From positions 81,505-145,504 of IMG/VR virus record IMGVR_UViG_3300020383_000006: a stretch of 64,000 bases of DNA. One strand, written 5' to 3'. The stretch comes from a virus. Of the stretch, positions 1 to 64,000 are shown one piece after another. The first letter of the stretch is position 1; every line of letters starts with the position of its first letter. Under the pieces are notes generated by a model. It was not told the DNA's origin. It saw only the letters and a list, made by a program, of their open reading frames with translations, and ran no database searches. The position numbers and the translations under genes were made by a program.

Positions 1-1541
1 TACATTATTCCATTACCGTAGTCTAATGACACATAAGTATGTATAATTGATGGATTATGTTTTCTTATAAAAGATTTAAGCAACTTTCCGAAGCCACCTA
101 CGCAATTCAGCGAGGCATACCTAATAATTTCGTATTCGTCCTTACAGGAAGGATTTAACCCTAAAACGGATACGAGCTTACCTTCATAAATTAAACCATA
201 ATAATATTTTGCGTCACGTGAACCTTGAATATGTGTTTTTTCTAAAAATGGAAAATATTCTTCTTTTGTTAATTTAACAACTGAACATTTTCTAGCATAA
301 TATCGTTCATTTGATTTACCACACATATGTAATATTTTAGATTTAATCACTTCAGGTTTTTGTTCCCACCAATCTTCATACACATGGATAATTCTATATC
401 CTTTATCTAAAACCTCAAGGGATTTATTTTGATGGTAATTCCTATCACCTTTCATTTCAAACGAATGCCAAAACATGCCGTTAAATTCTATAACGATTTT
501 ATGTTCAGGTATAATGATATCACATTCTTTGGGTGAAATTAATGAACGGTCATTTGGAATGTAATCAATATTGTTTTCTTCTAGAAATTTTCTAACTTCC
601 ATTTCTTTTGATGAAACAGAATAAGAATTTTTCCTATCTATACCTAAAGCAATCATTGCTTGTAAAACAGTTCTATGAGAACCAACTCCAATTACTTCAG
701 CAATTTTCCTAGAACATTGATACTTTTCGTATAATTCTAACAATAATTGTTTATTTGTTAATGCTTCTATAATTTCATCAGTAAAATGTATTTTAGAATA
801 ATTGTCATGCCCGTATCGTTCTTGGTTTGTTTCAATAACTTTTTGGAGTATATCCTTAGACTGAAGTGGGCGTTCAACACCATGATTTTGTAAACAAGTA
901 CCTTTTGATTTATCTAATATTTCAGGTGATTGTAATACATGGTTAACACCATATTTTTCAAGAACAGTTTCGGTGGATTTTTCTTTAGTAGATTCTAATT
1001 GAAATACGTTATCAACACCATATCTTTCATTTACGGAATCTACTCTATTTTGTTTAACTTGTTCACTTGAACGATAATCTTCTACACCATATTTTTCTTT
1101 TGAAGTTTGTTTAACTTTTTCTTTAAACTCATTAGAAGTAAAAACGTGTTCAGAACCATAACGTTCTTTATTTGTTTGTTTAATCTTTTCTTTAATAGAA
1201 TCATCTTTCATATGGTGACCACCATATTTTTCTGATGAAATTTTTCTAGCATTTTCTGATGAACATTTAACTGAACAGAATTTAGCAAAACCGCCTTTTT
1301 TATAATAAGGGGATTGTTTATCTATTCCCTTTGGTAAAATATTACCGCATGAGCATTTTGGAATTGAATTTATTTCATACAAAACGCAATATAATCTTTG
1401 AACCAAAGGTACGTTATTATATTGTTCATCTAAGAAAGAAGTTTTGATCAATAATTCTTTAACAAAATTTGTATGTTTACTGGAACGAATTTCCCTTCCA
1501 TTAGGGTAATTATTTTCAATGATATATTCTTTCAAGTTCAT
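1..1541 (-). CDS. VSR-like homing endonuclease with YG repeats, cut by window edge
   Basis: Open from ATG at 1541 to the left edge (about 513 codons seen, C-terminus missing). Domains in order: a Cys4 zinc site (C63, C65, C89, C93); seven copies of a repeat of about 22 residues centred on E(K/R)YG at about residues 104-247; a helix-turn-helix/NUMOD-like stretch at about 275-300; a nuclease core at about 312-410 with DIIIPEH, IEFNGMFWHS, a YH..K motif and HVYEDWW, which is the VSR-like/EDxHD layout; then an acetyltransferase-like tail (YYGLIYEGKLVSVLG). Proteins of this build in phages are regarded as mobile homing nucleases. It lies just behind the gene 23 terminator, so it is an intergenic insertion and probably needs its own promoter or readthrough; I see no clear promoter and only a weak ribosome site. 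The cleavage target cannot be told from the sequence. Confidence 0.8.
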   Translation of the reverse strand, partial: MNLKEYIIENNYPNGREIRSSKHTNFVKELLIKTSFLDEQYNNVPLVQRLYCVLYEINSIPKCSCGNILPKGIDKQSPYYKKGGFAKFCSVKCSSENARKISSEKYGGHHMKDDSIKEKIKQTNKERYGSEHVFTSNEFKEKVKQTSKEKYGVEDYRSSEQVKQNRVDSVNERYGVDNVFQLESTKEKSTETVLEKYGVNHVLQSPEILDKSKGTCLQNHGVERPLQSKDILQKVIETNQERYGHDNYSKIHFTDEIIEALTNKQLLLELYEKYQCSRKIAEVIGVGSHRTVLQAMIALGIDRKNSYSVSSKEMEVRKFLEENNIDYIPNDRSLISPKECDIIIPEHKIVIEFNGMFWHSFEMKGDRNYHQNKSLEVLDKGYRIIHVYEDWWEQKPEVIKSKILHMCGKSNERYYARKCSVVKLTKEEYFPFLEKTHIQGSRDAKYYYGLIYEGKLVSVLGLNPSCKDEYEIIRYASLNCVGGFGKLLKSFIRKHNPSIIHTYVSLDYGNGIM

Positions 1542-1602
1542 ATTATAATTCTGGTTCTTTATAAGATCATTCAATTATACCTTAATTTATTGGTGTTTTA
1601 TA

Positions 1603-1633
1603 GGCATAAAAAAGAGGAGCCAAAAGGCTCCTC
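1603..1633 (-). terminator. Rho-independent terminator after gene 23
   Basis: A perfect 8-bp stem (GAGGAGCC at 1614-1621, AAAA loop, GGCTCCTC at 1626-1633) is followed on the minus strand by TTTTTTAT. It ends the late head-gene transcript just after the major capsid gene. Confidence 0.92.
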
Positions 1634-1668
1634 AAGTTAGCTATGAATTATTATTGTTATAATTCAGA

Positions 1669-2949
1669 TTAGCCTTTAAGGTTAGTTACCGCGAATTTAC
1701 GGAAGTATTGGTTTTCACCTTGACCTAAACCTTTACCAGCTTTAGCAGAACCGTTAGCTTGGGTTTCAACGAAAGGATTCGCCTTAATACCGTAACGAGT
1801 CTGGAAACCGATACGTGGCTGGAAGCTATCTTCCGCAGTAGCACGTACCATTTCTAGTGGAACGTATGGGCACCAGTATACGCCAGCATCCCAAGCGTTT
1901 TGACCTTTATAACCCAATGTGATATAATCACGAGTTGCATAAGGGTCAACGTGAACTTGATAACGACCAAGCAAGATACCTGCAAAGGTGTTAGAAGTAA
2001 CGTCAACGTTCAAGCGAGAAGCCAACTCAGGGTTGTAATCCAATACGCCAGCCATGTTCAATGCAGAAGCAACGTTAGCTGAACAGATTACGCGGTTTGC
2101 TTTACCACGACGAGTTGAAATTGCGATTGCGTTAGCTTCAAGTTCAAGTTGGAACATAAGCCCTTTGAACTTCTCAACCAACCAACGACCGTCAGAGTCA
2201 GCAGAAAGGTCAAACATACCTGGAGTTGCAGCATCTTGAGCACCAATTTGTGCTGAAGTGTTGATTGTACGTAACAACTCACGGTCTTGTTCCGCTACAA
2301 TTTCAGTAGAAAGAACGTTAGCCAATTCACTTTCAGCGTCCAAGTTGTGGATTTGCTTCAAGTCGTGACGCAGTTCGTGGGTGAAAGAAGCTTTCAATTT
2401 ACGTGCTTTAGTTGAAACGTCAGTACGCTCAATTGAGAACGTCATTTCTTGCCAAGGATCGCCAGCTGTTGTACCAAGTTCTTCAGCTGCATTAGTTGAC
2501 ATACCAGTACCAGTAGAAGTACCTTCTGAAGGATCGCCTGTACCGAAGAAATCAGCAGGGAAACCTGAAGTATCACCAGCTTGAGTTCCAGCACCAGAGT
2601 GCGCAGTATTCGCTTCGTCGTGTAATGCTTCAGCGCCAGTTTGTGAAGTATAACGAGCACGCATAGCGAAGATTGAACCAGTTGGTCCAGATAGTGGTTG
2701 AACGCCAGCTAAATCAAAAGCCATAAGCTGAGGACCAGCACGACGAACCATACGGATCAATACTGGATCCCAGTTTGAAACACCACCAGTTTGAGTAGAA
2801 TGCTCAGAAGATTCGTTCATGCCTTGCATAAATTTGATCTGATTCGTAAGCATTGACTCAGTTACGTATTTTTTGTGACTTTCACCGATCTGAGGGAACT
2901 TTTCGCTCTCAATCAGCTCATTCACTTTTTCAGTAATCATATTATCCAT
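1669..2949 (-). CDS. 23: Major capsid protein, T4 gp23-like
   Basis: 426 residues against 521 for T4 gp23. It forms the hexameric shell of the head. Recognised from the family pattern: an N-terminal prohead region, then SNWDPVLIRMVRRAGPQLMAFD, the FSIERTDVSTKARKLKASFTHEL segment, and the C-terminal GIKANPFVETQ/FRKFAVTNLKG. A gp21 cut is expected near residue 46 (MNE followed by SSEH), but the exact site is inferred. It is the last gene of the head operon (67-68-21-internal proteins-22-23), is followed by a strong terminator, and has its own TATAAATA late box 42 bp upstream, which fits the high expression a capsid needs. Codon use looks less AT-rich than that of neighbouring genes. Confidence 0.95.
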   Translation of the reverse strand: MDNMITEKVNELIESEKFPQIGESHKKYVTESMLTNQIKFMQGMNESSEHSTQTGGVSNWDPVLIRMVRRAGPQLMAFDLAGVQPLSGPTGSIFAMRARYTSQTGAEALHDEANTAHSGAGTQAGDTSGFPADFFGTGDPSEGTSTGTGMSTNAAEELGTTAGDPWQEMTFSIERTDVSTKARKLKASFTHELRHDLKQIHNLDAESELANVLSTEIVAEQDRELLRTINTSAQIGAQDAATPGMFDLSADSDGRWLVEKFKGLMFQLELEANAIAISTRRGKANRVICSANVASALNMAGVLDYNPELASRLNVDVTSNTFAGILLGRYQVHVDPYATRDYITLGYKGQNAWDAGVYWCPYVPLEMVRATAEDSFQPRIGFQTRYGIKANPFVETQANGSAKAGKGLGQGENQYFRKFAVTNLKG

Positions 2950-2990
2950 TTTAAAACCTCTTGAATGAGAATTAATTAACCGTTATTAAT

Positions 2991-2998
2991 TATTTATA
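2991..2998 (-). promoter_or_regulatory. T4-type late promoter for gene 23
   Basis: Exact TATAAATA on the minus strand (TATTTATA on plus), 42 bp before the gene 23 start and between genes 22 and 23. T4 late promoters use this -10 box with gp55/gp33/gp45; those proteins are not in this window. Confidence 0.75.
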
Positions 2999-3009
2999 TA
3001 AATTGAAAT

Positions 3010-3756
3010 TTAAACTCGAGACATTACGCTGTCTAACCAAGAATTAGTTGGTTGATTCTGATTATTTTGCTCATTAAGCGTGTTATCTGAATCTTCTTTA
3101 CTATTTTCTTGACCAGGAGCTAAAGACTCTTTTAAATCTTCCAATGCGCCTTTATACTGTGACTCATCAATGAATTTAACTTTAGAAGCCATTTCCTGAA
3201 GTTTTTCACGTTTAGTCTCAGTCATGTCCTCAGAAACGGTTTCAAATACTTTAGAGCGTTTAGACTCAGTAATTGTCGCTTCCAATTCAGTTTGCTTGTC
3301 TAATAGCTTATCAATTTTCTGATTAGCTTCAGCAAGATTTTGATTTGCTTTATCCAATTCATTTTCTGAACCATGAGGAACTTGAACGTTGAATTGTTCA
3401 GCAATACTACCTAAACCACCAAGGAAACTTTCAGCAAGTTTAACCTTGATACCGTTGTCGACAGCCAGTTTGTTTTCAGACATAAACTCTGAAGCGGCAT
3501 GATCAACATATTTACCAATTTGAGGAATAACTTCTTCGTTAATATATTGTTCCGTTTTGTCTTCCATCTCGGTAACAACATATTCTGAATAGTTTTCGGC
3601 CAATGCTGAATACTTATCTTCAGCCTTAGCTTCCTCTTCAGTTCTAATTTCTTCTCGGGCTTCAGAAATCTGATTTTCCAAGACCTTAGAAACCTTCGTT
3701 TTAAAGTCTTCACTGATTTCAACGCCATCGAAGATTTTCATTAGATCTTCGTTCAT
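3010..3756 (-). CDS. 22: Prohead core scaffolding protein, T4 gp22-like
   Basis: 248 residues (T4 gp22 is 269), strongly charged and predicted almost all helical, with many Glu/Lys/Gln heptads, including about residues 130-165. It is the main protein of the temporary core inside the prohead; gp21 degrades it on maturation. LxE/IxE type tripeptides are scattered through it, as expected for a gp21 substrate. The C-terminus NSWLDSVMSRV is of the kind conserved in gp22 proteins. It lies between gene 21 and gene 23 as in T4, but here three internal-protein genes separate it from gene 21. Its own late box is at 3797-3804. Confidence 0.88.
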   Translation of the reverse strand: MNEDLMKIFDGVEISEDFKTKVSKVLENQISEAREEIRTEEEAKAEDKYSALAENYSEYVVTEMEDKTEQYINEEVIPQIGKYVDHAASEFMSENKLAVDNGIKVKLAESFLGGLGSIAEQFNVQVPHGSENELDKANQNLAEANQKIDKLLDKQTELEATITESKRSKVFETVSEDMTETKREKLQEMASKVKFIDESQYKGALEDLKESLAPGQENSKEDSDNTLNEQNNQNQPTNSWLDSVMSRV

Positions 3757-3796
3757 TTTCTTGACCTCGCTTTATGAAAATAACTCATATAAACTA

Positions 3797-3804
3797 TATT
3801 TATA
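3797..3804 (-). promoter_or_regulatory. T4-type late promoter for gene 22
   Basis: Exact TATAAATA on the minus strand, 41 bp before the gene 22 start and downstream of the internal-protein gene 3826-4245. Confidence 0.75.
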
Positions 3805-3825
3805 TGTACTATAAATTAAAATTAT

Positions 3826-4245
3826 TTACTGTATGGAACTTAGAATAGTTTCTTTATTCTTTTTAATTGATCTTTCTATCTTTTTAAATAAATTTTCAAC
3901 GCTTTTAGAAGAAGAAACGGTTCTTATATCGTATAATCTAAACCCTTTCCACTCAGCCACTAATTTATCAGCCAAACGCATACCAGAAATATGAGTTTCA
4001 CCTTTTTCATGACCATATATTTCTAAAGTAGCAAATTTTCCACTTTGACCAATTAGATTAATTTTCATTAAATCTGAATGAAATTCCCCATCCTTTACTT
4101 TTACTTTTATTCCATCTTGATCAAATATTTTTGGGAATAATTTCATAGCTTCTTTTTTTGCTGATGAAAATAGTTCATTTTTATTATTGCGAAAATCAAA
4201 TGTTCCTGTTGGGGATTCATTCAGAAATTCTTTAAACGTTTTCAT
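3826..4245 (-). CDS. Putative internal head protein with capsid-targeting peptide
   Basis: 139 residues. It starts MKTFKEFLNE then S, nearly identical to the start of at least eight other genes here and similar to the T4 IPIII capsid-targeting sequence, which gp21 cuts after the final Glu. The rest (after about residue 10) is a mixed alpha/beta basic protein with a Lys-rich C-terminal helix (IERSIKKNKETILSSIQ), not matching a family I recognise. It is the third gene after protease gene 21, only 3 bp after the previous gene, and probably co-translated. Inference: it is taken into the prohead core, trimmed, and injected with the DNA. Confidence 0.75.
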   Translation of the reverse strand: MKTFKEFLNESPTGTFDFRNNKNELFSSAKKEAMKLFPKIFDQDGIKVKVKDGEFHSDLMKINLIGQSGKFATLEIYGHEKGETHISGMRLADKLVAEWKGFRLYDIRTVSSSKSVENLFKKIERSIKKNKETILSSIQ

Positions 4246-4248
4246 TGT

Positions 4249-4725
4249 TTATAAAAACCTCTTTGCTGATTCATTTGCAAGTTTTTTAATTTTTGCTAAT
4301 GTTAAACCACTTGCATCATGATTTCTATGACCTTTTACACTACCGCTAATTGAAGTTTTTTCAATTCCATTGACCACACCCCTACTATTGAATGTTAATT
4401 TGAATCTAAAAGAAACATCGACATCATCTAATGGAAATCCGTCACTACTAGAACCTCTGAATGTAGCTCTCGCATCAATAGTGGCTGAATCAGAATGAAT
4501 ATTTAATTGGGAACTAATATAGCTTGTTGTTAACCTACCATTGCCAGAATTTAAACTCCAACTTAACATTTTTGCTATTTTAGAATATCCTTTTTCAAGT
4601 ACTTTTAGATTAGCAATTTCTTGTGGAATTCTACCATTCAAATCATAAGTCTTATTAAAGAACTCAGGATTTTTTAAAAATTCTGGGAAATTTGATTCAT
4701 TCAAAAATTCTTTAAACGTTTTCAT
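4249..4725 (-). CDS. Putative internal head protein with capsid-targeting peptide
   Basis: 158 residues from ATG 4725. An in-frame start 24 bp earlier exists, but the ATG at 4725 puts the conserved peptide MKTFKEFLNE then S exactly at the N-terminus, with AGG about 10 bases before it. After the predicted cut the protein is basic, with a likely beta-rich middle (DSATIDARATFRGS..., DVSFRFKLTF) and a Lys-rich C-terminal helix. I recognise no catalytic motif. It belongs to the block of three internal-protein genes between 21 and 22. Confidence 0.75.
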   Translation of the reverse strand: MKTFKEFLNESNFPEFLKNPEFFNKTYDLNGRIPQEIANLKVLEKGYSKIAKMLSWSLNSGNGRLTTSYISSQLNIHSDSATIDARATFRGSSSDGFPLDDVDVSFRFKLTFNSRGVVNGIEKTSISGSVKGHRNHDASGLTLAKIKKLANESAKRFL

Positions 4726-4742
4726 TATTTTAAACCTATATG

Positions 4743-5000
4743 TTACCACTGTTTAAATACATAATCATCTTTACTTAAATACCAATTTTCGGTGTTGCCG
4801 TTTTCTAATTCTACAGCAACTTCATAATTGTATCTATCTTCTCTTTCTATATCCTTTACGATCACGACAATAGGTTTTTCGAAAGAATCAGGATTATCTA
4901 CTTCAGCAGCCAAATAGCTTTTTCCTTTTCTTAATGAAGGCGGATTCATCCAACCTTCATCATTCATGTCTTCATTTAAAAAATCTTTGAATGTTTTCAT
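4743..5000 (-). CDS. Putative small internal head protein with capsid-targeting peptide
   Basis: 85 residues beginning MKTFKDFLNE then D. The ATG overlaps the stop of gene 21 (ATGA), so its translation is coupled to the prohead protease, a strong sign that it works in prohead assembly. The mature part after residue 10 is acidic, with a small beta-barrel-like pattern (KSYLAAEVDNPDSFEKPIVVIV..., NYEVAVELENGN); the function is unknown. Confidence 0.75.
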   Translation of the reverse strand: MKTFKDFLNEDMNDEGWMNPPSLRKGKSYLAAEVDNPDSFEKPIVVIVKDIEREDRYNYEVAVELENGNTENWYLSKDDYVFKQW

Positions 5001-5644
5001 TTCTTAAGTCCTTTAACATAATCTTCTAATTTCTGAAGGAATATTCCTTCATCAAATTGATGAACAGGTTCTTGACCTTCTTTCTGAACCCAAATACCTG
5101 ATTCAGTAAGCATCCATTGCTTTGATTCGTTAATAGCGTTAACATAAGCATCAGGAGCTGAAGGGTTGTCAACACAATCGGTTGCTGTGAACATTAAATC
5201 ATCTTGAACGTATTTAGTACCGTTTCTTTCTTTAAGTGACCCTAAAGCACGAGTTGAAACGCCAAGGTTAAACCCGCCTTCTAATAAACCTTTAACGATT
5301 TCACCTTTTGGCGTATTTAAAACCAATGCTTTACCGTAGACGTCATTGCCTTGCCATTCTAATTCCTTAATAAGGATAGCCGCTTGGCTAGGATCAGCAA
5401 AAGGATATTCTGGGTGGTTTAATTCACCCAAAGCTCTACGTCTACTAACATAATCTCTGTCATAACGGTCAATAGCTTTTTCCATAACTGAACGTTCATA
5501 GAAACGACCATTACCGTTTTTGATTTCTGATTGTGCAAAGATACCCTCAATGAAAACTTGTTTACCGCTTTCGGTGTTTTCAGTAAGCATCTCAACTTTA
5601 TCAGATGATTCTACTAATAGATTGTACATTTTATTTTTATCCAT
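4997..5644 (-). CDS. 21: Prohead maturation protease, T4 gp21-like
   Basis: 215 residues (T4 gp21 is 212). A serine protease of the herpesvirus-assemblin/U9 type that cleaves core and shell proteins after (L/I)xE-like sites during head maturation. Visible motifs: FAQSEIKNGNGRFYERSVM near residues 36-54; catalytic His77 in GELNHPEYPFADPSQ; catalytic Ser130 in NLGVSTRALGS; and the TATDCVDNPSAPDAYV segment at the end of the core. The gene sits between 68 and three internal-protein genes whose N-termini look like its substrates. Its stop overlaps the next start. Confidence 0.93.
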   Translation of the reverse strand: MDKNKMYNLLVESSDKVEMLTENTESGKQVFIEGIFAQSEIKNGNGRFYERSVMEKAIDRYDRDYVSRRRALGELNHPEYPFADPSQAAILIKELEWQGNDVYGKALVLNTPKGEIVKGLLEGGFNLGVSTRALGSLKERNGTKYVQDDLMFTATDCVDNPSAPDAYVNAINESKQWMLTESGIWVQKEGQEPVHQFDEGIFLQKLEDYVKGLKK

Positions 5645-5646
5645 TT

Positions 5647-5913
5647 TTATAGCCCCATAGAACTACGTTTCTTCAGAGCCTTTTTTCTTTTGTACTGTGA
5701 TCTTTTCTTAGCACCTGAACCCTTTGAACGCTTAGTTCTTACTGCCTTTCTAATAGAACGTTTTTTAGAAGATTTTTCTGAACCAGACATAGGAACACAA
5801 GAAGTTCCTTTAGAGTTTAATTTAAACCCTTTTTTACATTTAACTCTTTTGGTCTTTTTACCTTTTGAGTTAACTCTGGTTACTTTACGCGCTTCTTCAA
5901 TTTGGTCAGACAT
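5647..5913 (-). CDS. 68: Prohead core protein in gene 68 position
   Basis: 88 residues, extremely basic (Lys/Arg clusters from about residue 12 to the end, such as KKRSIRKAVRTKRSKGSGAKKR). It has a short CKKGF.....GTSCVPM segment with two Cys that resembles a motif common in marine T4-like phages. Its place between 67 and 21 equals T4 gene 68, a minor prohead core protein, though T4 gp68 is longer (141) and sequence similarity cannot be shown by eye. The charge suggests contact with the acidic core proteins or DNA. Two bp separate it from gene 21. Confidence 0.7.
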   Translation of the reverse strand: MSDQIEEARKVTRVNSKGKKTKRVKCKKGFKLNSKGTSCVPMSGSEKSSKKRSIRKAVRTKRSKGSGAKKRSQYKRKKALKKRSSMGL

Positions 5914-5934
5914 AATATTTACCTCCAGTGAGGA

Positions 5935-6171
5935 TTATTCTTCGTCTTTATCTTTTTCTTCATCATCAGAATCTGAATATTTTTCATCATCAAGGTCTTC
6001 TTCGTCATCTTCTTCAGGTTCTTTTTCTTCAGAAACGAAGCTGTAACCAGTAAGGATTTCAGATTCACGTTCATTAATTTTATAACCAACTGATTCTTTT
6101 AGTTTATCTTTAATACCATTGATAACTTCGTTAGAGTTACCTTCTTTTAATTTTGTGTACAAGTCTTTCAT
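5935..6171 (-). CDS. 67: Prohead core protein, T4 gp67-like
   Basis: 78 residues (T4 gp67 is 80). Basic/amphipathic first half, and an extreme Asp/Glu tail from about residue 48 (EEKEPEEDDEEDLDDEK...). This layout and the position between portal 20 and 68 match gp67, an essential prohead core protein cut by gp21 into small peptides that remain in the head. YKINERESEIL contains a possible INE cut site. Confidence 0.82.
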   Translation of the reverse strand: MKDLYTKLKEGNSNEVINGIKDKLKESVGYKINERESEILTGYSFVSEEKEPEEDDEEDLDDEKYSDSDDEEKDKDEE

Positions 6172-6206
6172 TTTAAAAACCTCTAGTTAAATTTATTCCT
6201 TTAATT

Positions 6207-6214
6207 TATTTATT
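6207..6214 (-). promoter_or_regulatory. Late-promoter-like box before gene 67
   Basis: AATAAATA on the minus strand (7 of 8 to TATAAATA), 36 bp before the gene 67 start. The same variant recurs at the same spacing before genes 18, 48, 4 and a fibre gene. Confidence 0.5.
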
Positions 6215-6225
6215 AAAGAAAAATA

Positions 6226-7746
6226 TTAAAATCTTCCTGGTTCTTCTTTAGGCTGATATTGTTCAATATTTTTCTCTTCTTTAATTTCTTTATCCATTTC
6301 CTTCATTTGTTCTTCATTTTGTTTAAATATTTCACGGCGAACGTAATTGTGGGAAATATATTTACCAGTATATTGGTCTAATTCTCTAGCTAAATTTAAA
6401 CGTTCTTGAAGGATTTCGTTTCTAGTCGCTTCTTCTAAATACAAATCATGTGAATAGTTAAAAACGATTTTGTCTTTAATATCATCAAATTCCTTTGACG
6501 TCATTATTTTAGTAAGAATACATTCGGTTCTTAATAAATCCAAGAACACTTCATTAAAGCGGGTTCTAACTCTAGAAACAAATTTACTAAACTTCAACTC
6601 ATCCCTAGTAATTTCAGTTGTTCTGCCGCCCATAAATGTGGATTCAGGTTCTAATCTAGAAACAGGTAAATTAAGTGACTTATAAACTTTTTTCTGGAAA
6701 TAGACAATATCTTCAATATCACCTAAGTTTTGACCACCAGGAAGCGTAGTAACTTCAGTTCCTTTACCGTTAGAATCACGAGGCAACCAAAAGTCCTCTT
6801 GCATCGTATAAAAGGCTTTTCCATCCTTGAACGTACCCTTTTCAGGGTCAAATTGCATTTTGTTCCTGTAGGATGTTTGGAGCTTCTTAAGATATGCTTG
6901 TCCTTTAGACTTTTGAAGTTTAGAAGTATCAACATAAAAAACACGACGTTCAGGTGCGCGAGTAATACGGTAAATTAAAAGCGCATTTTCCATCATTCGT
7001 AATTGGTTAACAGGCTTAACTGCTTTATGCAAATAAGAAACCGCGTAACCTGTTTTATCATCAGTCATTCCAGTAGTAACGTAAACAACTGCATCAGGGT
7101 TTAATTCTACTGCTTCAATATATTGGTTTCTATCAGTTTTCTTATTCTTTTTATTTGTACCAACGTTTTCATTATAGATAATTTTTTCTATAATTCCAGT
7201 AATTGCTTTAGTTTGTCTATCATATTCAGTTTGTTTAACCTTAGATACAAATCTAGGGTCTAACTGAACAACTTTCAAAATACCGTCTTTGGGTCTACTT
7301 TTGTCTATAACTTTTTGGTAAGTTGCGCGACCATCTATGTAAAAATCACGTGCTTTTTTGTAAATAGTTTTCTTTAATTCCATTACTCGGGTTATTTTAT
7401 CCCAAGCATCATAAATTTTATTTCTTACATTTTCAGAAAGGTCATCTTCTAATCCCGTTAAATCCATAGAAACAGGTTCTTCATTTTCATGGAAAGAAAC
7501 CATTTCGTTAATAATGTCATCAATAGCTAAATCAACCAATTCATAATTAGCTATTTCCCTGTAGTCTTCAATTAATGCCGCTTGGTCAGAATATTTTGGG
7601 TCAAAGTTTAGGAAGTTTTGGTAGTATCCCTCAGAAAACTCAATAGCACCATCATCATTTTCGTCTGCTATCTGATTGGTCTGAATCCTTTCTTCATCAG
7701 GATTATCAAACTTAAATTTTTCTAGAAAATCACCAAATACACTCAT
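6226..7746 (-). CDS. 20: Portal vertex protein, T4 gp20-like
   Basis: 506 residues (T4 gp20 is 524). The dodecameric portal ring through which DNA enters and leaves; it also starts head assembly. Family features seen: EDYREIANYELVDLAIDDIINEMV in the N-terminal wing, KKTIYKKARDFYIDGR, the central APERRVFYVDTSKLQKSKGQAYL segment, the LPGGQNLGDIEDIVYFQKKVYKSLNLPVSRLE crown/stem region, and RTRFNEVFLDLLRTECILTKIM. ATG 7746 is chosen over TTG 7749 because AAGGA lies 8 bases before it. A late promoter embedded next to a terminator lies upstream (7774-7807). Confidence 0.93.
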   Translation of the reverse strand: MSVFGDFLEKFKFDNPDEERIQTNQIADENDDGAIEFSEGYYQNFLNFDPKYSDQAALIEDYREIANYELVDLAIDDIINEMVSFHENEEPVSMDLTGLEDDLSENVRNKIYDAWDKITRVMELKKTIYKKARDFYIDGRATYQKVIDKSRPKDGILKVVQLDPRFVSKVKQTEYDRQTKAITGIIEKIIYNENVGTNKKNKKTDRNQYIEAVELNPDAVVYVTTGMTDDKTGYAVSYLHKAVKPVNQLRMMENALLIYRITRAPERRVFYVDTSKLQKSKGQAYLKKLQTSYRNKMQFDPEKGTFKDGKAFYTMQEDFWLPRDSNGKGTEVTTLPGGQNLGDIEDIVYFQKKVYKSLNLPVSRLEPESTFMGGRTTEITRDELKFSKFVSRVRTRFNEVFLDLLRTECILTKIMTSKEFDDIKDKIVFNYSHDLYLEEATRNEILQERLNLARELDQYTGKYISHNYVRREIFKQNEEQMKEMDKEIKEEKNIEQYQPKEEPGRF

Positions 7747-7773
7747 CAATAGATTCCTTTTTGAAAATACAAA

Positions 7774-7796
7774 TCGAGGGAATTAACTTCCCTCGA
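7774..7796 (-). terminator. Terminator-like hairpin between genes 19 and 20
   Basis: Perfect 9-bp stem TCGAGGGAA / TTCCCTCGA with a 5-base loop. On the minus strand it is followed by TTTGTATTTTC, a broken U-run. The late box at 7800-7807 lies just before it, so the transcript start falls inside the first arm. Confidence 0.7.
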
Positions 7797-7799
7797 ATA

Positions 7800-7807
7800 T
7801 ATTTATA
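7800..7807 (-). promoter_or_regulatory. T4-type late promoter for gene 20
   Basis: Exact TATAAATA on the minus strand, 53 bp before the gene 20 ATG and immediately upstream of the 7774-7796 hairpin. Confidence 0.72.
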
Positions 7808-7816
7808 TCATAATAA

Positions 7817-8341
7817 TTAGGTTGAGTTACCGTTATCAATGTCAGAATAAGCAAACGTTGTTGAGAACGTTTCAATCTGGTCATTAGAGTCTTGGGCTAA
7901 CTCAATAGGCGTAATGATTTGTGGCCAAGCGTATAACATAGCAACCGATTTAACGCGGTTGTCATTATTATCTAATTGGTGAACTTCCACTGTACCGAAC
8001 ATTTCTTCCGGTGCAGTTAACCCAGTATTAGAATTATACGCATTAATGGCGTTTTGCCAACGTTCCAACGCATTTTGAATAGCGAAATCAGTATCGTTAT
8101 AAAATGTTGCTTCCCAATCTTCAAAAGTACGATCACCAGGAAGTTTTAATTGACGACCACGGAAACCGACTTCTTTAACGCCTAGATTAGATCCAGGAAT
8201 TTGCGAAGCTTGTACTAAGAAAGCCGTTTTTCTGATTTCTTCTTGCGTTGCCGCGAAAGCAGGAAAATCAATTACAACCTCGAAGCGGTTGGGACTAGCC
8301 CCACCGCCTTTAAGGTTAGAAAGAAAATTCTGAATACTCAT
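7817..8341 (-). CDS. 19: Tail tube protein, T4 gp19-like
   Basis: 174 residues (T4 gp19 is 163). It stacks as hexamers to form the inner tail tube. Family marks: the N-terminal RFEVVIDFPAF, KTAFLVQASQIPGSNLGVKEVGFRGRQLKLPGDRTFEDWEATFYND in the middle, and the C-terminal LYAWPQIITPIELAQDSNDQIETFSTTFAYSDI. It follows the sheath gene directly (1-bp overlap) and is co-transcribed with it, as in T4. Confidence 0.94.
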   Translation of the reverse strand: MSIQNFLSNLKGGGASPNRFEVVIDFPAFAATQEEIRKTAFLVQASQIPGSNLGVKEVGFRGRQLKLPGDRTFEDWEATFYNDTDFAIQNALERWQNAINAYNSNTGLTAPEEMFGTVEVHQLDNNDNRVKSVAMLYAWPQIITPIELAQDSNDQIETFSTTFAYSDIDNGNST

Positions 8342-9942
8342 TAGAACGATTCCCCTTCAATTTCTTCAAAACTAACTCCAGCGCCAACGGCAGTGAAGTT
8401 AAGGCGAATATTGTTAATTGAACGTGCTGGGTCAATCATAATATCACCAACAAATTCAAAATTATCAATAACTTGTTCGGTGTTATTAGTATCATCAGCG
8501 ACTACTTTGAAACGACGAATACCTCTACGCCCTTGAACGCCACCTAAGTAACGATCACTTGAGTTCTTAAATGAAGAACGCGTGATTTGGTCGTTAAATT
8601 CAAATAACTGATAACGAGCCGCACGAGCAATAGATTTCTTGACAACTATAAACAAGTTACGAACGTTTACCCTACTGAAAGCAGAAGGACGTTTTAGCAT
8701 TGTTTTATCACCAAATAAAACTTTACCTTCACCTTCAAAATCAACAATTGAATTGATATTGTATTTATATAACTCATTCCTTGTTGTTTCGTCAGGATTC
8801 CAGGCAAGTTCAATAGCGTTAAGCAATTGTCCACGATTTAGTCCAGCGAATGAGAACCAAGGTTCGTTTCTAGCGAACGTTCTAGCTTCAAGACCAGCTG
8901 TATCAGAATCACAAGGAATCCATACGTTAGTATCATTGTACTTATCGTAAACTTTTTTCCAGTTATCTGAACCGAACGCATAAGAAGTATTTTTATTAAT
9001 TGTAGAGTTAAAATAATCTTTAACATCTTCCAATGCACTTGCATTATTTAAAACGTCAGACAATTCTGGAGCAAAGTGAGTTTTACAATCTTGGCGTTGG
9101 TCGCATAAATCAATTAATGATGCAACTGATGTTGCAGGCATGACTGAAGCAAATGCGCTAATGAAATCAAGTTTTTCTTTATTAGAAAGGACTTGAATTG
9201 CTGTATCAAAGTCGGCAGCAGTAGAATCATTTCCATCTACACCACCAGAAAATGAAGCTTCAAAAACGCCTTCACTACCAGTTTCATCTAACAAGACAGC
9301 AGAAAAATCACCAAGGTAAATGTATTCTGATTGCTCCATCAATACTTTTTCGATGAAAGCTGAAGTTCCATCAGGTTTTTTACTTCCTTGAACGTTAGTC
9401 ATTAATTCATAACTTTCAAGAATTGCGCCTTTTGAACCAGAAATCAATCCACCTTCGTCTACCACAACTAAGTTGAATTCACCTTCTTCTGGTACATATT
9501 GAAATTCACCAGCATAAGCCCAGTTGTCATAATCAAAATTATCAGCAACTGATACTTTTAATGAATTACCTAATGCCCCAGGATATTTAGCAATAAACGC
9601 CTTTCCTGTTGTATCAGTAGTTTCTAATTCACTTTCATTTTTAATTAAAACACCTGTGCCTGAAGAATCAGCGTTTTTTGCAACTAAATCATCAATAGCA
9701 CGAACCACAAATAATGGGTTTGCGTATTTAAGATAATTTGCTGCTGATAAGAAAAACTGTGATACTTCATTATTAGGGCGACCAAACTTTTGTAAAAGTT
9801 CTTTTTCATCAGTCGTAATTCTAATCGCCTTGTTCACAGGTCCCCAACGAAATAGACCCACCATTGCAGAAGCAGAACTATTCTGTCCTGCAACGTACAG
9901 GCTTCTATCACGTTCAAATGTTTGTACATTTGGACTGCTCAT
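8341..9942 (-). CDS. 18: Contractile tail sheath protein, T4 gp18-like
   Basis: 533 residues (T4 gp18 is 659). It forms the contractile sheath. The N-terminal strand region is SSPNVQTFERDRSLYVAGQNSSASAMVGLFRWGPV; the conserved C-terminal domain contains RNEPWFSFAGLNRGQLLNAIELAWNPD, the RPSAFSRVNVRNLFIVVKKSIARAARYQLFEFND core and RFKVVADDTNNT. The shorter length reflects a reduced variable outer domain in the middle (about residues 90-230). It overlaps the tube gene by one base. Late-type boxes AATAAATA lie 41-45 bp upstream. Confidence 0.94.
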   Translation of the reverse strand: MSSPNVQTFERDRSLYVAGQNSSASAMVGLFRWGPVNKAIRITTDEKELLQKFGRPNNEVSQFFLSAANYLKYANPLFVVRAIDDLVAKNADSSGTGVLIKNESELETTDTTGKAFIAKYPGALGNSLKVSVADNFDYDNWAYAGEFQYVPEEGEFNLVVVDEGGLISGSKGAILESYELMTNVQGSKKPDGTSAFIEKVLMEQSEYIYLGDFSAVLLDETGSEGVFEASFSGGVDGNDSTAADFDTAIQVLSNKEKLDFISAFASVMPATSVASLIDLCDQRQDCKTHFAPELSDVLNNASALEDVKDYFNSTINKNTSYAFGSDNWKKVYDKYNDTNVWIPCDSDTAGLEARTFARNEPWFSFAGLNRGQLLNAIELAWNPDETTRNELYKYNINSIVDFEGEGKVLFGDKTMLKRPSAFSRVNVRNLFIVVKKSIARAARYQLFEFNDQITRSSFKNSSDRYLGGVQGRRGIRRFKVVADDTNNTEQVIDNFEFVGDIMIDPARSINNIRLNFTAVGAGVSFEEIEGESF

Positions 9943-9982
9943 TTATAACACCTCTCTAAATGTAGGATAAAAATTACCGTTT

Positions 9983-9990
9983 TATTTATT
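9983..9990 (-). promoter_or_regulatory. Late-promoter-like box before gene 18
   Basis: AATAAATA on the minus strand, with a second overlapping copy at 9987-9994; 41-45 bp before the sheath start, between genes 17 and 18. Confidence 0.5.
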
Positions 9991-10005
9991 TATTAAACGT
10001 TAATC

Positions 10006-11850
10006 TTAAAATTCTCCGAACGTTGGATCTTCAATTATTCTGTAACCAACATCTGGATCAACATCTTCACCTAATTCCATAAACGAATCACCATCAAATA
10101 AACTTCTACCGTCATCTATAATACCGAACGGCATTAATTCTTCTTCTCTTTCTTTTTTCGCTTGGTCAACTAATGAACTTCTGACATTAACATCAGTTAA
10201 TTCTTTAAAGAATTCTGAGTTAGATAACCAAGCAAACATAACCAAAGGCATAACTAAATCATCATGAGCACCCTCAGCCGCAGCATACGAACCGCCTTTA
10301 GGCACAAAATCACCTAATTCATCAACTATGTTCATATGGTTAGGGTTAAATCTTCCTCGCTCAATCATTGTTTTAAGGTTTGCACACCCAATACGCTTGA
10401 CGGACTTAGACATTTTCACGCCTATTCTACCATCAACTCTAAACGTTGGTGATTGCTGACCTTTTTCAGCAACGGTAAAGATAACATTTTCGTATTCTAA
10501 ATCGTGGTATAAATCGCTACTGACTTGATGACCTGTACTTTCGTTTTCTATAAGTACCCAAGCCGCATTATATTCACCAGCCACGTTATAAATTAATTCA
10601 GGTAATATAAGGCTTGATAACTTATTGTCGTGATACACACAAACAACTTCATACGGGTCTACAGATATATCTACAACTATCACTCCGTGGTAATCACCAC
10701 CAACGCCTTCTGAACAGTCCACTAAGCAGACATATTCATGACCCTCTATAGGTTTATGATATATGAATAACTTCCCTTCATTTAGCTCTTCAAGAGGTTC
10801 CTTAGTAATTAACTGCTCTAAGTAATTACCGGAAATAAGTGAGTTTGTGCTTCCACGGAAATGGCATTCGTGTTCTTGACGGAACTGTTCAGGTGAAGTG
10901 TTATTGATCGTTTCTTCTTTCCACGCCTGATCACGTCCAGGAACCATATCCCAAGTAACAAGTTTTTGAGCGTATGAGTTTTTACCAGCTTCAGATTCTT
11001 GCCAAAGTTTATAGAACATTCCACGAGTACCGTTCGGTGTAGAAGTCACGATAACTTTAGAATTTTTACCAGAAGCAATTGTTGGATAGGTAGACTCATA
11101 GAAAGCCATATCATTGGGAATAAATGCCGCTTCATCAATATAAAGTAATGCAATAGATTTACCACGAATTGAACTTGATGAAGAAGCCGCTGAAAAGGCT
11201 TTAGAATTATTACTGAATACAACACTTTGTTTGTTGTAAACTTTAACTCCAGGTTGCAAAAAACAAGGAATTGATTCGTAAGATAATTGGACACGCTCAA
11301 GGATTTCTTGTGCTTGTGATGATTTGTTGGCTAATATTGCAGAAGTTTTAGCTTCTGAAAATATACTAAACCATAACAAATATGATGCCGTGGTCTGGGT
11401 TTTACCTGTTTGGCGCGATTGCATTGAAATAATGAATCGGTTGTTTTGGTACAAATCAAGTAAGTCTTCTTGGAAATCCCAAAGGTCAAATGGTATGATA
11501 CCATCATCAATAGATATAATTTTTACATATTTTCTAGTAAAATAAACAACGTCTAAAGCACATTTAATCCATTCCAGTTTTTGCTTAACTGTAAATTTCT
11601 TTTCGTTCTTTTTTATGCCGTGACGAAGTAACCCTTCTTTATTTTGGTACCACCAATGTTCAGGAACTTCTTCAAAATTCCAATCATCAACAGTAATACC
11701 CATCGTATCCTTTCTTAGGAATTTCTTTACAAGACCTTTATTTTCGTCATAAAATTCTTTTAAGTTTGGAAATGGACAAACATTTTCAAACTCATAAATT
11801 TTATTCGTTATAGTTGTATCATTACTTGTATCAATCTTCCTGATTTTCAT
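10006..11850 (-). CDS. 17: Terminase large subunit, T4 gp17-like
   Basis: 614 residues (T4 gp17 is 610). ATP-driven packaging motor and headful nuclease. ATPase: Walker A SRQTGKT at 145-151; Walker B LLYIDE with D239/E240; coupling motif VTSTPNGTRG near 270. Nuclease (RNase H fold): YVCLVDCSEGVGGDYHGVIVVD, VLIENESTGHQV and the C-terminal AHDDLVMPLVMFAW carry the expected acidic residues. The start overlaps the end of gene 16 by 20 bp, typical of the 16-17 pair. No intron or intein interrupts it, unlike in some T4-like relatives. Confidence 0.96.
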   Translation of the reverse strand: MKIRKIDTSNDTTITNKIYEFENVCPFPNLKEFYDENKGLVKKFLRKDTMGITVDDWNFEEVPEHWWYQNKEGLLRHGIKKNEKKFTVKQKLEWIKCALDVVYFTRKYVKIISIDDGIIPFDLWDFQEDLLDLYQNNRFIISMQSRQTGKTQTTASYLLWFSIFSEAKTSAILANKSSQAQEILERVQLSYESIPCFLQPGVKVYNKQSVVFSNNSKAFSAASSSSSIRGKSIALLYIDEAAFIPNDMAFYESTYPTIASGKNSKVIVTSTPNGTRGMFYKLWQESEAGKNSYAQKLVTWDMVPGRDQAWKEETINNTSPEQFRQEHECHFRGSTNSLISGNYLEQLITKEPLEELNEGKLFIYHKPIEGHEYVCLVDCSEGVGGDYHGVIVVDISVDPYEVVCVYHDNKLSSLILPELIYNVAGEYNAAWVLIENESTGHQVSSDLYHDLEYENVIFTVAEKGQQSPTFRVDGRIGVKMSKSVKRIGCANLKTMIERGRFNPNHMNIVDELGDFVPKGGSYAAAEGAHDDLVMPLVMFAWLSNSEFFKELTDVNVRSSLVDQAKKEREEELMPFGIIDDGRSLFDGDSFMELGEDVDPDVGYRIIEDPTFGEF

Positions 11851-12355
11851 TATTTGGTTCTTCTTTTTTATTATCTAGTTCTTCAAGTTCACGTTCTAGA
11901 TCATCAATTTCTTTTTTATCAGAGTTGTAGTAATGGTTATTGACTTGGGTATAATTAGATTGACCTTCACCACCTTCATCTAATTTATCTTTCAACGTTT
12001 TATGTAAATTAATAAGTTCTTTTGAAATATTAGACGAATTATTCATCAACTGCCCAGCAACTTCTAATGCTCTTGGGTGTTCACTTAACATAGCCAATTT
12101 TAATGCTTGTTCTATAGCAAAGTTAGTTCTACCCATTAACCCGTATAAATTAGAACGTGCGTTCTTATAATCTTCAAGCAAATCCGCTTGTGAAGAAATT
12201 GCTGTAGAATCTTTATTATCATAAGTTACTGGTGTTATTTCAATATTATCGAATACTGAACCTTCTTGTTCCTGAACTTCTGTATTAGAATTATCCCCAG
12301 GAACTTCTTTTTCCAGTAACTCAGTTAATTGTTTTTCAAAATTAGAATTTGGCAT
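11831..12355 (-). CDS. 16: Terminase small subunit, T4 gp16-like
   Basis: 174 residues (T4 gp16 is 164). It recognises DNA and regulates the gp17 motor. The conserved centre RSNLYGLMGRTNFAIEQALKLAMLSEHPRALEVAGQLMNNSSNISKELINLHKTLKDK (about residues 68-125) gives the two long helices of the family; the ends are acidic and low in complexity. It overlaps gene 15 by one base and gene 17 by 20 bases. Confidence 0.92.
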   Translation of the reverse strand: MPNSNFEKQLTELLEKEVPGDNSNTEVQEQEGSVFDNIEITPVTYDNKDSTAISSQADLLEDYKNARSNLYGLMGRTNFAIEQALKLAMLSEHPRALEVAGQLMNNSSNISKELINLHKTLKDKLDEGGEGQSNYTQVNNHYYNSDKKEIDDLERELEELDNKKEEPNNENQED

Positions 12356-13050
12356 TATTCAGTTATCACCTGTTGTTCATCAGTCAATTCAACTTTGGGG
12401 TCTAATTCAAAATAATTGACATTAACTTGTTTAATAACTTTTTGGTTTCTGGTTGCTCTATACAACCAACCTTTTAACGTAATACTAAACGATGATTCTA
12501 TAATTTGAGGGTCTTCAAATTCCCCTTCATAATTATTTTCTAATGAGGAATCATCTAACGTAACTATAACCGAAGAACTTGAATTTAAATCGTTGTTATC
12601 TTTGACAACAACTTCTATTTCAGGGTCTATTGCTGTTAATATTTGTTCAACAATTTGTAAATTATCTTCAAGGTATTTTGTTTTCGCTCTAACTTCAAAT
12701 TGGAAATTATAAGGAATTCTATTATATTGGAAATCTGAACTACCATCAGTTTCTCTATTGAAACTGTTACTAGATAACTTATTGTTTCTATTAGTCATCC
12801 TAGAATCGTCACGTTCCCAACCTGTTAATAAGAAAGCCATTCTAGGTAAATTCATATTATACCCAAGGTCATCCCGACCGCTTCTATCAACTTCATTGGC
12901 TTCGTTATTCTTTTGTTTACCAGAATACTGGATAGGTACTTTAATCACTTTACCGTTATGGCGTTTTATTTTTATGTCATTGAATATTGACCCAATAATC
13001 CCAGTATAGATCCATATTGTTTTATGGTAAGAATATTTTTCTAATAACAT
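12355..13050 (-). CDS. 15: Tail completion/sheath terminator protein, T4 gp15-like
   Basis: 231 residues from the ATG at 13050, which overlaps the TGA of gene 14 by one base (a GTG one codon earlier is possible). T4 gp15 (272) caps the tail and joins it to the neck. Family marks: HKTIWIYTGIIGSIFNDIKIKR at the N-terminus, PIQYSGKQKN, LPRMAFLLTGWERDDSR, NRIPYNFQFEVRAKTKYLEDNLQIVEQILTAI and the C-terminal SFSITLKGWLYRA. Confidence 0.93.
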   Translation of the reverse strand: MLLEKYSYHKTIWIYTGIIGSIFNDIKIKRHNGKVIKVPIQYSGKQKNNEANEVDRSGRDDLGYNMNLPRMAFLLTGWERDDSRMTNRNNKLSSNSFNRETDGSSDFQYNRIPYNFQFEVRAKTKYLEDNLQIVEQILTAIDPEIEVVVKDNNDLNSSSSVIVTLDDSSLENNYEGEFEDPQIIESSFSITLKGWLYRATRNQKVIKQVNVNYFELDPKVELTDEQQVITE

Positions 13051-13676
13051 CACTTAACTCCGAACGGGTTGTTTGGGTCAAATTCTAAATATTCATTAGA
13101 TTCAAAATCATCATTATCACCGCCTGATGATTCAGTATCATTTTCAGAATCATAAATTTCCATTTCAACTAAGTAATCTTCAATATCATAACCGATTGTA
13201 TCAATATCTTCATGAGAATAATCAAACGCAACTACTTTAAGTTCATAAACGTAGTTTTTTCCTTTTTCGAAAAATTCAGATTCTTCTTCACAATATTTTA
13301 ATTCTAATAACGAATTGGTTACTGGGATATAAAGTAAATCGCCAGCTTGGGGTTTATCAATATTGGGAAACTTTTCTCCGAATACTTTCTTAGATACAAC
13401 ATAAGAAGCAGTATCCTGAAACTCATGTGCAAAGAAAGTCATTCCTTCCATTCCACCAAACCCATCAACGCTTACTGGATACATTGGTAATCTTTCAAAA
13501 TGTTCATAATAAGCAGAAGAATCTTCATTGTATAAAAAATCAATATTATCTTGTGAACGACGGATGTAAAAAACCTCAAGACCCATATTGAATATTGTTT
13601 CATCAACTAGGTCTTGAATTAGGTTTTGTTCATTACTTGCGTTGTAATGATTAAAATGCTTATTAGTTACACTCAT
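13050..13676 (-). CDS. 14: Neck protein, T4 gp14-like
   Basis: 208 residues (T4 gp14 is 256). With gp13 it forms the head-to-tail neck. Marks: NLIQDLVDETIFNMGLEVFYIRR near residues 18-40, RLPMYPVSVDGFGGMEGMTFFAHEF, and KPQAGDLLYIPVTNSLLELKYCEEESEFFEKGKNYVYELKVVAFDYSHE. The tail is acidic. Two TATAAATA boxes lie 10 and 32 bp before the start. In T4, 13 and 14 are adjacent; here two small genes stand between them. Confidence 0.92.
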   Translation of the reverse strand: MSVTNKHFNHYNASNEQNLIQDLVDETIFNMGLEVFYIRRSQDNIDFLYNEDSSAYYEHFERLPMYPVSVDGFGGMEGMTFFAHEFQDTASYVVSKKVFGEKFPNIDKPQAGDLLYIPVTNSLLELKYCEEESEFFEKGKNYVYELKVVAFDYSHEDIDTIGYDIEDYLVEMEIYDSENDTESSGGDNDDFESNEYLEFDPNNPFGVK

Positions 13677-13685
13677 TATAATTTT

Positions 13686-13693
13686 TATTTATA
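13686..13693 (-). promoter_or_regulatory. Second TATAAATA box close to gene 14
   Basis: Exact TATAAATA on the minus strand but only 10 bp before the gene 14 ATG. A transcript from it would have almost no leader, so it may be a chance match or part of a tandem with 13708-13715. Confidence 0.35.
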
Positions 13694-13706
13694 GAAACCA
13701 TAAGTA

Positions 13707-13997
13707 TTATTTATACTGGGTTATACTACCATTAATAGTTTTTTCTGAATACGTTACAGCCCCAACATAAGCAATAACGATAGAAGAAAAGAAACCTATA
13801 AGAGCAATGAATATCCCATTAAACTCTGAAGCGGCTTTTGCTTGTTCAATATCAACAAGGTACGCTCCAGCTAAAAAAATAATTGAAATTAGCATCAAAA
13901 ACCCGAATGAAGCTAATGCTAACCTTCTTCTAATTTTCCATTTTCTACGATCCCTTTCAAATTCAGCTTGTTCTTTTTCTTTTTCAAAGGTATCCAT
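13707..13997 (-). CDS. Small two-helix membrane protein, holin candidate
   Basis: 96 residues. A charged N-terminal helix (EKEKEQAEFERDRRKWKIRRR, residues 4-24), then two hydrophobic segments (about 27-50 and 62-83), then a short polar tail. One positively charged cytoplasmic start with two membrane spans is the class II holin layout. It lies two genes past the endolysin in the same operon, which supports a lysis role, but no family match is visible, and small membrane proteins in neck regions may have other jobs. It overlaps the previous gene by 14 bp. Confidence 0.5.
   Translation of the reverse strand: MDTFEKEKEQAEFERDRRKWKIRRRLALASFGFLMLISIIFLAGAYLVDIEQAKAASEFNGIFIALIGFFSSIVIAYVGAVTYSEKTINGSITQYK
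13708..13715 (-). promoter_or_regulatory. T4-type late promoter for gene 14
   Basis: Exact TATAAATA on the minus strand, 32 bp before the gene 14 start; it touches the stop codon of the membrane-protein gene. Confidence 0.65.
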
Positions 13998-14286
13998 TTT
14001 TATTTCCCAAAAATTGATTCCAACTAATTAATTCAGGTGATTTTACTTTTGGCCATAGACCATAACCAAAGAAATTAAATTGTTTGTATTTCATGATTCC
14101 TATTGGTGTTATACCTTCTCTTTCTTCAGGTTCTAACCTTAAAAAAGTTCTTGCGTCACAAAAAGGTTCAAGAACTTTTTGATCATTAAATTTAAAACCT
14201 GAATCATACATAACCATATATTCAGTAACAAATCTAGGGACAATAAAATCATAAATATCAAACAATAATTCTTTTATATTACCCAT
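13984..14286 (-). CDS. Conserved-looking hypothetical protein between 13 and membrane gene
   Basis: 100 residues, not recognised. Aromatic-rich, with FIVPRFVTEYMVMYDSGFKFNDQ, CDARTFLRLEPEEREGITPIG and a C-terminal FFGYGLWPKVKSPELISWNQF. No signal peptide or membrane span. It starts 3 bp after gene 13 and overlaps the next gene, so it is translated as part of the neck operon; a small structural or neck-accessory protein is possible. Confidence 0.75.
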   Translation of the reverse strand: MGNIKELLFDIYDFIVPRFVTEYMVMYDSGFKFNDQKVLEPFCDARTFLRLEPEEREGITPIGIMKYKQFNFFGYGLWPKVKSPELISWNQFLGNKNGYL

Positions 14287-14289
14287 ATT

Positions 14290-15033
14290 TTACCCCACGA
14301 TAAATGAAAGAGGTTCGCTATATTTTTCTTCAAGTTCAACTTCTAATTGTTCTATTTCTTCTACTGCTTCATCATATATTTGTTGACCGTTTAATTCGAC
14401 GCCACCGAGAAGTTGAACACCGCTCATTTTCTTCATGTTGTTCCCCCACTGCTTCTTAATTAAAGCAGTCGTATACTTCTTCAGCCATACCTCATTAAAC
14501 ATGCTAGGGGCATTTTGTGGGTCTAATAAGCGGATAACTTTAAACCCTAAAGGATAATCAACACCAAGTTCACCTAAAGAAGAAGCTGAATTAATATAAA
14601 TTCTGTTTTGGTGTCTAACAAAATTATATGAACTTGCACCTGATAACATGTCAGAAACAGAATTGTAATTAAACATTTTCATAAAATAATCTGAAGAATC
14701 AAATGGAGTAAAATTACTTAATTCTTGCATTGCTACTTGATACTGATATGAAAATAAGCTATTGTGAGCAACAATTTCATTAATAGGCATAATATCGGTT
14801 ACAACTAAAATATTATCCGGTAATGACATATAACCGTTATCGATATCTTCTTGAGTTATTTTGTAACTAACCCATTCTTCTACTGAACCGTCATAGTGTT
14901 CTTCGGTATATTTTTGTAGAGCATCATCAATTCTGTCCTGAATTTGTTCTTCAGCGACATTAATATTAATGACTGGTTTACCCAATTGTCTTAGGCAATA
15001 TTCTTTTAATTTTTCTCTACTATTAACAGACAT
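14290..15033 (-). CDS. 13: Neck protein/head completion, T4 gp13-like
   Basis: 247 residues (T4 gp13 is 309). The neck component that binds the filled head and gp14. Marks: the N-terminal REKLKEYCLRQLGKPVININVAEEQIQDRIDDALQKYTEEHYDG (about residues 5-48), ITQEDIDNGYMSLPDNILVVTDIMPI, RIYINSASSLG, and EVWLKKYTTALIKKQWGNNMKKMSGVQLLGGVELNGQQIYDEAVEEIEQLEVELEEKYSEPLSFIVG, the highly conserved C-terminus of the family. It starts 1 bp after the endolysin stop. Confidence 0.93.
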   Translation of the reverse strand: MSVNSREKLKEYCLRQLGKPVININVAEEQIQDRIDDALQKYTEEHYDGSVEEWVSYKITQEDIDNGYMSLPDNILVVTDIMPINEIVAHNSLFSYQYQVAMQELSNFTPFDSSDYFMKMFNYNSVSDMLSGASSYNFVRHQNRIYINSASSLGELGVDYPLGFKVIRLLDPQNAPSMFNEVWLKKYTTALIKKQWGNNMKKMSGVQLLGGVELNGQQIYDEAVEEIEQLEVELEEKYSEPLSFIVG

Positions 15034-15034
15034 C

Positions 15035-15616
15035 TTATTTTACCTTTTCAAAATGCGGTGCATCAATAAAAGGCTTTTCACCTTTCTTTTTCTTGAATTG
15101 TTTGTACTGGTTAACGTCCCTTTCAGGATCATTTATAAAACGCAACTTTTTCCAACAACCACCCCACCTCATTTCAAGGTTAGGGTATTTTTCCTCTCTT
15201 AATCTTTCTTGCGCCTTTTTAAATGCTTCTACAATAGGAAAATAATAACGATAATCCCAAACAGCTTTACCATCAACATAAGCAAAAACGTCTACTGCCA
15301 ATCCATCTAAGTGTTTAGATTTCAGTGTTTGGGTTTTGCCCTCATCCAATAATTTCTTTTGTCTTTCTAAAGAACGTAGACCTTCAGAAACACCGAAATC
15401 AACTTCTGAATAAGAAATTGCTAACTTAGCCAATTCCGCAATTTCTTTATCTACTCCTTCAAGGTTTTTTAAGCTGTTATTAGAAAACTTAAATTTGTTT
15501 ATTGGTTTCGGTAAGTTGTCTAATTGTTGATTCGAGGGTTGTGACTCTTTTTTCGAGGTCTGCAACGACCCGAAACAATTCACGACTTTTCTTTTTAGAC
15601 CGTTTATAATTTTCAT
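15035..15616 (-). CDS. Endolysin, M15-type (VanY / L-Ala-D-Glu) peptidase
   Basis: 193 residues from ATG 15616 (a GTG at 15622 would add two). Zinc peptidase of the M15 family expected to cut peptide cross-links of peptidoglycan. Seen: VSEGLRSLERQKKLLDEG (R81 in the family's SxGxR motif); SKHLDGLAVDVFAY with zinc ligands H102 and D109; EMRWGGCWK; and DAPHFE with the third ligand H188. The first 50 or so residues are basic, without a signal peptide, so release would need a holin. Those residues lie in a different frame of the small gene 15489-15695 (128-bp overlap), so the N-terminal extension is unusual. It is set among neck genes. Confidence 0.88.
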   Translation of the reverse strand: MKIINGLKRKVVNCFGSLQTSKKESQPSNQQLDNLPKPINKFKFSNNSLKNLEGVDKEIAELAKLAISYSEVDFGVSEGLRSLERQKKLLDEGKTQTLKSKHLDGLAVDVFAYVDGKAVWDYRYYFPIVEAFKKAQERLREEKYPNLEMRWGGCWKKLRFINDPERDVNQYKQFKKKKGEKPFIDAPHFEKVK

Positions 15617-15695
15617 ACTCACTCACATTTGTATTTGAAATTGTACCAGTATGAGGGTCTTTAACAAGACCCTCTTTACCCGTTATCCTATGCAT
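15489..15695 (-). CDS. Small conserved T4-like phage protein with coiled coil
   Basis: 68 residues. MHRITGKEGLVKDPHTGTISNTNVSEYENYKRSKKKSR followed by a coiled coil (VADLEKRVTTLESTIRQL). Short proteins beginning M(H/Y)RIT...GLVKD.HTGAI are common near structural genes of marine T4-like phages; their role is not known to me. It starts 4 bp after the DUF4815 gene, so it belongs to that unit. Its last two-thirds overlap the endolysin start in another frame. Confidence 0.75.
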   Translation of the reverse strand: MHRITGKEGLVKDPHTGTISNTNVSEYENYKRSKKKSRELFRVVADLEKRVTTLESTIRQLTETNKQI

Positions 15696-15699
15696 ATAT

Positions 15700-18600
15700 T
15701 TAACCTTTCAAGTTTGCTATACAACGCAACCTTTTACAAATAGGTGCCATAGAAGCGTTTTTAGATTTAAGTTGAATCATTACTTGGTAATGAGTAAACT
15801 CGCTTCTACCTTCTACAGCAAATTCACATTCCCTATATTCATTAGGTGAAGTATTATAAACAATTTGATTTAATGGTTCCCATGAAGATTCTAATACTTC
15901 TTCTTCAGAATTACCGTATCTAGCTGTGATTACTGTATCAGCTTCATCACCTTGCATAATATCCAAGAATATATTCAATGAATCGGCTGGTAATTTAAGA
16001 CCAGAAACTCTAGTTCTATAATTAGCGAAGTTATTAGAACCATCATTTAAATCTTGATCTTTATAATCTACCAAAACACAAGGCGTAATTACTGACAACC
16101 CTTGTAAATCTAATACTGGAGAAATATTAGAATTACCTGAATTCATTCTTAAACGGAATGAAAGGCTTCTAGAACCACCAATATTATTTTGTTCATCAAG
16201 TCTATTAGTAATAACCCAAGGTTGAGGTAATAGATTGTTCCTATCGTTAGCAACAGGGAAATATTGTGTCAGTTGACTATATGAGTTTTCATTGCCGTCA
16301 ATTGATTGCCCTCTTGTACCCTTAACACCGTATTCGACAGAAGTACCGTCTAATTCAATAGTAGGTACGTTCGGTCTCAATAAAGTTGCTTGTATCGTGT
16401 TTGAGACAGTTACTGTATCTTCCCCAATAAACCCTGAAGCGTTAGCAATCCCTGTAGAAGTTATTTCAATTCTATTAGGATCTAAAACATCAGTAATTGT
16501 CCAATCACCGTTAATTTCATTCAAAGCAAATCCATTACCGCCTGTTGCATTCTGAATAGTAATTGTACCACCCTGAATGTAGTTGTGTCTTGGTGCATGA
16601 ATAATTAATTTAGAACTTCCGTCTACTGTTTCAATTGGATTATTTTCCAATACAATTTTATCCAACTCAGTATTTTCTAAATATACCAATCCATTAGAAG
16701 AAGTATCAAAGTTAGCCATATAAATTCTAAATTGAAGGTCAGCCGTTTGGTCAGCTGTCCAAGTAGAATTATTTTGTGACTTAAACAATACACCCGCATA
16801 AGGTTGTTCAACAATATATTGGTTATTACCTAAGTTTCTTTCACCTAATCTACCAATCCATGCATTATAGTTATTTGAGTTGGACAAAATAACAAAACAA
16901 TATTCACTTTGATCAAGAAGGTGTACAGGGTACTCAAATTCAAACGTAGTAGGAACTGACCCGTCCTCAGAAGTATTAACTTCTGAAGGGTATAACATAA
17001 CGTCAGCCCCAGGAACAATCCTCTGAGTAGGTTGTCCATTTTCCATTTCGCGAACTTGTAACGTTACTGGTACGCGCTGATCTTTAGTAGCAAAGAAAAC
17101 ATCAATTTTCGTAATGAACCCGCCACCGTTTCTTTCTACTAAGAAAGATTGAGCTAATGGGTCAACCCAACGAGTTTGAGTGGTAGTTCTAGACGTTACC
17201 GAAGTTTCGATATTTCTAGTTGCTACAATCGTTCTACGTCTAACTTGACGAATACCGCTTGCAGTAAACATAGTTTCCGCATAAGAAGTAGATAATTGAC
17301 GATTATTATTTGGTTCATCCGTAACAATAAATTGCTTTTGACCCGTCTTAAACCTTCTTTGGCTTGTATTAGGGATTAAGAATACTGCTTCAAATTTACC
17401 ATCACCGTCAGTAACCACATCATTCCCATAAGAACCACCTACAGGCTTAACGTAATTGTTGATTTTAACGCTATCAAAGAAGAAGTGCATTTTAGCATTC
17501 GGTCTATTCCCTTCACCTTCAATAAGAATTTCTTTTGAACGCATATAAGGAATAACCGAAGTATCAATAACTTTGTCGTTAACAACTTCAATATTTGTTC
17601 TAGTTGTAGTGGTTGTATTAACAACAGTGGTTGAAATTCTTCGCTCCCTTCTACCTCTCATCGTTCTATTAGTAGAAGTTTCAGTTTCAGTTTCTGAAGT
17701 TTCTCCACCAACCCAATTCAATTCCCAAGAATTCCAAGTTTGAGTTAATTCACCATTATTGAATATTCTGTAAGTTACATCAGGTTGAGTATATATTGGG
17801 TCAATCCATGAATCAACTGAAGGAGTTAATGTAACTGCTCCATCCCAACGGAATACCGCATATGGGTTAACATTCATTGTTTCTGAACGTTGGTTTTGGG
17901 TAACATACGTTTCATGCGTAAATGGTAGTGTTACAATTTGGCCATTAACAACCACGCCCGTAGATGAAGAAGTATTCATTTCTAAATCTACAGCATTTAG
18001 TGAAAATTCAGGTCTAAGTTCGCCCTGTTCAGACATAGATACATGATAATTTTGCCAAGCAAAATCACCAACACTATGGTCAACGAAACGGTCAGTCAAG
18101 AAACCGTTTTTAAAACGATTCATACCTGTTTCGCCGTCAATAATTTGACGTGAATCAGCTTCTGATTCCAATGAATTTAGTGATACATAATATTCTACGT
18201 TAGATACACGTTGAGCAATATTACCAATATCCCTCATTGTATATCTTCTATTTTTAACCTTAATAGAATCAATTTCAGAAATATCCGGTGTGTACGCAGG
18301 GATTTCTATCTTATAAAGAACCATTGAATTCGGTGGATCGTTTGGTTCTTTAGGTTGTAACGCTGGTACACCTTTAGCAACTCTAAAGTTTTGACGTGAA
18401 TCCACATACAATTTGTCAATTCTAGGAAGGTAATGTTCAATATCAGAGCGCATGACACTATAAGGCGTCGGAATAGCCCCTGAAACGCTCCCTGTGGAGA
18501 AGAAGTCATCACCGCTATCGCTTACCCTTGGTCTAAAATCAATAACGTCTGACAGTCTTCTACCGTCCTCAGTTGGTACTTCGCCAAAAGGAATGTTTAC

Positions 18601-20592
18601 ATAAGAATCAGGACCAAAGAAATCACCGTCAGAATGACCGTAATATTTGAAACTGATAGTAACAGGCATAACCGCAGTTTCACCTGACTTTAATTCAACT
18701 TCAGAAACATCATAAAAAGATTTTCTAACGTTTCTTCTCAAAGTAAATTTATTTGTAACGTCATTACCTTGATCATCAGTGATATTAGTAATTTCGTAAG
18801 CATCCGCTTTATTCAAAGAGATTCTACTATTAGAATCAACTGAACCAGTAGCAGTAGAATTTTCTAATGATTTAACTTTTTGTTGTACTTGCTGTTTAGC
18901 CATTTGCAAGAAAACAGTAACAGGTCTACCTGCTGAACCAGAACCAACATCAATCGTTAAACCAGAACCGTTTGGGTTTCCAGTTAAAACGTAATTATTT
19001 GTAACGTCCAATTCCGTATTGTCATCAGTGAACTGACCGATCGCGTAAACTGGGTTTTGTTCAAGGAAAACTTGATTAGAACCAGCACTGAAAGATATTT
19101 GGCCACTTGTGTTTAATGTTCCAGTGAAACGTTTAATTGTAGAGAATGAAGTATCTGACTCACCTAATTCATTATAAAGTGACCTAACGAATTCTACGTT
19201 CATTGGAAACACTAATGAATTTTCAGACGTTTCTTGTAAACCAGAAGTAACGTTTACATCAAAGCCTAGTCCTTCAGTAGAAACAAAAGAATCAGAACTA
19301 GAAATAAAAGATGAACTCGGTGTTCCATCCGGCAACCTTAAATCAAATAAGTAGAATTGATATTCGTTCCCTGATTTTCTAATTGCTCTAACTCTACCAG
19401 TACCAACAGGTGTACCTGTTAAGTTTCTGAATGTTCCCTTTTGAAATGATTCAGTATCAGGCAAATGAGAATTAGCGTTTAATTGAACGTTAATGTAATA
19501 ACCTAACGCAGTAGAAATAGAACTGTTATTGATTATAGATGTTGTTCTAGCTTTATCCATAATCACGTTAGTTTTAGAAAGCGTTTCTACTCTATAACCT
19601 TTAACGTATGCAATACCAGGATCTAGTTGTGCCACAAATTGGTCTTGTGATTCAGTACCAAAAACCGTATCATGTTCTTCTAAACCAATACCAAATGATT
19701 TAACAGTATAATCACCAGATTCTTCATAAGTTCTTTGCGCAAGCGTATCATTTAGTAAACTATAATCTGATTTATCAACTTTGCGTTGAACTTCACCATC
19801 TTTAATACGGAATATTTCAAAACAATTATCCGGTAAATCATCCAATTGGTTTAATTCAAATTGAACAAGGCGCGTATTGACTCTTAAACGATCTGCTCCA
19901 GGAGCTGTTTCATTAGGCTCACCACTAGCGTTATCATAAAGGGAAGAGTCTTCATTGTGTGTTACAACCTCTTCTTCGTATTCAATACATACTGACTTAG
20001 AAGGTTCATTAGAATATTTGTCTAATAGGATTGTTTCATCAGCAACTAGAACGAATTTACCATTTAAGTAATAAACGCCACTAGAGATTGAAAATTTAGA
20101 ACCTTTTCCTTTAGTAATTACTGAAGCAGTACCGATGGTTGTTGTACCGTCTTCCGCGTAAATCGTAATAGAATCAGTTTCTTCAAAAATGTTTGATGAG
20201 TTTGTATTAGAACCATCAGTATATTCAATGTATGCTGTATGGTTATCCGTTTGAGTTGCTTCAACGAATTGTTTAAGGATAGCTTTGACTCCGCTACCGT
20301 TTTCTAATACTATGCCATCAACCAATTGAGATGAGATATTTGAAAAATTGTTAATGTTTAGTGTAATAAAAGAATATTCTGTCGAATAGTTTGTTTGCCC
20401 TGGAATAACGACCGACCCCTCTTCAAACGTATGGTCAGCGAACCGTTTAATTTGTTCATTAAACATACTTTGAAGTTGGTTCATTTCACGAACTTGCACA
20501 CCCCTTGCAGGTCTGAACAACATTTCGTGAAAGTTTTTAGTTTTATCGTAGTCGTCATAATATGGAGCTACTGATTTATTAACTTCAGTCAT
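15700..20592 (-). CDS. Very large DUF4815 virion structural protein
   Basis: 1630 residues. The N-terminal 400 or so residues carry the DUF4815 pattern (APYYDDYDKTKNFHEMLFRPARGVQVREMNQLQSMFNEQIKRF, then FEEGSVVIPG); this domain is found in big structural proteins of cyanophage and other marine T4-like myoviruses. The middle has DGRRLSDVIDFRPRV and DIGNIAQRVSNVEYYVSLNSLE; a repeat-rich region with Thr/Arg stretches follows near 1000-1050; the C-terminal part is beta-rich. It stands where T4 has genes 9-12 and wac, right after gp8, so a baseplate-periphery or fibre-attachment role is likely but inferred. Confidence 0.88.
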   Translation of the reverse strand: MTEVNKSVAPYYDDYDKTKNFHEMLFRPARGVQVREMNQLQSMFNEQIKRFADHTFEEGSVVIPGQTNYSTEYSFITLNINNFSNISSQLVDGIVLENGSGVKAILKQFVEATQTDNHTAYIEYTDGSNTNSSNIFEETDSITIYAEDGTTTIGTASVITKGKGSKFSISSGVYYLNGKFVLVADETILLDKYSNEPSKSVCIEYEEEVVTHNEDSSLYDNASGEPNETAPGADRLRVNTRLVQFELNQLDDLPDNCFEIFRIKDGEVQRKVDKSDYSLLNDTLAQRTYEESGDYTVKSFGIGLEEHDTVFGTESQDQFVAQLDPGIAYVKGYRVETLSKTNVIMDKARTTSIINNSSISTALGYYINVQLNANSHLPDTESFQKGTFRNLTGTPVGTGRVRAIRKSGNEYQFYLFDLRLPDGTPSSSFISSSDSFVSTEGLGFDVNVTSGLQETSENSLVFPMNVEFVRSLYNELGESDTSFSTIKRFTGTLNTSGQISFSAGSNQVFLEQNPVYAIGQFTDDNTELDVTNNYVLTGNPNGSGLTIDVGSGSAGRPVTVFLQMAKQQVQQKVKSLENSTATGSVDSNSRISLNKADAYEITNITDDQGNDVTNKFTLRRNVRKSFYDVSEVELKSGETAVMPVTISFKYYGHSDGDFFGPDSYVNIPFGEVPTEDGRRLSDVIDFRPRVSDSGDDFFSTGSVSGAIPTPYSVMRSDIEHYLPRIDKLYVDSRQNFRVAKGVPALQPKEPNDPPNSMVLYKIEIPAYTPDISEIDSIKVKNRRYTMRDIGNIAQRVSNVEYYVSLNSLESEADSRQIIDGETGMNRFKNGFLTDRFVDHSVGDFAWQNYHVSMSEQGELRPEFSLNAVDLEMNTSSSTGVVVNGQIVTLPFTHETYVTQNQRSETMNVNPYAVFRWDGAVTLTPSVDSWIDPIYTQPDVTYRIFNNGELTQTWNSWELNWVGGETSETETETSTNRTMRGRRERRISTTVVNTTTTTRTNIEVVNDKVIDTSVIPYMRSKEILIEGEGNRPNAKMHFFFDSVKINNYVKPVGGSYGNDVVTDGDGKFEAVFLIPNTSQRRFKTGQKQFIVTDEPNNNRQLSTSYAETMFTASGIRQVRRRTIVATRNIETSVTSRTTTQTRWVDPLAQSFLVERNGGGFITKIDVFFATKDQRVPVTLQVREMENGQPTQRIVPGADVMLYPSEVNTSEDGSVPTTFEFEYPVHLLDQSEYCFVILSNSNNYNAWIGRLGERNLGNNQYIVEQPYAGVLFKSQNNSTWTADQTADLQFRIYMANFDTSSNGLVYLENTELDKIVLENNPIETVDGSSKLIIHAPRHNYIQGGTITIQNATGGNGFALNEINGDWTITDVLDPNRIEITSTGIANASGFIGEDTVTVSNTIQATLLRPNVPTIELDGTSVEYGVKGTRGQSIDGNENSYSQLTQYFPVANDRNNLLPQPWVITNRLDEQNNIGGSRSLSFRLRMNSGNSNISPVLDLQGLSVITPCVLVDYKDQDLNDGSNNFANYRTRVSGLKLPADSLNIFLDIMQGDEADTVITARYGNSEEEVLESSWEPLNQIVYNTSPNEYRECEFAVEGRSEFTHYQVMIQLKSKNASMAPICKRLRCIANLKG

Positions 20593-20602
20593 TTCTTATC
20601 CT

Positions 20603-21853
20603 TTAAAATGATACAATAAATTTGTATTCTTCGGTTTTTTCTTCTGACCTCGTAACGGGTTTTATATTTTTAAACCACAACAAGTTACCAGAGTTTTTCA
20701 AGTAATTACCTTTATTTATAACTTCTTCCGTTAACGGTAAATGTTCAGTATTAATTTTGTTAATGATTTCAGTGGTAAAACCTTCACCGTGTATTTTTGT
20801 ATCAAAACCGCTTAATATGGAGTCGGTGTAAAACATAGAGTTATCTTTATCAACCATTAATACATTAATTTCTTCACCGCTAGAGGTACGTAATTTTTGA
20901 CCTCTTTTAATTTTTCTTATACAGGTTACTTTTACAACACAACCTTTTTTATTAGATAATCCTTTAGATACTACTCCAATTCTTCTATACGTTATACCAG
21001 TCGGCAACCCTTCTTTAGATCCTTCCAATTTTATATCAAGTAATTTGTATATTGCGTGTAATTCTTCTTTAGGGTTATAACCATGCCCACCTACTGGAGA
21101 AACAACAGGACGCATCACCGTATTACATGAGCATTCGTTAGATTGAACCTCAACGAACGCTCTTCTATACCCCTTCCCTGGATTTATAATTTTTACTTTT
21201 TCAATTTTACCATCTTTAATTATTGCTTTTGCTTCGCAACCGTAACCATCACCTTTTATGATAATTTTTGGTGATGTTTTAAAACAATTATTTTCATTAC
21301 CGGAAACTATATCTATTCTATCTATAGAACCATCATTTTTCCATTTTTCTTTCATTTGTACAGTATCGTAACAAGGAATATAACCAGTACCAGAAAAATT
21401 TCTTCTGTCCTCTTTATTAACGGAATACATATAAACCCAAACGTATCCGTCTTGACAAGAAAAAGGTTTTTCTAAATTACCTCTCGGCATAACAGTAGAA
21501 ACTTCATAATTGTTATTATCAAGACATTTATAGACACCCCACTCTTCATTAATAACGTAAAAGTCTACAGGTTTATCTAAATCAACTTCATCATCGTATT
21601 GAGAATAAACTTTCCCTGAAATCCAAGTATTATCTTCTATGACCGTATGTAAATCTTCGGAATTGATTCTTTTAAGACAAAGAACATCATTTAAAACATC
21701 AATGTGAGTTTTAACTTCGTTCTTTGCTTCAGGCGGTTCTTGTTCATTTTCCCAAGGACTAGAATTCCCTAAAAAGAAATAATAAGGAACACAATTAAGT
21801 GATTTTTTAAATATGTCACTTGCCGCAATTTTCAGGGAATTTGTTGGTTTCAT
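20603..21853 (-). CDS. 8: Baseplate wedge protein, T4 gp8-like
   Basis: 416 residues (T4 gp8 is 334). Wedge subunit joining gp6/gp7/gp10. Family marks: residues 1-35 (MKPTNSLKIAASDIFKKSL...YYFFLGNSSPW), SQYDDEVDL...DFYVINEEWGVYKCLDNN, QDGYVWVYMYSV, GTGYIPC, and the strongly conserved VVSPVGGHGYNPKEELHAIYKL near 255-280, then YRRIGVV. Cys-rich in places (C42, C237, C239). It has its own late box at 21896-21903. In T4, gene 8 follows 7 directly; here the fibre block is inserted between them. Confidence 0.9.
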   Translation of the reverse strand: MKPTNSLKIAASDIFKKSLNCVPYYFFLGNSSPWENEQEPPEAKNEVKTHIDVLNDVLCLKRINSEDLHTVIEDNTWISGKVYSQYDDEVDLDKPVDFYVINEEWGVYKCLDNNNYEVSTVMPRGNLEKPFSCQDGYVWVYMYSVNKEDRRNFSGTGYIPCYDTVQMKEKWKNDGSIDRIDIVSGNENNCFKTSPKIIIKGDGYGCEAKAIIKDGKIEKVKIINPGKGYRRAFVEVQSNECSCNTVMRPVVSPVGGHGYNPKEELHAIYKLLDIKLEGSKEGLPTGITYRRIGVVSKGLSNKKGCVVKVTCIRKIKRGQKLRTSSGEEINVLMVDKDNSMFYTDSILSGFDTKIHGEGFTTEIINKINTEHLPLTEEVINKGNYLKNSGNLLWFKNIKPVTRSEEKTEEYKFIVSF

Positions 21854-21894
21854 TTTATTGCCTATGCAATTGATTAAAAATTATACTTATACCA

Positions 21895-22086
21895 TTATTT
21901 ATATATTCCAATTTTTACCTTATGTTCTATTAACCGTTCTTCAATTCTTTTTACATCTTCTTTGTTGGTCACTATATCTTTTTGGGCTATTGCTACATCT
22001 GTCTCAATTGACCTAATGGCCAGACTATTCTCTTTTATAGTTTCTTTTTCCCAGGCATTTAATCCATCTGACACAACAAGCTCCAA
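21895..22086 (-). CDS. Possible small coiled-coil protein
   Basis: 63 residues, read from a TTG start with no clear ribosome site. It is a single amphipathic helix (ETIKENSLAIRSIETDVAIAQKDIVTNKEDVKRIEERLIEHK) of the kind seen in XhlA-like hemolysin/holin-associated proteins, but without their C-terminal membrane span. It lies between the fibre chaperone and gene 8. It may be real, a remnant of a longer protein, or chance. Confidence 0.4.
   Translation of the reverse strand: MELVVSDGLNAWEKETIKENSLAIRSIETDVAIAQKDIVTNKEDVKRIEERLIEHKVKIGIYK
21896..21903 (-). promoter_or_regulatory. T4-type late promoter for gene 8
   Basis: Exact TATAAATA on the minus strand, 43 bp before the gene 8 start, overlapping the end of the small ORF 21895-22086. 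Confidence 0.72.
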
Positions 22087-22223
22087 CTGAATATATTAAT
22101 TATTAAAAGTATTTAATCAGAAGAGTATATATAAATAAAGAGATACCCCCAGCTGACCCTAAAAATACTTTCCTAGCCTATTCACTTTCTTCATTCTCTC
22201 ATTCACCGGATACTCGTTTGTTC

Positions 22224-22616
22224 TCAAACATTTTCAAGGTCCGGTTTTTCGGGATACGTAAAGTTAAACGGGTAACCAGGCTGATCGGTGATATCTAGCA
22301 AAGATTTTCTGTAATTCTTGATCTCTTCTTTTAAATCTCCACTAACACTTTCCCACCTCAATGGGTTGCTTGCTACCTTATCTATTTCCTGCAGTAGCCG
22401 TGCTCTTTTCATCCTTGCCTCGGCATCCTTTTCTTCATAGGAGGGCTGATACTCGGCATATCCTTGTACTTTAACTAATTCATACACCTCTCTTCCCAGT
22501 TCCTCTGAGTCATCTGGTGATGCTGTAAAAGGAATCCACCCAAAACCTGGGTGGTTCAATTGAAGATCAATAGTGCCGTCTTTATTCTCTATGCAGTTTT
22601 TTATAGTGTAACTCAT
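22224..22616 (-). CDS. Tail-fibre assembly chaperone (Phage_tail_APC type)
   Basis: 130 residues. ATG 22616 is chosen because GAGGT lies just before it; an upstream TTG at 22631 would overlap the fibre gene. The C-terminal half matches the tail assembly chaperone pattern: DAEARMKRARLLQEIDK, PLRWESVSGDLKEEIKNYRKSLLDITDQPGYPFNF (W, ..YR..L.DI..QPG.P). Such proteins help the fibre encoded just upstream to trimerise, here 22624-24759. The pair has the look of a cassette, and this gene and the end of the fibre are visibly richer in G+C than their neighbours. Confidence 0.82.
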   Translation of the reverse strand: MSYTIKNCIENKDGTIDLQLNHPGFGWIPFTASPDDSEELGREVYELVKVQGYAEYQPSYEEKDAEARMKRARLLQEIDKVASNPLRWESVSGDLKEEIKNYRKSLLDITDQPGYPFNFTYPEKPDLENV

Positions 22617-22623
22617 CTTTACC

Positions 22624-24759
22624 TCACGCAATTCTTACAAATAATGTAGTACTTTCCGAAGCATTCCAGTCGGCATTCGCCCACCCCATACACCGCCATG
22701 TGCCTGGCAAACTGATTTTATCCCTTGCTTCAAAAGAGTTAACCGATGAAGCGTCCAGTTTGCTTCCGCTTATTGTATCGCCAGGTCTATATGTTGGTCC
22801 TCCGTCCACATACGCAACGTGTGCTAGCATATATGACCCTACAGCATTAGCATTTGGTTTTCTTGCTGAATATCTTTCATCTGATTCAGACTTACTGTAG
22901 CACGATACGTTTCTAACACTAGATAGACCTACATCTGATTTAGTCGTGCCGCTTCTAATAGAAGAAACCGATGTAGTAGCCGCATCAGATAACCCTAGAT
23001 TACTTCTTGCCGTTGACTTATCAGGTAAATCGGCTAGGTTACTTGATTCATTTAAATACCGAGCATCATAATGTGCTCTAGAATAGTTATCTACAAAACT
23101 TAGACCTACATCAGATTTAGTAGTTGCTTGTGCTCTTAGTCCAGAATATGTACCAGAGGTATTGGCTTTGGAAGATGGATTGAAATTACCCGCATGCCAA
23201 ACCTTGCTACCGTCCGTGTATAATCCATCGGATTTCATTTCTATGGGGTGGTAAGAAGACCCGTCATACCAGTTCTCCCTGTAAAATGAGTACCCGCTTG
23301 AGCTGTTACGGAATTTGTGAATGGTAGCTGTCGTACCATCATCACGAGCGTCCCAATTTACATGTGCAGAAGTAGCAGAATCATAAAGCCTGAATCTAGT
23401 GGATATCGTTTGCGATCCTGATGTTCTTATAAACCCACTTGAGCTAATACCGTCCAACTTATCAGCATCAACTGCTTTACCTCCAGCAGCCAAATAACGA
23501 CTGTCATAATGTGCTCTTGAGTAGTTATCCACCGAACCTAAACCCACATCGGATTTAGTTGTTCCCTTAGCACGTAAACTAGCAGTTCCTGTTAATCCAG
23601 AACCACTTCCAGAAAACGATGTTGCTGTTATACTCCCACCAAAATTGGCATTGCCATTAGTATCTATTAGTGTGGTTACTCGATTTAGCCCACTACTTAG
23701 ATTATCACTAGAAGCATAAACTTTAACACCATTTTCACCAGCTATATGAACAATTTCACCACCGAAACCGCCCATGCTACTCATAGATTCACCAGCACCA
23801 ATCTTTATCTCGGTGCCATTGCCAACATATTGAGTACTGGATACTTGATTAAAATCTACATTACTATTTGTGTTTAAACTCTGATTAGCAAAGTTAACCA
23901 TTGATGTAGTAATAGTAGGTAATCTAGAACTACTTAAAGTACCACTAGAAATATTGCCAGCATTTGTAGCGTCTACATTAGGAACATTACCTAAACCAAC
24001 ATCAGCTTTTGTAGTACCTGTAGCTCTTAATGAAGCTGTTCCAGTCAAACCAGAACCATTTCCTGAAATGTTTCCTGATACGTTTAAATCGCCATCAGTT
24101 TTAATGGAACCCTTAACATATAAACCGTTGGTAGGTACTTTAGATGAATCACTATATGAACTTGAAACAAGTAATTCATTTGTATTGATGGGTAAAGCTC
24201 CATTACCTTTTAGAAAACTTAACCTATCGTTACTCCCTTGAATAGCTCCAGATAAATATAAATTATCTCCATGATAATTACCTGTAACATATAAACTTTT
24301 TGTGCTTCCTTCATATTCAATACCAGAATGGGTGTATATTCTATTGTCATCTATAACTGTGCCTATAGAATATCTACCACTAAAAGTTGTACCACCTTTA
24401 TAAAAAGCACCGACTTGTGTAGCTGTTATACTTGTTAATCCTGAACCGTTTCCTGAAATTGTACCTGAGACTTCTAAATCAGTTGATACTTCAACTTTAG
24501 AGTTATCGTTATAAACATTAATAGCTCTACGCAAAGTACCATCATAAGAAAACCATGTGGATACTGAATTACCATTACCAAAAGCAAACCCATTAGTTCC
24601 ATTAGGGTCAGTATATAATGCATTACCTTCTAAATTTACTGCGTCCCAAGAGTTTTCTTTTATTTGTACATTTTCACTGAATTTAGCTTTTAACCCTACA
24701 GATAGCTCTCCTGTAACAGTTAAATCACCATAGTTTATTGAATCAAATAATTTTGCCAT
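22624..24759 (-). CDS. Tail fibre with exchangeable receptor-binding tip
   Basis: 711 residues. The N-terminus (FDSINYGDLTVTGELSVG) is of the type that attaches to a virion. Then come repeats: SGNGSGLT (three), TTKSDVGLG/S(V)xNYSRAHYDxRYL (at least three), and GTLSSSRLPTITTS.VNFANQSLN (once, shared with two other fibres here). SKSESDERYSARKPNA and a C-terminal PGTWRCMGWANADWN...TLFVRIA form the tip pattern known from Mu/P2-like and prophage fibres. It is followed by its assembly chaperone. The tip is probably the host-range determinant. The C-terminal 250 or so codons differ in base composition from the N-terminal part. Confidence 0.85.
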   Translation of the reverse strand: MAKLFDSINYGDLTVTGELSVGLKAKFSENVQIKENSWDAVNLEGNALYTDPNGTNGFAFGNGNSVSTWFSYDGTLRRAINVYNDNSKVEVSTDLEVSGTISGNGSGLTSITATQVGAFYKGGTTFSGRYSIGTVIDDNRIYTHSGIEYEGSTKSLYVTGNYHGDNLYLSGAIQGSNDRLSFLKGNGALPINTNELLVSSSYSDSSKVPTNGLYVKGSIKTDGDLNVSGNISGNGSGLTGTASLRATGTTKADVGLGNVPNVDATNAGNISSGTLSSSRLPTITTSMVNFANQSLNTNSNVDFNQVSSTQYVGNGTEIKIGAGESMSSMGGFGGEIVHIAGENGVKVYASSDNLSSGLNRVTTLIDTNGNANFGGSITATSFSGSGSGLTGTASLRAKGTTKSDVGLGSVDNYSRAHYDSRYLAAGGKAVDADKLDGISSSGFIRTSGSQTISTRFRLYDSATSAHVNWDARDDGTTATIHKFRNSSSGYSFYRENWYDGSSYHPIEMKSDGLYTDGSKVWHAGNFNPSSKANTSGTYSGLRAQATTKSDVGLSFVDNYSRAHYDARYLNESSNLADLPDKSTARSNLGLSDAATTSVSSIRSGTTKSDVGLSSVRNVSCYSKSESDERYSARKPNANAVGSYMLAHVAYVDGGPTYRPGDTISGSKLDASSVNSFEARDKISLPGTWRCMGWANADWNASESTTLFVRIA

Positions 24760-24760
24760 T

Positions 24761-27448
24761 TTAACCTTCTATAAATTCTTTTGAGTAAACTGTTTTGGAA
24801 TCAAAATTACTTTTTAAAGCTGAATTAGCTTCATCCATTATTTCTTTTTCTGTTAAAGGTTTACTGAAAATTTTAAAATTAGCCATTTCACCATGAAAAC
24901 TTGGTGCATAAGTATAGCTTGCTGATCCTGTAGACTGACCTATAGAACTAAAACTAAAGTATTCCCCACCAGGATTATTTCCGTCGTCCATTGAACCCGT
25001 GTAAAATAATTTTCCATTCTGGTACCAACGAACAGGTCTATTTGTTTCTCCATTAGCAAAAACAATAACAAAATTTGACCAAACACCTCGAACGTCATCG
25101 GGGAAGTTACTAGAACCGAAACTATAATTATTTTGTGTTGCTGCTTCAGTCCTAAAATACTTCCCTTGGCTATAAATTTCTATATGCCTGATAGTCGATG
25201 AGCCAAATAAAACAGCCAACCTATCCGCTGCGGACTCATCTACCTTGAGCCAAAAACTATATGAACACCCTTCAGGATAATTATTTGTGTTTGTAATATT
25301 TTCTGGGACAGAAATATATTCTCCGGCTACACCAGCACCGTCTCCTGAACCAGGAAAATAATAACAACTTTTTCCATTAAGAAAATTGCCATCTAAAACA
25401 ACTGTTGAAGACGATCCGTTATGTTTATTGCCGGAGTAGTCTAAGAAATTTTTAGACAACGGCCAAAATGCTACCAAATTATTATTTATTCCAACTTCGT
25501 TTATTTCACCACAATTCATTCTTTTGTTTTCTACTTGCATCCCTTTTTGGGTATCGCTAGAACCATTAATTTCCTTGACGTATTCGTAGTTAGAAGAATC
25601 ATAGCCAGTAGCTAAAGCATGGACTGATGGTTCAGTTCCATCAACTACATCTAACCTAGGATAAACAAATTGTTGCTTAGTTGCTGTATCAGTAGAGTAA
25701 TAAAGGTAAGAACGGTGACGTAGTGAAGTAGTTCCTGAAGCAAAAACATAGTCTCTTTCTATGTCACTTACTTTATTCCCCTTTATATCATAAAAGCCTG
25801 AATCCGGATGGTTGCCCCCTGTACCTGATCCGGCTGGCCATACATGACCTACCAATAAAAACCATTCTCCTTCAGGATAACCCCAACCTCCTGACCAAAA
25901 ATATGGGTTACTGTTTGAGGAACCATTGCTTCTATTCAAAACGTTGGAACCACCGCCATTACAACCTAAATAAGTTGATCCATTACCACGAACGGTTCTT
26001 CTAATCCAAACTGAAAAACGGTGTAATTTATTATTATCAATAGACTTGTAGCTGGTATTCCACCCACCATCAGCGTTTGAACTTGAATCCGTTCTTGCTT
26101 CCCATATAACAGATTTTTTCCCGTGCGGATCAACATCAATTATTCTGTAATTTTCTGAATCAGCACCATTTCTACTAAATCCAGAAGCTGAACCCGTAGT
26201 ACCTTCAACCCAAGTAGTATAGTCAAGCAAGTTACTACCGATATTACCTGTTTCATTAATCATCTTTGTGGATGCGTTAGCATGCTTATCAAAGGCTAAA
26301 CTTGTTTTATATGCGTTAGCTACCTCTTCATCAGAAAAAGCTCTTGCGTACTGTTTAACGCCCTGTAATTTACCAACAAAATCACTAGTATATCCTGTAC
26401 CTATTTGGAGATCATACGTAGATGCACCAATTGAGGTTAGGTTCATAGGTTCACTAAGATCGGGTTGACCATTAATATAAAACTGCCAAATTTGGTTTTT
26501 AATGTTTCTAACTACAGTAATATGAACCCACTTATTTAAAGGTATTCCACCACTACTTCTTAAAGATCTATAACCACTACCATCGTTTCCGTTTGGTCCG
26601 GAATAAAACCTGAAAAACCTTCCTGCCTCAAAATTTAAAGTGCCTTCCCCACTATACCCCTTATTCCATATTGTTTGTCTTCTGCTATCAGTAGTAGGGT
26701 AAACCCACATAGAAATGGTCATATTACCTGTGATAGTAGGCGAATTAGGTACAGTTATGTGTTTACCGGAATCATCAGAATTATCATTTACTTCTTGTAA
26801 TTTAGATAGAGAAAGAAGTTTGTATTCCTCTTCAACTTCTTTTGTGCTTAGTACATGGTCAAAAAATTTGAACTGGCTTAACTGCATACCATCACCGTTC
26901 AAAGAATTTGACCCTACACCACCACCAGAGCCAATAGTGTAATCAGTGTCATTAAAAGACCAATTTTTAAAATCACTGGGAGGAGTCAAACTTTCTACTA
27001 AATTACCGTCAAGATAAATTTTTGTGTAACCATCAATACTTCTGGTTCCAACTATGTGATACCATTTGTCTACTTCTAACCCATAAATTCCAGGCCATGC
27101 TCTATAAGCTTCAATTGAACCATCATCTTTTTCATAGTGTGAATACCATCTGAAAAACCCATCAATATCTCTACTATTTCTATAAAGCATGAAACCAGTA
27201 TTACCTCTTCTGTTACCTAATATAGCAATACTTTTCCAAGTAGCGTCCGTTTTTCTAAACCAGACACTGAAAGACCAATTTCTAAACTTAGATTCATTTA
27301 TTTTTGTTTGTATTTGTCCATATGAGAATTCAGCACAGTCATCAACAATGCCGTCTACAAAAGAAACATTGTCGCTTATATTTCCACCAAAATTACCCTT
27401 CAAATCTTTTTCATTTCCATTTAAAGGAAAATATGCAATTAAACTCAT
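24761..27448 (-). CDS. LamG/concanavalin-like adhesin, tail-fibre block
   Basis: 895 residues. Three laminin-G/ConA-like jelly-roll domains: about 1-215 (LIAYFPLNGNEKDLKG...YGQIQTKI...WSFSVWFRK...KWYHIVGTRS...KIYLDGNL...QFKFFDHVLSTKEV), about 230-390, and about 655-880, with a galactose-binding-like beta domain (400-640) between. These folds bind glycans or surface polymers. No catalytic motif is seen. It starts 9 bp after the preceding fibre gene and 1 bp separates it from the next, so it is co-translated with the fibre block. Its N-terminal domain resembles domain 1 of the protein at 30001-32925. Confidence 0.82.
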   Translation of the reverse strand: MSLIAYFPLNGNEKDLKGNFGGNISDNVSFVDGIVDDCAEFSYGQIQTKINESKFRNWSFSVWFRKTDATWKSIAILGNRRGNTGFMLYRNSRDIDGFFRWYSHYEKDDGSIEAYRAWPGIYGLEVDKWYHIVGTRSIDGYTKIYLDGNLVESLTPPSDFKNWSFNDTDYTIGSGGGVGSNSLNGDGMQLSQFKFFDHVLSTKEVEEEYKLLSLSKLQEVNDNSDDSGKHITVPNSPTITGNMTISMWVYPTTDSRRQTIWNKGYSGEGTLNFEAGRFFRFYSGPNGNDGSGYRSLRSSGGIPLNKWVHITVVRNIKNQIWQFYINGQPDLSEPMNLTSIGASTYDLQIGTGYTSDFVGKLQGVKQYARAFSDEEVANAYKTSLAFDKHANASTKMINETGNIGSNLLDYTTWVEGTTGSASGFSRNGADSENYRIIDVDPHGKKSVIWEARTDSSSNADGGWNTSYKSIDNNKLHRFSVWIRRTVRGNGSTYLGCNGGGSNVLNRSNGSSNSNPYFWSGGWGYPEGEWFLLVGHVWPAGSGTGGNHPDSGFYDIKGNKVSDIERDYVFASGTTSLRHRSYLYYSTDTATKQQFVYPRLDVVDGTEPSVHALATGYDSSNYEYVKEINGSSDTQKGMQVENKRMNCGEINEVGINNNLVAFWPLSKNFLDYSGNKHNGSSSTVVLDGNFLNGKSCYYFPGSGDGAGVAGEYISVPENITNTNNYPEGCSYSFWLKVDESAADRLAVLFGSSTIRHIEIYSQGKYFRTEAATQNNYSFGSSNFPDDVRGVWSNFVIVFANGETNRPVRWYQNGKLFYTGSMDDGNNPGGEYFSFSSIGQSTGSASYTYAPSFHGEMANFKIFSKPLTEKEIMDEANSALKSNFDSKTVYSKEFIEG

Positions 27449-27457
27449 TAATTCACC

Positions 27458-29575
27458 TTAAAAGAAATTAAATTCCATTGACTGATTGGTAGCATTGTAT
27501 TGTATTTTGCAACCTTCAGAACCATCAGCGCTACTATAAGAAGAAGCGTTATCTTTGTGGTCTAGTTCACCTAACATAACGTCATCAGTATCACTACGTA
27601 AAAATTGCGTTGAATTTACACCATCTAGGGAACCGGCATTTGTTGCATATTCGGCTTCGTCAGCAATACCTTTTAACCTTCCTTGAAAAACCTCAGCAAT
27701 TAGTTTTGCATTGGCAGATATACCATCACCCCAAAAAATAAATTCAGAGCCTGCCGAATCAGTATTACCATCAGTAACTTCTATTCTAGCGTCAGTACCA
27801 GTTATAAAATTTAAAAAATTGCCATACACAGCAAGCTGACCATTAACTTGCAAACTTTGGAAAATTGGCGTGCTGTCAGTATTAAGTTCTTGATCAGCAA
27901 AATTAACATGAGATGTAGTAATTGTGCCTAGTTCAGAATACGTAGGTTTACGCCCTCCGTGATACACATAATTACCATTTAATTTAATCTCAGCAGTTTC
28001 AGGGGTATTATCATTTGGAAATATAGTCCAAGTACCATCCCTTACATACGATTTCAACCCTGTTTCAACATTCTCATCATCGTAATCTCTTAAATATATG
28101 TATCTACCAAGCCTAGGACTTTCAAAGTATTCGCTTTGTGTACGCGCTATTTGGCTTGGGATACGAGCAGTACTTAAAGTACCAGTTGTAATGTTACTGG
28201 CATCATGGTTATGGCTAAGATTAGTTGTATATGAACTACCGTCTTGTTTAGAGAGCGTTAAAGTCCCATTACCGCTACCACTGATAGAGGTCAGGCTTCT
28301 ATCATAAGAAGTGTCCCAAAGTGATTTGTTATAGCCTGTTTTAGAGATTGAACCAGAAAAATAACTGGTTATTTCTGACTTTGTATTGTACCTTGAATCA
28401 TGGGTATGACTATCATTATCTACAGTAGCACTAATAGTGACGTTTGAAGAGCCGTCAAAGGACACAGAACCGCTTAAATCACCACTTAATGATATAGTCC
28501 TAGCCGTAGATAATTTAGTCGCTTGGTCTGCTGTAGACACCGCATCATTTATTTGAACATAAGAAGAACCAGACCATCTATACACGGACTCGGTATCTAA
28601 AGCCAAATACAATTTACCCGTTTCACCTGTTGCTGGAAACGCTGTTGTACTAGAATATTCCAATACATCATCAACGAAAGAAGGTAATTGTGAAGAAGGA
28701 ACAACGCCATTGGAATTTAGTGAAGCGTACCCATTAGCAACACCTTTATTTGAAGCTGATTCATACCCAGCTGAAGCGTGATTACCCCAAGAATAAGCTG
28801 TGTTCCAGTTAGAAAGGTTTAATGTAGGTTTACCGCTTATATTATTCCATTGCAAATTTGTTAAACCAGAACCATTACCTGAAATAACTCCACTGCTACT
28901 AATCCCCAATAATTCATTACCTGAGGAACTTCCCGCGTGACTTCTTATACTTAACCCATTGGGTACACCACTACCAACGTTTCTATTGGCAACTATACTA
29001 TAACCATAGTTATCCGTAGTAGAAGTTGCTATAGAAATCCCTACTTTACCATTATCAGTTAAAGCGGCAGGATCTACATGTAAGCCAGAATATTCAAAGT
29101 TATAAACGGAATCTGCTGTACTTTGTTTTACCTTAGTGGTCCCGAAATTAACATTACTTCCAATGTTCAGTGATTGGTTAGCAAAATTAACGTCACTAGT
29201 TGTAATAGTCGGTAAACGGGAAGAACTTAATGTACCACTAACTATGTCACTAGCATCATGATTATGCGAACTAGGTGTAAATGTACTTGGTACGTTGGTT
29301 AAATCGTTATATGAACCCGTTTTACCAACTGTACTTATTGTTGAATCTAATGCGTAACCAACTGAGGCATGATTGCCCCAAGAATAAGCGGTATCCCAAT
29401 TAGAAACTTGAGTAGAAGAAAATGGTAATCTAGCATAATCTATTGTACCAGAACTAATATTATTTGCGTTTATGTTATAAACGCCACTACCGTCACCTGA
29501 AATAATGCCTTTAACATTTAAATCATGTGTTACAGTTAATTTACCAAAAACTCTACTTGAACCTAAATCAGCCAT
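27458..29575 (-). CDS. Repeat-rich tail fibre protein
   Basis: 705 residues. The N-terminus DLGSSRVFGKLTVTHDLNVKGIISGDGSGV is a fibre attachment-type beta segment. Repeats: WNTAYSWGNHASxGY (two or three), GKTGSYNDLTNVPSTF, SHNHDASD(I)xxGTLSSSRLPTITTS.VNFANQSLN (two or three). It has a KLYLALDTESVYRWSGSSYVQI module near residue 290. The C-terminus CKIQYNATNQSMEFNFF matches the end of the 1254-residue fibre (FAIQYNSSTKSLDFNFIGA), so both probably share a tip or trimerisation element. No known enzyme motif. Confidence 0.82.
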   Translation of the reverse strand: MADLGSSRVFGKLTVTHDLNVKGIISGDGSGVYNINANNISSGTIDYARLPFSSTQVSNWDTAYSWGNHASVGYALDSTISTVGKTGSYNDLTNVPSTFTPSSHNHDASDIVSGTLSSSRLPTITTSDVNFANQSLNIGSNVNFGTTKVKQSTADSVYNFEYSGLHVDPAALTDNGKVGISIATSTTDNYGYSIVANRNVGSGVPNGLSIRSHAGSSSGNELLGISSSGVISGNGSGLTNLQWNNISGKPTLNLSNWNTAYSWGNHASAGYESASNKGVANGYASLNSNGVVPSSQLPSFVDDVLEYSSTTAFPATGETGKLYLALDTESVYRWSGSSYVQINDAVSTADQATKLSTARTISLSGDLSGSVSFDGSSNVTISATVDNDSHTHDSRYNTKSEITSYFSGSISKTGYNKSLWDTSYDRSLTSISGSGNGTLTLSKQDGSSYTTNLSHNHDASNITTGTLSTARIPSQIARTQSEYFESPRLGRYIYLRDYDDENVETGLKSYVRDGTWTIFPNDNTPETAEIKLNGNYVYHGGRKPTYSELGTITTSHVNFADQELNTDSTPIFQSLQVNGQLAVYGNFLNFITGTDARIEVTDGNTDSAGSEFIFWGDGISANAKLIAEVFQGRLKGIADEAEYATNAGSLDGVNSTQFLRSDTDDVMLGELDHKDNASSYSSADGSEGCKIQYNATNQSMEFNFF

Positions 29576-29584
29576 TTAATTACC

Positions 29585-30001
29585 TTAACTTGTACTTGAT
29601 TCTTCTATAATATATTGTTCTTCTGCTAAATAATCTTCTTCGTCAGTTCCACCGACCGTAGGATCATAATCAGGTTGTGGTGGGTTATCCCTTCTTTTAG
29701 CAAAAAACAAATATGCTGAATGAACTGCGGCATATATTTCCGCGTATGTCATGTCCTTACCAATATATTTACCTGTTGATGGATCGACGATTCTTATAGT
29801 TAAATCCATTGTTTCAGGGGAAGATTCAACCTCAATCGATCCACTATCTTGGTTCATTACTGAACCGTCTTGTAGGTTTACACGTTTTTCTTCAACAAAT
29901 TTGACTTTTGGGTATGTTCCGAACTCATTTTCAATAACGATGCGTTTTGTTCTTACCCATGCTTCACCTGATATTGTTGTTTGTTTGTAATTCTCGGACA
30001 T
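29585..30001 (-). CDS. Hypothetical protein in tail-fibre block
   Basis: 138 residues. Not recognised. A beta-rich first part (GEAWVRTKRIVIENEFGTYPKVKFVEEKRVNL...), a short helix (YAEIYAAVHSAYLFFAKRRDN), then an acidic Pro-rich tail. It is placed between two adhesin genes, overlapping the upstream one by one base, so a structural or chaperone role for the fibres is plausible. Confidence 0.75.
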   Translation of the reverse strand: MSENYKQTTISGEAWVRTKRIVIENEFGTYPKVKFVEEKRVNLQDGSVMNQDSGSIEVESSPETMDLTIRIVDPSTGKYIGKDMTYAEIYAAVHSAYLFFAKRRDNPPQPDYDPTVGGTDEEDYLAEEQYIIEESSTS

Positions 30002-32925
30002 TATGCAATTACCTCTTTAATTTGGCCTCGGGTGTAGAGACAGTCTTTTGAGATTAAAACTTTACTGCCGCCTTGAACGGTTAATTTGTAAAGCGTTGCT
30101 ATTTCTTCAGAGCTTAATGCTCGGTTGTAAATTCGAATATCACGCATACCGCCAATTAGATTACTTCCGAACGTTGTAGTTTCAAGAATACCTGATGGAG
30201 TATCTGTCGAATCGACATTACCTGATGTTGCTGTTAGTTGACCATCGGTATAAATTTGAACAAGCATTTGAGACTGATCAAATACGAATACAATATGTTT
30301 CCATACATTATTTTGATTCGGTGCTCCATAAACGTAATGGTCGTTTTCTCCTCCGTTTAGATATAAAAGTGACTTGGTGGTTGAGCTATAAACAAACGTA
30401 TTTCCACGGTTGTAATTATTTACCTTTTGGTTTGTTCTGGAAACATCACTCGTCATAACCCAAGCACTAACAGTCCACAATTGCGGATCTTGTTTTATTT
30501 CTTCCGGAGTTTTCGCAGTGAAGTTGCTTGAGCCATTAAAAACACCACCATCAGCATTAAATGTGACTCCATTATTTGTACCGTGGTTGTCACCTAACAA
30601 GTCCTTTGTGTCATTTGTTAATGGGTACCAAGCAACAATATTTTTGGTTGGCCCTAGTTCCGAAAACGCGGGACTATTTACCCCTAATTCATTTATTCCA
30701 GGAACCGTTTTAGGTAAGATTTCGTGTTTAGAAAAACCATCAGGTATTGGTCCATTTCTTGTTACATATACATCGTCTACCCAACAAGCACCACTATTAT
30801 CTCTGTAGTTAAAAAGCCAAACAGAAGCTTCATAAGCTCCTTCAGGAATAGTTATATAAGAGTCGTATGTTTCCATCCATTCAGTAGGTTCAGGATGACT
30901 GAAATAACTATAACCAGCACCATAGAACACTAATCCAAAATAGAATTTTGCTCCTGACTCAGATTTAGTTACACAACGCCCATATATTTTTTCTCCAGGT
31001 TTTACTGAAAACCGTTCAGACCTTATTCTATTGTATGTACCGTCACCAGGAAAATATAAAGATTTAGATCCCTTATAACTTTCATCGTCAACCACATACA
31101 TGGAACCTGATTCAGCACTCCATCCTTCAGGAATTTCCCCTACTACAGAACCTTCAAAATTAGGGTTAACAACTAAATTATCCATTTCTTTTAAATTTGA
31201 TACAATTACTGAGCCATTACTATCAATAGAAGCTTTTGTTTGGTAAAGCTCTTTTATTTCCGGTTCTTTTAATGCAGTTGAAAAAACATTAATATCTTTT
31301 ATATTGCCATCGATTAAATAATTGTTATTCCAAGAATACAACCCAAATTGGACTTCTCCTGTCAGATTTAAAGGGTTAGTATATGTATGATCAATTACAT
31401 TCACCCCATTCTCATAAACTTTTATTCTTTTGTTTTTTATTGTTAACGTTATTTGTGTACCAACTGAAAATAATTTTGAACTTGGGACCCACGTTAAATT
31501 TGTTCCTTCATCAGACCAATACCTTACTCTAAGTGAGTTATTGCCTGATGCTGTTATAACTAACCCATTTTCATGTCCTCCAACACCCTTTAACTCAAGA
31601 AAACCTTGATAACTACTAATTGTTTCACTTTTAGCAATAAAAGAAACAGTAATTTCTTCAGGATCACCATTGATTCCTATTTGTTTAACTAACTTCTGCT
31701 CTCCATTGAAATGAAAAGATTTTTTTAAGTCTTTACTTAACGAAGGGGAAGTATCTAAATCAGGAACTAAGTCATATCCTTGGGTAGAACTGTCTGTAAT
31801 TAATCCAATTCTTTCGCCAACGACAAAATCTGTCGCATGGTCTTTCGGTTCAAGTTGAGGTGCGCAAAACCAAGTTCTTTGACCTTCCCCCTGCGGAGCT
31901 CCAAAACTAAATCTAAAAGATAAAGAATCCGATTGGCTGTCAGAAGGGTTTGTGAATGATGGCCAAATAATACGATGCCACTTTCCATCGTTAGGAACGG
32001 TTATGTATGATGAACTGTAACGCCCTGTTTCGCTATTATCTGCTGTGTAAAACCTAATTTGAAAATTGGGATCTACGGTTTTCACGTACAAAGAGGCTGT
32101 GTATGTTTGTCCAGGCAATTGCGGAGCATAATCTCCATAGGAATACCAGTAACCAATCTGATTATCTGAGTCTATAAAGCTAACAACTTGAGATTCAACA
32201 CCTTCTGGAGGATCAATGTCATTCCAACGTATATCTGCGCAGTAACCTTTACTCCATCCAGTATCCAGGTTTGTATTTTGGATAACGTTGACTGTCGGCT
32301 CTATAAAGCTGTCAGGTCTCAAATCCAAAATGGTTGCTTGGCTTAAATCGCGAACTTCTCTTTCTGACAAGGCATGATCGTAAATTCGAACGTCCTGTAT
32401 ATCCCCTAGAAGTACCCGTTCTGCCCCCCTAGAACCAATCCAAGTACTTGAGATATCCAACCGTGGTCTGGCTGCTACTACGGAACCTTTCAGGGCTCCG
32501 TTGACGTAGAGTAGATTGTGGGTGCCAGTATGAACAGCCGCAAAATGGAACCACTCGTTTTGTGGGTATTCCGGAGTAGTTACCAGGCTACTACCCCCGC
32601 CTTCGGCGTAGGTGAAGAAGCGGAACATGGAACTATAAAAATCCACCGCAAAGGTCGTCGAGGAATAGCTGGTAGACACAGAAACTAGAGTATCTGTACT
32701 TGATGCACCTGTGCCATTAAATTTCACCCACCCTGCGATACTAAATACTGCGAAAGGCTGAAGACCAGTAAGTTCCCCTAGAAAAATCCCGGTCTGACCA
32801 GACAGTCCAGCCGCTTGCCCAATCTTTCCATCAACCCAATTAACTCCACCGACAACCGTTCCGTGGTTATCACCAATAGAGTCCTTTGCATCACCGTCTA
32901 ATTTATAATGAGCTATTAAAGCCAT
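30001..32925 (-). CDS. Multi-domain LamG/carbohydrate-binding adhesin
   Basis: 974 residues. Domain order by pattern: LamG 1 (1-193; LIAHYKLDGDAKDSIGDNHGT...WFHFAAVHTG..NLLYVNGAL...IQDVRIYDHALSEREV), galactose-binding-like (194-375), LamG 2 (376-570), a CBM-like module (585-735; NLVVNPNFEGSVVGEIPEGW...ACWVDDVYVTRNG), LamG 3 (755-955) and a short C-terminal SKDCLYTRGQIKEV. All are sugar- or surface-binding folds. The N-terminal 230 or so codons are clearly richer in G+C than the rest, so LamG 1 was probably acquired by recombination. It starts 1 bp after the 1254-residue fibre. Confidence 0.85.
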   Translation of the reverse strand: MALIAHYKLDGDAKDSIGDNHGTVVGGVNWVDGKIGQAAGLSGQTGIFLGELTGLQPFAVFSIAGWVKFNGTGASSTDTLVSVSTSYSSTTFAVDFYSSMFRFFTYAEGGGSSLVTTPEYPQNEWFHFAAVHTGTHNLLYVNGALKGSVVAARPRLDISSTWIGSRGAERVLLGDIQDVRIYDHALSEREVRDLSQATILDLRPDSFIEPTVNVIQNTNLDTGWSKGYCADIRWNDIDPPEGVESQVVSFIDSDNQIGYWYSYGDYAPQLPGQTYTASLYVKTVDPNFQIRFYTADNSETGRYSSSYITVPNDGKWHRIIWPSFTNPSDSQSDSLSFRFSFGAPQGEGQRTWFCAPQLEPKDHATDFVVGERIGLITDSSTQGYDLVPDLDTSPSLSKDLKKSFHFNGEQKLVKQIGINGDPEEITVSFIAKSETISSYQGFLELKGVGGHENGLVITASGNNSLRVRYWSDEGTNLTWVPSSKLFSVGTQITLTIKNKRIKVYENGVNVIDHTYTNPLNLTGEVQFGLYSWNNNYLIDGNIKDINVFSTALKEPEIKELYQTKASIDSNGSVIVSNLKEMDNLVVNPNFEGSVVGEIPEGWSAESGSMYVVDDESYKGSKSLYFPGDGTYNRIRSERFSVKPGEKIYGRCVTKSESGAKFYFGLVFYGAGYSYFSHPEPTEWMETYDSYITIPEGAYEASVWLFNYRDNSGACWVDDVYVTRNGPIPDGFSKHEILPKTVPGINELGVNSPAFSELGPTKNIVAWYPLTNDTKDLLGDNHGTNNGVTFNADGGVFNGSSNFTAKTPEEIKQDPQLWTVSAWVMTSDVSRTNQKVNNYNRGNTFVYSSTTKSLLYLNGGENDHYVYGAPNQNNVWKHIVFVFDQSQMLVQIYTDGQLTATSGNVDSTDTPSGILETTTFGSNLIGGMRDIRIYNRALSSEEIATLYKLTVQGGSKVLISKDCLYTRGQIKEVIA

Positions 32926-32926
32926 A

Positions 32927-35900
32927 TCATGCCCCTATAAAGTTAAAATCAAGTGACTTAGTTGATGAATTGTATTGGATTGCAAAGTCACCTAGTTTCA
33001 TCTGACCTTCACCACGTACCTGAACGTTACCATCAGTATCAATACTTTCTTGAGCATTCTGAACACCACCAGCCGCTAACGTATCAGTTCTTGTACCACC
33101 TTCAACTTGTAAACTGTTAATGCCGTCATCAGTTGCACCGCCAGTATGGATTTCAGCGTGTTTAACCGTTGAATTCGTATTTAGGTTTTGGTTAGCAAAA
33201 CTCGCTTTAGAATAATCAAGTACAGGAATTCTTGATGAACTTAAAACGCCCGAATTTATGTCACTTGCATCATGCGTATGTGATGAAGGATTATAAGAAC
33301 TAGGTTTATTTAAAAGATCATTCCAAGAACCTGTTTTACCAACAGTGCTTATAGAAGAATCTAAAGCATAACCCGCATTCGCGTGATTACCCCAAGAATA
33401 AGCAGTGTCCCAATTACCAGCATTCCAAGATGAATCAGTTTTTATTGCTGTTCTGGCTCTAGAAGTCGTAAAATATTGTCTAGAACCTTCAGACACATCG
33501 GTTGTACTTAATACAACCGCACCAATTTTACCGTTGACGCTATCAACTTTATCAGAACCATCAAGTTTAAACCAAGTATCAGCAATGTTATTGTATACGA
33601 TAGAGTCGCCAATAGCATACTGAACCGCGTTAATCGCCCCAGGAGCAGTTATTTTATAGAAAGCTGACCCTTCAGTCGGGGTCGGTGGAGTGCTCCCGCT
33701 AGAGGCATCCCATTCGCCCCCAAAGAACATACCACCGGATAAAGATTGAGCCGCTAATTGGGCTTCATCTCTATATTGCATTGCGTATTCAGAATAATGT
33801 TTAGCTGAATATTTCCCTGATTCTACTTCTACATCTTTAGTTTCTTCAGCCCATTTTTCTGATTTTAATTCACTTGAATGAGCGGCATTTTCACTGGCTA
33901 AAGCATTTGCTTCCGAAGTTGAAGCATTATCTTCACTTAGTTGAGCCGCGTTTTCGCTCGCTAAAGCATTAGATGCACTTGTAGATGCAGATGAAGCTGA
34001 ATTTTCTGCATCAATAGCCCAATGTTTAGCTGAATATTTACCTGATTCTACTTCTACCCCGTAATTATTTTCAGCCCAAGAATTTGCTTTTAATTCACTT
34101 GACTGAGCCGCGTTTTCACTTGCCAAGGCGTTTGCTTCAGAAGTTGAAGCCGCGTCTTCTGAATTAGAAGCAGAAAATTCACTGGCTGCCGCATTAGATT
34201 CAGAAGTTGAAGCCGCATTAGCTGAATTTTGTGCGTCAACTGCCCAGTGTCTAGCTGAATATTTTCCAGTTTCTACGGAATTACCGTAACTGTTGTCTGC
34301 CCAAGCCATCGCTTTATTTTCACTTGCTAAAGCATTTGCTTCAGAAGTATCAGCATTTGCTTCAGAAGTCGAAGCGGCATTTTCACTAGCCTTTGCATTT
34401 GCTTCTGAAGTTGAAGCCGCATTTTCACTGGCTAAAGCATTTGCTTCAGAAGTTGAAGCATTATTAGCCGCTGATATACTAATTTCTTGTGGAGCTATCC
34501 AGCTAGAACCCGTATAATATTTCAACACGTTTAAATTAGTATCGAAATAAGAAGAACCTTCTTGTAAAGAACCACCTTCATTATCAGTAGTTGGGTCGGA
34601 AGTTTTCCCTCCCAAATATCTTTTATCGAAACTTGTATACATACCAGAAACGCTATTTTCTAAATTAGTAACGTTTGTTTCTGATTGTAATACAATATTT
34701 TCGCTTGTTTTTGCGGCATTTTCACTTGCTAAGGCATTTGTTTCCGAGGTTGAAGCCGCATTTTCACTTGCTAATGCGTTTGCTTCAGAAGTTGAAGCAT
34801 TTGTTTCACTTGTTTTTGCCGCATTTTCGCTTGCTAATGCGTTTGCTTCCGAAGTTGACGCGTTATCTTCTGAAACTGATGCCGCCTGTTCACTCGCTAA
34901 AGCATTTGCCTCCGAAGCTGAAGCCGCATTTTCACTGTCTAAAGCATTTGACTCTGAAATAGAAGCGGCATTAGCTGAATTTTGTGCTTGCGTAGCATAA
35001 GTAGAAGCAACGTTTTCCGGAGCAACCCAATCAGTTCCTGTATAAAATTTAAGGACTTTATTCGTTGTGTTCCAATATACTGCACCATCAACTAAAGGAT
35101 CGCCATCATTATCAGTAGTTGGATCTGAGGTTAAAGAACCTAAGTATCTATCACCGAATTGATCAAATATTTGTTCAGCCGCTAATCTTGAACTTTCGGA
35201 GGCAGAAGCACTATCTGCAGCGTTCATTTCGGAAGTTGAAGCCGCTAAAGCACTATCTGAAGCATTTTGTTCACTAATAGAAGCATTATTTGCAGCAGTT
35301 AATGCTGTATTTTCGCTATTTTCAGCATTCGTTTCGCTCGCCGAAGCCGCTATTTCACTAGCCTTTGCATTAGTTTCACTTGTTTTAGCCGCTTGCTCAC
35401 TAGCTAAAGCATTTGTTTCTGAAGTTGAAGCCGCATTTTCGCTTGCTAATGCGTTAGATGCGCTTATACTTGCATTTGTTTCCGAAGTTTCTGCCGCCTG
35501 TTTACTCGCTAAAGCATTTGCTTCAGAAGTTTCAGCCGCTAATTGAGCATCAATAGCCTTTTCTTTATGGTGTAAAGCTGAATAACTTCCTGTTTCTACT
35601 TCTACATTTTCAGGGTTTTCAGCCCATTTCTGAGATTTATCTTCAGAAGAAGAAGCATTTGTCTCAGAAATACTTGCCGCATTAGCTGAACTTGATGCTT
35701 CTTGTGCTTTTATATCAGCAAATTGAGCTGAATCACTTGCGGCATTTTCACTTACTAAAGCATTATCTTCACTTGTTTTTGCCGCATTTTCACTAGCCTT
35801 TGCATTTGCTTCCGAGGTTGAAGCCGCTTGCTCACTTGCTAAAGCATTATCTTCACTTGTTTTTGCCGCATTTTCACTTGATAAGGCATTTGCCTCCGAA

Positions 35901-36691
35901 GCTGAAGCCGCATTTTCACTGTCTAAAGCATTTGTCTCAGAAATACTTGCCGCATTAGCTGAACTTGATGCTTCTTGTGCTTTTATATCAGCAAATTGGG
36001 CGGAGTTTAGTGATTCTTGTGCTTCGGTCTCAGCAAATTGTGCTGAACTAGCTGCTGCTTGCTCACTGGCTAAAGCGTAATCCGCAGAATCTTTTGCTGC
36101 TTGTTCACTAGCTAAAGCATAGTCTGCTGAATCTTCTGCTTCCCCAGCCGCTATTTCTGCTCTATCACCTGAAGCAATAGCCGTATCAATTAATTGCCAG
36201 TTAGCAATTTTATCTGAAAGGTAAGCTGTACCGCTATCATTAAGATAAAGTTCCAAAAATATATCAGGATCTTCAGAAGGAACTGCAAAATAAGAACCGT
36301 TACCAACTTCTTGCATTGCTTCATCAATGGTCGTATAGATACCGTTTCCAAGTAATTGGAGTTTTAACGCCCTATTTTCAGCTAGAATATCCTCTGAACG
36401 ATTTATAAGGGATCTAATCTTTTCAATAAGTTCAGCCAATTCAGCAGCTGTAGGAGCCGCTAAACAAGGTTGATCTACAACCGACCCATACGCCCAAGGT
36501 TTAACCAATTCTATCTTCTGGTTCCCTTGGTCGTCCTTAAACGTCGTTTTAATCTCAACAATAGGGTTATCAGCTATCTGCAAGAAACTATGATTCTTTA
36601 CATCTGACAACACATCTTGGAGCGTTTCATTAACGCTCACTATTGTTTCTTGATCAACTACCGAAACTTTTGTAGCATAGAAAAATGCCAT
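32927..36691 (-). CDS. Ala/Ser-repeat long tail fibre
   Basis: 1254 residues. A globular N-terminus (about 1-175), then a very long stalk made of 14-residue repeats of type SEANALASENAAKT (two heptads each), as in lambda Stf-like fibres, to about residue 1000. The stalk is broken by four KWAEN...VEVESGKYSAKH(W/Y) modules and two YLGG.TSDPTTDN(D/E)G...YYTG..W(V/I)APE modules. The C-terminus has the AYSWGNHA.AGY, SGVLSSSRIP and FANQNLN repeats and ends QYNSSTKSLDFNFIGA. The repeats make the gene a hot spot for length changes. An AATAAATA late-type box lies 34 bp upstream. Confidence 0.88.
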   Translation of the reverse strand: MAFFYATKVSVVDQETIVSVNETLQDVLSDVKNHSFLQIADNPIVEIKTTFKDDQGNQKIELVKPWAYGSVVDQPCLAAPTAAELAELIEKIRSLINRSEDILAENRALKLQLLGNGIYTTIDEAMQEVGNGSYFAVPSEDPDIFLELYLNDSGTAYLSDKIANWQLIDTAIASGDRAEIAAGEAEDSADYALASEQAAKDSADYALASEQAAASSAQFAETEAQESLNSAQFADIKAQEASSSANAASISETNALDSENAASASEANALSSENAAKTSEDNALASEQAASTSEANAKASENAAKTSEDNALVSENAASDSAQFADIKAQEASSSANAASISETNASSSEDKSQKWAENPENVEVETGSYSALHHKEKAIDAQLAAETSEANALASKQAAETSETNASISASNALASENAASTSETNALASEQAAKTSETNAKASEIAASASETNAENSENTALTAANNASISEQNASDSALAASTSEMNAADSASASESSRLAAEQIFDQFGDRYLGSLTSDPTTDNDGDPLVDGAVYWNTTNKVLKFYTGTDWVAPENVASTYATQAQNSANAASISESNALDSENAASASEANALASEQAASVSEDNASTSEANALASENAAKTSETNASTSEANALASENAASTSETNALASENAAKTSENIVLQSETNVTNLENSVSGMYTSFDKRYLGGKTSDPTTDNEGGSLQEGSSYFDTNLNVLKYYTGSSWIAPQEISISAANNASTSEANALASENAASTSEANAKASENAASTSEANADTSEANALASENKAMAWADNSYGNSVETGKYSARHWAVDAQNSANAASTSESNAAASEFSASNSEDAASTSEANALASENAAQSSELKANSWAENNYGVEVESGKYSAKHWAIDAENSASSASTSASNALASENAAQLSEDNASTSEANALASENAAHSSELKSEKWAEETKDVEVESGKYSAKHYSEYAMQYRDEAQLAAQSLSGGMFFGGEWDASSGSTPPTPTEGSAFYKITAPGAINAVQYAIGDSIVYNNIADTWFKLDGSDKVDSVNGKIGAVVLSTTDVSEGSRQYFTTSRARTAIKTDSSWNAGNWDTAYSWGNHANAGYALDSSISTVGKTGSWNDLLNKPSSYNPSSHTHDASDINSGVLSSSRIPVLDYSKASFANQNLNTNSTVKHAEIHTGGATDDGINSLQVEGGTRTDTLAAGGVQNAQESIDTDGNVQVRGEGQMKLGDFAIQYNSSTKSLDFNFIGA

Positions 36692-36724
36692 ATTCTTAAA
36701 CCCTTATTCTTATCATATACAGTT

Positions 36725-36732
36725 TATTTATT
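36725..36732 (-). promoter_or_regulatory. Late-promoter-like box before the 1254-residue fibre
   Basis: AATAAATA on the minus strand, 34 bp before the fibre start and overlapping the stop of the 2470-residue gene. Confidence 0.45.
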
Positions 36733-39700
36733 ATGCTTCTTCCGAAATAATTGATAAACGTTGAGTATTGTCGTATGTAGGCACTGAGTGAGTAACCTCT
36801 AGCCTGTATGTCCTATTTGTTGTGGTCTGAAGCGAATCCGTAAACGTGAACGAACCATTAAGGTTCCATTCCTCTTTGTATTTAATAGTGCCTCCATAAG
36901 CTATATACGAACCCTGAATGGTATGTGAAGAAACCAGTATCTCACCACTTGAAGTCTGTCTGTAAAGTTTGAGCGTTGCTGTCGGGTCGCCTATACCGAC
37001 AGGTTGGCCACCGTTAGGTATATCTCTAAATGCAGATACAGCAATCGAGCTTTTGATTTCAATAATACCACCATTTGAACCAAACGGACCCAGTACAACG
37101 TCAACAGGTGAGCCTATGGTTGAGTTTTGTATTGCATTTTTCAGTGTACCAGCAGTAATTGATCCGCCGAAGTAAGCGCCACCTTGGTCATCTAGGTAAG
37201 TAATTGCATTGGCTTTTGTTAAGTTTCCGTACCTTGGTCCAGAAGAATTCCATGTATTAGAATTTCTTTCTCCATACCATTCTATAAGATTATTTGGTCC
37301 GAATGAATTAGCCGCTTGAACTTTCATGTAGTTAGAACCAATCATTTCAACTTTACCACCACGGATAACAGGTCCTGAAATCATAGTCCCAGCAATTAAT
37401 CTATCACCACCAACAGTACCGGAAGCAATAATGTCACCATTAACCATCAACCCTACTGCTTCCCAATCATTATTCGCAGAATTTCTTTTTCTTGCTTGAG
37501 AATCTGTCCCATCGCTTCTAGTTTGTACAAAAATATCGTTGGGTACTGGATTTCTTCCTGCTATATTGGTAAATCTAGAATACCCTAAAGACCAACTGAT
37601 TGAACTATAAGTTCCACCAAAGAAACCAGGACCAGTAGCACCGTCCTGACCATCAGTACCGTTGGAACCATCTTGACCATCTTGACCATCTTGACCTATG
37701 TATCTAACAAAAGTTTGACCAGAAACAGGTAAATTTGGTTGGTTAACACTTTCATAAAACGTTACCCATTCTTTTCCAGTTCCACTAAATGATTGCCCAC
37801 TACCGCTTGAATTGTCTGCATATATTGGCCAAATACTTTGTCCATCATTACCATCTTGGCCATCAGAACCGTCAGAACCATCTCTACCTTTAAACCTAAC
37901 AAAAGTCCCACCTACGGGCAGGGATGGTTTTGTTCCTACATATTCTACATATTGAACAAATTCCCTAGTTCCTTCTGTTAGGCTTTGATTTGAACCTGAA
38001 GAATTAGTAGCATAAACAACCAAAACTGAAGTTCCATCAGTTCCATCAGTTCCTGGAAGTCCTCGGTCACCTTTATCACCCTTGTCACCCTTGTCGCCCT
38101 TTTCACCTTTAACCTTATTCAAATCCCATGAACTGGCTGTACCATTTTCTATTTTTCTGGTAGCCATCCAAATAGTAGAAGTAGAGGAACTAGAACTCCA
38201 ATTTCCTGGATCAGTTCCTGGATTTCCTGGACTATTTTCTACTGAACTGTATTGAACTTGAAAATCAGCAGTATTAGTTAATTGTCTAGGCGTAGTCCAT
38301 CCTGATTGCTGAGGGGAAGCCCCGTCATTGGTAAATATTCTAGTAGACTGCCATAATTTAGCTTCTCCACTAGGGACTCCATCACTCCAACCACTTGGAA
38401 CAGGTGAAGAATATGAGCCGCCAGAAGGAGTAGACGGTGTTCCATTAGTTCTTTTAAACACAATAGATTTAAATGAACTTTGTCCAGTATCACCTTTTTC
38501 ACCAACAACTTCTATAGTAAAACTATCTATTAAAGTAATACCAGTATCACTGCTGTAGTTTACAATAAATAAAGGTCTAAAGAAATAGGCATTATCCCTT
38601 AGTGTGTTTGGATTATCTATTGTCCCATTACCAGAAGAATTAGCGGATTTTCCAGAAAAATACCCTTCATAAGTAGTCCATTCTGATGGAACATTTTCAG
38701 AACTCGCTGCAACGTAATATTGACTACTTGTAGAATCATCTCCATTATTATTGACATAACCAGTATCAGTCTGATTTCTACCAGCAACACCAAAATACGC
38801 AGTCCCATTACCAGCTGTTTGTTTAGCGACTACAGTAATTTTGTATTTCTTATTTGGGTCGTAAGGAATTGAACGGTTATTAACCATCCATCTTTGGTCA
38901 TTCCCACTATTATTCCCTATTTTTACTGAAGTCCCTCCAGTAAAAGAATCATTGTCTAGGGTCATTTCGCCTGAACCGGAAGTGGAGATCCAACCATTAT
39001 TTTGAGGTAACGTTTTAAAATAATCAGAATAATTACCTACCGCGTCATCACCCACATATCTAACAAAAGTTTGACCAGAAACAGGTAATGATGGCTGATT
39101 TACGCTTTCATAAAACGTTACCCAAGTTTTTCCTGCTTCACTAAATGATTGGTTTGAACCTGCTTCATCTTCCGCGTATATTGGCCAAATACTTTGTCCA
39201 TCATTACCATCTTGACCATCTTGACCATCAGTACCAATAAATCTAACAAATGTACCACTGACTGGTAATGACGGTTGGTTTCCTGTGTATTCTACGTACT
39301 GAACGAACTCCCTAGAACCTTGTGATAAACTTTGATTTGACCCTGAAGAATTAGTTGCATAAACAACTAAAACTGATGCCCCATCATTCCCGTCAGAACC
39401 ATTTGACCCGTCTACGCCATCTATAGATAAAACAACTGGTGCAGACCATTCTGAAGAAGGTATTGAGTCAGTTGTGTTTCTACTGAACGCAGTTGCTTGA
39501 GTCACCCATAGTACAGGACCTTCAGAATTATCTGGTGCAGTTTTACTCCAATCCGTATCTAAATTAGATAAAGAACCGTTACTGAAATTGTACGTAGTTG
39601 TGTTATTAACAATTCCTGGAGAACCGCCATATGATGTCCTTTTATAAAGGTAAATTGTTGCTGTATTATACCCGTCTACACCATCACTACCATCACTACC

Positions 39701-42700
39701 GTCCGATCCATCTTCAGATAATATTTCTGGAGAAGTCCACTCAGAACTAGAAATAGTATCAGTATTAGAACGACTAGAAGCTGTGGCAACTGTTACCCAT
39801 AATGGATTGCCATTTTTACTAGGCATAGTTTTGCTCCAACCTGATGGAGCATTCCAAGATTTCGTAGAAAACGTATATGAAACGTTTGTGCTAACTGGGC
39901 TAGGACTAGAAGCTGATCTTGTATACAAATAAAGGGTAGCTTGGTTATACCCGTCTACGCCATTAACTCCATCAGTACCGTCTTCACCCTTATCACCTTT
40001 TTCACCTTTAACTTTACTAACTTCCCAAGGTTGTTCTTGGTTATCAATAATTCTTCTTGTCGCCATCCATATAGTATTCTCAGAAGCAGTAGATGACCAA
40101 CCTGCAGAATTACTTAATGGCGTTCCTGGTGCTTCCAAAATAGAACTGTATTGAACTTCAAAATCAGATGTATTGGTTAGCTTCTGTGGTTCTGTCCAAT
40201 TATTTTCTTGTGGTGATTGACCATCATCAGTGAAAATTCTAGTTGATTGCCATAAAGGATTTTGACCTGAAGGGACTCCGTCACTCCAACCACTTGGTAC
40301 AGGTGATGAATAAGAACCACCACTAGGGACAGAAGGCTTAGAGGTAGCACGTTTAAACACAATGGATTTAAACGAACTTTGTCCAACGTTACCCGTTACA
40401 CCTTGCTTAGATTTTGAGATGGTGTAACTTTTTGTTATTGTTGTCCCTTCAAACGTTGCAGATAATTCAAACGTTTCAGAATCAGAACTCCATGAAGAAC
40501 CGGATAACGTATAATTACCGCTCGTATCTATAGAAATGGATAGACCGTTTTTAGTTGTTGATCCGCTATAACTAACACCTGATGTTACTTTATTAGATCC
40601 TTTGAATATTTCAAAAGTACCACCTGAACTAGCAAGGGAATATGAATCACCTGAACTATTCGCTGATACAATATGACTTTCATTAGAAAGGTATCCAATT
40701 ATATTTTTAGAACCATCAACTAATCTTACAACCGTTATTTCATCAGATAAACCATCTTTAGAAGCAGTAACAGTAACTGATTGGTTGTTGCCGAATTCAT
40801 TTACGTCTAATGTTTTGTTTCCATTGGTATCAGTACCGAACGTTAACGACCTATTATTATAAAAAGATAATGACCCGTCTAAATTAGATTCTTGGACAGT
40901 AAACGTTATTAATTGGTTACTTGGGTCGGCATTATTATCCCCATCAAAATGGAAAGATTGTGAATCTGAACTAAGTTTTAAAACCTTAGCGTTTTCTCCT
41001 TTCTGCCCTTCTTTAGACTTAGATAAAGAGAATTGCTTAGTGATCGTGGTTCCTTCATAAGAAGCTGATATATCAAAAACTTCAGATTCAGTAGACCATG
41101 AACTTCCGCTGACAGAATATGAACCATCAGAACCAACGTTCAATACTAATCCATTTTTGGTTGCGTCACCACTAAATGAAGCCGATGAAGTAACTTCTTC
41201 AGAACCTTTAAATATTCTAAATTGTCCCGAAGCACCAGAAAAACTTATAGGTGTACCGTTCGGAGTAGCACTGATATTGTGGCTCTCATTTGATAAGAAA
41301 CCTGTTATAACTTCTGAACCATCTTCTAATCTAACGATTGTTATTTCATCAGAAAGCCCATCTTGAGTAACAGTCACTGTCACATAATTATTAGACCCAA
41401 AAGAAGAAACAGGGATATTAATTTGATTTGTTGAATCATTAAAATATGTAATTCCTGGGTCAGTAGAAAATGACGGTGAACCATTTAGATTAGAAGATTG
41501 TGTGTATAAGGCAATTTGTTGACCTGTAGGGTCAGGTTCGCCGTCTCCATTATATCTAAACGCTTGGGCACTAGCAACCAGTTTTAATGATTTAGCATTA
41601 TCACCTTTTTCACCTTTAATTAATGAAACGTTCCAAGGTTTAGGTTCACCGTTTTCAATTTTTCTTTGTGCTAACCAATTTGTAGAATTAGTTGCATTAT
41701 CCAACCAATTAGTAGGATTATCATCTGGGTTACCAGGATTACTACTTTGTGAAATTTCACTGTATTTAAAAATATTGTTTTCAGTTGTAGCAATTTCTCT
41801 AGGTGTAGTCCAGCTTGATTGTTGCGGTGATTCACCGTCATCAGTAAAGATACGGGTTGTTTGCCACAACTTAGCTTCGCCTGTAGGAATACCGTCTGAC
41901 CAACCGTTTGGTAAAGGATCAGAGTATGAACCGCCTGTTGGGGTGGCTGGCGTAACATTAGAACGTAAAAATGCAATAGATTTAAACGTACTTTGGCTAT
42001 CCGGTGATTTAAAGTTAGAAGGTGATGACCAAGTAGAACCAGCCGCGAATTGTGTACCATCAGCAATTTTTGTTGAAGTAATAACCCAAACTTTACCAAC
42101 TGTATTCGGTGGTGTTAAGCTCCACCCATTAGGTTCTAATGCAGTAGGTGTGGCTGGTTGTGTTTCAGAAGCTTTATATCTGAATTCAACGTAATTACCG
42201 TCTAATGCACGAATGTCATTTTCACCGCCTACTTCATATCCGTCATTTTGTAGACGTAATTTACCTTTTATGACTAGTGTATCTTCCGCTTCGTCATAAT
42301 ACAAACGGTCACTATTTTGTACAGTAACTTTAAACCCTTTATTCGCAACGGCATTACCAAACTTATCAACATAAAATACTGAGTTCGCTTGGTTAATTCC
42401 ACCTGATAGAGAATCATCACCGTACCAATAAGGGAAATTATCATCACCAATAACGACTCTTACTCCAGGATCAGATTCAGTCGTGATAGTTGAACCAACA
42501 ACTGTACCACCTGTAACTGTACCACCCAGAATATTAGGTGATGAAATAGAACTCCCAACGGCTAAATCACCGTCAAATACCATTCTTCTTTCGTTGGTAT
42601 TAAGATATAAAGCATTGATTAAATTATCGCTGTTGTCATAATAATTAACACTGAATGTATCGGCAATCACTGAAAAATCAGAAGTTGAACCATCGTTCGT

Positions 42701-44143
42701 ATTAATAAACCCTGATACATATCCATCAACATCAGTTAATACCGCTCCGCGTGCTATTACCCCGCCGTCTTGAGTACTTTCAAATGCTTCTGCGATTTGT
42801 GACACTCTAGCTGTTTGTCCATCAGCGGTAGTAACCCCAACCTTTCTGACAGCTGTAGATAATGGGGAACCGACCCATTCACCGCCTTGTAAAGAGCATT
42901 CGTCAGGTGTTTCCGCTGAAGTAGGTGAACCATCAATTTGACAATAACCGACTCTAGAATTTAACTCATCAGTTGCATCAGCTCTAGCGTAACCAATTTC
43001 AGCGTCTAATTGTGTTATATCAGAAGCCAACGCTTGGTAGTTATTTGAAACGGTAATTTGTAAAGAATCTAATTCTGAAGTGATAATATAATTTTCGGTA
43101 GCAAAAACTGTATCCAATTCAGTTATAGATTTTGCAATAGCGCCATTAGGACCTGTTAATGTTACTAAGTCCTGAACTGCCAATGCAAGCTGAGTTCCTT
43201 CTTCCACTGCACCTAATCTATATAATCCGACATCAATCTCAGTCAGAGCTTGCTGAATCTCTTTACTAAGGATTCTATCTTCATTATTAGATATTCTTGT
43301 TTGTGTTGAGGTAAGGGTAGTTGTTTGTTGTGCTAAGGAACTATTTAAATCAGAAACAGTTCTTTCTACTGTATCAACGCTTGCTATAGAAGCATATTCT
43401 TCGGCAACAAAAGATAATAGATTATCTTCTGATTGAGCAATTGCCCCACCAGGACCTGTTATGGCTGTATCTAATTCAGATATTGCCGCGTTTCTTTGGT
43501 ATTGTTCGTCATCAATTTGTGATTCTAAATCAGTGCGTGTTTGTGCTATCGCTTCATCTTGATAAACTAGGGTAGTTTGTATGTTAGAAATTTCAGCTTG
43601 GCGATAAGAAGCTTCATCATTTAATTCAGCCGTTAATTCTTCTCTGGTTTGAGTAATGGCAAACTCATTATCAGCGACAGAAACAGCAAGGTTTTCTAAT
43701 CCAGCTAACACATAATTATCACCGTCGATAATTTGTGCTTCTAGATTAGATTGTACGTAATCAATTTCCCCTTGGAAATAGTTTTGGTTGTCAATAATAT
43801 CATCAATAGTCATAGAAAAACTTTCAACTCTATCATTAACTTCATTGACTTTGTCGTTAGCTTCTGTTTCTATACGTTCAATTTCATTATTAAACAATGA
43901 AAATCGGTCGTCAACGTCTTGAATCGTGTAATCAATTAAGCTATTAATTTCGGAAATGTCATAATTTAAATCATCAACGTATTGCGAAATTTCATATTGA
44001 ATCGCATCGTTAAGTTGAGAAGCTATTTCTGAATTGGAAAGGTTAAAGTTTCCTTCGTGATAAACTTCATTACCACCTTCAGCAAACATTTTACCGTCGG
44101 CGGCAAGCGTACCTTTAATTTGAGTATCTTTTAACTGAGCCAT
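36731..44143 (-). CDS. Giant tail protein with coiled coil, collagen-like and repeated modules
   Basis: 2470 residues, the largest gene here. About 1-430 is coiled coil (IETEANDKVNEVNDRVES..., repeated LTGPNGAIA(K/Q)S segments). Then comes a DUF1983/protein-J-like part near 430-560 (TVRKVGVTTADGQTARVSQIAEAF, DGYVSGFINTNDGSTSDFSVIADTFSV). Three copies of an FKSI(A/V)F.R....P..P.GGSYS.P.P.GWSDG(I/V)P.G module follow. Two long Ig-like blocks (NESHNISA / SSWSTESE) come next, and short collagen-like GxY runs (GEKGDKGEDGTDG, DGQDGQDGNDG) separate modules. The C-terminal 330 or so residues hold a DIFVQTRSDG tip. It sits right after baseplate gene 7, so it is probably a central or side fibre. Confidence 0.85.
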   Translation of the reverse strand: MAQLKDTQIKGTLAADGKMFAEGGNEVYHEGNFNLSNSEIASQLNDAIQYEISQYVDDLNYDISEINSLIDYTIQDVDDRFSLFNNEIERIETEANDKVNEVNDRVESFSMTIDDIIDNQNYFQGEIDYVQSNLEAQIIDGDNYVLAGLENLAVSVADNEFAITQTREELTAELNDEASYRQAEISNIQTTLVYQDEAIAQTRTDLESQIDDEQYQRNAAISELDTAITGPGGAIAQSEDNLLSFVAEEYASIASVDTVERTVSDLNSSLAQQTTTLTSTQTRISNNEDRILSKEIQQALTEIDVGLYRLGAVEEGTQLALAVQDLVTLTGPNGAIAKSITELDTVFATENYIITSELDSLQITVSNNYQALASDITQLDAEIGYARADATDELNSRVGYCQIDGSPTSAETPDECSLQGGEWVGSPLSTAVRKVGVTTADGQTARVSQIAEAFESTQDGGVIARGAVLTDVDGYVSGFINTNDGSTSDFSVIADTFSVNYYDNSDNLINALYLNTNERRMVFDGDLAVGSSISSPNILGGTVTGGTVVGSTITTESDPGVRVVIGDDNFPYWYGDDSLSGGINQANSVFYVDKFGNAVANKGFKVTVQNSDRLYYDEAEDTLVIKGKLRLQNDGYEVGGENDIRALDGNYVEFRYKASETQPATPTALEPNGWSLTPPNTVGKVWVITSTKIADGTQFAAGSTWSSPSNFKSPDSQSTFKSIAFLRSNVTPATPTGGSYSDPLPNGWSDGIPTGEAKLWQTTRIFTDDGESPQQSSWTTPREIATTENNIFKYSEISQSSNPGNPDDNPTNWLDNATNSTNWLAQRKIENGEPKPWNVSLIKGEKGDNAKSLKLVASAQAFRYNGDGEPDPTGQQIALYTQSSNLNGSPSFSTDPGITYFNDSTNQINIPVSSFGSNNYVTVTVTQDGLSDEITIVRLEDGSEVITGFLSNESHNISATPNGTPISFSGASGQFRIFKGSEEVTSSASFSGDATKNGLVLNVGSDGSYSVSGSSWSTESEVFDISASYEGTTITKQFSLSKSKEGQKGENAKVLKLSSDSQSFHFDGDNNADPSNQLITFTVQESNLDGSLSFYNNRSLTFGTDTNGNKTLDVNEFGNNQSVTVTASKDGLSDEITVVRLVDGSKNIIGYLSNESHIVSANSSGDSYSLASSGGTFEIFKGSNKVTSGVSYSGSTTKNGLSISIDTSGNYTLSGSSWSSDSETFELSATFEGTTITKSYTISKSKQGVTGNVGQSSFKSIVFKRATSKPSVPSGGSYSSPVPSGWSDGVPSGQNPLWQSTRIFTDDGQSPQENNWTEPQKLTNTSDFEVQYSSILEAPGTPLSNSAGWSSTASENTIWMATRRIIDNQEQPWEVSKVKGEKGDKGEDGTDGVNGVDGYNQATLYLYTRSASSPSPVSTNVSYTFSTKSWNAPSGWSKTMPSKNGNPLWVTVATASSRSNTDTISSSEWTSPEILSEDGSDGSDGSDGVDGYNTATIYLYKRTSYGGSPGIVNNTTTYNFSNGSLSNLDTDWSKTAPDNSEGPVLWVTQATAFSRNTTDSIPSSEWSAPVVLSIDGVDGSNGSDGNDGASVLVVYATNSSGSNQSLSQGSREFVQYVEYTGNQPSLPVSGTFVRFIGTDGQDGQDGNDGQSIWPIYAEDEAGSNQSFSEAGKTWVTFYESVNQPSLPVSGQTFVRYVGDDAVGNYSDYFKTLPQNNGWISTSGSGEMTLDNDSFTGGTSVKIGNNSGNDQRWMVNNRSIPYDPNKKYKITVVAKQTAGNGTAYFGVAGRNQTDTGYVNNNGDDSTSSQYYVAASSENVPSEWTTYEGYFSGKSANSSGNGTIDNPNTLRDNAYFFRPLFIVNYSSDTGITLIDSFTIEVVGEKGDTGQSSFKSIVFKRTNGTPSTPSGGSYSSPVPSGWSDGVPSGEAKLWQSTRIFTNDGASPQQSGWTTPRQLTNTADFQVQYSSVENSPGNPGTDPGNWSSSSSTSTIWMATRKIENGTASSWDLNKVKGEKGDKGDKGDKGDRGLPGTDGTDGTSVLVVYATNSSGSNQSLTEGTREFVQYVEYVGTKPSLPVGGTFVRFKGRDGSDGSDGQDGNDGQSIWPIYADNSSGSGQSFSGTGKEWVTFYESVNQPNLPVSGQTFVRYIGQDGQDGQDGSNGTDGQDGATGPGFFGGTYSSISWSLGYSRFTNIAGRNPVPNDIFVQTRSDGTDSQARKRNSANNDWEAVGLMVNGDIIASGTVGGDRLIAGTMISGPVIRGGKVEMIGSNYMKVQAANSFGPNNLIEWYGERNSNTWNSSGPRYGNLTKANAITYLDDQGGAYFGGSITAGTLKNAIQNSTIGSPVDVVLGPFGSNGGIIEIKSSIAVSAFRDIPNGGQPVGIGDPTATLKLYRQTSSGEILVSSHTIQGSYIAYGGTIKYKEEWNLNGSFTFTDSLQTTTNRTYRLEVTHSVPTYDNTQRLSIISEEA

Positions 44144-44184
44144 TTTTACCCTAAATTTTTACTTAAAAAGCATTATATTTAAGA

Positions 44185-44192
44185 TATTTATA
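44185..44192 (-). promoter_or_regulatory. T4-type late promoter for the giant tail protein
   Basis: Exact TATAAATA on the minus strand, 42 bp before the start at 44143, directly after the gene 7-like stop. Confidence 0.72.
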
Positions 44193-44990
44193 TTACTCAA
44201 TAAAAAGTTTAAACCCTGCTGGAGCTAAATTATTTCTAATGTATTCAGCGTAGTCATTTATTTGTTGATTTGTTCTAACCACAAAAGAATATACTGAGTA
44301 ATAATAACTATCTTGTAATAATGAATTGTTTGACAGGTGACTTTTTTCTGTTATATAAAACCCTTGCGTTTTTTCTGAATTTTGTATAACATTAAACGTA
44401 TTATCACCGATTTGTATCGTATCCCCAATACTGTAAGTTGTTTTTGGTTTAACGAATATTAACTCTATTGTTTCATTTCCTGGAGTTACATCACTTACAA
44501 AATTATAACGATCTAAGTAGGCTTCTCCATTATTCATTATTTGTTCATCAGGCAATACGCCTTCATAATCTACAACCACAAGGTATTCATCATTTACATA
44601 ACGGGATTCCGATAAAGAAAATATATCATCTTTCGGGTTATAGAATTCTAGATCATTATCCCCAATTAGTGCCTTTATCAAAAATTGATAAGAAAGTCTA
44701 GAACCTCTAGAAGCGTTAAACTTCTTAGATAACTTAATTAATAATTCTTTAATATCAGTTGTGTCTTGTTTAGGTAAAGACCCCAGATATTCTCGCTCCA
44801 TTAATTCTACGTACTTATCAAGCGGTTCTTCAAAAGATAATCTTTTTGTGTGACGCTTAATATTGTATTGTGCATTATCCGGTTGGGAACACCATTCATA
44901 ATAAGCAACCAAAAAATCCACGAACCTAGGATTATTCCTTAAAATATGTTTCGGGATTTGCGAAATAATTTTATTTTTAGTAGAGATCAT
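44193..44990 (-). CDS. 7: Minimal baseplate wedge protein resembling T4 gp7 C-terminal region
   Basis: 265 residues, against 1032 for T4 gp7. NPRFVDFLVAYYEWCSQ, KFNASRGSRLSYQFLIKALIGDNDLEFYNPKDDIF and then a small beta domain with TYSIGDTIQIGDNTFNVIQ follow the same order as the conserved C-terminal part of gp7 (FEAFCEAYIQYLS, ESRSYDFYSTKGIEASYKFLFKVLYNEEVEI). The place directly after gene 6 also fits. The large N-terminal arms of T4 gp7 are missing. It starts 3 bp after gene 6. Confidence 0.72.
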   Translation of the reverse strand: MISTKNKIISQIPKHILRNNPRFVDFLVAYYEWCSQPDNAQYNIKRHTKRLSFEEPLDKYVELMEREYLGSLPKQDTTDIKELLIKLSKKFNASRGSRLSYQFLIKALIGDNDLEFYNPKDDIFSLSESRYVNDEYLVVVDYEGVLPDEQIMNNGEAYLDRYNFVSDVTPGNETIELIFVKPKTTYSIGDTIQIGDNTFNVIQNSEKTQGFYITEKSHLSNNSLLQDSYYYSVYSFVVRTNQQINDYAEYIRNNLAPAGFKLFIE

Positions 44991-44993
44991 TGA

Positions 44994-46682
44994 TTAAACC
45001 TCTTCTACTGTCGAACCAACAATATCTATATAGAAATTATTGTTAGCGTATATATTTTCATTTTCCGGTTTAGCTTCAATTTCTATAACTGGAGCATCTT
45101 GAATCATGTTCATTGAAAATTGAACAACGCCTTGTTGGTAATCAACGCTACCAACTTGTTTATTCACAGAAACATTATTTTCTATATATTCTAATAAAAT
45201 ATCACCGTCAACATCGTATAACATATGTTCCGTTGCGTTAGAATTAACAATAAAGTTTTCCATTATAACGGAACCGCTTTTAATCGGGTTATTAAAATCA
45301 ATTTTATAAAAAGCACCGTTTGATCTATTAACTTCTATATCAATTAGCACCTTGGGATATATTTCAATATATTCTAATCCTTGAATTGATTTAGCTCTAG
45401 CAGTTAATTCTGAATCATTGAAATATCCGGAAAAATTATTTAATTCTTTTTCGTTATAGTTGTTAATAATAGACTGAACATCAGCCCATATTTGGTTAAA
45501 TGTTTTGTTTGTGCTTGAGTAATCAACTTTTATTTTGTTTTCTAACTCAATAGAAATCTTTTTAGGTTCAACAAATTTAAGGTCAACTGAACCAACATAA
45601 TAATCTTCAAAGAAACTATTGATATTTTCTTCTATGGATCTAGTAATGATTTCGTCATTCTTCAGGATTGCACTATAATACACTCTTCCATTACCAGACC
45701 AAAACTTAGAAGATTTAATCGCATATCCCGATTGTTTTAACAATAAGGAATAATCAGAAATTGACAATGATCTTTCCTGTGCTTCATAAGCTCTAGGCGC
45801 GTTAAAACGTATTTCTTCTATAGATTCTTTATCTTGACCGCCACTCGCTTTTTCTGAAACATTAACTATGGCGTTAGAATACCCTTCTATTGTAGAAATC
45901 AAAGAAAAACTATTAGCACCGTTAGCAAAATTGTCTTCACAAACAATATACTCTAGCGTTACAACTGAAGAATCAGTCGGTTCATTTCCTAATCTATCTT
46001 TACCAAACTCAATATAATATTTTCCAGAAGAATCTTCAGAAATAAAGTACAAATTAGAATTATTAACAATATCTTTTATTGAACTTGCTCTGGTATATGA
46101 CGTAACGCTTCCTGAGGAGTCCGCTACAACGTTTAACGTATCTATATCAGCTAGGTTATTAGGGATATAAATTTTATCGCCTTTAAGGTGCGTTGAGCGC
46201 GTTACAGTCAATGTTCCTTGAAACAATTCAACATCATTAACAACATATTGATTAGAACCATTAAGTGCTAATGTGTATGGTTGCATTGTGGTGAACGTAT
46301 AAGTTTCACCATCATACATTGATACGAACTTTGTACCCTTTGGTGCAACAATAGAACTCGGTAAAGAAGTTGTTACTTCAGGAACGACCGTTAAATCAAC
46401 TTTTGCTTTAGAACAATTTGTTGATCTAGGCAAGTAAGAAAGTTTTTGTGCTTGTGAGGAAACGTTTCCACGAACTTGTGCCGTCTGTATAAATGATTCA
46501 TTAGCCATCATATGGGCTAGATATGAATCATACATATTATTTCTTACTAAAAGGTCTACAAGCGTATTAATACCAGAACCTTCAAAATCAAAATCACCAA
46601 ACTTACCTGTTGATGATAAGAAATCAATAAGGTTTTGTTTAATGTCTTGATGGTCTAATTTTGTTAAGTCTAGTTCTGTCAT
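44994..46682 (-). CDS. 6: Baseplate wedge protein, T4 gp6-like (baseplate J)
   Basis: 562 residues (T4 gp6 is 660). Core wedge protein forming the inner baseplate ring. Marks: HQDIKQNLIDFLSSTGKFGDFDFEGSGINTLVDLLVRNNMYDSYLAHMMANESFIQTAQVRGNVSSQAQKLSYLPRS (about 12-88), the RFNAPRAYEAQERSLSISDYSLLLKQ motif typical of baseplate J proteins (about 294-320), and YNEKELNNFSGYFNDSELTARAKSI. It starts 1 bp after gene 25. Confidence 0.94.
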   Translation of the reverse strand: MTELDLTKLDHQDIKQNLIDFLSSTGKFGDFDFEGSGINTLVDLLVRNNMYDSYLAHMMANESFIQTAQVRGNVSSQAQKLSYLPRSTNCSKAKVDLTVVPEVTTSLPSSIVAPKGTKFVSMYDGETYTFTTMQPYTLALNGSNQYVVNDVELFQGTLTVTRSTHLKGDKIYIPNNLADIDTLNVVADSSGSVTSYTRASSIKDIVNNSNLYFISEDSSGKYYIEFGKDRLGNEPTDSSVVTLEYIVCEDNFANGANSFSLISTIEGYSNAIVNVSEKASGGQDKESIEEIRFNAPRAYEAQERSLSISDYSLLLKQSGYAIKSSKFWSGNGRVYYSAILKNDEIITRSIEENINSFFEDYYVGSVDLKFVEPKKISIELENKIKVDYSSTNKTFNQIWADVQSIINNYNEKELNNFSGYFNDSELTARAKSIQGLEYIEIYPKVLIDIEVNRSNGAFYKIDFNNPIKSGSVIMENFIVNSNATEHMLYDVDGDILLEYIENNVSVNKQVGSVDYQQGVVQFSMNMIQDAPVIEIEAKPENENIYANNNFYIDIVGSTVEEV

Positions 46683-46683
46683 C

Positions 46684-47061
46684 TTATCTTAACCTTTCTA
46701 ATTCGATTCTAAATGATCTTTCTTCTGGATCATTAAAGATATTGTAATAAATGAAAATATCAAGCGTATTTTCATATTGTCTTGAAGTTGTTACATCAAT
46801 CCTAACAACTTCAACGTCTTTTTCAAAAACTTTTAAAACCCGTTCTATATTGGTTTTTATTGTTTCTTTAAGTAACGGGTCATCGTTTTCAAATAAAGAA
46901 GCTCCAATATCAGAATAAACTTCTATATTGAACCCTCTTTCATAGTAATTTGTTAGGATGAGGTTCTTCATTGATTGCTCAATAGCCATAACCCCTTTTT
47001 TTGTATTTATATCCCCCGTTAAAGGATGAGGATTAAAATTCAAATCTATATCTTTCCTCAT
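46684..47061 (-). CDS. 25: Baseplate wedge protein, T4 gp25-like
   Basis: 125 residues (T4 gp25 is 132). A gpW/gp25 family protein that nucleates the sheath at the baseplate. Marks: DLNFNPHPLTGDINTKKGVMAIEQSMKNLILTNYYERGFN (about 6-46), which contains the family's helix, and ETIKTNIERVLKVFEKDV. It lies between 5 and 6 as in T4. Confidence 0.94.
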   Translation of the reverse strand: MRKDIDLNFNPHPLTGDINTKKGVMAIEQSMKNLILTNYYERGFNIEVYSDIGASLFENDDPLLKETIKTNIERVLKVFEKDVEVVRIDVTTSRQYENTLDIFIYYNIFNDPEERSFRIELERLR

Positions 47062-47065
47062 CTTC

Positions 47066-48004
47066 TTATCCTTCTATTAAACTTGTACAAAATACCGCAC
47101 CGTTACAAGTAAATGTTCCGTTTACCGTAACAGAACCTATATGAGTTCTTGAACCTGCTTTAGTAGTGTGACTACCATAATTTTCCGTAACGTCAGAATA
47201 ATCCCTTGTTACAGAACCACCGTATTCTTCTTTTGTTTCACCGTCAATGTTTAGTATATAGTTGCCCTGAACGTAATGCTTGACGTCACCCTCTACTGTT
47301 AAATTAACATCACCCCTGACGTTAGCAAACTTAGAACCCGCAATAATTTCATAACCGTCGCCAACTATCTTGACTATCTTATTACCGTCTTTATCAACTT
47401 CATAAAACGTTCCAGATTTATGAAATTCTTGGATTCTTTCATTACCTTCGGTGTTATCGTATTCTTTTACATGACCTGATTTCGTTTCTTTAACGTCATT
47501 ATCCGGGTATGTAGCATTGTTTCGGTATTCAGGTTCGTCCCAATTGCCTCCACCAGCAGTAGGTACACCAATTCTTCGGTTTTGATTCCTAATCTTAAAC
47601 AATTCATGGGAACTATCCCCTCTAGCTAGTTTATTGACATCGCTTTCATCTGTATAGATCGGGTAAACGCCATCAGGGTCATTAAAACCTAAATTTGACA
47701 TTGCCGATTTAGTCGGTTTACCTGAAATTGAACCAAGTACAATTCCATCTTGTAAATCTTGACTTAAAAAATAACCAAATACAGTAGAACCTTGAACATA
47801 ACCTGTAGGAGATTCACCAATACCTGAAACGCCAGCTTGGTTAGAATTTACCGTGGAAAACCATAACAAATGTTCTGTCGGTAAAAATTCCTTGTTTTCT
47901 GTATGGTACCCATAACAGCGAACTTGGACTCTACCAACTTCTTCCGGATCTTTTATATTTTCGACAACCCCAAAAAAAGGTTGAAACGAATCTTGTATTA
48001 ACAT
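47066..48004 (-). CDS. 5: Baseplate hub spike protein, T4 gp5-like, without lysozyme domain
   Basis: 312 residues (T4 gp5 is 575). N-terminal OB-fold: FFGVVENIKDPEEVGRVQVRCYGYHTEN (about 9-36), GVSGIGESPTGYVQGSTVFGYF. The middle has a long linker with DPDGVYPIY and WDEPEYR; the C-terminal beta-helix spike repeats FANVRGDVNLTVEGDVKHYVQGNYILNIDGETKEEYGG. The T4 lysozyme domain between OB-fold and spike is absent, so entry through peptidoglycan needs another enzyme or none. The start abuts the gene 27 stop. Confidence 0.9.
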   Translation of the reverse strand: MLIQDSFQPFFGVVENIKDPEEVGRVQVRCYGYHTENKEFLPTEHLLWFSTVNSNQAGVSGIGESPTGYVQGSTVFGYFLSQDLQDGIVLGSISGKPTKSAMSNLGFNDPDGVYPIYTDESDVNKLARGDSSHELFKIRNQNRRIGVPTAGGGNWDEPEYRNNATYPDNDVKETKSGHVKEYDNTEGNERIQEFHKSGTFYEVDKDGNKIVKIVGDGYEIIAGSKFANVRGDVNLTVEGDVKHYVQGNYILNIDGETKEEYGGSVTRDYSDVTENYGSHTTKAGSRTHIGSVTVNGTFTCNGAVFCTSLIEG

Positions 48005-49197
48005 TATTTTGAATACCCGTCTTTAAACAACATCATTGTTTGTGTCATCTTAGTATTAGAAAGATTATGGTGTATTTGCCCAATTAAGTATTTACCGTCT
48101 ATTTTATTTTTGACTTCTTGTTGTTCCTGATTCCAGTTCGGTAAAGTAACATTACACGCTTGACCTACTCTAATCGTTGAATCACCAAATACAACAATCT
48201 TAACTCTGATAGTCGATAACTCGATTAACTTCATTACAGAAGAAACCGCTTTTCGCTGATTTAAAGAGGAATTATTATTAACCCCTAGCCTAACCCTAGA
48301 TTCATAAGATACATCTACTTCGTTCTTATGAGGAACCTCAGATAGCGATTTTTCACTATTCCATGAACCTTCTTTATCATATTCAACTTTAGTTGCTTCT
48401 TTACTGAATAAATCAAATTGAACTGAAGTCTTACCATGAATCCCTTCCATGGTTCTATCTAATAAGGAATTTTCTTCTAATACTTCCAGTTCTTGGATAG
48501 AGTTAAATGATTCAACTTCTTTCTGGTCAATTTCTTTAAACACGCCCCTGTTTCGGTAGAAATAATCTTTAACAGGTTCTTGTTGTTTTAGTTTTTCAAC
48601 CGGAACAAAATTAAATTGTCGATTATCTTCATAAAACAAATAACCTAAGTCATCCCCATAAGCCGCATTTCTAAGAATGTTAATGGCGTTAAACGGTTTA
48701 TGGACACCAAACACATAAGAAAATATCCCTTCTGTTTGTTCGGCAACTAATGGCTTATCTTCTTTTAATCTTTTATTAAAAATGCTTTCTACAAAACTAG
48801 ATATTTGTTTCTTACCAGAAATATTAGTCGATAACCTTGTTGATTTTAATGCTTCTGGACTAATGAAATAAATTGTATAACCAGAAGCGTGTTCAGATAT
48901 TCTATGGTTTTCAGAAATCTTATAAACAATTGCTTTATATTCAAAAAGGTCTTCAGTTCCAAGCGTATTGAAACTGATATCTATTTCTTCACCACCGTAA
49001 AGATTAGCTGTATCTGGTAAATTTAATGAATCAATAATAGAAATAGATCCAGACATTGTTTGATCAAACAATGATTCAAATATATCCACCGATACAAACG
49101 CAACTGATAAATCCAATTCTTTCGTTTCGGAATCAGAAGGTTTGTATCGTAAAACCAATTTGTTTATAGCGTAATCGCCATTGCTTTTATATTTCAT
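48004..49197 (-). CDS. 27: Baseplate hub protein, T4 gp27-like
   Basis: 397 residues (T4 gp27 is 391). It forms the trimeric hub under gp5. Recognised by length, position before gene 5, and the barrel pattern FESLFDQTMSGSISIIDSLNLPDTANLYGGEEIDISF (about 36-72), YFISPEALKS, KPFNAINILRNAAYGDDLGYLFYEDNRQFNFVPVEKL and the C-terminal GKYLIGQIHHNLSNTKMTQTMMLFKD, typical of hub proteins. It overlaps gene 53 by 4 bp. Confidence 0.88.
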   Translation of the reverse strand: MKYKSNGDYAINKLVLRYKPSDSETKELDLSVAFVSVDIFESLFDQTMSGSISIIDSLNLPDTANLYGGEEIDISFNTLGTEDLFEYKAIVYKISENHRISEHASGYTIYFISPEALKSTRLSTNISGKKQISSFVESIFNKRLKEDKPLVAEQTEGIFSYVFGVHKPFNAINILRNAAYGDDLGYLFYEDNRQFNFVPVEKLKQQEPVKDYFYRNRGVFKEIDQKEVESFNSIQELEVLEENSLLDRTMEGIHGKTSVQFDLFSKEATKVEYDKEGSWNSEKSLSEVPHKNEVDVSYESRVRLGVNNNSSLNQRKAVSSVMKLIELSTIRVKIVVFGDSTIRVGQACNVTLPNWNQEQQEVKNKIDGKYLIGQIHHNLSNTKMTQTMMLFKDGYSK

Positions 49198-49691
49198 GAG
49201 CGCATAAGCCTATCATGTTCATTTTTAATTGCTCTAGCAATTTCAGGTATCGGTACTAAGATAGATCTTTTATTTTCATTCTTTCTATATTCGTATTCGT
49301 AGTTGGTTATCGTGATTCTATCATATTCTGGATGATCACTTTCTACCGTTCTACCATCAAACATAGATTCATAATGATGAACGCCTTCAGAGTTTCCATA
49401 TTCGTCAGAAATATAGCCTCTCAATTCATTAACCTTTAATGGCCAATCATCATCCAAATCCATAATGTTATTATAGAACGGAATAACCCAAAACAAATCA
49501 GCGTCATCATAAATTTTGTCTGCTATCGTTAATGGTGTATCGCCGTCCCTGATAGTGTATTCAATATGATTGCTATCACGTCTTTTGTATTTTTCAACAA
49601 TAGATGACCTTTTCGTAATATCAATACAAGGCATTTTAAGGTTATTGAACTTGTAAGGATATATGATCGGAAATTTTGAAAAGTATCCCAT
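49194..49691 (-). CDS. 53: Baseplate wedge protein, T4 gp53-like
   Basis: 165 residues (T4 gp53 is 196). YTIRDGDTPLTIADKIYDDADLFWVIPFYNNIMDLDDDWPL (about 45-85) is a LysM-like segment, characteristic of gp53. It joins wedges to the hub. It starts 2 bp after gene 48 and overlaps gene 27. Confidence 0.93.
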   Translation of the reverse strand: MGYFSKFPIIYPYKFNNLKMPCIDITKRSSIVEKYKRRDSNHIEYTIRDGDTPLTIADKIYDDADLFWVIPFYNNIMDLDDDWPLKVNELRGYISDEYGNSEGVHHYESMFDGRTVESDHPEYDRITITNYEYEYRKNENKRSILVPIPEIARAIKNEHDRLMRS

Positions 49692-49693
49692 GA

Positions 49694-50626
49694 TTAATAT
49701 CCTTGTTCTATTCTATTTTTTGTAAGAACTTCCATTTCAGTGAACTCAAGCGTTAATTCAGTTGCTGATGGAGAACCGTCTTTAAAGTTTGAATATTGTC
49801 CATCGGGACTATGGTTTACCGTTAAATTGGTCATAGCACAAGTAGATATTTTAAACAACCAAGGATTTTCTTTTGATTTGTGTAAAAACTGCAAATCAAA
49901 TTCCGCTGGAAATATCCAATAGTTCGTATTCTCTTCAAATTTAACTTCCGGTGCTCTATGGAACTTTAATGTGTCAACAATACGCTTAATCTCGTCTTGT
50001 TCATCCGCAGAGCGAGGAATCATTTTAAACGTAAATGAGAACGTTCTATTTTCTACTCCGTTGAATACCACTTCCATATACGGGTTAGCAACCGTAGAAG
50101 TATAAGATTTTCTTAGTGCTTCAAAGTTTAGTGGTGTTAATGCTGAAGCTGCCGTTGATAACGTTCTTAAACCGGACTCAGATAACGTATTCTTAACCGC
50201 TTGCCATGAATTAGAAGCATCTTTCCAGGAATTAACTGAAGACAGTCCACCGATAGCATCAACGGAAGACCCTAAAGAACCAAGTTCCTCGGTTGACCAA
50301 TCTGATTGGTATTGAGAGGTGATTTCAGGTGGCATAAACAAATCAATAAACGTGTTAATGCGCTTATAATTTTCAGAAAATCGTTTAGATATACCACTCT
50401 TATTCTGTTCACTTCTAAAATTAGAAGTGACGTCATTACCCTCAGCATCAGTTACTTTTTGTTGACCTTCCGAACCCAAGTAACGTGAACCAGAAGGAAC
50501 ATTAATCAAAATACGAATAATTGATTGGTTGCCTTGTGTATCTAAATCAAGAGGAAACTTGAGCCTGTTTTGACCCCTCTTGTTTTGAGTTAATTTATTA
50601 TTCAACAATTCTGCTTTAGTAGGCAT
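49694..50626 (-). CDS. 48: Baseplate tail-tube cap protein, T4 gp48-like
   Basis: 310 residues (T4 gp48 is 364). NRLKFPLDLDTQGNQSIIRILINVP (N-terminal), KRINTFIDLFMPPEITSQYQSDWSTEELGSLG, NPYMEVVFNGVENRTFSFTFKMIPRSADEQDEIKRIVDTLKFHRAPEV and YWIFPAEFDLQFLHK are the family pattern; the same fold occurs in gp54 and I cannot fully exclude that name. It starts the tube on the hub. In T4 this gene lies in another operon; here it has joined the wedge/hub operon between 4 and 53. Confidence 0.85.
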   Translation of the reverse strand: MPTKAELLNNKLTQNKRGQNRLKFPLDLDTQGNQSIIRILINVPSGSRYLGSEGQQKVTDAEGNDVTSNFRSEQNKSGISKRFSENYKRINTFIDLFMPPEITSQYQSDWSTEELGSLGSSVDAIGGLSSVNSWKDASNSWQAVKNTLSESGLRTLSTAASALTPLNFEALRKSYTSTVANPYMEVVFNGVENRTFSFTFKMIPRSADEQDEIKRIVDTLKFHRAPEVKFEENTNYWIFPAEFDLQFLHKSKENPWLFKISTCAMTNLTVNHSPDGQYSNFKDGSPSATELTLEFTEMEVLTKNRIEQGY

Positions 50627-50668
50627 TATGATCGTATCTCTTTTATTATTTCTTAAACTTATAGTGAT

Positions 50669-50676
50669 TATTTATT
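50669..50676 (-). promoter_or_regulatory. Late-promoter-like box before gene 48
   Basis: AATAAATA on the minus strand, 43 bp before the gene 48 start, overlapping the gene 4 stop. Confidence 0.45.
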
Positions 50677-51157
50677 TACCAAATATATGCTTCTCCGTCA
50701 TGATAATAAAGTTCCATCCTTTTTTATTACAATAGGACTCAGCATGTTTCCATTTTGCTTGGTTTATTTCAAAGGTCATACATTCTTGTAAAAACCTTGA
50801 TTTCTTTTTGCCTTGTTTCTTTGGTGGAAACTTTTCCTTTTCAGGTTTAACCTCAATAGCGGTAACTTGTTTCTTACCTTCTTTGTCTTTTGTCACTATA
50901 ACGAAGTCAACAAAATATCTATGTATCCTTCCATCTTTTGGTGACAAATACGGTATGACAAGCTCTTCACTGTTCCAAGCAAGTATTTTTGGGTCTAGGT
51001 CAAAGTTGTTCATACACTTCCTTTCCCATGAAGAACGATAGGTAATTTTTGATGTGTCACCTAGATATTTTTCAGGGAATTTTGGTATAAACCTGCCATG
51101 GTGTAATAATTTTTTACCTTTTTTCTTATCTTTTTTTAATTGCTCTCGAATGCTCAT
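50672..51157 (-). CDS. 4: Head completion nuclease-like protein, T4 gp4-like
   Basis: 161 residues (T4 gp4, also called gp50/65, is 150). Marks: KYLGDTSKITYRSSWERKCMNNFDLDPKILAWNSEELVIPYLSPKDGRIHRYFVDFVI, ending in E(V)KPEKE..PP and NQAKWKHAESYCNKKGWNFIIMTEKH. The pattern YRSSWE...W.SE...IPY..P.....HRYFVDF...EVKP is that of a PD-(D/E)XK-like fold (D83, E101, K103 as active residues by inspection). It finishes packaged heads before tail joining. Confidence 0.93.
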   Translation of the reverse strand: MSIREQLKKDKKKGKKLLHHGRFIPKFPEKYLGDTSKITYRSSWERKCMNNFDLDPKILAWNSEELVIPYLSPKDGRIHRYFVDFVIVTKDKEGKKQVTAIEVKPEKEKFPPKKQGKKKSRFLQECMTFEINQAKWKHAESYCNKKGWNFIIMTEKHIFGK

Positions 51158-51187
51158 GGTTACAGTCTTTTAGCTCATTATAATTTA

Positions 51188-51195
51188 TATTTATT
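51188..51195 (-). promoter_or_regulatory. Late-promoter-like box before gene 4
   Basis: AATAAATA on the minus strand, 31 bp before the gene 4 start, at the head of the structural block. Confidence 0.45.
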
Positions 51196-51313
51196 TCCAC
51201 TATTTCCAAAAAATATACATCAATTGATTAAAAAATGAACGAATTTGCCGAATTTTAAATTCATCAAACTGATATATACTTTGTATAAACAAAGAATAAC
51301 GAGTAGGGAAATT

Positions 51314-51408
51314 ATGTTCTTAGAACTTTACACTCTTCGAAGATGAACTTCTCAGAGGTAAAGATTCTTAAGAACCAATGGAATATTTTTTTTATATTTA
51401 AAGTATAA
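51314..51408 (+). other. Two tiny overlapping reading frames in the leader
   Basis: ATG 51314 reads 10 codons (MFLELYTLRR) to TGA 51346, with AGGGA spaced 4 bases before it. Its stop overlaps ATG 51343 (ATGA), which opens 21 codons (MNFSEVKILKNQW...) to TAA 51408. The good ribosome site and overlap suggest leader peptides or gene remnants, but so few codons can arise by chance. Confidence 0.25.
51316..51374. repeat. Three short palindromes, possible operator cluster
   Basis: GTTCTTAGAAC (51316-51326), TCTTCGAAGA (51334-51343) and TTCTTAAGAA (51365-51374). The first and third share the TTCTTA/GAA core and lie 49 bp apart, as repressor half-sites might. They also overlap the tiny reading frames. 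Confidence 0.4.
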
Positions 51409-51427
51409 GTAATTTATAGTAACATTA

Positions 51428-51435
51428 AATAAATA
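51428..51435 (+). promoter_or_regulatory. Late-promoter-like box upstream of dCMP deaminase
   Basis: AATAAATA on the plus strand, 100 bp before the deaminase start, farther than other late boxes here. Weak on its own in AT-rich DNA. Confidence 0.25.
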
Positions 51436-51444
51436 CTTTAAACA

Positions 51445-51489
51445 ATTCATAAATGAATATTCCGCGCGCGAGGAAGTTTGTTAAACAAA
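51445..51489. repeat. Inverted repeats flanking a CG run
   Basis: ATTCAT-AA-ATGAAT (51445-51458), then CGCGCGCG (51463-51470), then TTTGTT-A-AACAAA (51477-51489), all perfect. Two AT palindromes around an alternating purine-pyrimidine run could be a protein-binding or strand-opening site. Confidence 0.4.
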
Positions 51490-51534
51490 TTTTCTTAAAT
51501 TATTTTCTAACTACAAAAATAGGCATTTTATTTT

Positions 51535-52047
51535 ATGTACAATGATGCGATTGAAAAAGAATATTTGAACCATAAAACCTTCATTGATATTTGTAATTCC
51601 TTAACAAACCTTTCAAAATGTACCTTTACAAAAGTTGCTTCAGTTATTGTTGACCAAGACGGAGGAATTATCTCTACTGGGGTTAATGGAACAATTGCTG
51701 GTTTACAAAACTGTTGCGACAACCATTTTGAAAAACGTGATGACCATATTGAATATTCGGAAAAGTATGAAGTTCATGCTGAAATGAACGCAATTATACG
51801 CCTTGCAAGATCCAGTATTAAACCAAACCGCATTACCCTCTACACTTCCCTCTCACCATGTAAAAACTGCTTAAAACACATTTTAGCACTCCAAAACAAC
51901 TATGTGAAAGTTGATGCAATTGTTTTTGGTGAATTGTATCACCGTTATACAAAAGAAGATATTGAACAAATGCGTAATTATGCTTACAGTGCTGGTATCA
52001 AATTGATTGACATCAATGAAATGTCAAAATTATTGAATAATAAATAA
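51535..52047 (+). CDS. cd: dCMP deaminase-like protein
   Basis: 170 residues (T4 Cd is 193). Converts dCMP to dUMP for dTTP synthesis. The zinc-dependent deaminase signature is complete: HAEMNAI with H81 and catalytic E83, and PCKNC with C109 and C112. The NCCDNHFEKRDDHIEYSEKYEV insertion (about 59-80) before the HAE motif is typical of the phage and dCMP branch and has a possible second metal site (C60, C61, H64, H71). It is the first plus-strand gene. The next gene starts after 36 bp. Confidence 0.9.
   Translation: MYNDAIEKEYLNHKTFIDICNSLTNLSKCTFTKVASVIVDQDGGIISTGVNGTIAGLQNCCDNHFEKRDDHIEYSEKYEVHAEMNAIIRLARSSIKPNRITLYTSLSPCKNCLKHILALQNNYVKVDAIVFGELYHRYTKEDIEQMRNYAYSAGIKLIDINEMSKLLNNK
52039..52046 (+). 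promoter_or_regulatory. Late-promoter-like box before DUF6433-like gene
   Basis: AATAAATA on the plus strand, 38 bp before the ATG at 52084, overlapping the deaminase stop. The spacing equals that of the minus-strand late boxes. Confidence 0.45.
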
Positions 52048-52083
52048 CCTTTAAATAGATTTGATTTAAACCAAAGGGTAACA

Positions 52084-52518
52084 ATGAAAACTTTTATCAA
52101 CAAAAACAAAACAGTTTCCGAAGCATTTGAGTTTGTAACAAAAGAAGCTTCAAACAATGATGAAAAAATTAAAATACTACAAAAACTTAAATCCAGATCA
52201 ATGAAATGGGTTGTACAAGCAATGTATACAAGGGATTTAAGTAAGTACCCTATACCTAAGTTTGAATACAACCATCGAGATGCTGGTATTTGTTATGCGA
52301 CAATCCATAATTCAATTAATAGAATGGAAAGTGCTTTCCGAGTTTATGATAAAGGTAATGAAGCAAAATACAATGATCTAATGACGCTTGTATTACAAGA
52401 ATTACCTAAAGAAGAAGCTGAACTATTGATTGATGTTATGGCTGGTAAGAAAACACGGGGGATTTCTAAAACCGTTTGGAAAAAGATTTACCCTGAATTT
52501 TTTCGATCTGAGCAATAA
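52084..52518 (+). CDS. DUF6433-like conserved phage protein
   Basis: 144 residues. Pattern: helical start (VSEAFEFVTKEASNNDEKIKILQKLKSRSMKWVVQAMY), LSKYPIP, then LMTLVLQELPKEEAELLIDVMAGKKTRGISKTVWKKIYPEFF. The end (LLE.L...EAELL.....K...GI(S/T)K.V....FP.F) is that of a family common in marine T4-like phages, which I recall as DUF6433; its role is unknown. The late-type box before it suggests late expression, with the FmdB-like and internal-protein genes that follow. Confidence 0.75.
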   Translation: MKTFINKNKTVSEAFEFVTKEASNNDEKIKILQKLKSRSMKWVVQAMYTRDLSKYPIPKFEYNHRDAGICYATIHNSINRMESAFRVYDKGNEAKYNDLMTLVLQELPKEEAELLIDVMAGKKTRGISKTVWKKIYPEFFRSEQ

Positions 52519-52577
52519 TGTTAAAAGAATAAAAAGAAAATTTATTGCTAAGAATAAATCAATTAGGAAATTTTATT

Positions 52578-52841
52578 ATGCCAATTTACGATTACCGTTG
52601 CGGTTCTTGTGGAAATCAGTTTTCACAAAGAAAGAAAATATCTGAAATGGAAGCTCCATTAAGTGAACCTTGTCCGGAGTGTGAAAAGAAAGGTGAAATT
52701 ACAAAAATTATAACATCAGCCCCTGTTGTTGGATATTCAATTGCTCCAAGCCTTAAAACAACAGACAATTTCAATTCTAGATTAAAAGAAATGAAAAGTA
52801 AAGCTGGTAAGGGAAACACGTTTTCGGATTCAATAAGGTAA
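52578..52841 (+). CDS. FmdB-type zinc-ribbon protein
   Basis: 87 residues from ATG 52578, with AGGA 9 bases before it; a longer upstream TTG reading is less likely. MPIYDYRCGSCGNQFSQRKKI...EPCPECEKKGEITKI is the FmdB/Zn_ribbon_8 pattern with zinc ligands C8, C11, C32 and C35. The C-terminal part is basic and disordered, ending KAGKGNTFSDSIR. Such proteins recur in marine T4-like phages and may act as small regulators; the target is unknown. It is followed after 5 bp by the ART gene. Confidence 0.85.
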   Translation: MPIYDYRCGSCGNQFSQRKKISEMEAPLSEPCPECEKKGEITKIITSAPVVGYSIAPSLKTTDNFNSRLKEMKSKAGKGNTFSDSIR

Positions 52842-52846
52842 ATTGA

Positions 52847-53404
52847 ATGAAAAAGTTTCAAGAATTTTTAAATGAATCTAAAACCGTTACTGTTTACCAC
52901 GGCAATAAATACGGTACATCCAAAATAAATCCGAAACACATGGATTCCAGTATAAACGAACATGGAGTTGGGATTTATTTTACGGATGAATTTAATACTT
53001 CTAAAATGTACGGTGAACATGTAGTAAAAGCAGAAATTAACCCTTCCGATTTTATTGAATCTAGATCTTTTATAGAAAAATTAGGTAAGTCATTTTTTAA
53101 TCTATTAAAATATTTGTATAAAATTGAACCTGAAGGAATTTGGTATTTGGTAACTGATTATGGTATGGAAGTTTTTAATCCAGAAGATGTAGAAGAAAGT
53201 CATTTGTATGAACTATATAAAATTGCTGGGAAAGAACAAATAAGGCATATGCAACAAACTTTAGTCGATAACACTTCTGTTGAAGATTTTGTGAAAGGTT
53301 GGTTAAAAACAATAAAATACAAAGGCACTTACCAAAAACAACAAACGGGTGAAACGTTTTATATGATAATAGACCCTAATGTAAAATTAGAAAAAGTAAT
53401 TTAA
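52847..53404 (+). CDS. Putative packaged ADP-ribosyltransferase with capsid-targeting peptide
   Basis: 185 residues. Residues 1-11 are MKKFQEFLNE then S, the capsid-targeting/gp21-cut type peptide. The rest has the layout of small ART-fold enzymes (ART-PolyVal/DUF3990-like): VTVYHGNKYG (YHG at 17-19) for NAD binding, HGVGIYFTDEFNTSKMYGEHVVKAEI (about 39-64; GIYFT and the Ser/Thr-x-x-x-Tyr-Gly step), and a C-terminal ETFYMIIDPNVKLEKVI. The third catalytic residue cannot be fixed by eye. T4 packs the ART Alt in its head and gp21 trims it; this would be a compact analogue. Substrate unknown. Confidence 0.7.
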   Translation: MKKFQEFLNESKTVTVYHGNKYGTSKINPKHMDSSINEHGVGIYFTDEFNTSKMYGEHVVKAEINPSDFIESRSFIEKLGKSFFNLLKYLYKIEPEGIWYLVTDYGMEVFNPEDVEESHLYELYKIAGKEQIRHMQQTLVDNTSVEDFVKGWLKTIKYKGTYQKQQTGETFYMIIDPNVKLEKVI

Positions 53405-53435
53405 AAATTATAATAGGCTAAATATTAACCGTAAC

Positions 53436-53454
53436 ATAGGATAATTTATCCTAT
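53436..53454 (+). terminator. Hairpin after ART gene, weak terminator candidate
   Basis: ATAGGATA-ATT-TATCCTAT, an 8-bp perfect stem with no U-run after it. It lies in the 71-bp gap between two internal-protein genes and may be a processing or stability hairpin. Confidence 0.35.
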
Positions 53455-53475
53455 TCAAATTAAAGGATTAGAAAA

Positions 53476-53877
53476 ATGGATAAAACATTTCAAGAATTTT
53501 TAAACGGGGAACCTGTAGAACAACTAGAAGAAGCAACTTCTAGAGGAAATGGCTGGATGGAAATTGATTCAAATTCTAACGAAATAAAAAGTTTAGAATT
53601 TACTCTCGTAATGAAATCTGATGCAGATATGCCAAATATCGAATTAGATTTTAATTATGATAGCAGCAAACCAAGTCTAACGAAACCTTCTTTAAAATTT
53701 AGTTCAGGAAGATTCAAAGATGAACGCCACTATAAAAAGTTCACCAAAACTGTAAATGACCTATTAGAAAAAATAGGTGAGTTAGAATTAGAAATTGGTA
53801 TGGCTTCAGGTTCTTCTGGTTATTCTAAAGTTCAAAAAGAACTTAAGAAAATGGGAATAAAAGTAAAAATAGACTAA
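53476..53877 (+). CDS. Putative internal head protein with capsid-targeting peptide
   Basis: 133 residues beginning MDKTFQEFLNGE, with a second likely gp21-type site at VEQLEE then A (about residue 20). The remainder has beta strands (EIKSLEFTLVMKS, NIELDFNYDSS) followed by a long basic/amphipathic helix (KKFTKTVNDLLEKIGELELEIG) and GYSKVQKELKKMGIKVKID. Not matched to any family I know. AAGGA precedes the start by 10 bases. It stands first in the tight 53476-55363 set. Confidence 0.72.
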   Translation: MDKTFQEFLNGEPVEQLEEATSRGNGWMEIDSNSNEIKSLEFTLVMKSDADMPNIELDFNYDSSKPSLTKPSLKFSSGRFKDERHYKKFTKTVNDLLEKIGELELEIGMASGSSGYSKVQKELKKMGIKVKID

Positions 53878-53878
53878 T

Positions 53879-54064
53879 ATGAAATCATTTCAAGAGTTTG
53901 TAAACGAAGAAAAGAAAGAAGAATCTACTGAATATCAGAAATTCTTCAAAAAAGCGCTTAAGAAATTTGGTGTTGAAGAACCGGATGAACTTGAAGGCGA
54001 AAAAGAAAAAGAATTTTATGACTATGTAGACGCTAATTGGGAATCTGAAAAGGAAGAAGATTAA
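53879..54064 (+). CDS. Putative small internal head protein with capsid-targeting peptide
   Basis: 61 residues: MKSFQEFVNE then E, then an acidic helix, then FFKKALKKFGVEEPDELEGEKEKEFYDYVDANW. This last part (F...L(K)KFGV..P.EL....K.EF(F/Y)DYVD..W) is a short motif I recognise from the C-terminal ends of many phage small proteins; its function is unknown to me. It starts 1 bp after the previous stop and its own stop overlaps the next ATG, so the cluster is translated together. Confidence 0.75.
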   Translation: MKSFQEFVNEEKKEESTEYQKFFKKALKKFGVEEPDELEGEKEKEFYDYVDANWESEKEED

Positions 54065-54330
54065 TGAAACCATTTAAACAATTTCTAAAAGAAAAAAGAG
54101 TAGAATCAAACGATTTACTCGATGAACTTCAAGAAATTTATTATGACGTTTCTATGTCTGATAATGAATCAGGTTATATGATGGAAGTTATTGACTTCTT
54201 ATCGGATCCTGATGAAGAAGATCCTGAGCTTGCATTAGATAGTTTAGATAGAATTAAAAGGTTAGTTAAGAAATACTTGGGAATAAGTAAATTTTACGAG
54301 CTTGTTGATTTTATTAAAAGTTACCAATAA
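54064..54330 (+). CDS. Putative internal head protein with capsid-targeting-like peptide
   Basis: 88 residues. MKPFKQFLKE then K fits the peptide with LKE at the cut position. The rest is acidic and helical (DLLDELQEIYYDVSMSD, DPDEEDPELALDSLDRIKRLVKKYLGISKFYELVDFIKSYQ). Its last 17 codons are found again, slightly changed, at 55080-55133, evidence of a tandem duplication here. The start overlaps the previous stop by one base. Confidence 0.72.
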   Translation: MKPFKQFLKEKRVESNDLLDELQEIYYDVSMSDNESGYMMEVIDFLSDPDEEDPELALDSLDRIKRLVKKYLGISKFYELVDFIKSYQ

Positions 54331-54343
54331 AACAGGATAAAAA

Positions 54344-55075
54344 ATGAAATCATTTAAAGAATTCATAAAAGAAAGTACAGTACCTTATAATGTTTGGGGA
54401 CCTAAAAAATATGAAGGTGCTTATGGTAAAGGTTCTTTCGACAGAAAATTATTTGATGAAATAAAAAAAGGTTACAATTTTAAACGGCTTGGAATAAAAC
54501 CTTATGGTATAAGTAGATCAAATATGCTGTTTTTAAAAGATAGTTCAAAAAATATATACAAAATAAGGTTAGGATACCATGACAATATCATAGTTGGTGA
54601 TTTACATTCAGAATTTACAACTGAATTTAAACCAAGAATGAACACAAGTAGTTATGTCGACGATCCTTATTCATTTTTTAATGCGTTAATTGACGTTAAC
54701 GAAAAAGAAATTTATGAAGGATTGGTGGAAATCCAAAAGAAATTTTCCGGAGAAGGCATACCGAAAGTTTATGTTATAAAAATACCGAATGTCAATAAAA
54801 GAACTGGTAATACTGGTTTTAATTATAATTTTTATGAAGAATTTGATGATTCTAGTTACGAATTATATGAACTAGAAGATTATGGAATCAGTTTAATTGC
54901 AGCAAAAGGAACTGATTTAAAAGTCGGTCAAGAAATTTTTGTTGTAAATAATGAAAGACCTGGATACGATGCATTTTCTAATGGTAAGTTATATGCACCA
55001 TACAAAATTAAAAAAGTATTGAAACCGACGGAACTTGATACTTCTAGAGTAGGATCAATCAAGTTTATAGACTAA
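54344..55075 (+). CDS. Putative large internal head protein with capsid-targeting peptide
   Basis: 243 residues, the largest of the set: MKSFKEFIKE then S. After the predicted cut there is a mixed alpha/beta protein (RLGIKPYGISRSNMLFLKDSSKNIYKIRLGYHDN, then LVEIQKKFSGEGIPKVYVIKIP), and the last third has a small beta-barrel-like sequence (KGTDLKVGQEIFVVNNERPGYDA...LYAPYKIKKVL) like nucleic-acid or protein-binding barrels. No catalytic motif recognised. AGGA lies 7 bases before the ATG. Confidence 0.75.
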   Translation: MKSFKEFIKESTVPYNVWGPKKYEGAYGKGSFDRKLFDEIKKGYNFKRLGIKPYGISRSNMLFLKDSSKNIYKIRLGYHDNIIVGDLHSEFTTEFKPRMNTSSYVDDPYSFFNALIDVNEKEIYEGLVEIQKKFSGEGIPKVYVIKIPNVNKRTGNTGFNYNFYEEFDDSSYELYELEDYGISLIAAKGTDLKVGQEIFVVNNERPGYDAFSNGKLYAPYKIKKVLKPTELDTSRVGSIKFID

Positions 55076-55079
55076 CTAG

Positions 55080-55133
55080 ATGGGTATGAGCAAATTTAAC
55101 GAACTTGTTTATTTTATTAAAAGTTACCAATAA
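55080..55133 (+). pseudogene. Remnant copy of the end of gene 54064-54330
   Basis: Reads MGMSKFNELVYFIKSYQ-stop; the end of 54064-54330 reads LGISKFYELVDFIKSYQ-stop. The DNA match continues past the stop (TAAAA(C/G)AGGA) and into the next capsid-targeting start. This is the scar of a duplication of a whole internal-protein gene, most of which has been lost or replaced. Confidence 0.7.
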
Positions 55134-55147
55134 AAGAGGAAATTAAA

Positions 55148-55363
55148 ATGAAGTCATTTAAAGAGTTTAATTGTGGATCAGTAAATGAATCTAGATTCAA
55201 AACTTCTAGAGGAAATATTACTATTTTTGAAGGAATTGGCCCAAACGCCGAAAAATTCTTTATCAGTATAAAAGGTAAAGTTGTAGAAATTCCACCTGAA
55301 GAAGTTGGTCCTTTTGTTGATGCTGCTAAAGATTTTGAAAAATATTACATGAGCATGGCTTAA
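55148..55363 (+). CDS. Putative small internal head protein, altered targeting peptide
   Basis: 71 residues. MKSFKEF then NCGSVNE then S: the seven-residue core of the targeting peptide is kept, but an extra stretch lies before an NE-S cut-like site at residue 14. The rest is a small domain (TSRGNITIFEGIGPNAEKFFISIKGKVVEIPPEEVGPFVDAAKDFEKYYMSMA). GAGGA lies 7 bases before the start. A terminator follows. It is the last gene of the internal-protein cluster. Confidence 0.72.
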   Translation: MKSFKEFNCGSVNESRFKTSRGNITIFEGIGPNAEKFFISIKGKVVEIPPEEVGPFVDAAKDFEKYYMSMA

Positions 55364-55379
55364 TCTAATTCCATGGAGT

Positions 55380-55387
55380 AATAAATA
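55380..55387 (+). promoter_or_regulatory. Late-promoter-like box directly before a terminator
   Basis: AATAAATA on the plus strand, ending 1 base before the terminator stem at 55389. A transcript starting 6-7 bases later would lack half of the first arm. Candidate extra promoter for phoH. Confidence 0.35.
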
Positions 55388-55388
55388 A

Positions 55389-55427
55389 AATACAGGCACG
55401 ATTTTTAAATCCTCTGCCTGTATTTTT
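55389..55427 (+). terminator. Terminator between internal-protein cluster and phoH
   Basis: Perfect 10-bp stem AATACAGGCA (55389-55398) / TGCCTGTATT (55415-55424) with a 16-base loop, followed by TTT. With the last stem bases this gives TTTTT. Confidence 0.8.
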
Positions 55428-55450
55428 AATTACAAAAAGGAAATTCTTCT

Positions 55451-56176
55451 ATGTCTAAAAACAGTAGACTGAAGCGTGAAGCCAAGAAATATACTGATTG
55501 TGATATGAAGCCCTCCAACGTTGCCCAATTTGAACGTAAAAATAAACAACTCGAAGCTATAACTCCCCTCCAACAAGATTATATATCCGTCCTAAGGCAT
55601 GATGAAATGGTAGTAGGTGCTGGTCGTGCTGGTACGGGTAAAACTTACATATCATCAAGAGTTGCCGCTGAATTTTTCCGTGATCATAAATTTACTGAAC
55701 GTCTTATTCTAACCAGACCGAATGTTGAGGTTGGTAAAGGTATGGGTTATCTTCCCGGAGAGATTAGTGAAAAATACGCGCCATACTTAGAACCCTTTGA
55801 AAAAGGTCTTAAAGATGAATTGGGTGCTAATAAGTACAACAACGACCTTTATAAAAATATCATACCAACTCCGTTATGTTACATGAGAGGGAAAACATTT
55901 GATAACGCTATAATGTTATTAGATGAAGCGCAAAACACAACCATAGAAGAAATGAAGATGTTTTTGACTCGGGTTGGGACGAACTCAAAAATATTTATTA
56001 CAGGTGATGAATCTGACCAAAATGATTTACGGGTTAAAGAAAATGGGTTACAATGGTTAATTCGTGAAGCAAGACGTCAACATACCACCATTGAAATAAT
56101 TCAGTTTGGTATTAAAGACTGTGTTCGTTCACCGCTTTGTAAAGATATGTTACAGCTAATTGAAAGAGCTGAGTAA
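55451..56176 (+). CDS. phoH: PhoH-like ATPase
   Basis: 241 residues. P-loop ATPase of the PhoH/superfamily-1 helicase-like group, very common in marine phages. Walker A GAGRAGTGKT (56-65), LTRPNVEVGKGMGYLPG (87-103), Walker B AIMLLDEAQN with D158/E159, TRVGTNSKIFITGDESDQND (173-192). The exact role in phage infection (RNA metabolism or phosphate-linked) is unsettled. AAGGAAATTCTTCT stands before the ATG. Confidence 0.94.
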   Translation: MSKNSRLKREAKKYTDCDMKPSNVAQFERKNKQLEAITPLQQDYISVLRHDEMVVGAGRAGTGKTYISSRVAAEFFRDHKFTERLILTRPNVEVGKGMGYLPGEISEKYAPYLEPFEKGLKDELGANKYNNDLYKNIIPTPLCYMRGKTFDNAIMLLDEAQNTTIEEMKMFLTRVGTNSKIFITGDESDQNDLRVKENGLQWLIREARRQHTTIEIIQFGIKDCVRSPLCKDMLQLIERAE

Positions 56177-56181
56177 TTTAC

Positions 56182-56209
56182 TTTACTTTTTAGAAAAAAC
56201 CATTATAAT
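56182..56209 (+). promoter_or_regulatory. sigma70 promoter before gene 56268
   Basis: -35 TTTACT (56182-56187), 16-bp spacer, -10 TATAAT (56204-56209). It is followed after 6 bases by TGTTGAGTTA (56216-56225), the leader start shared with the promoters at 57262 and 61075. Confidence 0.72.
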
Positions 56210-56211
56210 AT

Positions 56212-56237
56212 GGGTTGTTGAGTTAAATCATCAACCC
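56212..56237 (+). promoter_or_regulatory. Leader hairpin of gene 56268
   Basis: GGGTTGTTGA (56212-56221), loop GTTAAA, TCATCAACCC (56228-56237): a 10-bp stem with one mismatch at the very start of the transcript. It may protect the 5' end or hold a regulatory site. Confidence 0.5.
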
Positions 56238-56267
56238 TTTATATTATGAGCCAGTGAGGAATTTATC

Positions 56268-56534
56268 ATGAAAACAGCTATCGAATCAATGGAATTTGGT
56301 CAAGAATACCGAGTTCGCCTTTCTCCAGAATTTACGCCTTCTAATTTAGCAATGTATTTGGCATTGACCGACCGATACGATAATAAAGAATTATCTATCG
56401 CTGATTTTACTTATATTGCTTCTATGTTATTTGAGGGTAAAGAAATTGTTGGGACTAAAACAAGCGATTTGATGTTTCGCCCTAACGATTGTAATTGTTT
56501 ATTCCCTCTTAAATTTTTACAGTTTACGGAATAA
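56268..56534 (+). CDS. Hypothetical early protein
   Basis: 88 residues, not recognised. MKTAIESMEFGQEYRVRLSPEFTPSNLAMYLALTDRYDNKELSIADFTYIASMLFEGKEIVG...; no membrane span or metal motif, two Cys near the C-terminus (CNCLF). It has its own sigma70 promoter and a leader hairpin, and GTGAGG before the ATG. Confidence 0.75.
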   Translation: MKTAIESMEFGQEYRVRLSPEFTPSNLAMYLALTDRYDNKELSIADFTYIASMLFEGKEIVGTKTSDLMFRPNDCNCLFPLKFLQFTE

Positions 56535-56538
56535 TAAT

Positions 56539-57255
56539 TTGTTAAAGTTCAAAGAGTTTCAATGGCAAACTGATATCCAATTTGACGAGGTTGAGGTGAT
56601 TGAAGGTTCACCTCGACTTTACGTCACACCACATGGAAAATACCCTTCTATGACTTCATTACTTTCTGTCTTTGATGATGGAAGTATAGATGATTGGGTT
56701 AAACGGGTAGGCAAGGAAGAAGCCAAAAGAATTTCTGAAGAAGCCATTAACCGTGGAAACGCTCTTCACGATTATAATGAGAAATATTTACAGAATCGAT
56801 TGAAGCGCTCAGAGCTCCGAGGACAAGCCAAAATTTTGTTCAATAGGGTTAAGCGCCACCTTGATAAAATACAGCTTGTAATAGCCACTGAGGTGCCTTT
56901 ATGGTCTGATAAACATAAATACGCAGGTCGGGTTGACTGTATTTGTATGATAGATGACCAAATCACTATACTTGACCATAAGAATACCCGCAAAGATATT
57001 AATATAAACCTTCCTTGGAACAGAAAGAAACTTTTCAAGTACATGATTCAAATATGTGGGTATGCTAGAGCACTTCATGAAATGAAAGGTATTAAAGCAA
57101 CTCAGGGTTGTTTAATCATCGGTAATCATGAATCTTCAAGTTCTGATGTCGTCAAGTTCCAAATAGAATCAATGCAAAAAGAACTTGATATCGTTATCAA
57201 CGCTTACTTTAATGATGGGGAAGGTATTGAAGAATCCTTATATTTCAAAATGTAA
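56539..57255 (+). CDS. PD-(D/E)XK exonuclease (MGME1/RecB-like)
   Basis: 238 residues from a TTG start at 56539. RLYVTPHGKYPSMTSLLS, then WVKRVGKEEAKRISEEAINRGNALHDYNEKYL (about 53-84; RGN.LHDYNE with H77), ATEVPLWSDKHKYAGRVDCICMIDDQITILDHKN (about 116-149; D133, D146 and K148 as catalytic residues), and the QICGYARAL motif (171-179). This is the exonuclease seen in cyanophages and other marine T4-like phages, probably used in DNA turnover or recombination. It starts 4 bp after the previous gene. Confidence 0.88.
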   Translation: MLKFKEFQWQTDIQFDEVEVIEGSPRLYVTPHGKYPSMTSLLSVFDDGSIDDWVKRVGKEEAKRISEEAINRGNALHDYNEKYLQNRLKRSELRGQAKILFNRVKRHLDKIQLVIATEVPLWSDKHKYAGRVDCICMIDDQITILDHKNTRKDININLPWNRKKLFKYMIQICGYARALHEMKGIKATQGCLIIGNHESSSSDVVKFQIESMQKELDIVINAYFNDGEGIEESLYFKM

Positions 57256-57261
57256 TATCCT

Positions 57262-57305
57262 TATAACTAATCGTTATTATACTTTTTTCTTTATTCCGTT
57301 ATAAT
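57262..57305 (+). promoter_or_regulatory. Early promoter with shared upstream element
   Basis: TATAACTAATCGTTATTA at 57262-57279, 20 bp, -10 TATAAT at 57300-57305, 6 bp, TGTTGAGTTA at 57312-57321. No good -35 hexamer is present; the upstream element covers that place, so an activator or sigma-factor contact there is likely. It drives gene 57352. Confidence 0.75.
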
Positions 57306-57351
57306 AGGGGCTGTTGAGTTAAACGAACTGTTAACTAAGGAAACCTATATT

Positions 57352-57732
57352 ATGAAAAACCGTGAAATTGCAAAAAGCATTGTTTATGGTCTAACTAAAA
57401 AATTCAAATTGTCTATTGATGATGAGTTTGAACGTGGAGGTTGTTTTCGTGTTCATGTTATGGAGCCTGAACCAGAAGTTAAATGTCATCATTTCCCTAC
57501 TCCAGAATTAACCCTTTCAATTTACGTTAACGATGATGACGGTTCTTATCTGGTAGAGTCATTCAATCACGTAACTGAAAAATTTATCGAGTTTTCATAT
57601 AGACCTGAAACTGAAGCTCATGTCTTAGAAGATTCCCTTCGGTTTCTAATAGAAACCGCTGAAGATTGTGAAAATATTGTTAAATTGGGGAAATTTAATG
57701 ACTATGAAACAAAAAGCTGCGAGGCATCGTAG
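57352..57732 (+). CDS. Hypothetical early protein
   Basis: 126 residues, not recognised. Middle MEPEPEVKCHHFPTPELTLSIYVNDDDGSYLVESFNHVTEKFIEFSYRPETEAHVLEDSLRFLIETAEDCENIV suggests an alpha/beta fold. AAGGAAACC lies before the start; a promoter lies at 57262-57305. The last 35 bases overlap the next gene. Confidence 0.75.
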   Translation: MKNREIAKSIVYGLTKKFKLSIDDEFERGGCFRVHVMEPEPEVKCHHFPTPELTLSIYVNDDDGSYLVESFNHVTEKFIEFSYRPETEAHVLEDSLRFLIETAEDCENIVKLGKFNDYETKSCEAS

Positions 57733-57850
57733 AATCCAAAAGGCTTATAAAAGGTTCATGAAAAAGAAACAAAAAGAAATTCAGATGCGACGTCGTGATG
57801 CAGAAGAATTCTTATGGTTTAAAAATTTAGAAGAAAAAGGATATTTATAA
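57698..57850 (+). CDS. Small very basic protein
   Basis: 50 residues from ATG 57698 (GGGG at 57687-57690 is the ribosome site; the longer reading from 57668 is in the middle of the previous gene). MTMKQKAARHRRIQKAYKRFMKKKQKEIQMRRRDAEEF...: one Lys/Arg-rich helix, possibly nucleic-acid binding. It overlaps the genes on both sides. Confidence 0.55.
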   Translation: MTMKQKAARHRRIQKAYKRFMKKKQKEIQMRRRDAEEFLWFKNLEEKGYL

Positions 57851-58290
57851 TGAGTACAAGCACAATTTCAAATGAATTCAAGAAAAGCGTAAATGAAGCA
57901 ATCAAAAACCTTTATATTCAAGGCGAAAGCTCAGAATTAATAACACAAAGCGGTGATGCCCGTTGTGCTTATCGGGGTAAATCAGGGAATAAATGTATCG
58001 TCGGTTGGATGATCCCTGATGAAAAATACGATGAAAAATTAGATCTTTCTGCTGATTCAGGAGTTATTGATTTATTTCATAAAGATAGTGAACTAGATTC
58101 TAAAGATTATTTCGGTTTTGAATTGTCAGAGAAAGAATTGCAAATCCTTTTTCGATTACAAGGTATACACGACCAATTTTTTGGCGAAGATGTTTCAAAA
58201 GAAGTTTTTCGTAAACGGTTTTTAAATGCTTTAAATGAATACGTTAGTGATGAAGGCGGAGAATGGATTGTTTTGCCTGAAAGTAACTAA
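57850..58290 (+). CDS. Hypothetical protein with C-x-Y-RG...CIVGWMIPD motif
   Basis: 146 residues. DARCAYRGKSGNKCIVGWMIPDEKYDEKLD (about 37-66) matches a short pattern seen in many phage hypothetical proteins (C.YRG..G.KC..G..IPD..Y); no function is known to me. The second half is helical (LSEKELQILFRLQGIHDQFF). It overlaps the previous stop by one base. Confidence 0.75.
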   Translation: MSTSTISNEFKKSVNEAIKNLYIQGESSELITQSGDARCAYRGKSGNKCIVGWMIPDEKYDEKLDLSADSGVIDLFHKDSELDSKDYFGFELSEKELQILFRLQGIHDQFFGEDVSKEVFRKRFLNALNEYVSDEGGEWIVLPESN

Positions 58291-58304
58291 TCACGGTTAC
58301 TTTC
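58279..58304 (+). terminator. Hairpin at end of gene 57850, weak terminator candidate
   Basis: GAAAGTAAC (58279-58287), 8-base loop, GTTACTTTC (58296-58304), perfect 9-bp stem covering the stop codon. It is followed by TTAATAG, with no clean U-run. It may attenuate or stabilise the message. Confidence 0.45.
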
Positions 58305-58353
58305 TTAATAGTAACTGTATAGAGTAACTTTAACAAAAATAGGAATTTATATT

Positions 58354-58668
58354 ATGGGTATTTATGTGAATCCAACCAACGGTATGGAAAAAGAAGAATT
58401 CTTGGCTAAGTACGGTGAACAAACTACGTTCGATGAAGTTGTTAATACGCCACCTGATTATAAAACCAAGTTCCCAGTTGTATTAGTTAACAACGGCTTT
58501 TTTACTGCCGCTGCTGTTATTACTGACGGACTAGAATTAACTAATTTTTATAACCCGCACGATAATCGCCCGAAAATGATGTTCTTGGTTGACGCAAAAC
58601 CGTTATTAGAATTTGGTATTGGTGTCAGTTCTGAACTTGAACATTTCAAGGCATTTGTTGGAGAATAA
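58354..58668 (+). CDS. Hypothetical protein
   Basis: 104 residues, not recognised. MGIYVNPTNGMEKEEFLAKYGEQTTFDEVVNTPPDYKTKFPVVLVNNGFFTAAAVITDGLELTNFYNPHDNRPKMMFLVDAKPLLEFG...: a compact alpha/beta domain of the kind repeated in phage early regions. AGGAATTTATATT before the ATG. Confidence 0.75.
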   Translation: MGIYVNPTNGMEKEEFLAKYGEQTTFDEVVNTPPDYKTKFPVVLVNNGFFTAAAVITDGLELTNFYNPHDNRPKMMFLVDAKPLLEFGIGVSSELEHFKAFVGE

Positions 58669-58669
58669 T

Positions 58670-58873
58670 ATGTATATTCTAGTTTCATTAATTAATGGAA
58701 AAGAAACTTGTTATAAACACGGAACTATGGAATTGGCAATTCATTCCGGGCTTGACATTGTGGTTCAATTTTTAGAAAAACAATCTGAACTTGAGCGTCT
58801 TTATATTAAGAACTTAGAAGGTGAAATCGTATGGAGTCATTCATTTGATGAAGAACCTAAAGAGGTTTATTAA
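58670..58873 (+). CDS. Hypothetical small protein
   Basis: 67 residues from ATG 58670, with GGAG 9 bases upstream inside the previous gene; a longer reading from 58613 is a shadow. MYILVSLINGKETCYKHGTMELAIHSGLDIVVQFLEKQSELERLYIKNLEGEIVWSHSF...; not recognised. It follows the previous stop by 1 bp. Confidence 0.65.
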   Translation: MYILVSLINGKETCYKHGTMELAIHSGLDIVVQFLEKQSELERLYIKNLEGEIVWSHSFDEEPKEVY

Positions 58874-58875
58874 TC

Positions 58876-59139
58876 ATGGATTTATTAATTTCATTTGTTT
58901 TAGGATCTATGATATTTTTCTTTTTTTATACTGTAAATGAATATATTACAAGAAAGAAAAATAATGAAGAAAAAATCATTCGATTTCTTAAATCAAAAAG
59001 AAACGGTCAGTGTCGACAATATGAAGTTTTAATATCCATTGGGGGTATTTCTGACCAAGATTTTCAGGAAGCAATCAACCACCTTTACAAAAAAGGGTTG
59101 ATTAATTTAAAAACTGATTGGATAAGTTTAAGAAAATGA
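58876..59139 (+). CDS. Membrane-anchored small protein with winged-helix-like tail
   Basis: 87 residues. One N-terminal membrane span (LLISFVLGSMIFFFFYTV, 3-20), then a soluble part (EEKIIRFLKSKRNGQCRQYEVLISIGGISDQDFQEAINHLYKKGLINLKTDWISLRK) with the helix-helix-helix-wing rhythm of a winged helix. This is an unusual pairing; function unknown. Confidence 0.65.
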   Translation: MDLLISFVLGSMIFFFFYTVNEYITRKKNNEEKIIRFLKSKRNGQCRQYEVLISIGGISDQDFQEAINHLYKKGLINLKTDWISLRK

Positions 59140-59345
59140 AATTGAATATTATTCATATGTCATTCTCACCAACGTATAGGTTGCGATTATCTGATGGAAG
59201 ATATATCTACATGACATGGCATCGTTATTGTGGACCGGAATTTTTCCATGACAAAAATTGTATGTTAGTATATAGCAATTGGTGGGATGATGAACAAATT
59301 GTTGAAGCCTTAGAATGGTTTCAAAAACGCGGTTGTGTGGCTTAA
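59136..59345 (+). CDS. Hypothetical small protein
   Basis: 69 residues. ATG 59136 overlaps the previous stop (ATGA). Aromatic-rich: SFSPTYRLRLSDGRYIYMTWHRYCGPEFFHDKNCMLVYSNWWDDEQIVEALEWFQKRG. Not recognised. Confidence 0.65.
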   Translation: MKLNIIHMSFSPTYRLRLSDGRYIYMTWHRYCGPEFFHDKNCMLVYSNWWDDEQIVEALEWFQKRGCVA

Positions 59346-59366
59346 ATTTTTAAAATAGGAATTACT

Positions 59367-59825
59367 ATGACTGTTATTTTATTTTTATTTGTATTGGTTT
59401 TATTTTTGTTTTCAATATTTTTAATATTGAACGCTGATGAAGGTGTTTTAGGGGCAGGGTTAATTATTTTTGCGGTAACATCTATTTTTGGATTTATTAT
59501 ACCTTATGTTTCGTTAAATTCAGATGTCCAAAAGGTCGCTCATGAAACTCAATACTTGGAAATTGAGAAAGAATACCTTAAATCACTTAACGCAAAATTT
59601 AATGATTTGCCTGAGTTTGACTCAGCTTTATTAAATGGTGATACTCCGGTTGCTTCTTTGGTTCAGAATATTCATGAAGCTGAAAATAATATTCGTGAAC
59701 GTCGCATTGAAATTTTAGACGCCAAGCGTTCTATTGAAGCCCGTAAAACAGGTATGACCGCCTACATTTTTTGGTTCTACAACGGTGATGAAGTATTAGA
59801 AGAGTTAGAAGGAAATAATCCATGA
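59367..59825 (+). CDS. Membrane protein with coiled-coil domain
   Basis: 152 residues. Two membrane spans (about 2-22 and 30-49), then a helical soluble domain with charged heptads (QKVAHETQYLEIEKEYLKSLNAKF, NIHEAENNIRERRIEILDAKRSIEARK) and a short aromatic tail (YIFWFYNGDEVLEEL). It could be an inner-membrane protein of infection, but no family is recognised. Its last 4 bases overlap the next gene. Confidence 0.7.
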   Translation: MTVILFLFVLVLFLFSIFLILNADEGVLGAGLIIFAVTSIFGFIIPYVSLNSDVQKVAHETQYLEIEKEYLKSLNAKFNDLPEFDSALLNGDTPVASLVQNIHEAENNIRERRIEILDAKRSIEARKTGMTAYIFWFYNGDEVLEELEGNNP

Positions 59826-59980
59826 AACGTTTATATGAAGCAATGGTTTTTCTAATTTTCTGTTTTTTGTTTAGCTTGGTTTATGCTGAGAATGTGAAAA
59901 CGTTTCATAGTGAAGTTATACTTATGATAATCCCTGTTGGTTTGATATTCTTAGCTATCACTAAGTCAGGTAAAGATTAA
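59822..59980 (+). CDS. Tiny membrane protein
   Basis: 52 residues beginning MKRLYEAMVFLIFCFLFSLVYA, which looks like a signal peptide or membrane span, with a second hydrophobic stretch (VILMIIPVGLIFLAI) near the end. ATG overlaps the previous stop (ATGA). It may be secreted, or have two spans. Confidence 0.55.
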   Translation: MKRLYEAMVFLIFCFLFSLVYAENVKTFHSEVILMIIPVGLIFLAITKSGKD

Positions 59981-59993
59981 ATGCGAGAGAAAT

Positions 59994-60224
59994 ATGAAAG
60001 GTAAAGTTGAAAAGATTGTTTTAAAGATGCAATCAGGTACGATAAAAAATATTTACCATGATGCGGTCGATATTGCTAAATCTACGGATTGTAAACATGT
60101 CGAGTTCCCATTTAATGGAATCATTGTCGTAGTTAACCAGTGGCTTGAACGGGAATTGTCTAGTGAACAGTTTACAAAAATACAAGAAGTTATAGGTAAT
60201 GACGGGGAGTACGTTTACTTATGA
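59994..60224 (+). CDS. Hypothetical small protein
   Basis: 76 residues. MKGKVEKIVLKMQSGTIKNIYHDAVDIAKSTDCKHVEFPFNGIIVVVNQWLERELSSEQFTKIQEVIGNDGEYVYL; a small alpha/beta protein, not recognised. GAGAGAA precedes the start; the stop overlaps the next ATG. Confidence 0.65.
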   Translation: MKGKVEKIVLKMQSGTIKNIYHDAVDIAKSTDCKHVEFPFNGIIVVVNQWLERELSSEQFTKIQEVIGNDGEYVYL

Positions 60225-60541
60225 ATAATGAAAGTTTCGTTCCTGACAAAGAAGATATTACCAAAGTCAAAGGAATTGAGCGACAAGTTGTTTGTGCCGC
60301 TAACCTTTACCCTTGTGGAACAATCGTTTTAGGTGTAAGACATTTTTGTCCTTTAATGCGTCAGAATATTAAAGCATTAGGAATCAAACCGACTCAAATG
60401 GATATGATTCAAGGTTTTGTTGATCAATGGGGCAATTTCATGGATCGTGAAGAAGCGTTAGCGGTCGTTAAAGCCAATGGTCGGTTCATACGTGATACTG
60501 ATTTTCATCCAAGAGAATTATTTTCGGAGAATTGTTATTGA
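60221..60541 (+). CDS. Conserved phage protein with GxRHFCP.M...GFVDQ motif
   Basis: 106 residues. VVCAANLYPCGTIVLGVRHFCPLMRQNIKALG, then IQGFVDQWGNFMDREEALAVVKANGRF. The pattern (A.....G.I..G.RH.......QGF.D..G.F..R.EA...A...G) recurs in many phage and plasmid hypothetical proteins; I do not know the function. It overlaps the previous stop by 4 bp. Confidence 0.75.
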   Translation: MNNESFVPDKEDITKVKGIERQVVCAANLYPCGTIVLGVRHFCPLMRQNIKALGIKPTQMDMIQGFVDQWGNFMDREEALAVVKANGRFIRDTDFHPRELFSENCY

Positions 60542-60549
60542 GGTTTATT

Positions 60550-60849
60550 ATGAGATGTAATATATGTTTAACTTATAACCCTCCACTGAAAAAATGTTGT
60601 ATGAATTGCGGTTCTTTTTTAGTGGGTCGTTGCCAAAACAATGTAACAGGTAAATGGGGTCATCGGTTATCAGACGGAACATTCATACCTGATAACCCTA
60701 GGGAAATAAGTCCGTCCGAATTTGAACAACAATACGAACAAAAATTTATGATGGATAAATTTAGAAAAGCATTAGAACGTGAAGACTCAAAAGTTTCTAT
60801 TGATTATGAAACAGGTAGTATATCTGTTACTTTCGATAAGGAAGGATAA
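60550..60849 (+). CDS. Small zinc-ribbon-like protein
   Basis: 99 residues from ATG 60550; a TTG start at 60532 would overlap the previous gene. MRCNICLTYNPPLKKCCMNCGSFLVGRC: C3/C6 and C17/C20 make a likely zinc ribbon. The C-terminal half has a helix (FEQQYEQKFMMDKFRKALERED) and a small beta hairpin. The stop overlaps the next ATG. Confidence 0.65.
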   Translation: MRCNICLTYNPPLKKCCMNCGSFLVGRCQNNVTGKWGHRLSDGTFIPDNPREISPSEFEQQYEQKFMMDKFRKALEREDSKVSIDYETGSISVTFDKEG

Positions 60850-61058
60850 TGGAAAATCGGGATGTTATTGTGAGTATTTTATGTAACCCCATTTTATCTA
60901 GTGAAATAATAGAAGAACTGGAAGAAAAGGTATATTATGACACACCTAATGATATGAGTACTAGAGGTAAGGATATAGAAAAACGCAAAAATAAAGTTAG
61001 AAATATACCTTGCCCTATTTGTGGGAGTGGTAAAAAATTTAAGAAGTGTTGTTGGTAG
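60849..61058 (+). CDS. Small protein with SEC-C zinc motif
   Basis: 69 residues. The C-terminal PCPICGSGKKFKKCCW is the SEC-C motif (as at the end of SecA), which binds zinc and often mediates contact with ribosomes or proteins. The N-terminal part is helical. Its start overlaps the stop of another Cys-rich gene. Confidence 0.78.
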   Translation: MENRDVIVSILCNPILSSEIIEELEEKVYYDTPNDMSTRGKDIEKRKNKVRNIPCPICGSGKKFKKCCW

Positions 61059-61074
61059 AATTTGGTTATATGTT

Positions 61075-61118
61075 TATAACTAATCGTTATTATGCTTTTG
61101 TGTGGAAGAACGTATAAT
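61075..61118 (+). promoter_or_regulatory. Early promoter with shared upstream element
   Basis: TATAACTAATCGTTATTA (61075-61092), 20 bp, TATAAT (61113-61118), 6 bp, TGTTGAGTTA (61125-61134). The spacing is the same as at 57262. It drives gene 61168. Confidence 0.75.
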
Positions 61119-61167
61119 AGGTTATGTTGAGTTAGTTAATTAATATCATTTGGGAGGAATCTATAAC

Positions 61168-61596
61168 ATGAGTATGCCGAATTTAGTACCAGGACGCCAT
61201 ATGGTTGTGTTTGATGATGGTAGAAAAGGTTTAGTTTTAGAAAACGGAATTATGTACTTTGAAGGAACTAACCTTCATGAATTAAAGTCAACTGGCTGGA
61301 ATCTACCTAATCGTTGGGATAAGCACGGCGAACCCGTTGGTAGATATATTTCACACAGCATCATTGAAGTTTACGACATTCGAAGTAACCCAAATTTATT
61401 ATATTTTTATACTAAAGATGATGAATTTCCAACTAAAACTGGACAAATTAATGAAAACAAGTTAATTTGGGAATCAAAGAATCAACTACTCAGACAAGAA
61501 CTTGAAGACAAATCCAAAAAGTTAGAATTTTTTAAGGCTAAAATTAGCCAATTAGAATGCTACATCGAAGCAATTGAACAGGAACTTAATAAATGA
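61168..61596 (+). CDS. Hypothetical protein with C-terminal coiled coil
   Basis: 142 residues from ATG 61168 (GGGAGG 11 bases before it). N-terminal beta-rich part (LVPGRHMVVFDDGRKGLVLENGIMYFEG), WNLPNRWDKHGEPVGRY, then a coiled coil from about residue 98 (ENKLIWESKNQLLRQELEDKSKKLEFFKAKISQLECYIEAIEQELNK). Not recognised. Confidence 0.78.
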   Translation: MSMPNLVPGRHMVVFDDGRKGLVLENGIMYFEGTNLHELKSTGWNLPNRWDKHGEPVGRYISHSIIEVYDIRSNPNLLYFYTKDDEFPTKTGQINENKLIWESKNQLLRQELEDKSKKLEFFKAKISQLECYIEAIEQELNK

Positions 61597-61970
61597 GTAA
61601 TTTACAAAGTCTTAAAGGGCAAATTAATCAATGTGTTGCCTCATATAACAAATCATTTATGAGGCAGTATAAAGACAACCCTGACTTTGGTTGTTGTGGA
61701 TCGGCGGTCGTTCTTATAGGGTTCGGTCGTAAGAAAAAACTAAAGCAACTATTTGATGAAGCTGGAATGCTTGGTTCGGAATGGGAATATTGTGGAAAGA
61801 AAATGTATGTTCTGGAATATAATCGAAATGCGGGAGTGGCAGTTCCAACTCAATACATTGGATACTACGCTCATCGAGCAGAATTGGTTGTTGATGTTCT
61901 AAAGAACTGGTTTATTTCTAGTGCTTTAGATAATCCACCAGAAGTATATGCACATAGTTGGGTAGATTAA
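61593..61970 (+). CDS. Hypothetical protein
   Basis: 125 residues. DFGCCGSAVVLIGFGRKKKLKQLFDEAGMLGSEWEYCGKKMYVLEYNRNAGVAVPTQYIGYYAHRAELVVDVLKNW: a compact domain with a CC pair at about 34-35, not matched to a family I know. ATG overlaps the previous stop (ATGA). Confidence 0.75.
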   Translation: MSNLQSLKGQINQCVASYNKSFMRQYKDNPDFGCCGSAVVLIGFGRKKKLKQLFDEAGMLGSEWEYCGKKMYVLEYNRNAGVAVPTQYIGYYAHRAELVVDVLKNWFISSALDNPPEVYAHSWVD

Positions 61971-61971
61971 T

Positions 61972-62460
61972 ATGGAATTGTTTAATTCAAATAGAAATAA
62001 AATTGGTGACGACTTTAATCCTTATTCAGATACTTTTAATGGTATGAGGGAGTTAATGCTTCCTCTAGAAGCTCCTCTAATACCCGATACGGATAATATG
62101 CCTTCTATCGGTAGAAGTATCAGTCAAGGTGAAATTAACTTGCTTAGGGAGCATTTAGGGATCCATTTAAAGGATGAAGGTCATAAAGACCACGACCAAT
62201 TAAGCGGTTGGATTAATTTATCTAAACCTGTAGACTCTCACATTGATGGGTACGGTCATTGTTTTTTGTATTGTGGAAAGGGTTCTGGTATCCTTTGGAA
62301 AGAACAACGCCCAGTTCATTTATCAGAAGGGTTTTATACAACGTTTAATGATAGCAAGAAACATGCTTTTGACGTGTTGTCTGAAAATTGTGTTTTACTT
62401 GTCGTTAATATAACGAAAGGCGTTTCCCCTGATAAGAAAGACGTCTTTTATGTAAAATAG
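61972..62460 (+). CDS. Putative cupin / 2OG-Fe oxygenase-like protein
   Basis: 162 residues. LSKPVDSHIDGYGHCFLYCGKGSGILWKEQRPVHLSEGFYTTFNDSKKHAFDVLSENCVLLVVNI (about 83-147) has the strand rhythm of a double-stranded beta-helix, with H-x-D (SHIDG), a GKG turn and a distal His (KKHAF), as in cupins and 2OG-Fe(II) oxygenases. The binding of 2-oxoglutarate cannot be shown. The N-terminal 80 residues are not recognised. Confidence 0.7.
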   Translation: MELFNSNRNKIGDDFNPYSDTFNGMRELMLPLEAPLIPDTDNMPSIGRSISQGEINLLREHLGIHLKDEGHKDHDQLSGWINLSKPVDSHIDGYGHCFLYCGKGSGILWKEQRPVHLSEGFYTTFNDSKKHAFDVLSENCVLLVVNITKGVSPDKKDVFYVK

Positions 62461-62467
62461 GTTTATT

Positions 62468-62683
62468 ATGTTAATTGTTTTATTGTTTTTGTTATACACG
62501 TTCCTATACGCCACTGGTTTAATATACATGACTTTTAATATCTTTTCGCCAACCCTCGAAATTTTTGAAGATAGTAAACTTTGGTGGATATTTGTACATA
62601 TTGTGTACTTTACAGTTCTGTATTACCTAGTACAATTATTTTTTGTAAGTATTAAGTTTTCAAAAACGGTTATATCCTTATAA
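62468..62683 (+). CDS. Small two-span membrane protein
   Basis: 71 residues, almost fully hydrophobic: spans at about 2-22 (LIVLLFLLYTFLYATGLIYM) and 40-62 (IFVHIVYFTVLYYLVQLFFVSI). Function unknown. The next promoter element begins inside its last codons. Confidence 0.6.
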   Translation: MLIVLLFLLYTFLYATGLIYMTFNIFSPTLEIFEDSKLWWIFVHIVYFTVLYYLVQLFFVSIKFSKTVISL

Positions 62684-62722
62684 CTAATCGTTATTAGTAA
62701 TTTTCTTGATTCTTAGTATAAT
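62679..62722 (+). promoter_or_regulatory. Early promoter with shared upstream element
   Basis: TATAACTAATCGTTATTA (62679-62696), 20 bp, TATAAT (62717-62722). The leader has GTTGA 14 bases on but not the full TGTTGAGTTA. It drives gene 62756. Confidence 0.72.
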
Positions 62723-62755
62723 GAACCCATATTCACGTTGAGAGGATTTTATATT

Positions 62756-63091
62756 ATGGATAAAGAAATTTTAGTTTTGGGTGACATTGTTTGTGATATT
62801 ACAGGCAAAGTGCAATTAATCAAGGCTCTTGATAAGAAAACAGGTGAATTACAATTTAGAGGGAACGGTATTAACATTTTCCGTTATCTTCATAAAGATG
62901 GTAACGCACCAAGGTTTTTGCGCTTTGTAGGTCATACTGTTATTTTTGGTTATAAAACCAAAATGTATACGCTTGCTGAAAATTGGAGCGCTGAACTTTA
63001 CGACCAATATAAAATGGTTGCACCTGACCCACATAATGACGCTTCAATTAATGACTATAAAGCAAACGAAATAATTCCGGGGATATTATAA
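62756..63091 (+). CDS. Hypothetical protein
   Basis: 111 residues from ATG 62756 (GAGAGG 10 bases before it). MDKEILVLGDIVCDITGKVQLIKALDKKTGELQFRGNGINIFRYLHKDGNAPRFLRFVGHTVIFGYKTKMYTLAENWSAELYDQY...; beta-rich, not recognised. The stop overlaps the next ATG by one base. Confidence 0.75.
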   Translation: MDKEILVLGDIVCDITGKVQLIKALDKKTGELQFRGNGINIFRYLHKDGNAPRFLRFVGHTVIFGYKTKMYTLAENWSAELYDQYKMVAPDPHNDASINDYKANEIIPGIL

Positions 63092-63234
63092 TGAATAATG
63101 GATGGATTAGTGGCAGACTACCGAGCAAAGAAGAAGCTGATTTCACAGGGCAGACTGCCAAGCACGGGAAAGTTACTTTCATTCTCAATGAAGAAAACTT
63201 TTCTCAAAAATCAGGCAACTATCATAGGAGTTGA
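63091..63234 (+). CDS. Small DUF551-like protein
   Basis: 47 residues: MNNGWISGRLPSKEEADFTGQTAKHGKVTFILNEENFSQKSGNYHRS. The start resembles DUF551 (WIS...RLP.......), a small domain common in phage early regions, but it is shorter than the usual domain, so possibly truncated. Less AT-rich than the genes before it. Confidence 0.5.
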   Translation: MNNGWISGRLPSKEEADFTGQTAKHGKVTFILNEENFSQKSGNYHRS

Positions 63235-63238
63235 GAAA

Positions 63239-63655
63239 ATGAGTGATTTAGATATACAAGAAGTTATTGACATTCTTTCTGTTTTATCTGATAGAGGGAA
63301 GAGATTAGCAGAGAGCATTGCCCTTCTTTATCCCGCTTGTAAACACATGGGTTTAGATTATGCTTGCGCAGAGATAGACTTTGAATCAGATGAATATGAG
63401 TTTGGAGCGGAATTTTCTGAGCCTTGGTGCGACGGTAGTGACATGACAATGACCTTCGATATCGAGCATCTTCTTTCTGAAGAAGCGATGCAGGCTAAAA
63501 TACAAAACGTAAAAGATGAACTCGAAGAAAAAGAGCGTGAGAAACAAGAAAAAATTAAAGAGAAAAAGATTAAAGAGAAAAAGGAAATGGAAGCCTTAGA
63601 GAGACGTGAGTATGAAAGATTAAAAGAAAAGTTTGGAGGTTGTGATAATGAGTGA
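63239..63655 (+). CDS. Hypothetical protein with charged helical tail
   Basis: 138 residues from ATG 63239 (AGGAG 10 bases before it; a longer reading from 63098 is a shadow of the DUF551-like gene). N-terminal domain: DIQEVIDILSVLSDRGKRLAESIALLYPACKHMGLDYACAEIDFESDEYEF..., then FSEPWCDGSDMTMTFD, then a Glu/Lys-only helix from about residue 88 to 130. Not recognised. Confidence 0.72.
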   Translation: MSDLDIQEVIDILSVLSDRGKRLAESIALLYPACKHMGLDYACAEIDFESDEYEFGAEFSEPWCDGSDMTMTFDIEHLLSEEAMQAKIQNVKDELEEKEREKQEKIKEKKIKEKKEMEALERREYERLKEKFGGCDNE

Positions 63656-64000
63656 TTTACCAGAAAAACTAAGGAAGTGTGTAGATTATGCATATGAAAC
63701 TAGGCATCATGAAGCGGTTGAAGCATTGAATGATTCTGCCGACCGAATCGAGCAGTTGGAGCGGGAGAATAAGGGGCTTAAAGATTCAGTGACAATACAG
63801 AAACATGTATCTGAGGATTTAACTGAATACCGTGACAAACTAAAACAGGAACTTGACGAATTGGCGGGGCATGTTGAGAAGCTCAACAGTGCTTTTGCAA
63901 AATTTGAAAAGCGGCACGAAGAAATAGAATATGAAGACAATATTGGTGTGTTTTTTGAAAGTCAAGACTTTGACGACTTAACTGACGCATTTGTAAAGCC
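63648..64000 (+). CDS. Coiled-coil hypothetical protein, cut by window edge
   Basis: 117 codons seen, open at the right edge. MSDLPEKLRKCVDYAYETRHHEAVEALNDSADRIEQLERENKGLKDS...: AxxAxRIExLERE is a pattern common in Ead/Ea22-like phage early proteins. A second helix (TEYRDKLKQELDELAGHVEKLNSAFAKFEKRHEE) follows. It overlaps the previous gene by 8 bp and is richer in G+C than most of the early region. Confidence 0.7.
   Translation, partial: MSDLPEKLRKCVDYAYETRHHEAVEALNDSADRIEQLERENKGLKDSVTIQKHVSEDLTEYRDKLKQELDELAGHVEKLNSAFAKFEKRHEEIEYEDNIGVFFESQDFDDLTDAFVK

What the first reader, a model, noticed from the sequence alone, without database searches (positions are those of the whole stretch)
52847..55363. 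Second cargo locus: six more genes with the same targeting peptide, on the opposite strand
Starts: MKKFQEFLNE, MDKTFQEFLNGE, MKSFQEFVNE, MKPFKQFLKE, MKSFKEFIKE, MKSFKEFNCGSVNE. The bodies after the peptide have no visible similarity to one another. A shared short N-terminus on different bodies, in a run of tightly spaced genes closed by a terminator, points to a secreted-like cargo system: a head-packaging tag plus interchangeable effectors. It could be used to find unknown injected proteins in related genomes.
Basis: partly seen in the sequence, partly recalled or inferred. Interest (0 to 1): 0.85.

Follow-up and report, generated by a model that had tools for sequence, protein, structure and literature searches.

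The report
Phage genes tagged for head packaging
Six unrelated small genes of a T4-like phage begin with the short peptide that phage T4 uses to load proteins into its head for injection into the host; the tag itself is long known, but this phage carries about 19 such genes against four in T4, which gives a testable list of candidate injected proteins.

Summary
Six ORFs at 52847-55363 (+) start with variants of MKxFxxFLxE, their bodies are unrelated, and a strong hairpin follows. The window is part of a 145.5-kb T4-like phage contig with recognisable gp21, gp22 and gp23. The peptide matches the experimentally defined capsid targeting sequence (CTS) of T4 internal proteins: aromatic residues at 4 and 7, hydrophobic at 8, Glu at 10. 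The same tag starts about 19 ORFs at five loci here, against four in T4; one locus lies between the prohead protease and scaffold genes. The motif is far above chance, sits at gene starts, and occurs in IMG/VR at 118 or more places against 0 for the reversed pattern, mostly in T4-like contigs. In relatives the flanking genes are conserved but the tagged genes are absent, different or moved; only 2 of 19 bodies have a homolog in the nearest relative. Most likely mechanism: late synthesis, docking to the gp22 core, trimming by gp21, injection with DNA. Packaging and injection are inferred; virions could not be tested. The kind of system is already known. New are the size of the arsenal, the turnover loci and unstudied cargo, including a weak ADP-ribosyltransferase match.

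The parts
52847..53404 (+). Tagged gene 1: CTS MKKFQEFLNE + 175-aa body, weak ADP-ribosyltransferase-like match (VYHGN ... GVGIYFTDEF ... FYMIIDPN)
   Evidence: (PF18760 ART-PolyVal E 0.0013, 20 bits, below the 31.2 cutoff)
53476..53877 (+). Tagged gene 2: CTS variant MDKTFQEFLNGE (one extra residue shifts the aromatics) + 121-aa body, no family
53879..54064 (+). Tagged gene 3: CTS MKSFQEFVNE + 51-aa acidic body of phrog_28651; homologs in relative G001 and in Vibrio phage TDDLMA also carry a CTS
   Evidence: E 2.5e-6; 47.5%, 8e-10
54064..54330 (+). Tagged gene 4: CTS MKPFKQFLKE + 78-aa acidic body, no family
54344..55075 (+). Tagged gene 5: CTS MKSFKEFIKE + 233-aa body, no family; the N-terminus weakly resembles the PHROG 'internal head protein'
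   Evidence: (phrog_2667 E 0.033)
55148..55363 (+). Tagged gene 6: split CTS MKSFKEF-NCGS-VNE + 57-aa body
55061..55147 (+). 87-nt imperfect repeat (78%) of 54258-54344: 3' end of gene 4 plus leader, a likely recombination scar in front of gene 6
   Evidence: D1
55387..55427 (+). Strong hairpin followed by T-run, terminator-like, closing the cluster
   Evidence: -16.3 kcal/mol, z -6.35
52039..52046 (+). AATAAATA late-promoter-like site 37 nt upstream of the gene at 52084, first gene of the run that leads into the cluster
   Evidence: 18 such sites 28-48 nt upstream of genes against 4 in the next interval
52578..52841 (+). Left flank: zinc-ribbon gene; adjacent to PhoH without tagged genes between in relatives G001 and G005
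   Evidence: (PF09723 5.5e-13)
55451..56176 (+). Right flank: PhoH-like gene
   Evidence: (PF02562 1.5e-60)
3826..5000 (-). First cargo locus: three further tagged genes (3826-4245, 4249-4725, 4743-5000) between gp22 and gp21
4997..5644 (-). gp21 prohead protease (predicted to trim the tag)
   Evidence: phrog_207 2.3e-68
3010..3756 (-). gp22 scaffold (predicted docking partner of the tag)
   Evidence: phrog_237 7.9e-50
1669..2949 (-). gp23 major capsid protein; predicted maturation site GMNE|SS resembles the end of the tags
   Evidence: (phrog_138 1.9e-145)

Best explanation
The six genes are a cassette array of T4-type internal head proteins. Each body is fused to a capsid targeting sequence of about 10 residues. 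The predicted order of events is: late transcription; docking of the tag to the gp22 scaffold core through the aromatic residues at 4 and 7; cleavage by the gp21 protease after the Glu that ends the tag; retention of the mature body in the head with the DNA; and ejection into the next host, where the bodies act as anti-defence or host-takeover factors. The tag is constant and the bodies are swapped at a few permissive loci. Shown here: tag identity, machinery, non-random position at gene starts, and turnover of the loci. Inferred: packaging, cleavage, injection and function.
For: The tag matches T4 IPII/IPIII (MKTYQEFIAE) and IPI (MKTFKEF); the same strict DNA pattern applied to T4 finds ipI, ipII, ipIII and 61.1 plus one other place not checked for a gene. 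T4 experiments assign targeting to residues 4 and 7 and processing to 8 and 10, and show that the first 10 residues suffice (PMC9026906). gp21, gp22 and gp23 are present. This phage's gp23 maturation site aligns as GMNE|SS, like the tag ends LNE|S. At residue 2 the motif is seen 12 times against 0.15 expected. IMG/VR has at least 118 pattern stretches against 0 for the reversed pattern, and 70 of 79 testable matches start within 20 codons of an in-frame stop; 12 of 13 larger contigs checked have a gp23-family match. The locus is empty in G001 and G005 with flanks conserved. At the gp21-gp22 site there are 3, 2, 2, 1 and 0 tagged genes in this phage and four relatives. Only 2 of 19 bodies have a homolog in G001, against 45 of 125 size-matched genes.
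Against: No virion or expression data. The six mature bodies have pI 4.2-8.4, unlike the basic T4 IPs. Genes 2 and 6 deviate from the 10-residue spacing. Single-sequence folds of genes 1 and 5 were uninformative. The evidence for late transcription of this cluster is one consensus site, with 60-73 nt gaps further along.
Confidence: 0.87

Rival explanations
1. The bodies are mainly structural or DNA-condensing core fillers that use the CTS but do nothing in the host; turnover is neutral drift.
For: T4 IPIII has a role in head morphogenesis (PMC9026906). Most bodies here match no family. The T4 IPs are abundant in the head.
Against: T4 IP1, IP2 and IP3 each inhibit a distinct type IV restriction enzyme (PMC12373910). 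CTS-tagged bodies elsewhere match ADP-ribosyltransferase, SAM lyase, GNAT and zeta-type kinase families. Acidic bodies are poor DNA condensers.
Confidence: 0.15
2. The shared N-terminus is a DNA-level element, such as a translation enhancer or a recombination or mobility sequence, and not a protein signal.
For: The starts are alike at DNA level (70-91% over 20-40 nt), and the 87-nt repeat in front of gene 6 shows recombination near a start.
Against: Synonymous codons vary and follow genome codon usage (GAA 0.89 against 0.88; TTT 0.81 against 0.73). The same peptide occurs at 46% GC with other codons (G002). Conservation stops at the residue that T4 gp21 would cut.
Confidence: 0.04
3. The six genes are ordinary cytoplasmic early genes whose N-termini share descent from one duplicated ancestor, without packaging.
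For: Tight clustering and one partial duplication.
Against: Bodies are unrelated while the first 10 residues are the same across five loci and across unrelated phages. Some tagged genes elsewhere in this genome have late-promoter-like sites directly upstream (19413, 60516, 62666).
Confidence: 0.05

Closest known systems
T4 internal head proteins IPI, IPII, IPIII with their capsid targeting sequence (Mullaney and Black 1996; Repoila et al. 1994, both as described in PMC9026906, PMC3012670 and PMC12373910)
   Same: Same N-terminal peptide with aromatics at 4 and 7, hydrophobic at 8 and Glu at 10; small unrelated bodies; variable loci in a T4-like phage with gp21 and gp22
   Different: About 19 tagged ORFs at five loci against four in T4; one locus inside the head-gene cluster; the six focal bodies are mostly acidic; no body is similar to T4 IPI-III; two tags have extra residues
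T4 Alt, packaged and injected ADP-ribosyltransferase (PMC9026906, PMC5512222)
   Same: A possible ADP-ribosyltransferase predicted to be packaged and injected (gene 1)
   Different: Gene 1 carries an IP-type CTS and resembles ART-PolyVal, not the R-S-E Alt family, and the match is below the curated cutoff
P1 DarA/DdrB/Hdf and giant-phage ejection proteins (PMC9024508, PMC5694885, PMC5512222)
   Same: Head-packaged, protease-processed proteins injected with DNA
   Different: Different and longer propeptides (SPN3US: several of more than 100 residues) and different cargo

Membership tests
T4-type CTS-tagged internal head proteins | N-terminal propeptide with aromatic residues at 4 and 7 (targeting) | tested here: met
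   F4 and F7 in genes 1, 3, 4, 5, 6; F5 and F8 in gene 2 through a one-residue insertion
T4-type CTS-tagged internal head proteins | Hydrophobic at 8 and Glu at 10 (gp21 processing site) | tested here: met
   Met at position 10 in genes 1, 3, 4, 5; displaced to residue 14 in gene 6 (VNE); gene 2 has LNGE and then LEE
T4-type CTS-tagged internal head proteins | Encoded by a phage with T4-type prohead core: gp21 protease, gp22 scaffold, gp23 | tested here: met
   phrog_207 2.3e-68, phrog_237 7.9e-50, phrog_138 1.9e-145
T4-type CTS-tagged internal head proteins | Tag conserved while bodies are unrelated and vary between relatives | tested here: met
T4-type CTS-tagged internal head proteins | Late expression with virion genes | tested here: inconclusive
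   AATAAATA site 37 nt upstream of the gene at 52084, two genes before the cluster; consensus match only
T4-type CTS-tagged internal head proteins | Present in the virion, trimmed after the tag, ejected into the host | not testable with these tools
   No proteomics available for this phage
T4 IPI/IPII/IPIII (the individual proteins) | Similar, basic mature body | tested here: not met
   No similarity of bodies to T4 at E 1e-3; mature pI 4.2-8.4 for the six
ADP-ribosyltransferase (ART-PolyVal, PF18760), gene 1 | Match above the curated cutoff, with catalytic motif | tested here: inconclusive
   E 0.0013, 20 bits against cutoff 31.2; motif-like YHG and GxYFT present; fold prediction uninformative
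Sec signal peptide | Hydrophobic core of 7 or more residues after a basic N-terminus | tested here: not met
   The tags are charged/aromatic (MKSFKEFIKE) with no hydrophobic core, by direct reading

The most novel reading that the evidence does not exclude
This phage carries an arsenal of about 19 injected effectors, several times that of T4, held in permissive cassettes that include a turnover site inside the head-assembly genes. The same tag marks a large, mostly unrecognised class of injected enzymes in environmental T4-like phages (ADP-ribosyltransferases, SAM lyases, acetyltransferases, zeta-type kinases).
Probability: 0.55. Interest if true: 0.72.

Novelty: new member of a known kind. 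Interest (0 to 1): 0.55.

Why it matters
Most phage genes of unknown function give no hint of when or where they act. A tag that predicts 'this protein is injected with the DNA' turns unknown genes into candidates for early-acting anti-defence or takeover factors; in T4 all three IPs proved to be inhibitors of different type IV restriction enzymes (PMC12373910). This genome provides about 19 such candidates, and the IMG/VR scan gives at least 118 tagged places, some with recognisable enzyme domains, so the long-standing question of what phages inject besides DNA becomes directly testable outside enteric T4.

Tried and rejected
Single-protein searches of IMG/VR with PhoH, the DUF6433 gene and gene 5 found no relatives. 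The one hit for gene 1 (L228) matched mainly through the tag, and its own neighbours do not look like ARTs by eye. tblastn of gene 1 against cultured phages found nothing. PDB sequence search gave only chance hits. AlphaFold of genes 1 and 5 from single sequences had mean pLDDT 36 and 39, so no fold search was made. The sigma-70 scan was at shuffle level. The original Repoila 1994 paper is not held, so it is cited through later papers. I first tested 'the match starts an ORF' only by the ATG, which internal methionines would also pass, and replaced it by the distance to the upstream in-frame stop. A signal peptide and a DNA-level element were considered and rejected.

Full report
WHAT IS THERE. 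The window is 81505-145504 of a 145,504-base virus record. It encodes a T4-type head: gp23 (phrog_138, E 1.9e-145), gp22 scaffold (phrog_237, 7.9e-50), gp21 protease (phrog_207, 2.3e-68) and a weak gp67. The nearest cultured gp23 is that of Pseudomonas phage pf16, 64%. They lie between a zinc-ribbon gene (52578-52841) and a PhoH-like gene (55451-56176). They are closely spaced and are followed by a strong hairpin with a T-run at about 55387-55427 (-16.3 kcal/mol, z -6.35).

MORE THAN CHANCE. In the called genes of the whole record, K.[FY]..[FY] occurs at residue 2 in 12 proteins against 0.15 expected from its frequency elsewhere in the same proteins. This is conservative, since genes 3 and 6 were lost by the crude gene caller. 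The strict DNA pattern ATGAARNNNTWYVANVANTWY has 13 matches, all at ORF starts, and none for the reversed pattern. Including looser forms there are about 19 tagged ORFs at five loci: 19.4-21.4, 31.1-36.8, 60.5-63.3, 85.3-86.5 and 134.4-136.9 kb of the record. The looser members are judged by eye, so 19 is approximate. Codon use inside the tags follows the genome (GAA 0.89 against 0.88; TTT 0.81 against 0.73), as expected of a conserved peptide and not of copied DNA.

WHAT IT IS. The peptide matches the T4 capsid targeting sequence. T4 gives MKTYQEFIAE (IPII, IPIII), MKTFKEF (IPI) and MKTFKEFIKE (gp61.1) when searched in the same way. In T4 the first 10 residues of IPIII suffice for packaging; residues 4 and 7 matter for targeting and 8 and 10 for processing; the propeptide is removed by gp21 (PMC9026906, PMC5694885). 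In this phage the gp23 maturation site aligns as GMNE|SS with FLGE|AA and SINE|AA of relatives, which resembles the tag ends LNE|S, INE|S and VNE|E. Gene 6 is informative: MKSFKEF-NCGS-VNE keeps the targeting half and the cleavage half but separates them by four residues. Gene 2 has an extra residue at 2 and LNGE in place of LNE.

TURNOVER. In the closest relative found with a long contig (G001, gp23 77%) the order baseplate, vsr-like, deaminase, DUF6433, zinc ribbon, PhoH, exonuclease-like is kept, but nothing tagged lies between zinc ribbon and PhoH; its tagged genes lie beyond PhoH and beyond the exonuclease-like gene, and one is the homolog of gene 3 (47.5%, 8e-10). G005 also has zinc ribbon and PhoH adjacent. 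At the gp21-gp22 junction this phage has three tagged genes, G001 two, L147 two, L156 one and pf16 none, with bodies unrelated to those here. Only 2 of the 19 bodies have a homolog in G001, against 45 of 125 other genes of 50-250 aa (Fisher P 0.034). This P value rests on one relative and is modest. An 87-nt, 78% repeat carries the 3' end of gene 4 and its leader to the front of gene 6, a likely scar of a cassette exchange.

ELSEWHERE. Of 79 matches with readable upstream DNA, 70 lie within 20 codons of an in-frame stop, so most are true gene starts. Of 13 larger contigs checked, 12 carry a gp23-family match, a few of them weak; 12 of 20 contigs, many of them fragments, carry the gp21 family. 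The strict pattern occurs 0-2 times in the 14 other cultured phages of the first comparison (three of them non-T4 controls), five times in T4, up to nine times in an environmental contig (G025) and 13 times here. A zero in GC-rich or divergent phages need not mean absence. Sixty-five diverse tagged proteins share only M1, K2, F4, E6, F7 and E10; most of these were collected with a pattern that fixes those residues, so this shows the diversity of the bodies and not an independent proof of the tag. Their Pfam matches include ART-PolyVal (9.7e-24), SAM lyase (up to 7e-19), zeta toxin/AAA_33 (about 1e-11), GNAT (6e-6), cytidylyltransferase and a double-psi barrel family; four match the PHROG 'internal head protein'.

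HOW IT PROBABLY WORKS. Late-type sites NATAAATA are concentrated 28-48 nt upstream of genes (18 against 4 in the next interval). They precede gp23, gp22 and the tagged genes at 19413, 60516 and 62666, and one lies 37 nt before the gene at 52084 that begins the run leading into this cluster. So the products are probably made with virion proteins (inferred), join the gp22 core by the tag (inferred from T4), are trimmed by gp21 (inferred from T4 and the matching site) and are injected (inferred from T4). The likely payoff is counter-defence or host takeover: T4 IP1-3 inhibit three different GmrSD enzymes (PMC12373910), and Alt is a packaged ADP-ribosyltransferase (PMC5512222). Gene 1 may be an ART (E 0.0013, below cutoff). 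For genes 2-6 no function can be named beyond predicted packaging.

VERDICT. Observation confirmed. My literature search covers open-access PMC only, so I cannot exclude a published CTS survey of environmental phages. New here are the size of the arsenal, the turnover sites and the unstudied cargo.

Noticed in passing
L225 967-1131 (T4 AF158101 18966-19130): T4 gp61.1, annotated hypothetical, begins MKTFKEFIKE, a complete CTS: a predicted fourth T4 internal protein. A relative is tagged in L089.
   Followed up: partly
L065 60-767; same cluster in L035, L038, L044, L049, L058, L076, L091: A CTS-tagged family of eight IMG/VR members; the one scanned alone (L065) matches Pfam S-AdoMet_lyase (E 9.6e-16, above cutoff): a candidate injected SAM lyase, which would be expected to counter SAM-dependent defence.
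   Followed up: partly
L034 6037-6816: CTS followed by a clear ART-PolyVal ADP-ribosyltransferase domain (E 9.7e-24), next to another tagged gene.
   Followed up: partly
L060 9873-11570: Three consecutive tagged genes, one a GNAT acetyltransferase (E 6.4e-6).
   Followed up: no
window 3826-5000: Three tagged genes inserted between gp21 and gp22; the same junction holds 2, 2, 1 or 0 unrelated tagged genes in relatives, so it behaves as a turnover site.
   Followed up: yes
L227 2501-2656 (Tenacibaculum phage pT24, record 145920-146075): The gene-3 body domain also occurs inside a protein annotated as DNA ligase 1; whether a tag is present there was not checked.
   Followed up: no
window 53432-53450: Palindrome ATAGGATAATTTATCCTAT in the gap between tagged genes 1 and 2, the only copy of its core in the record; role unknown.
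   Followed up: no
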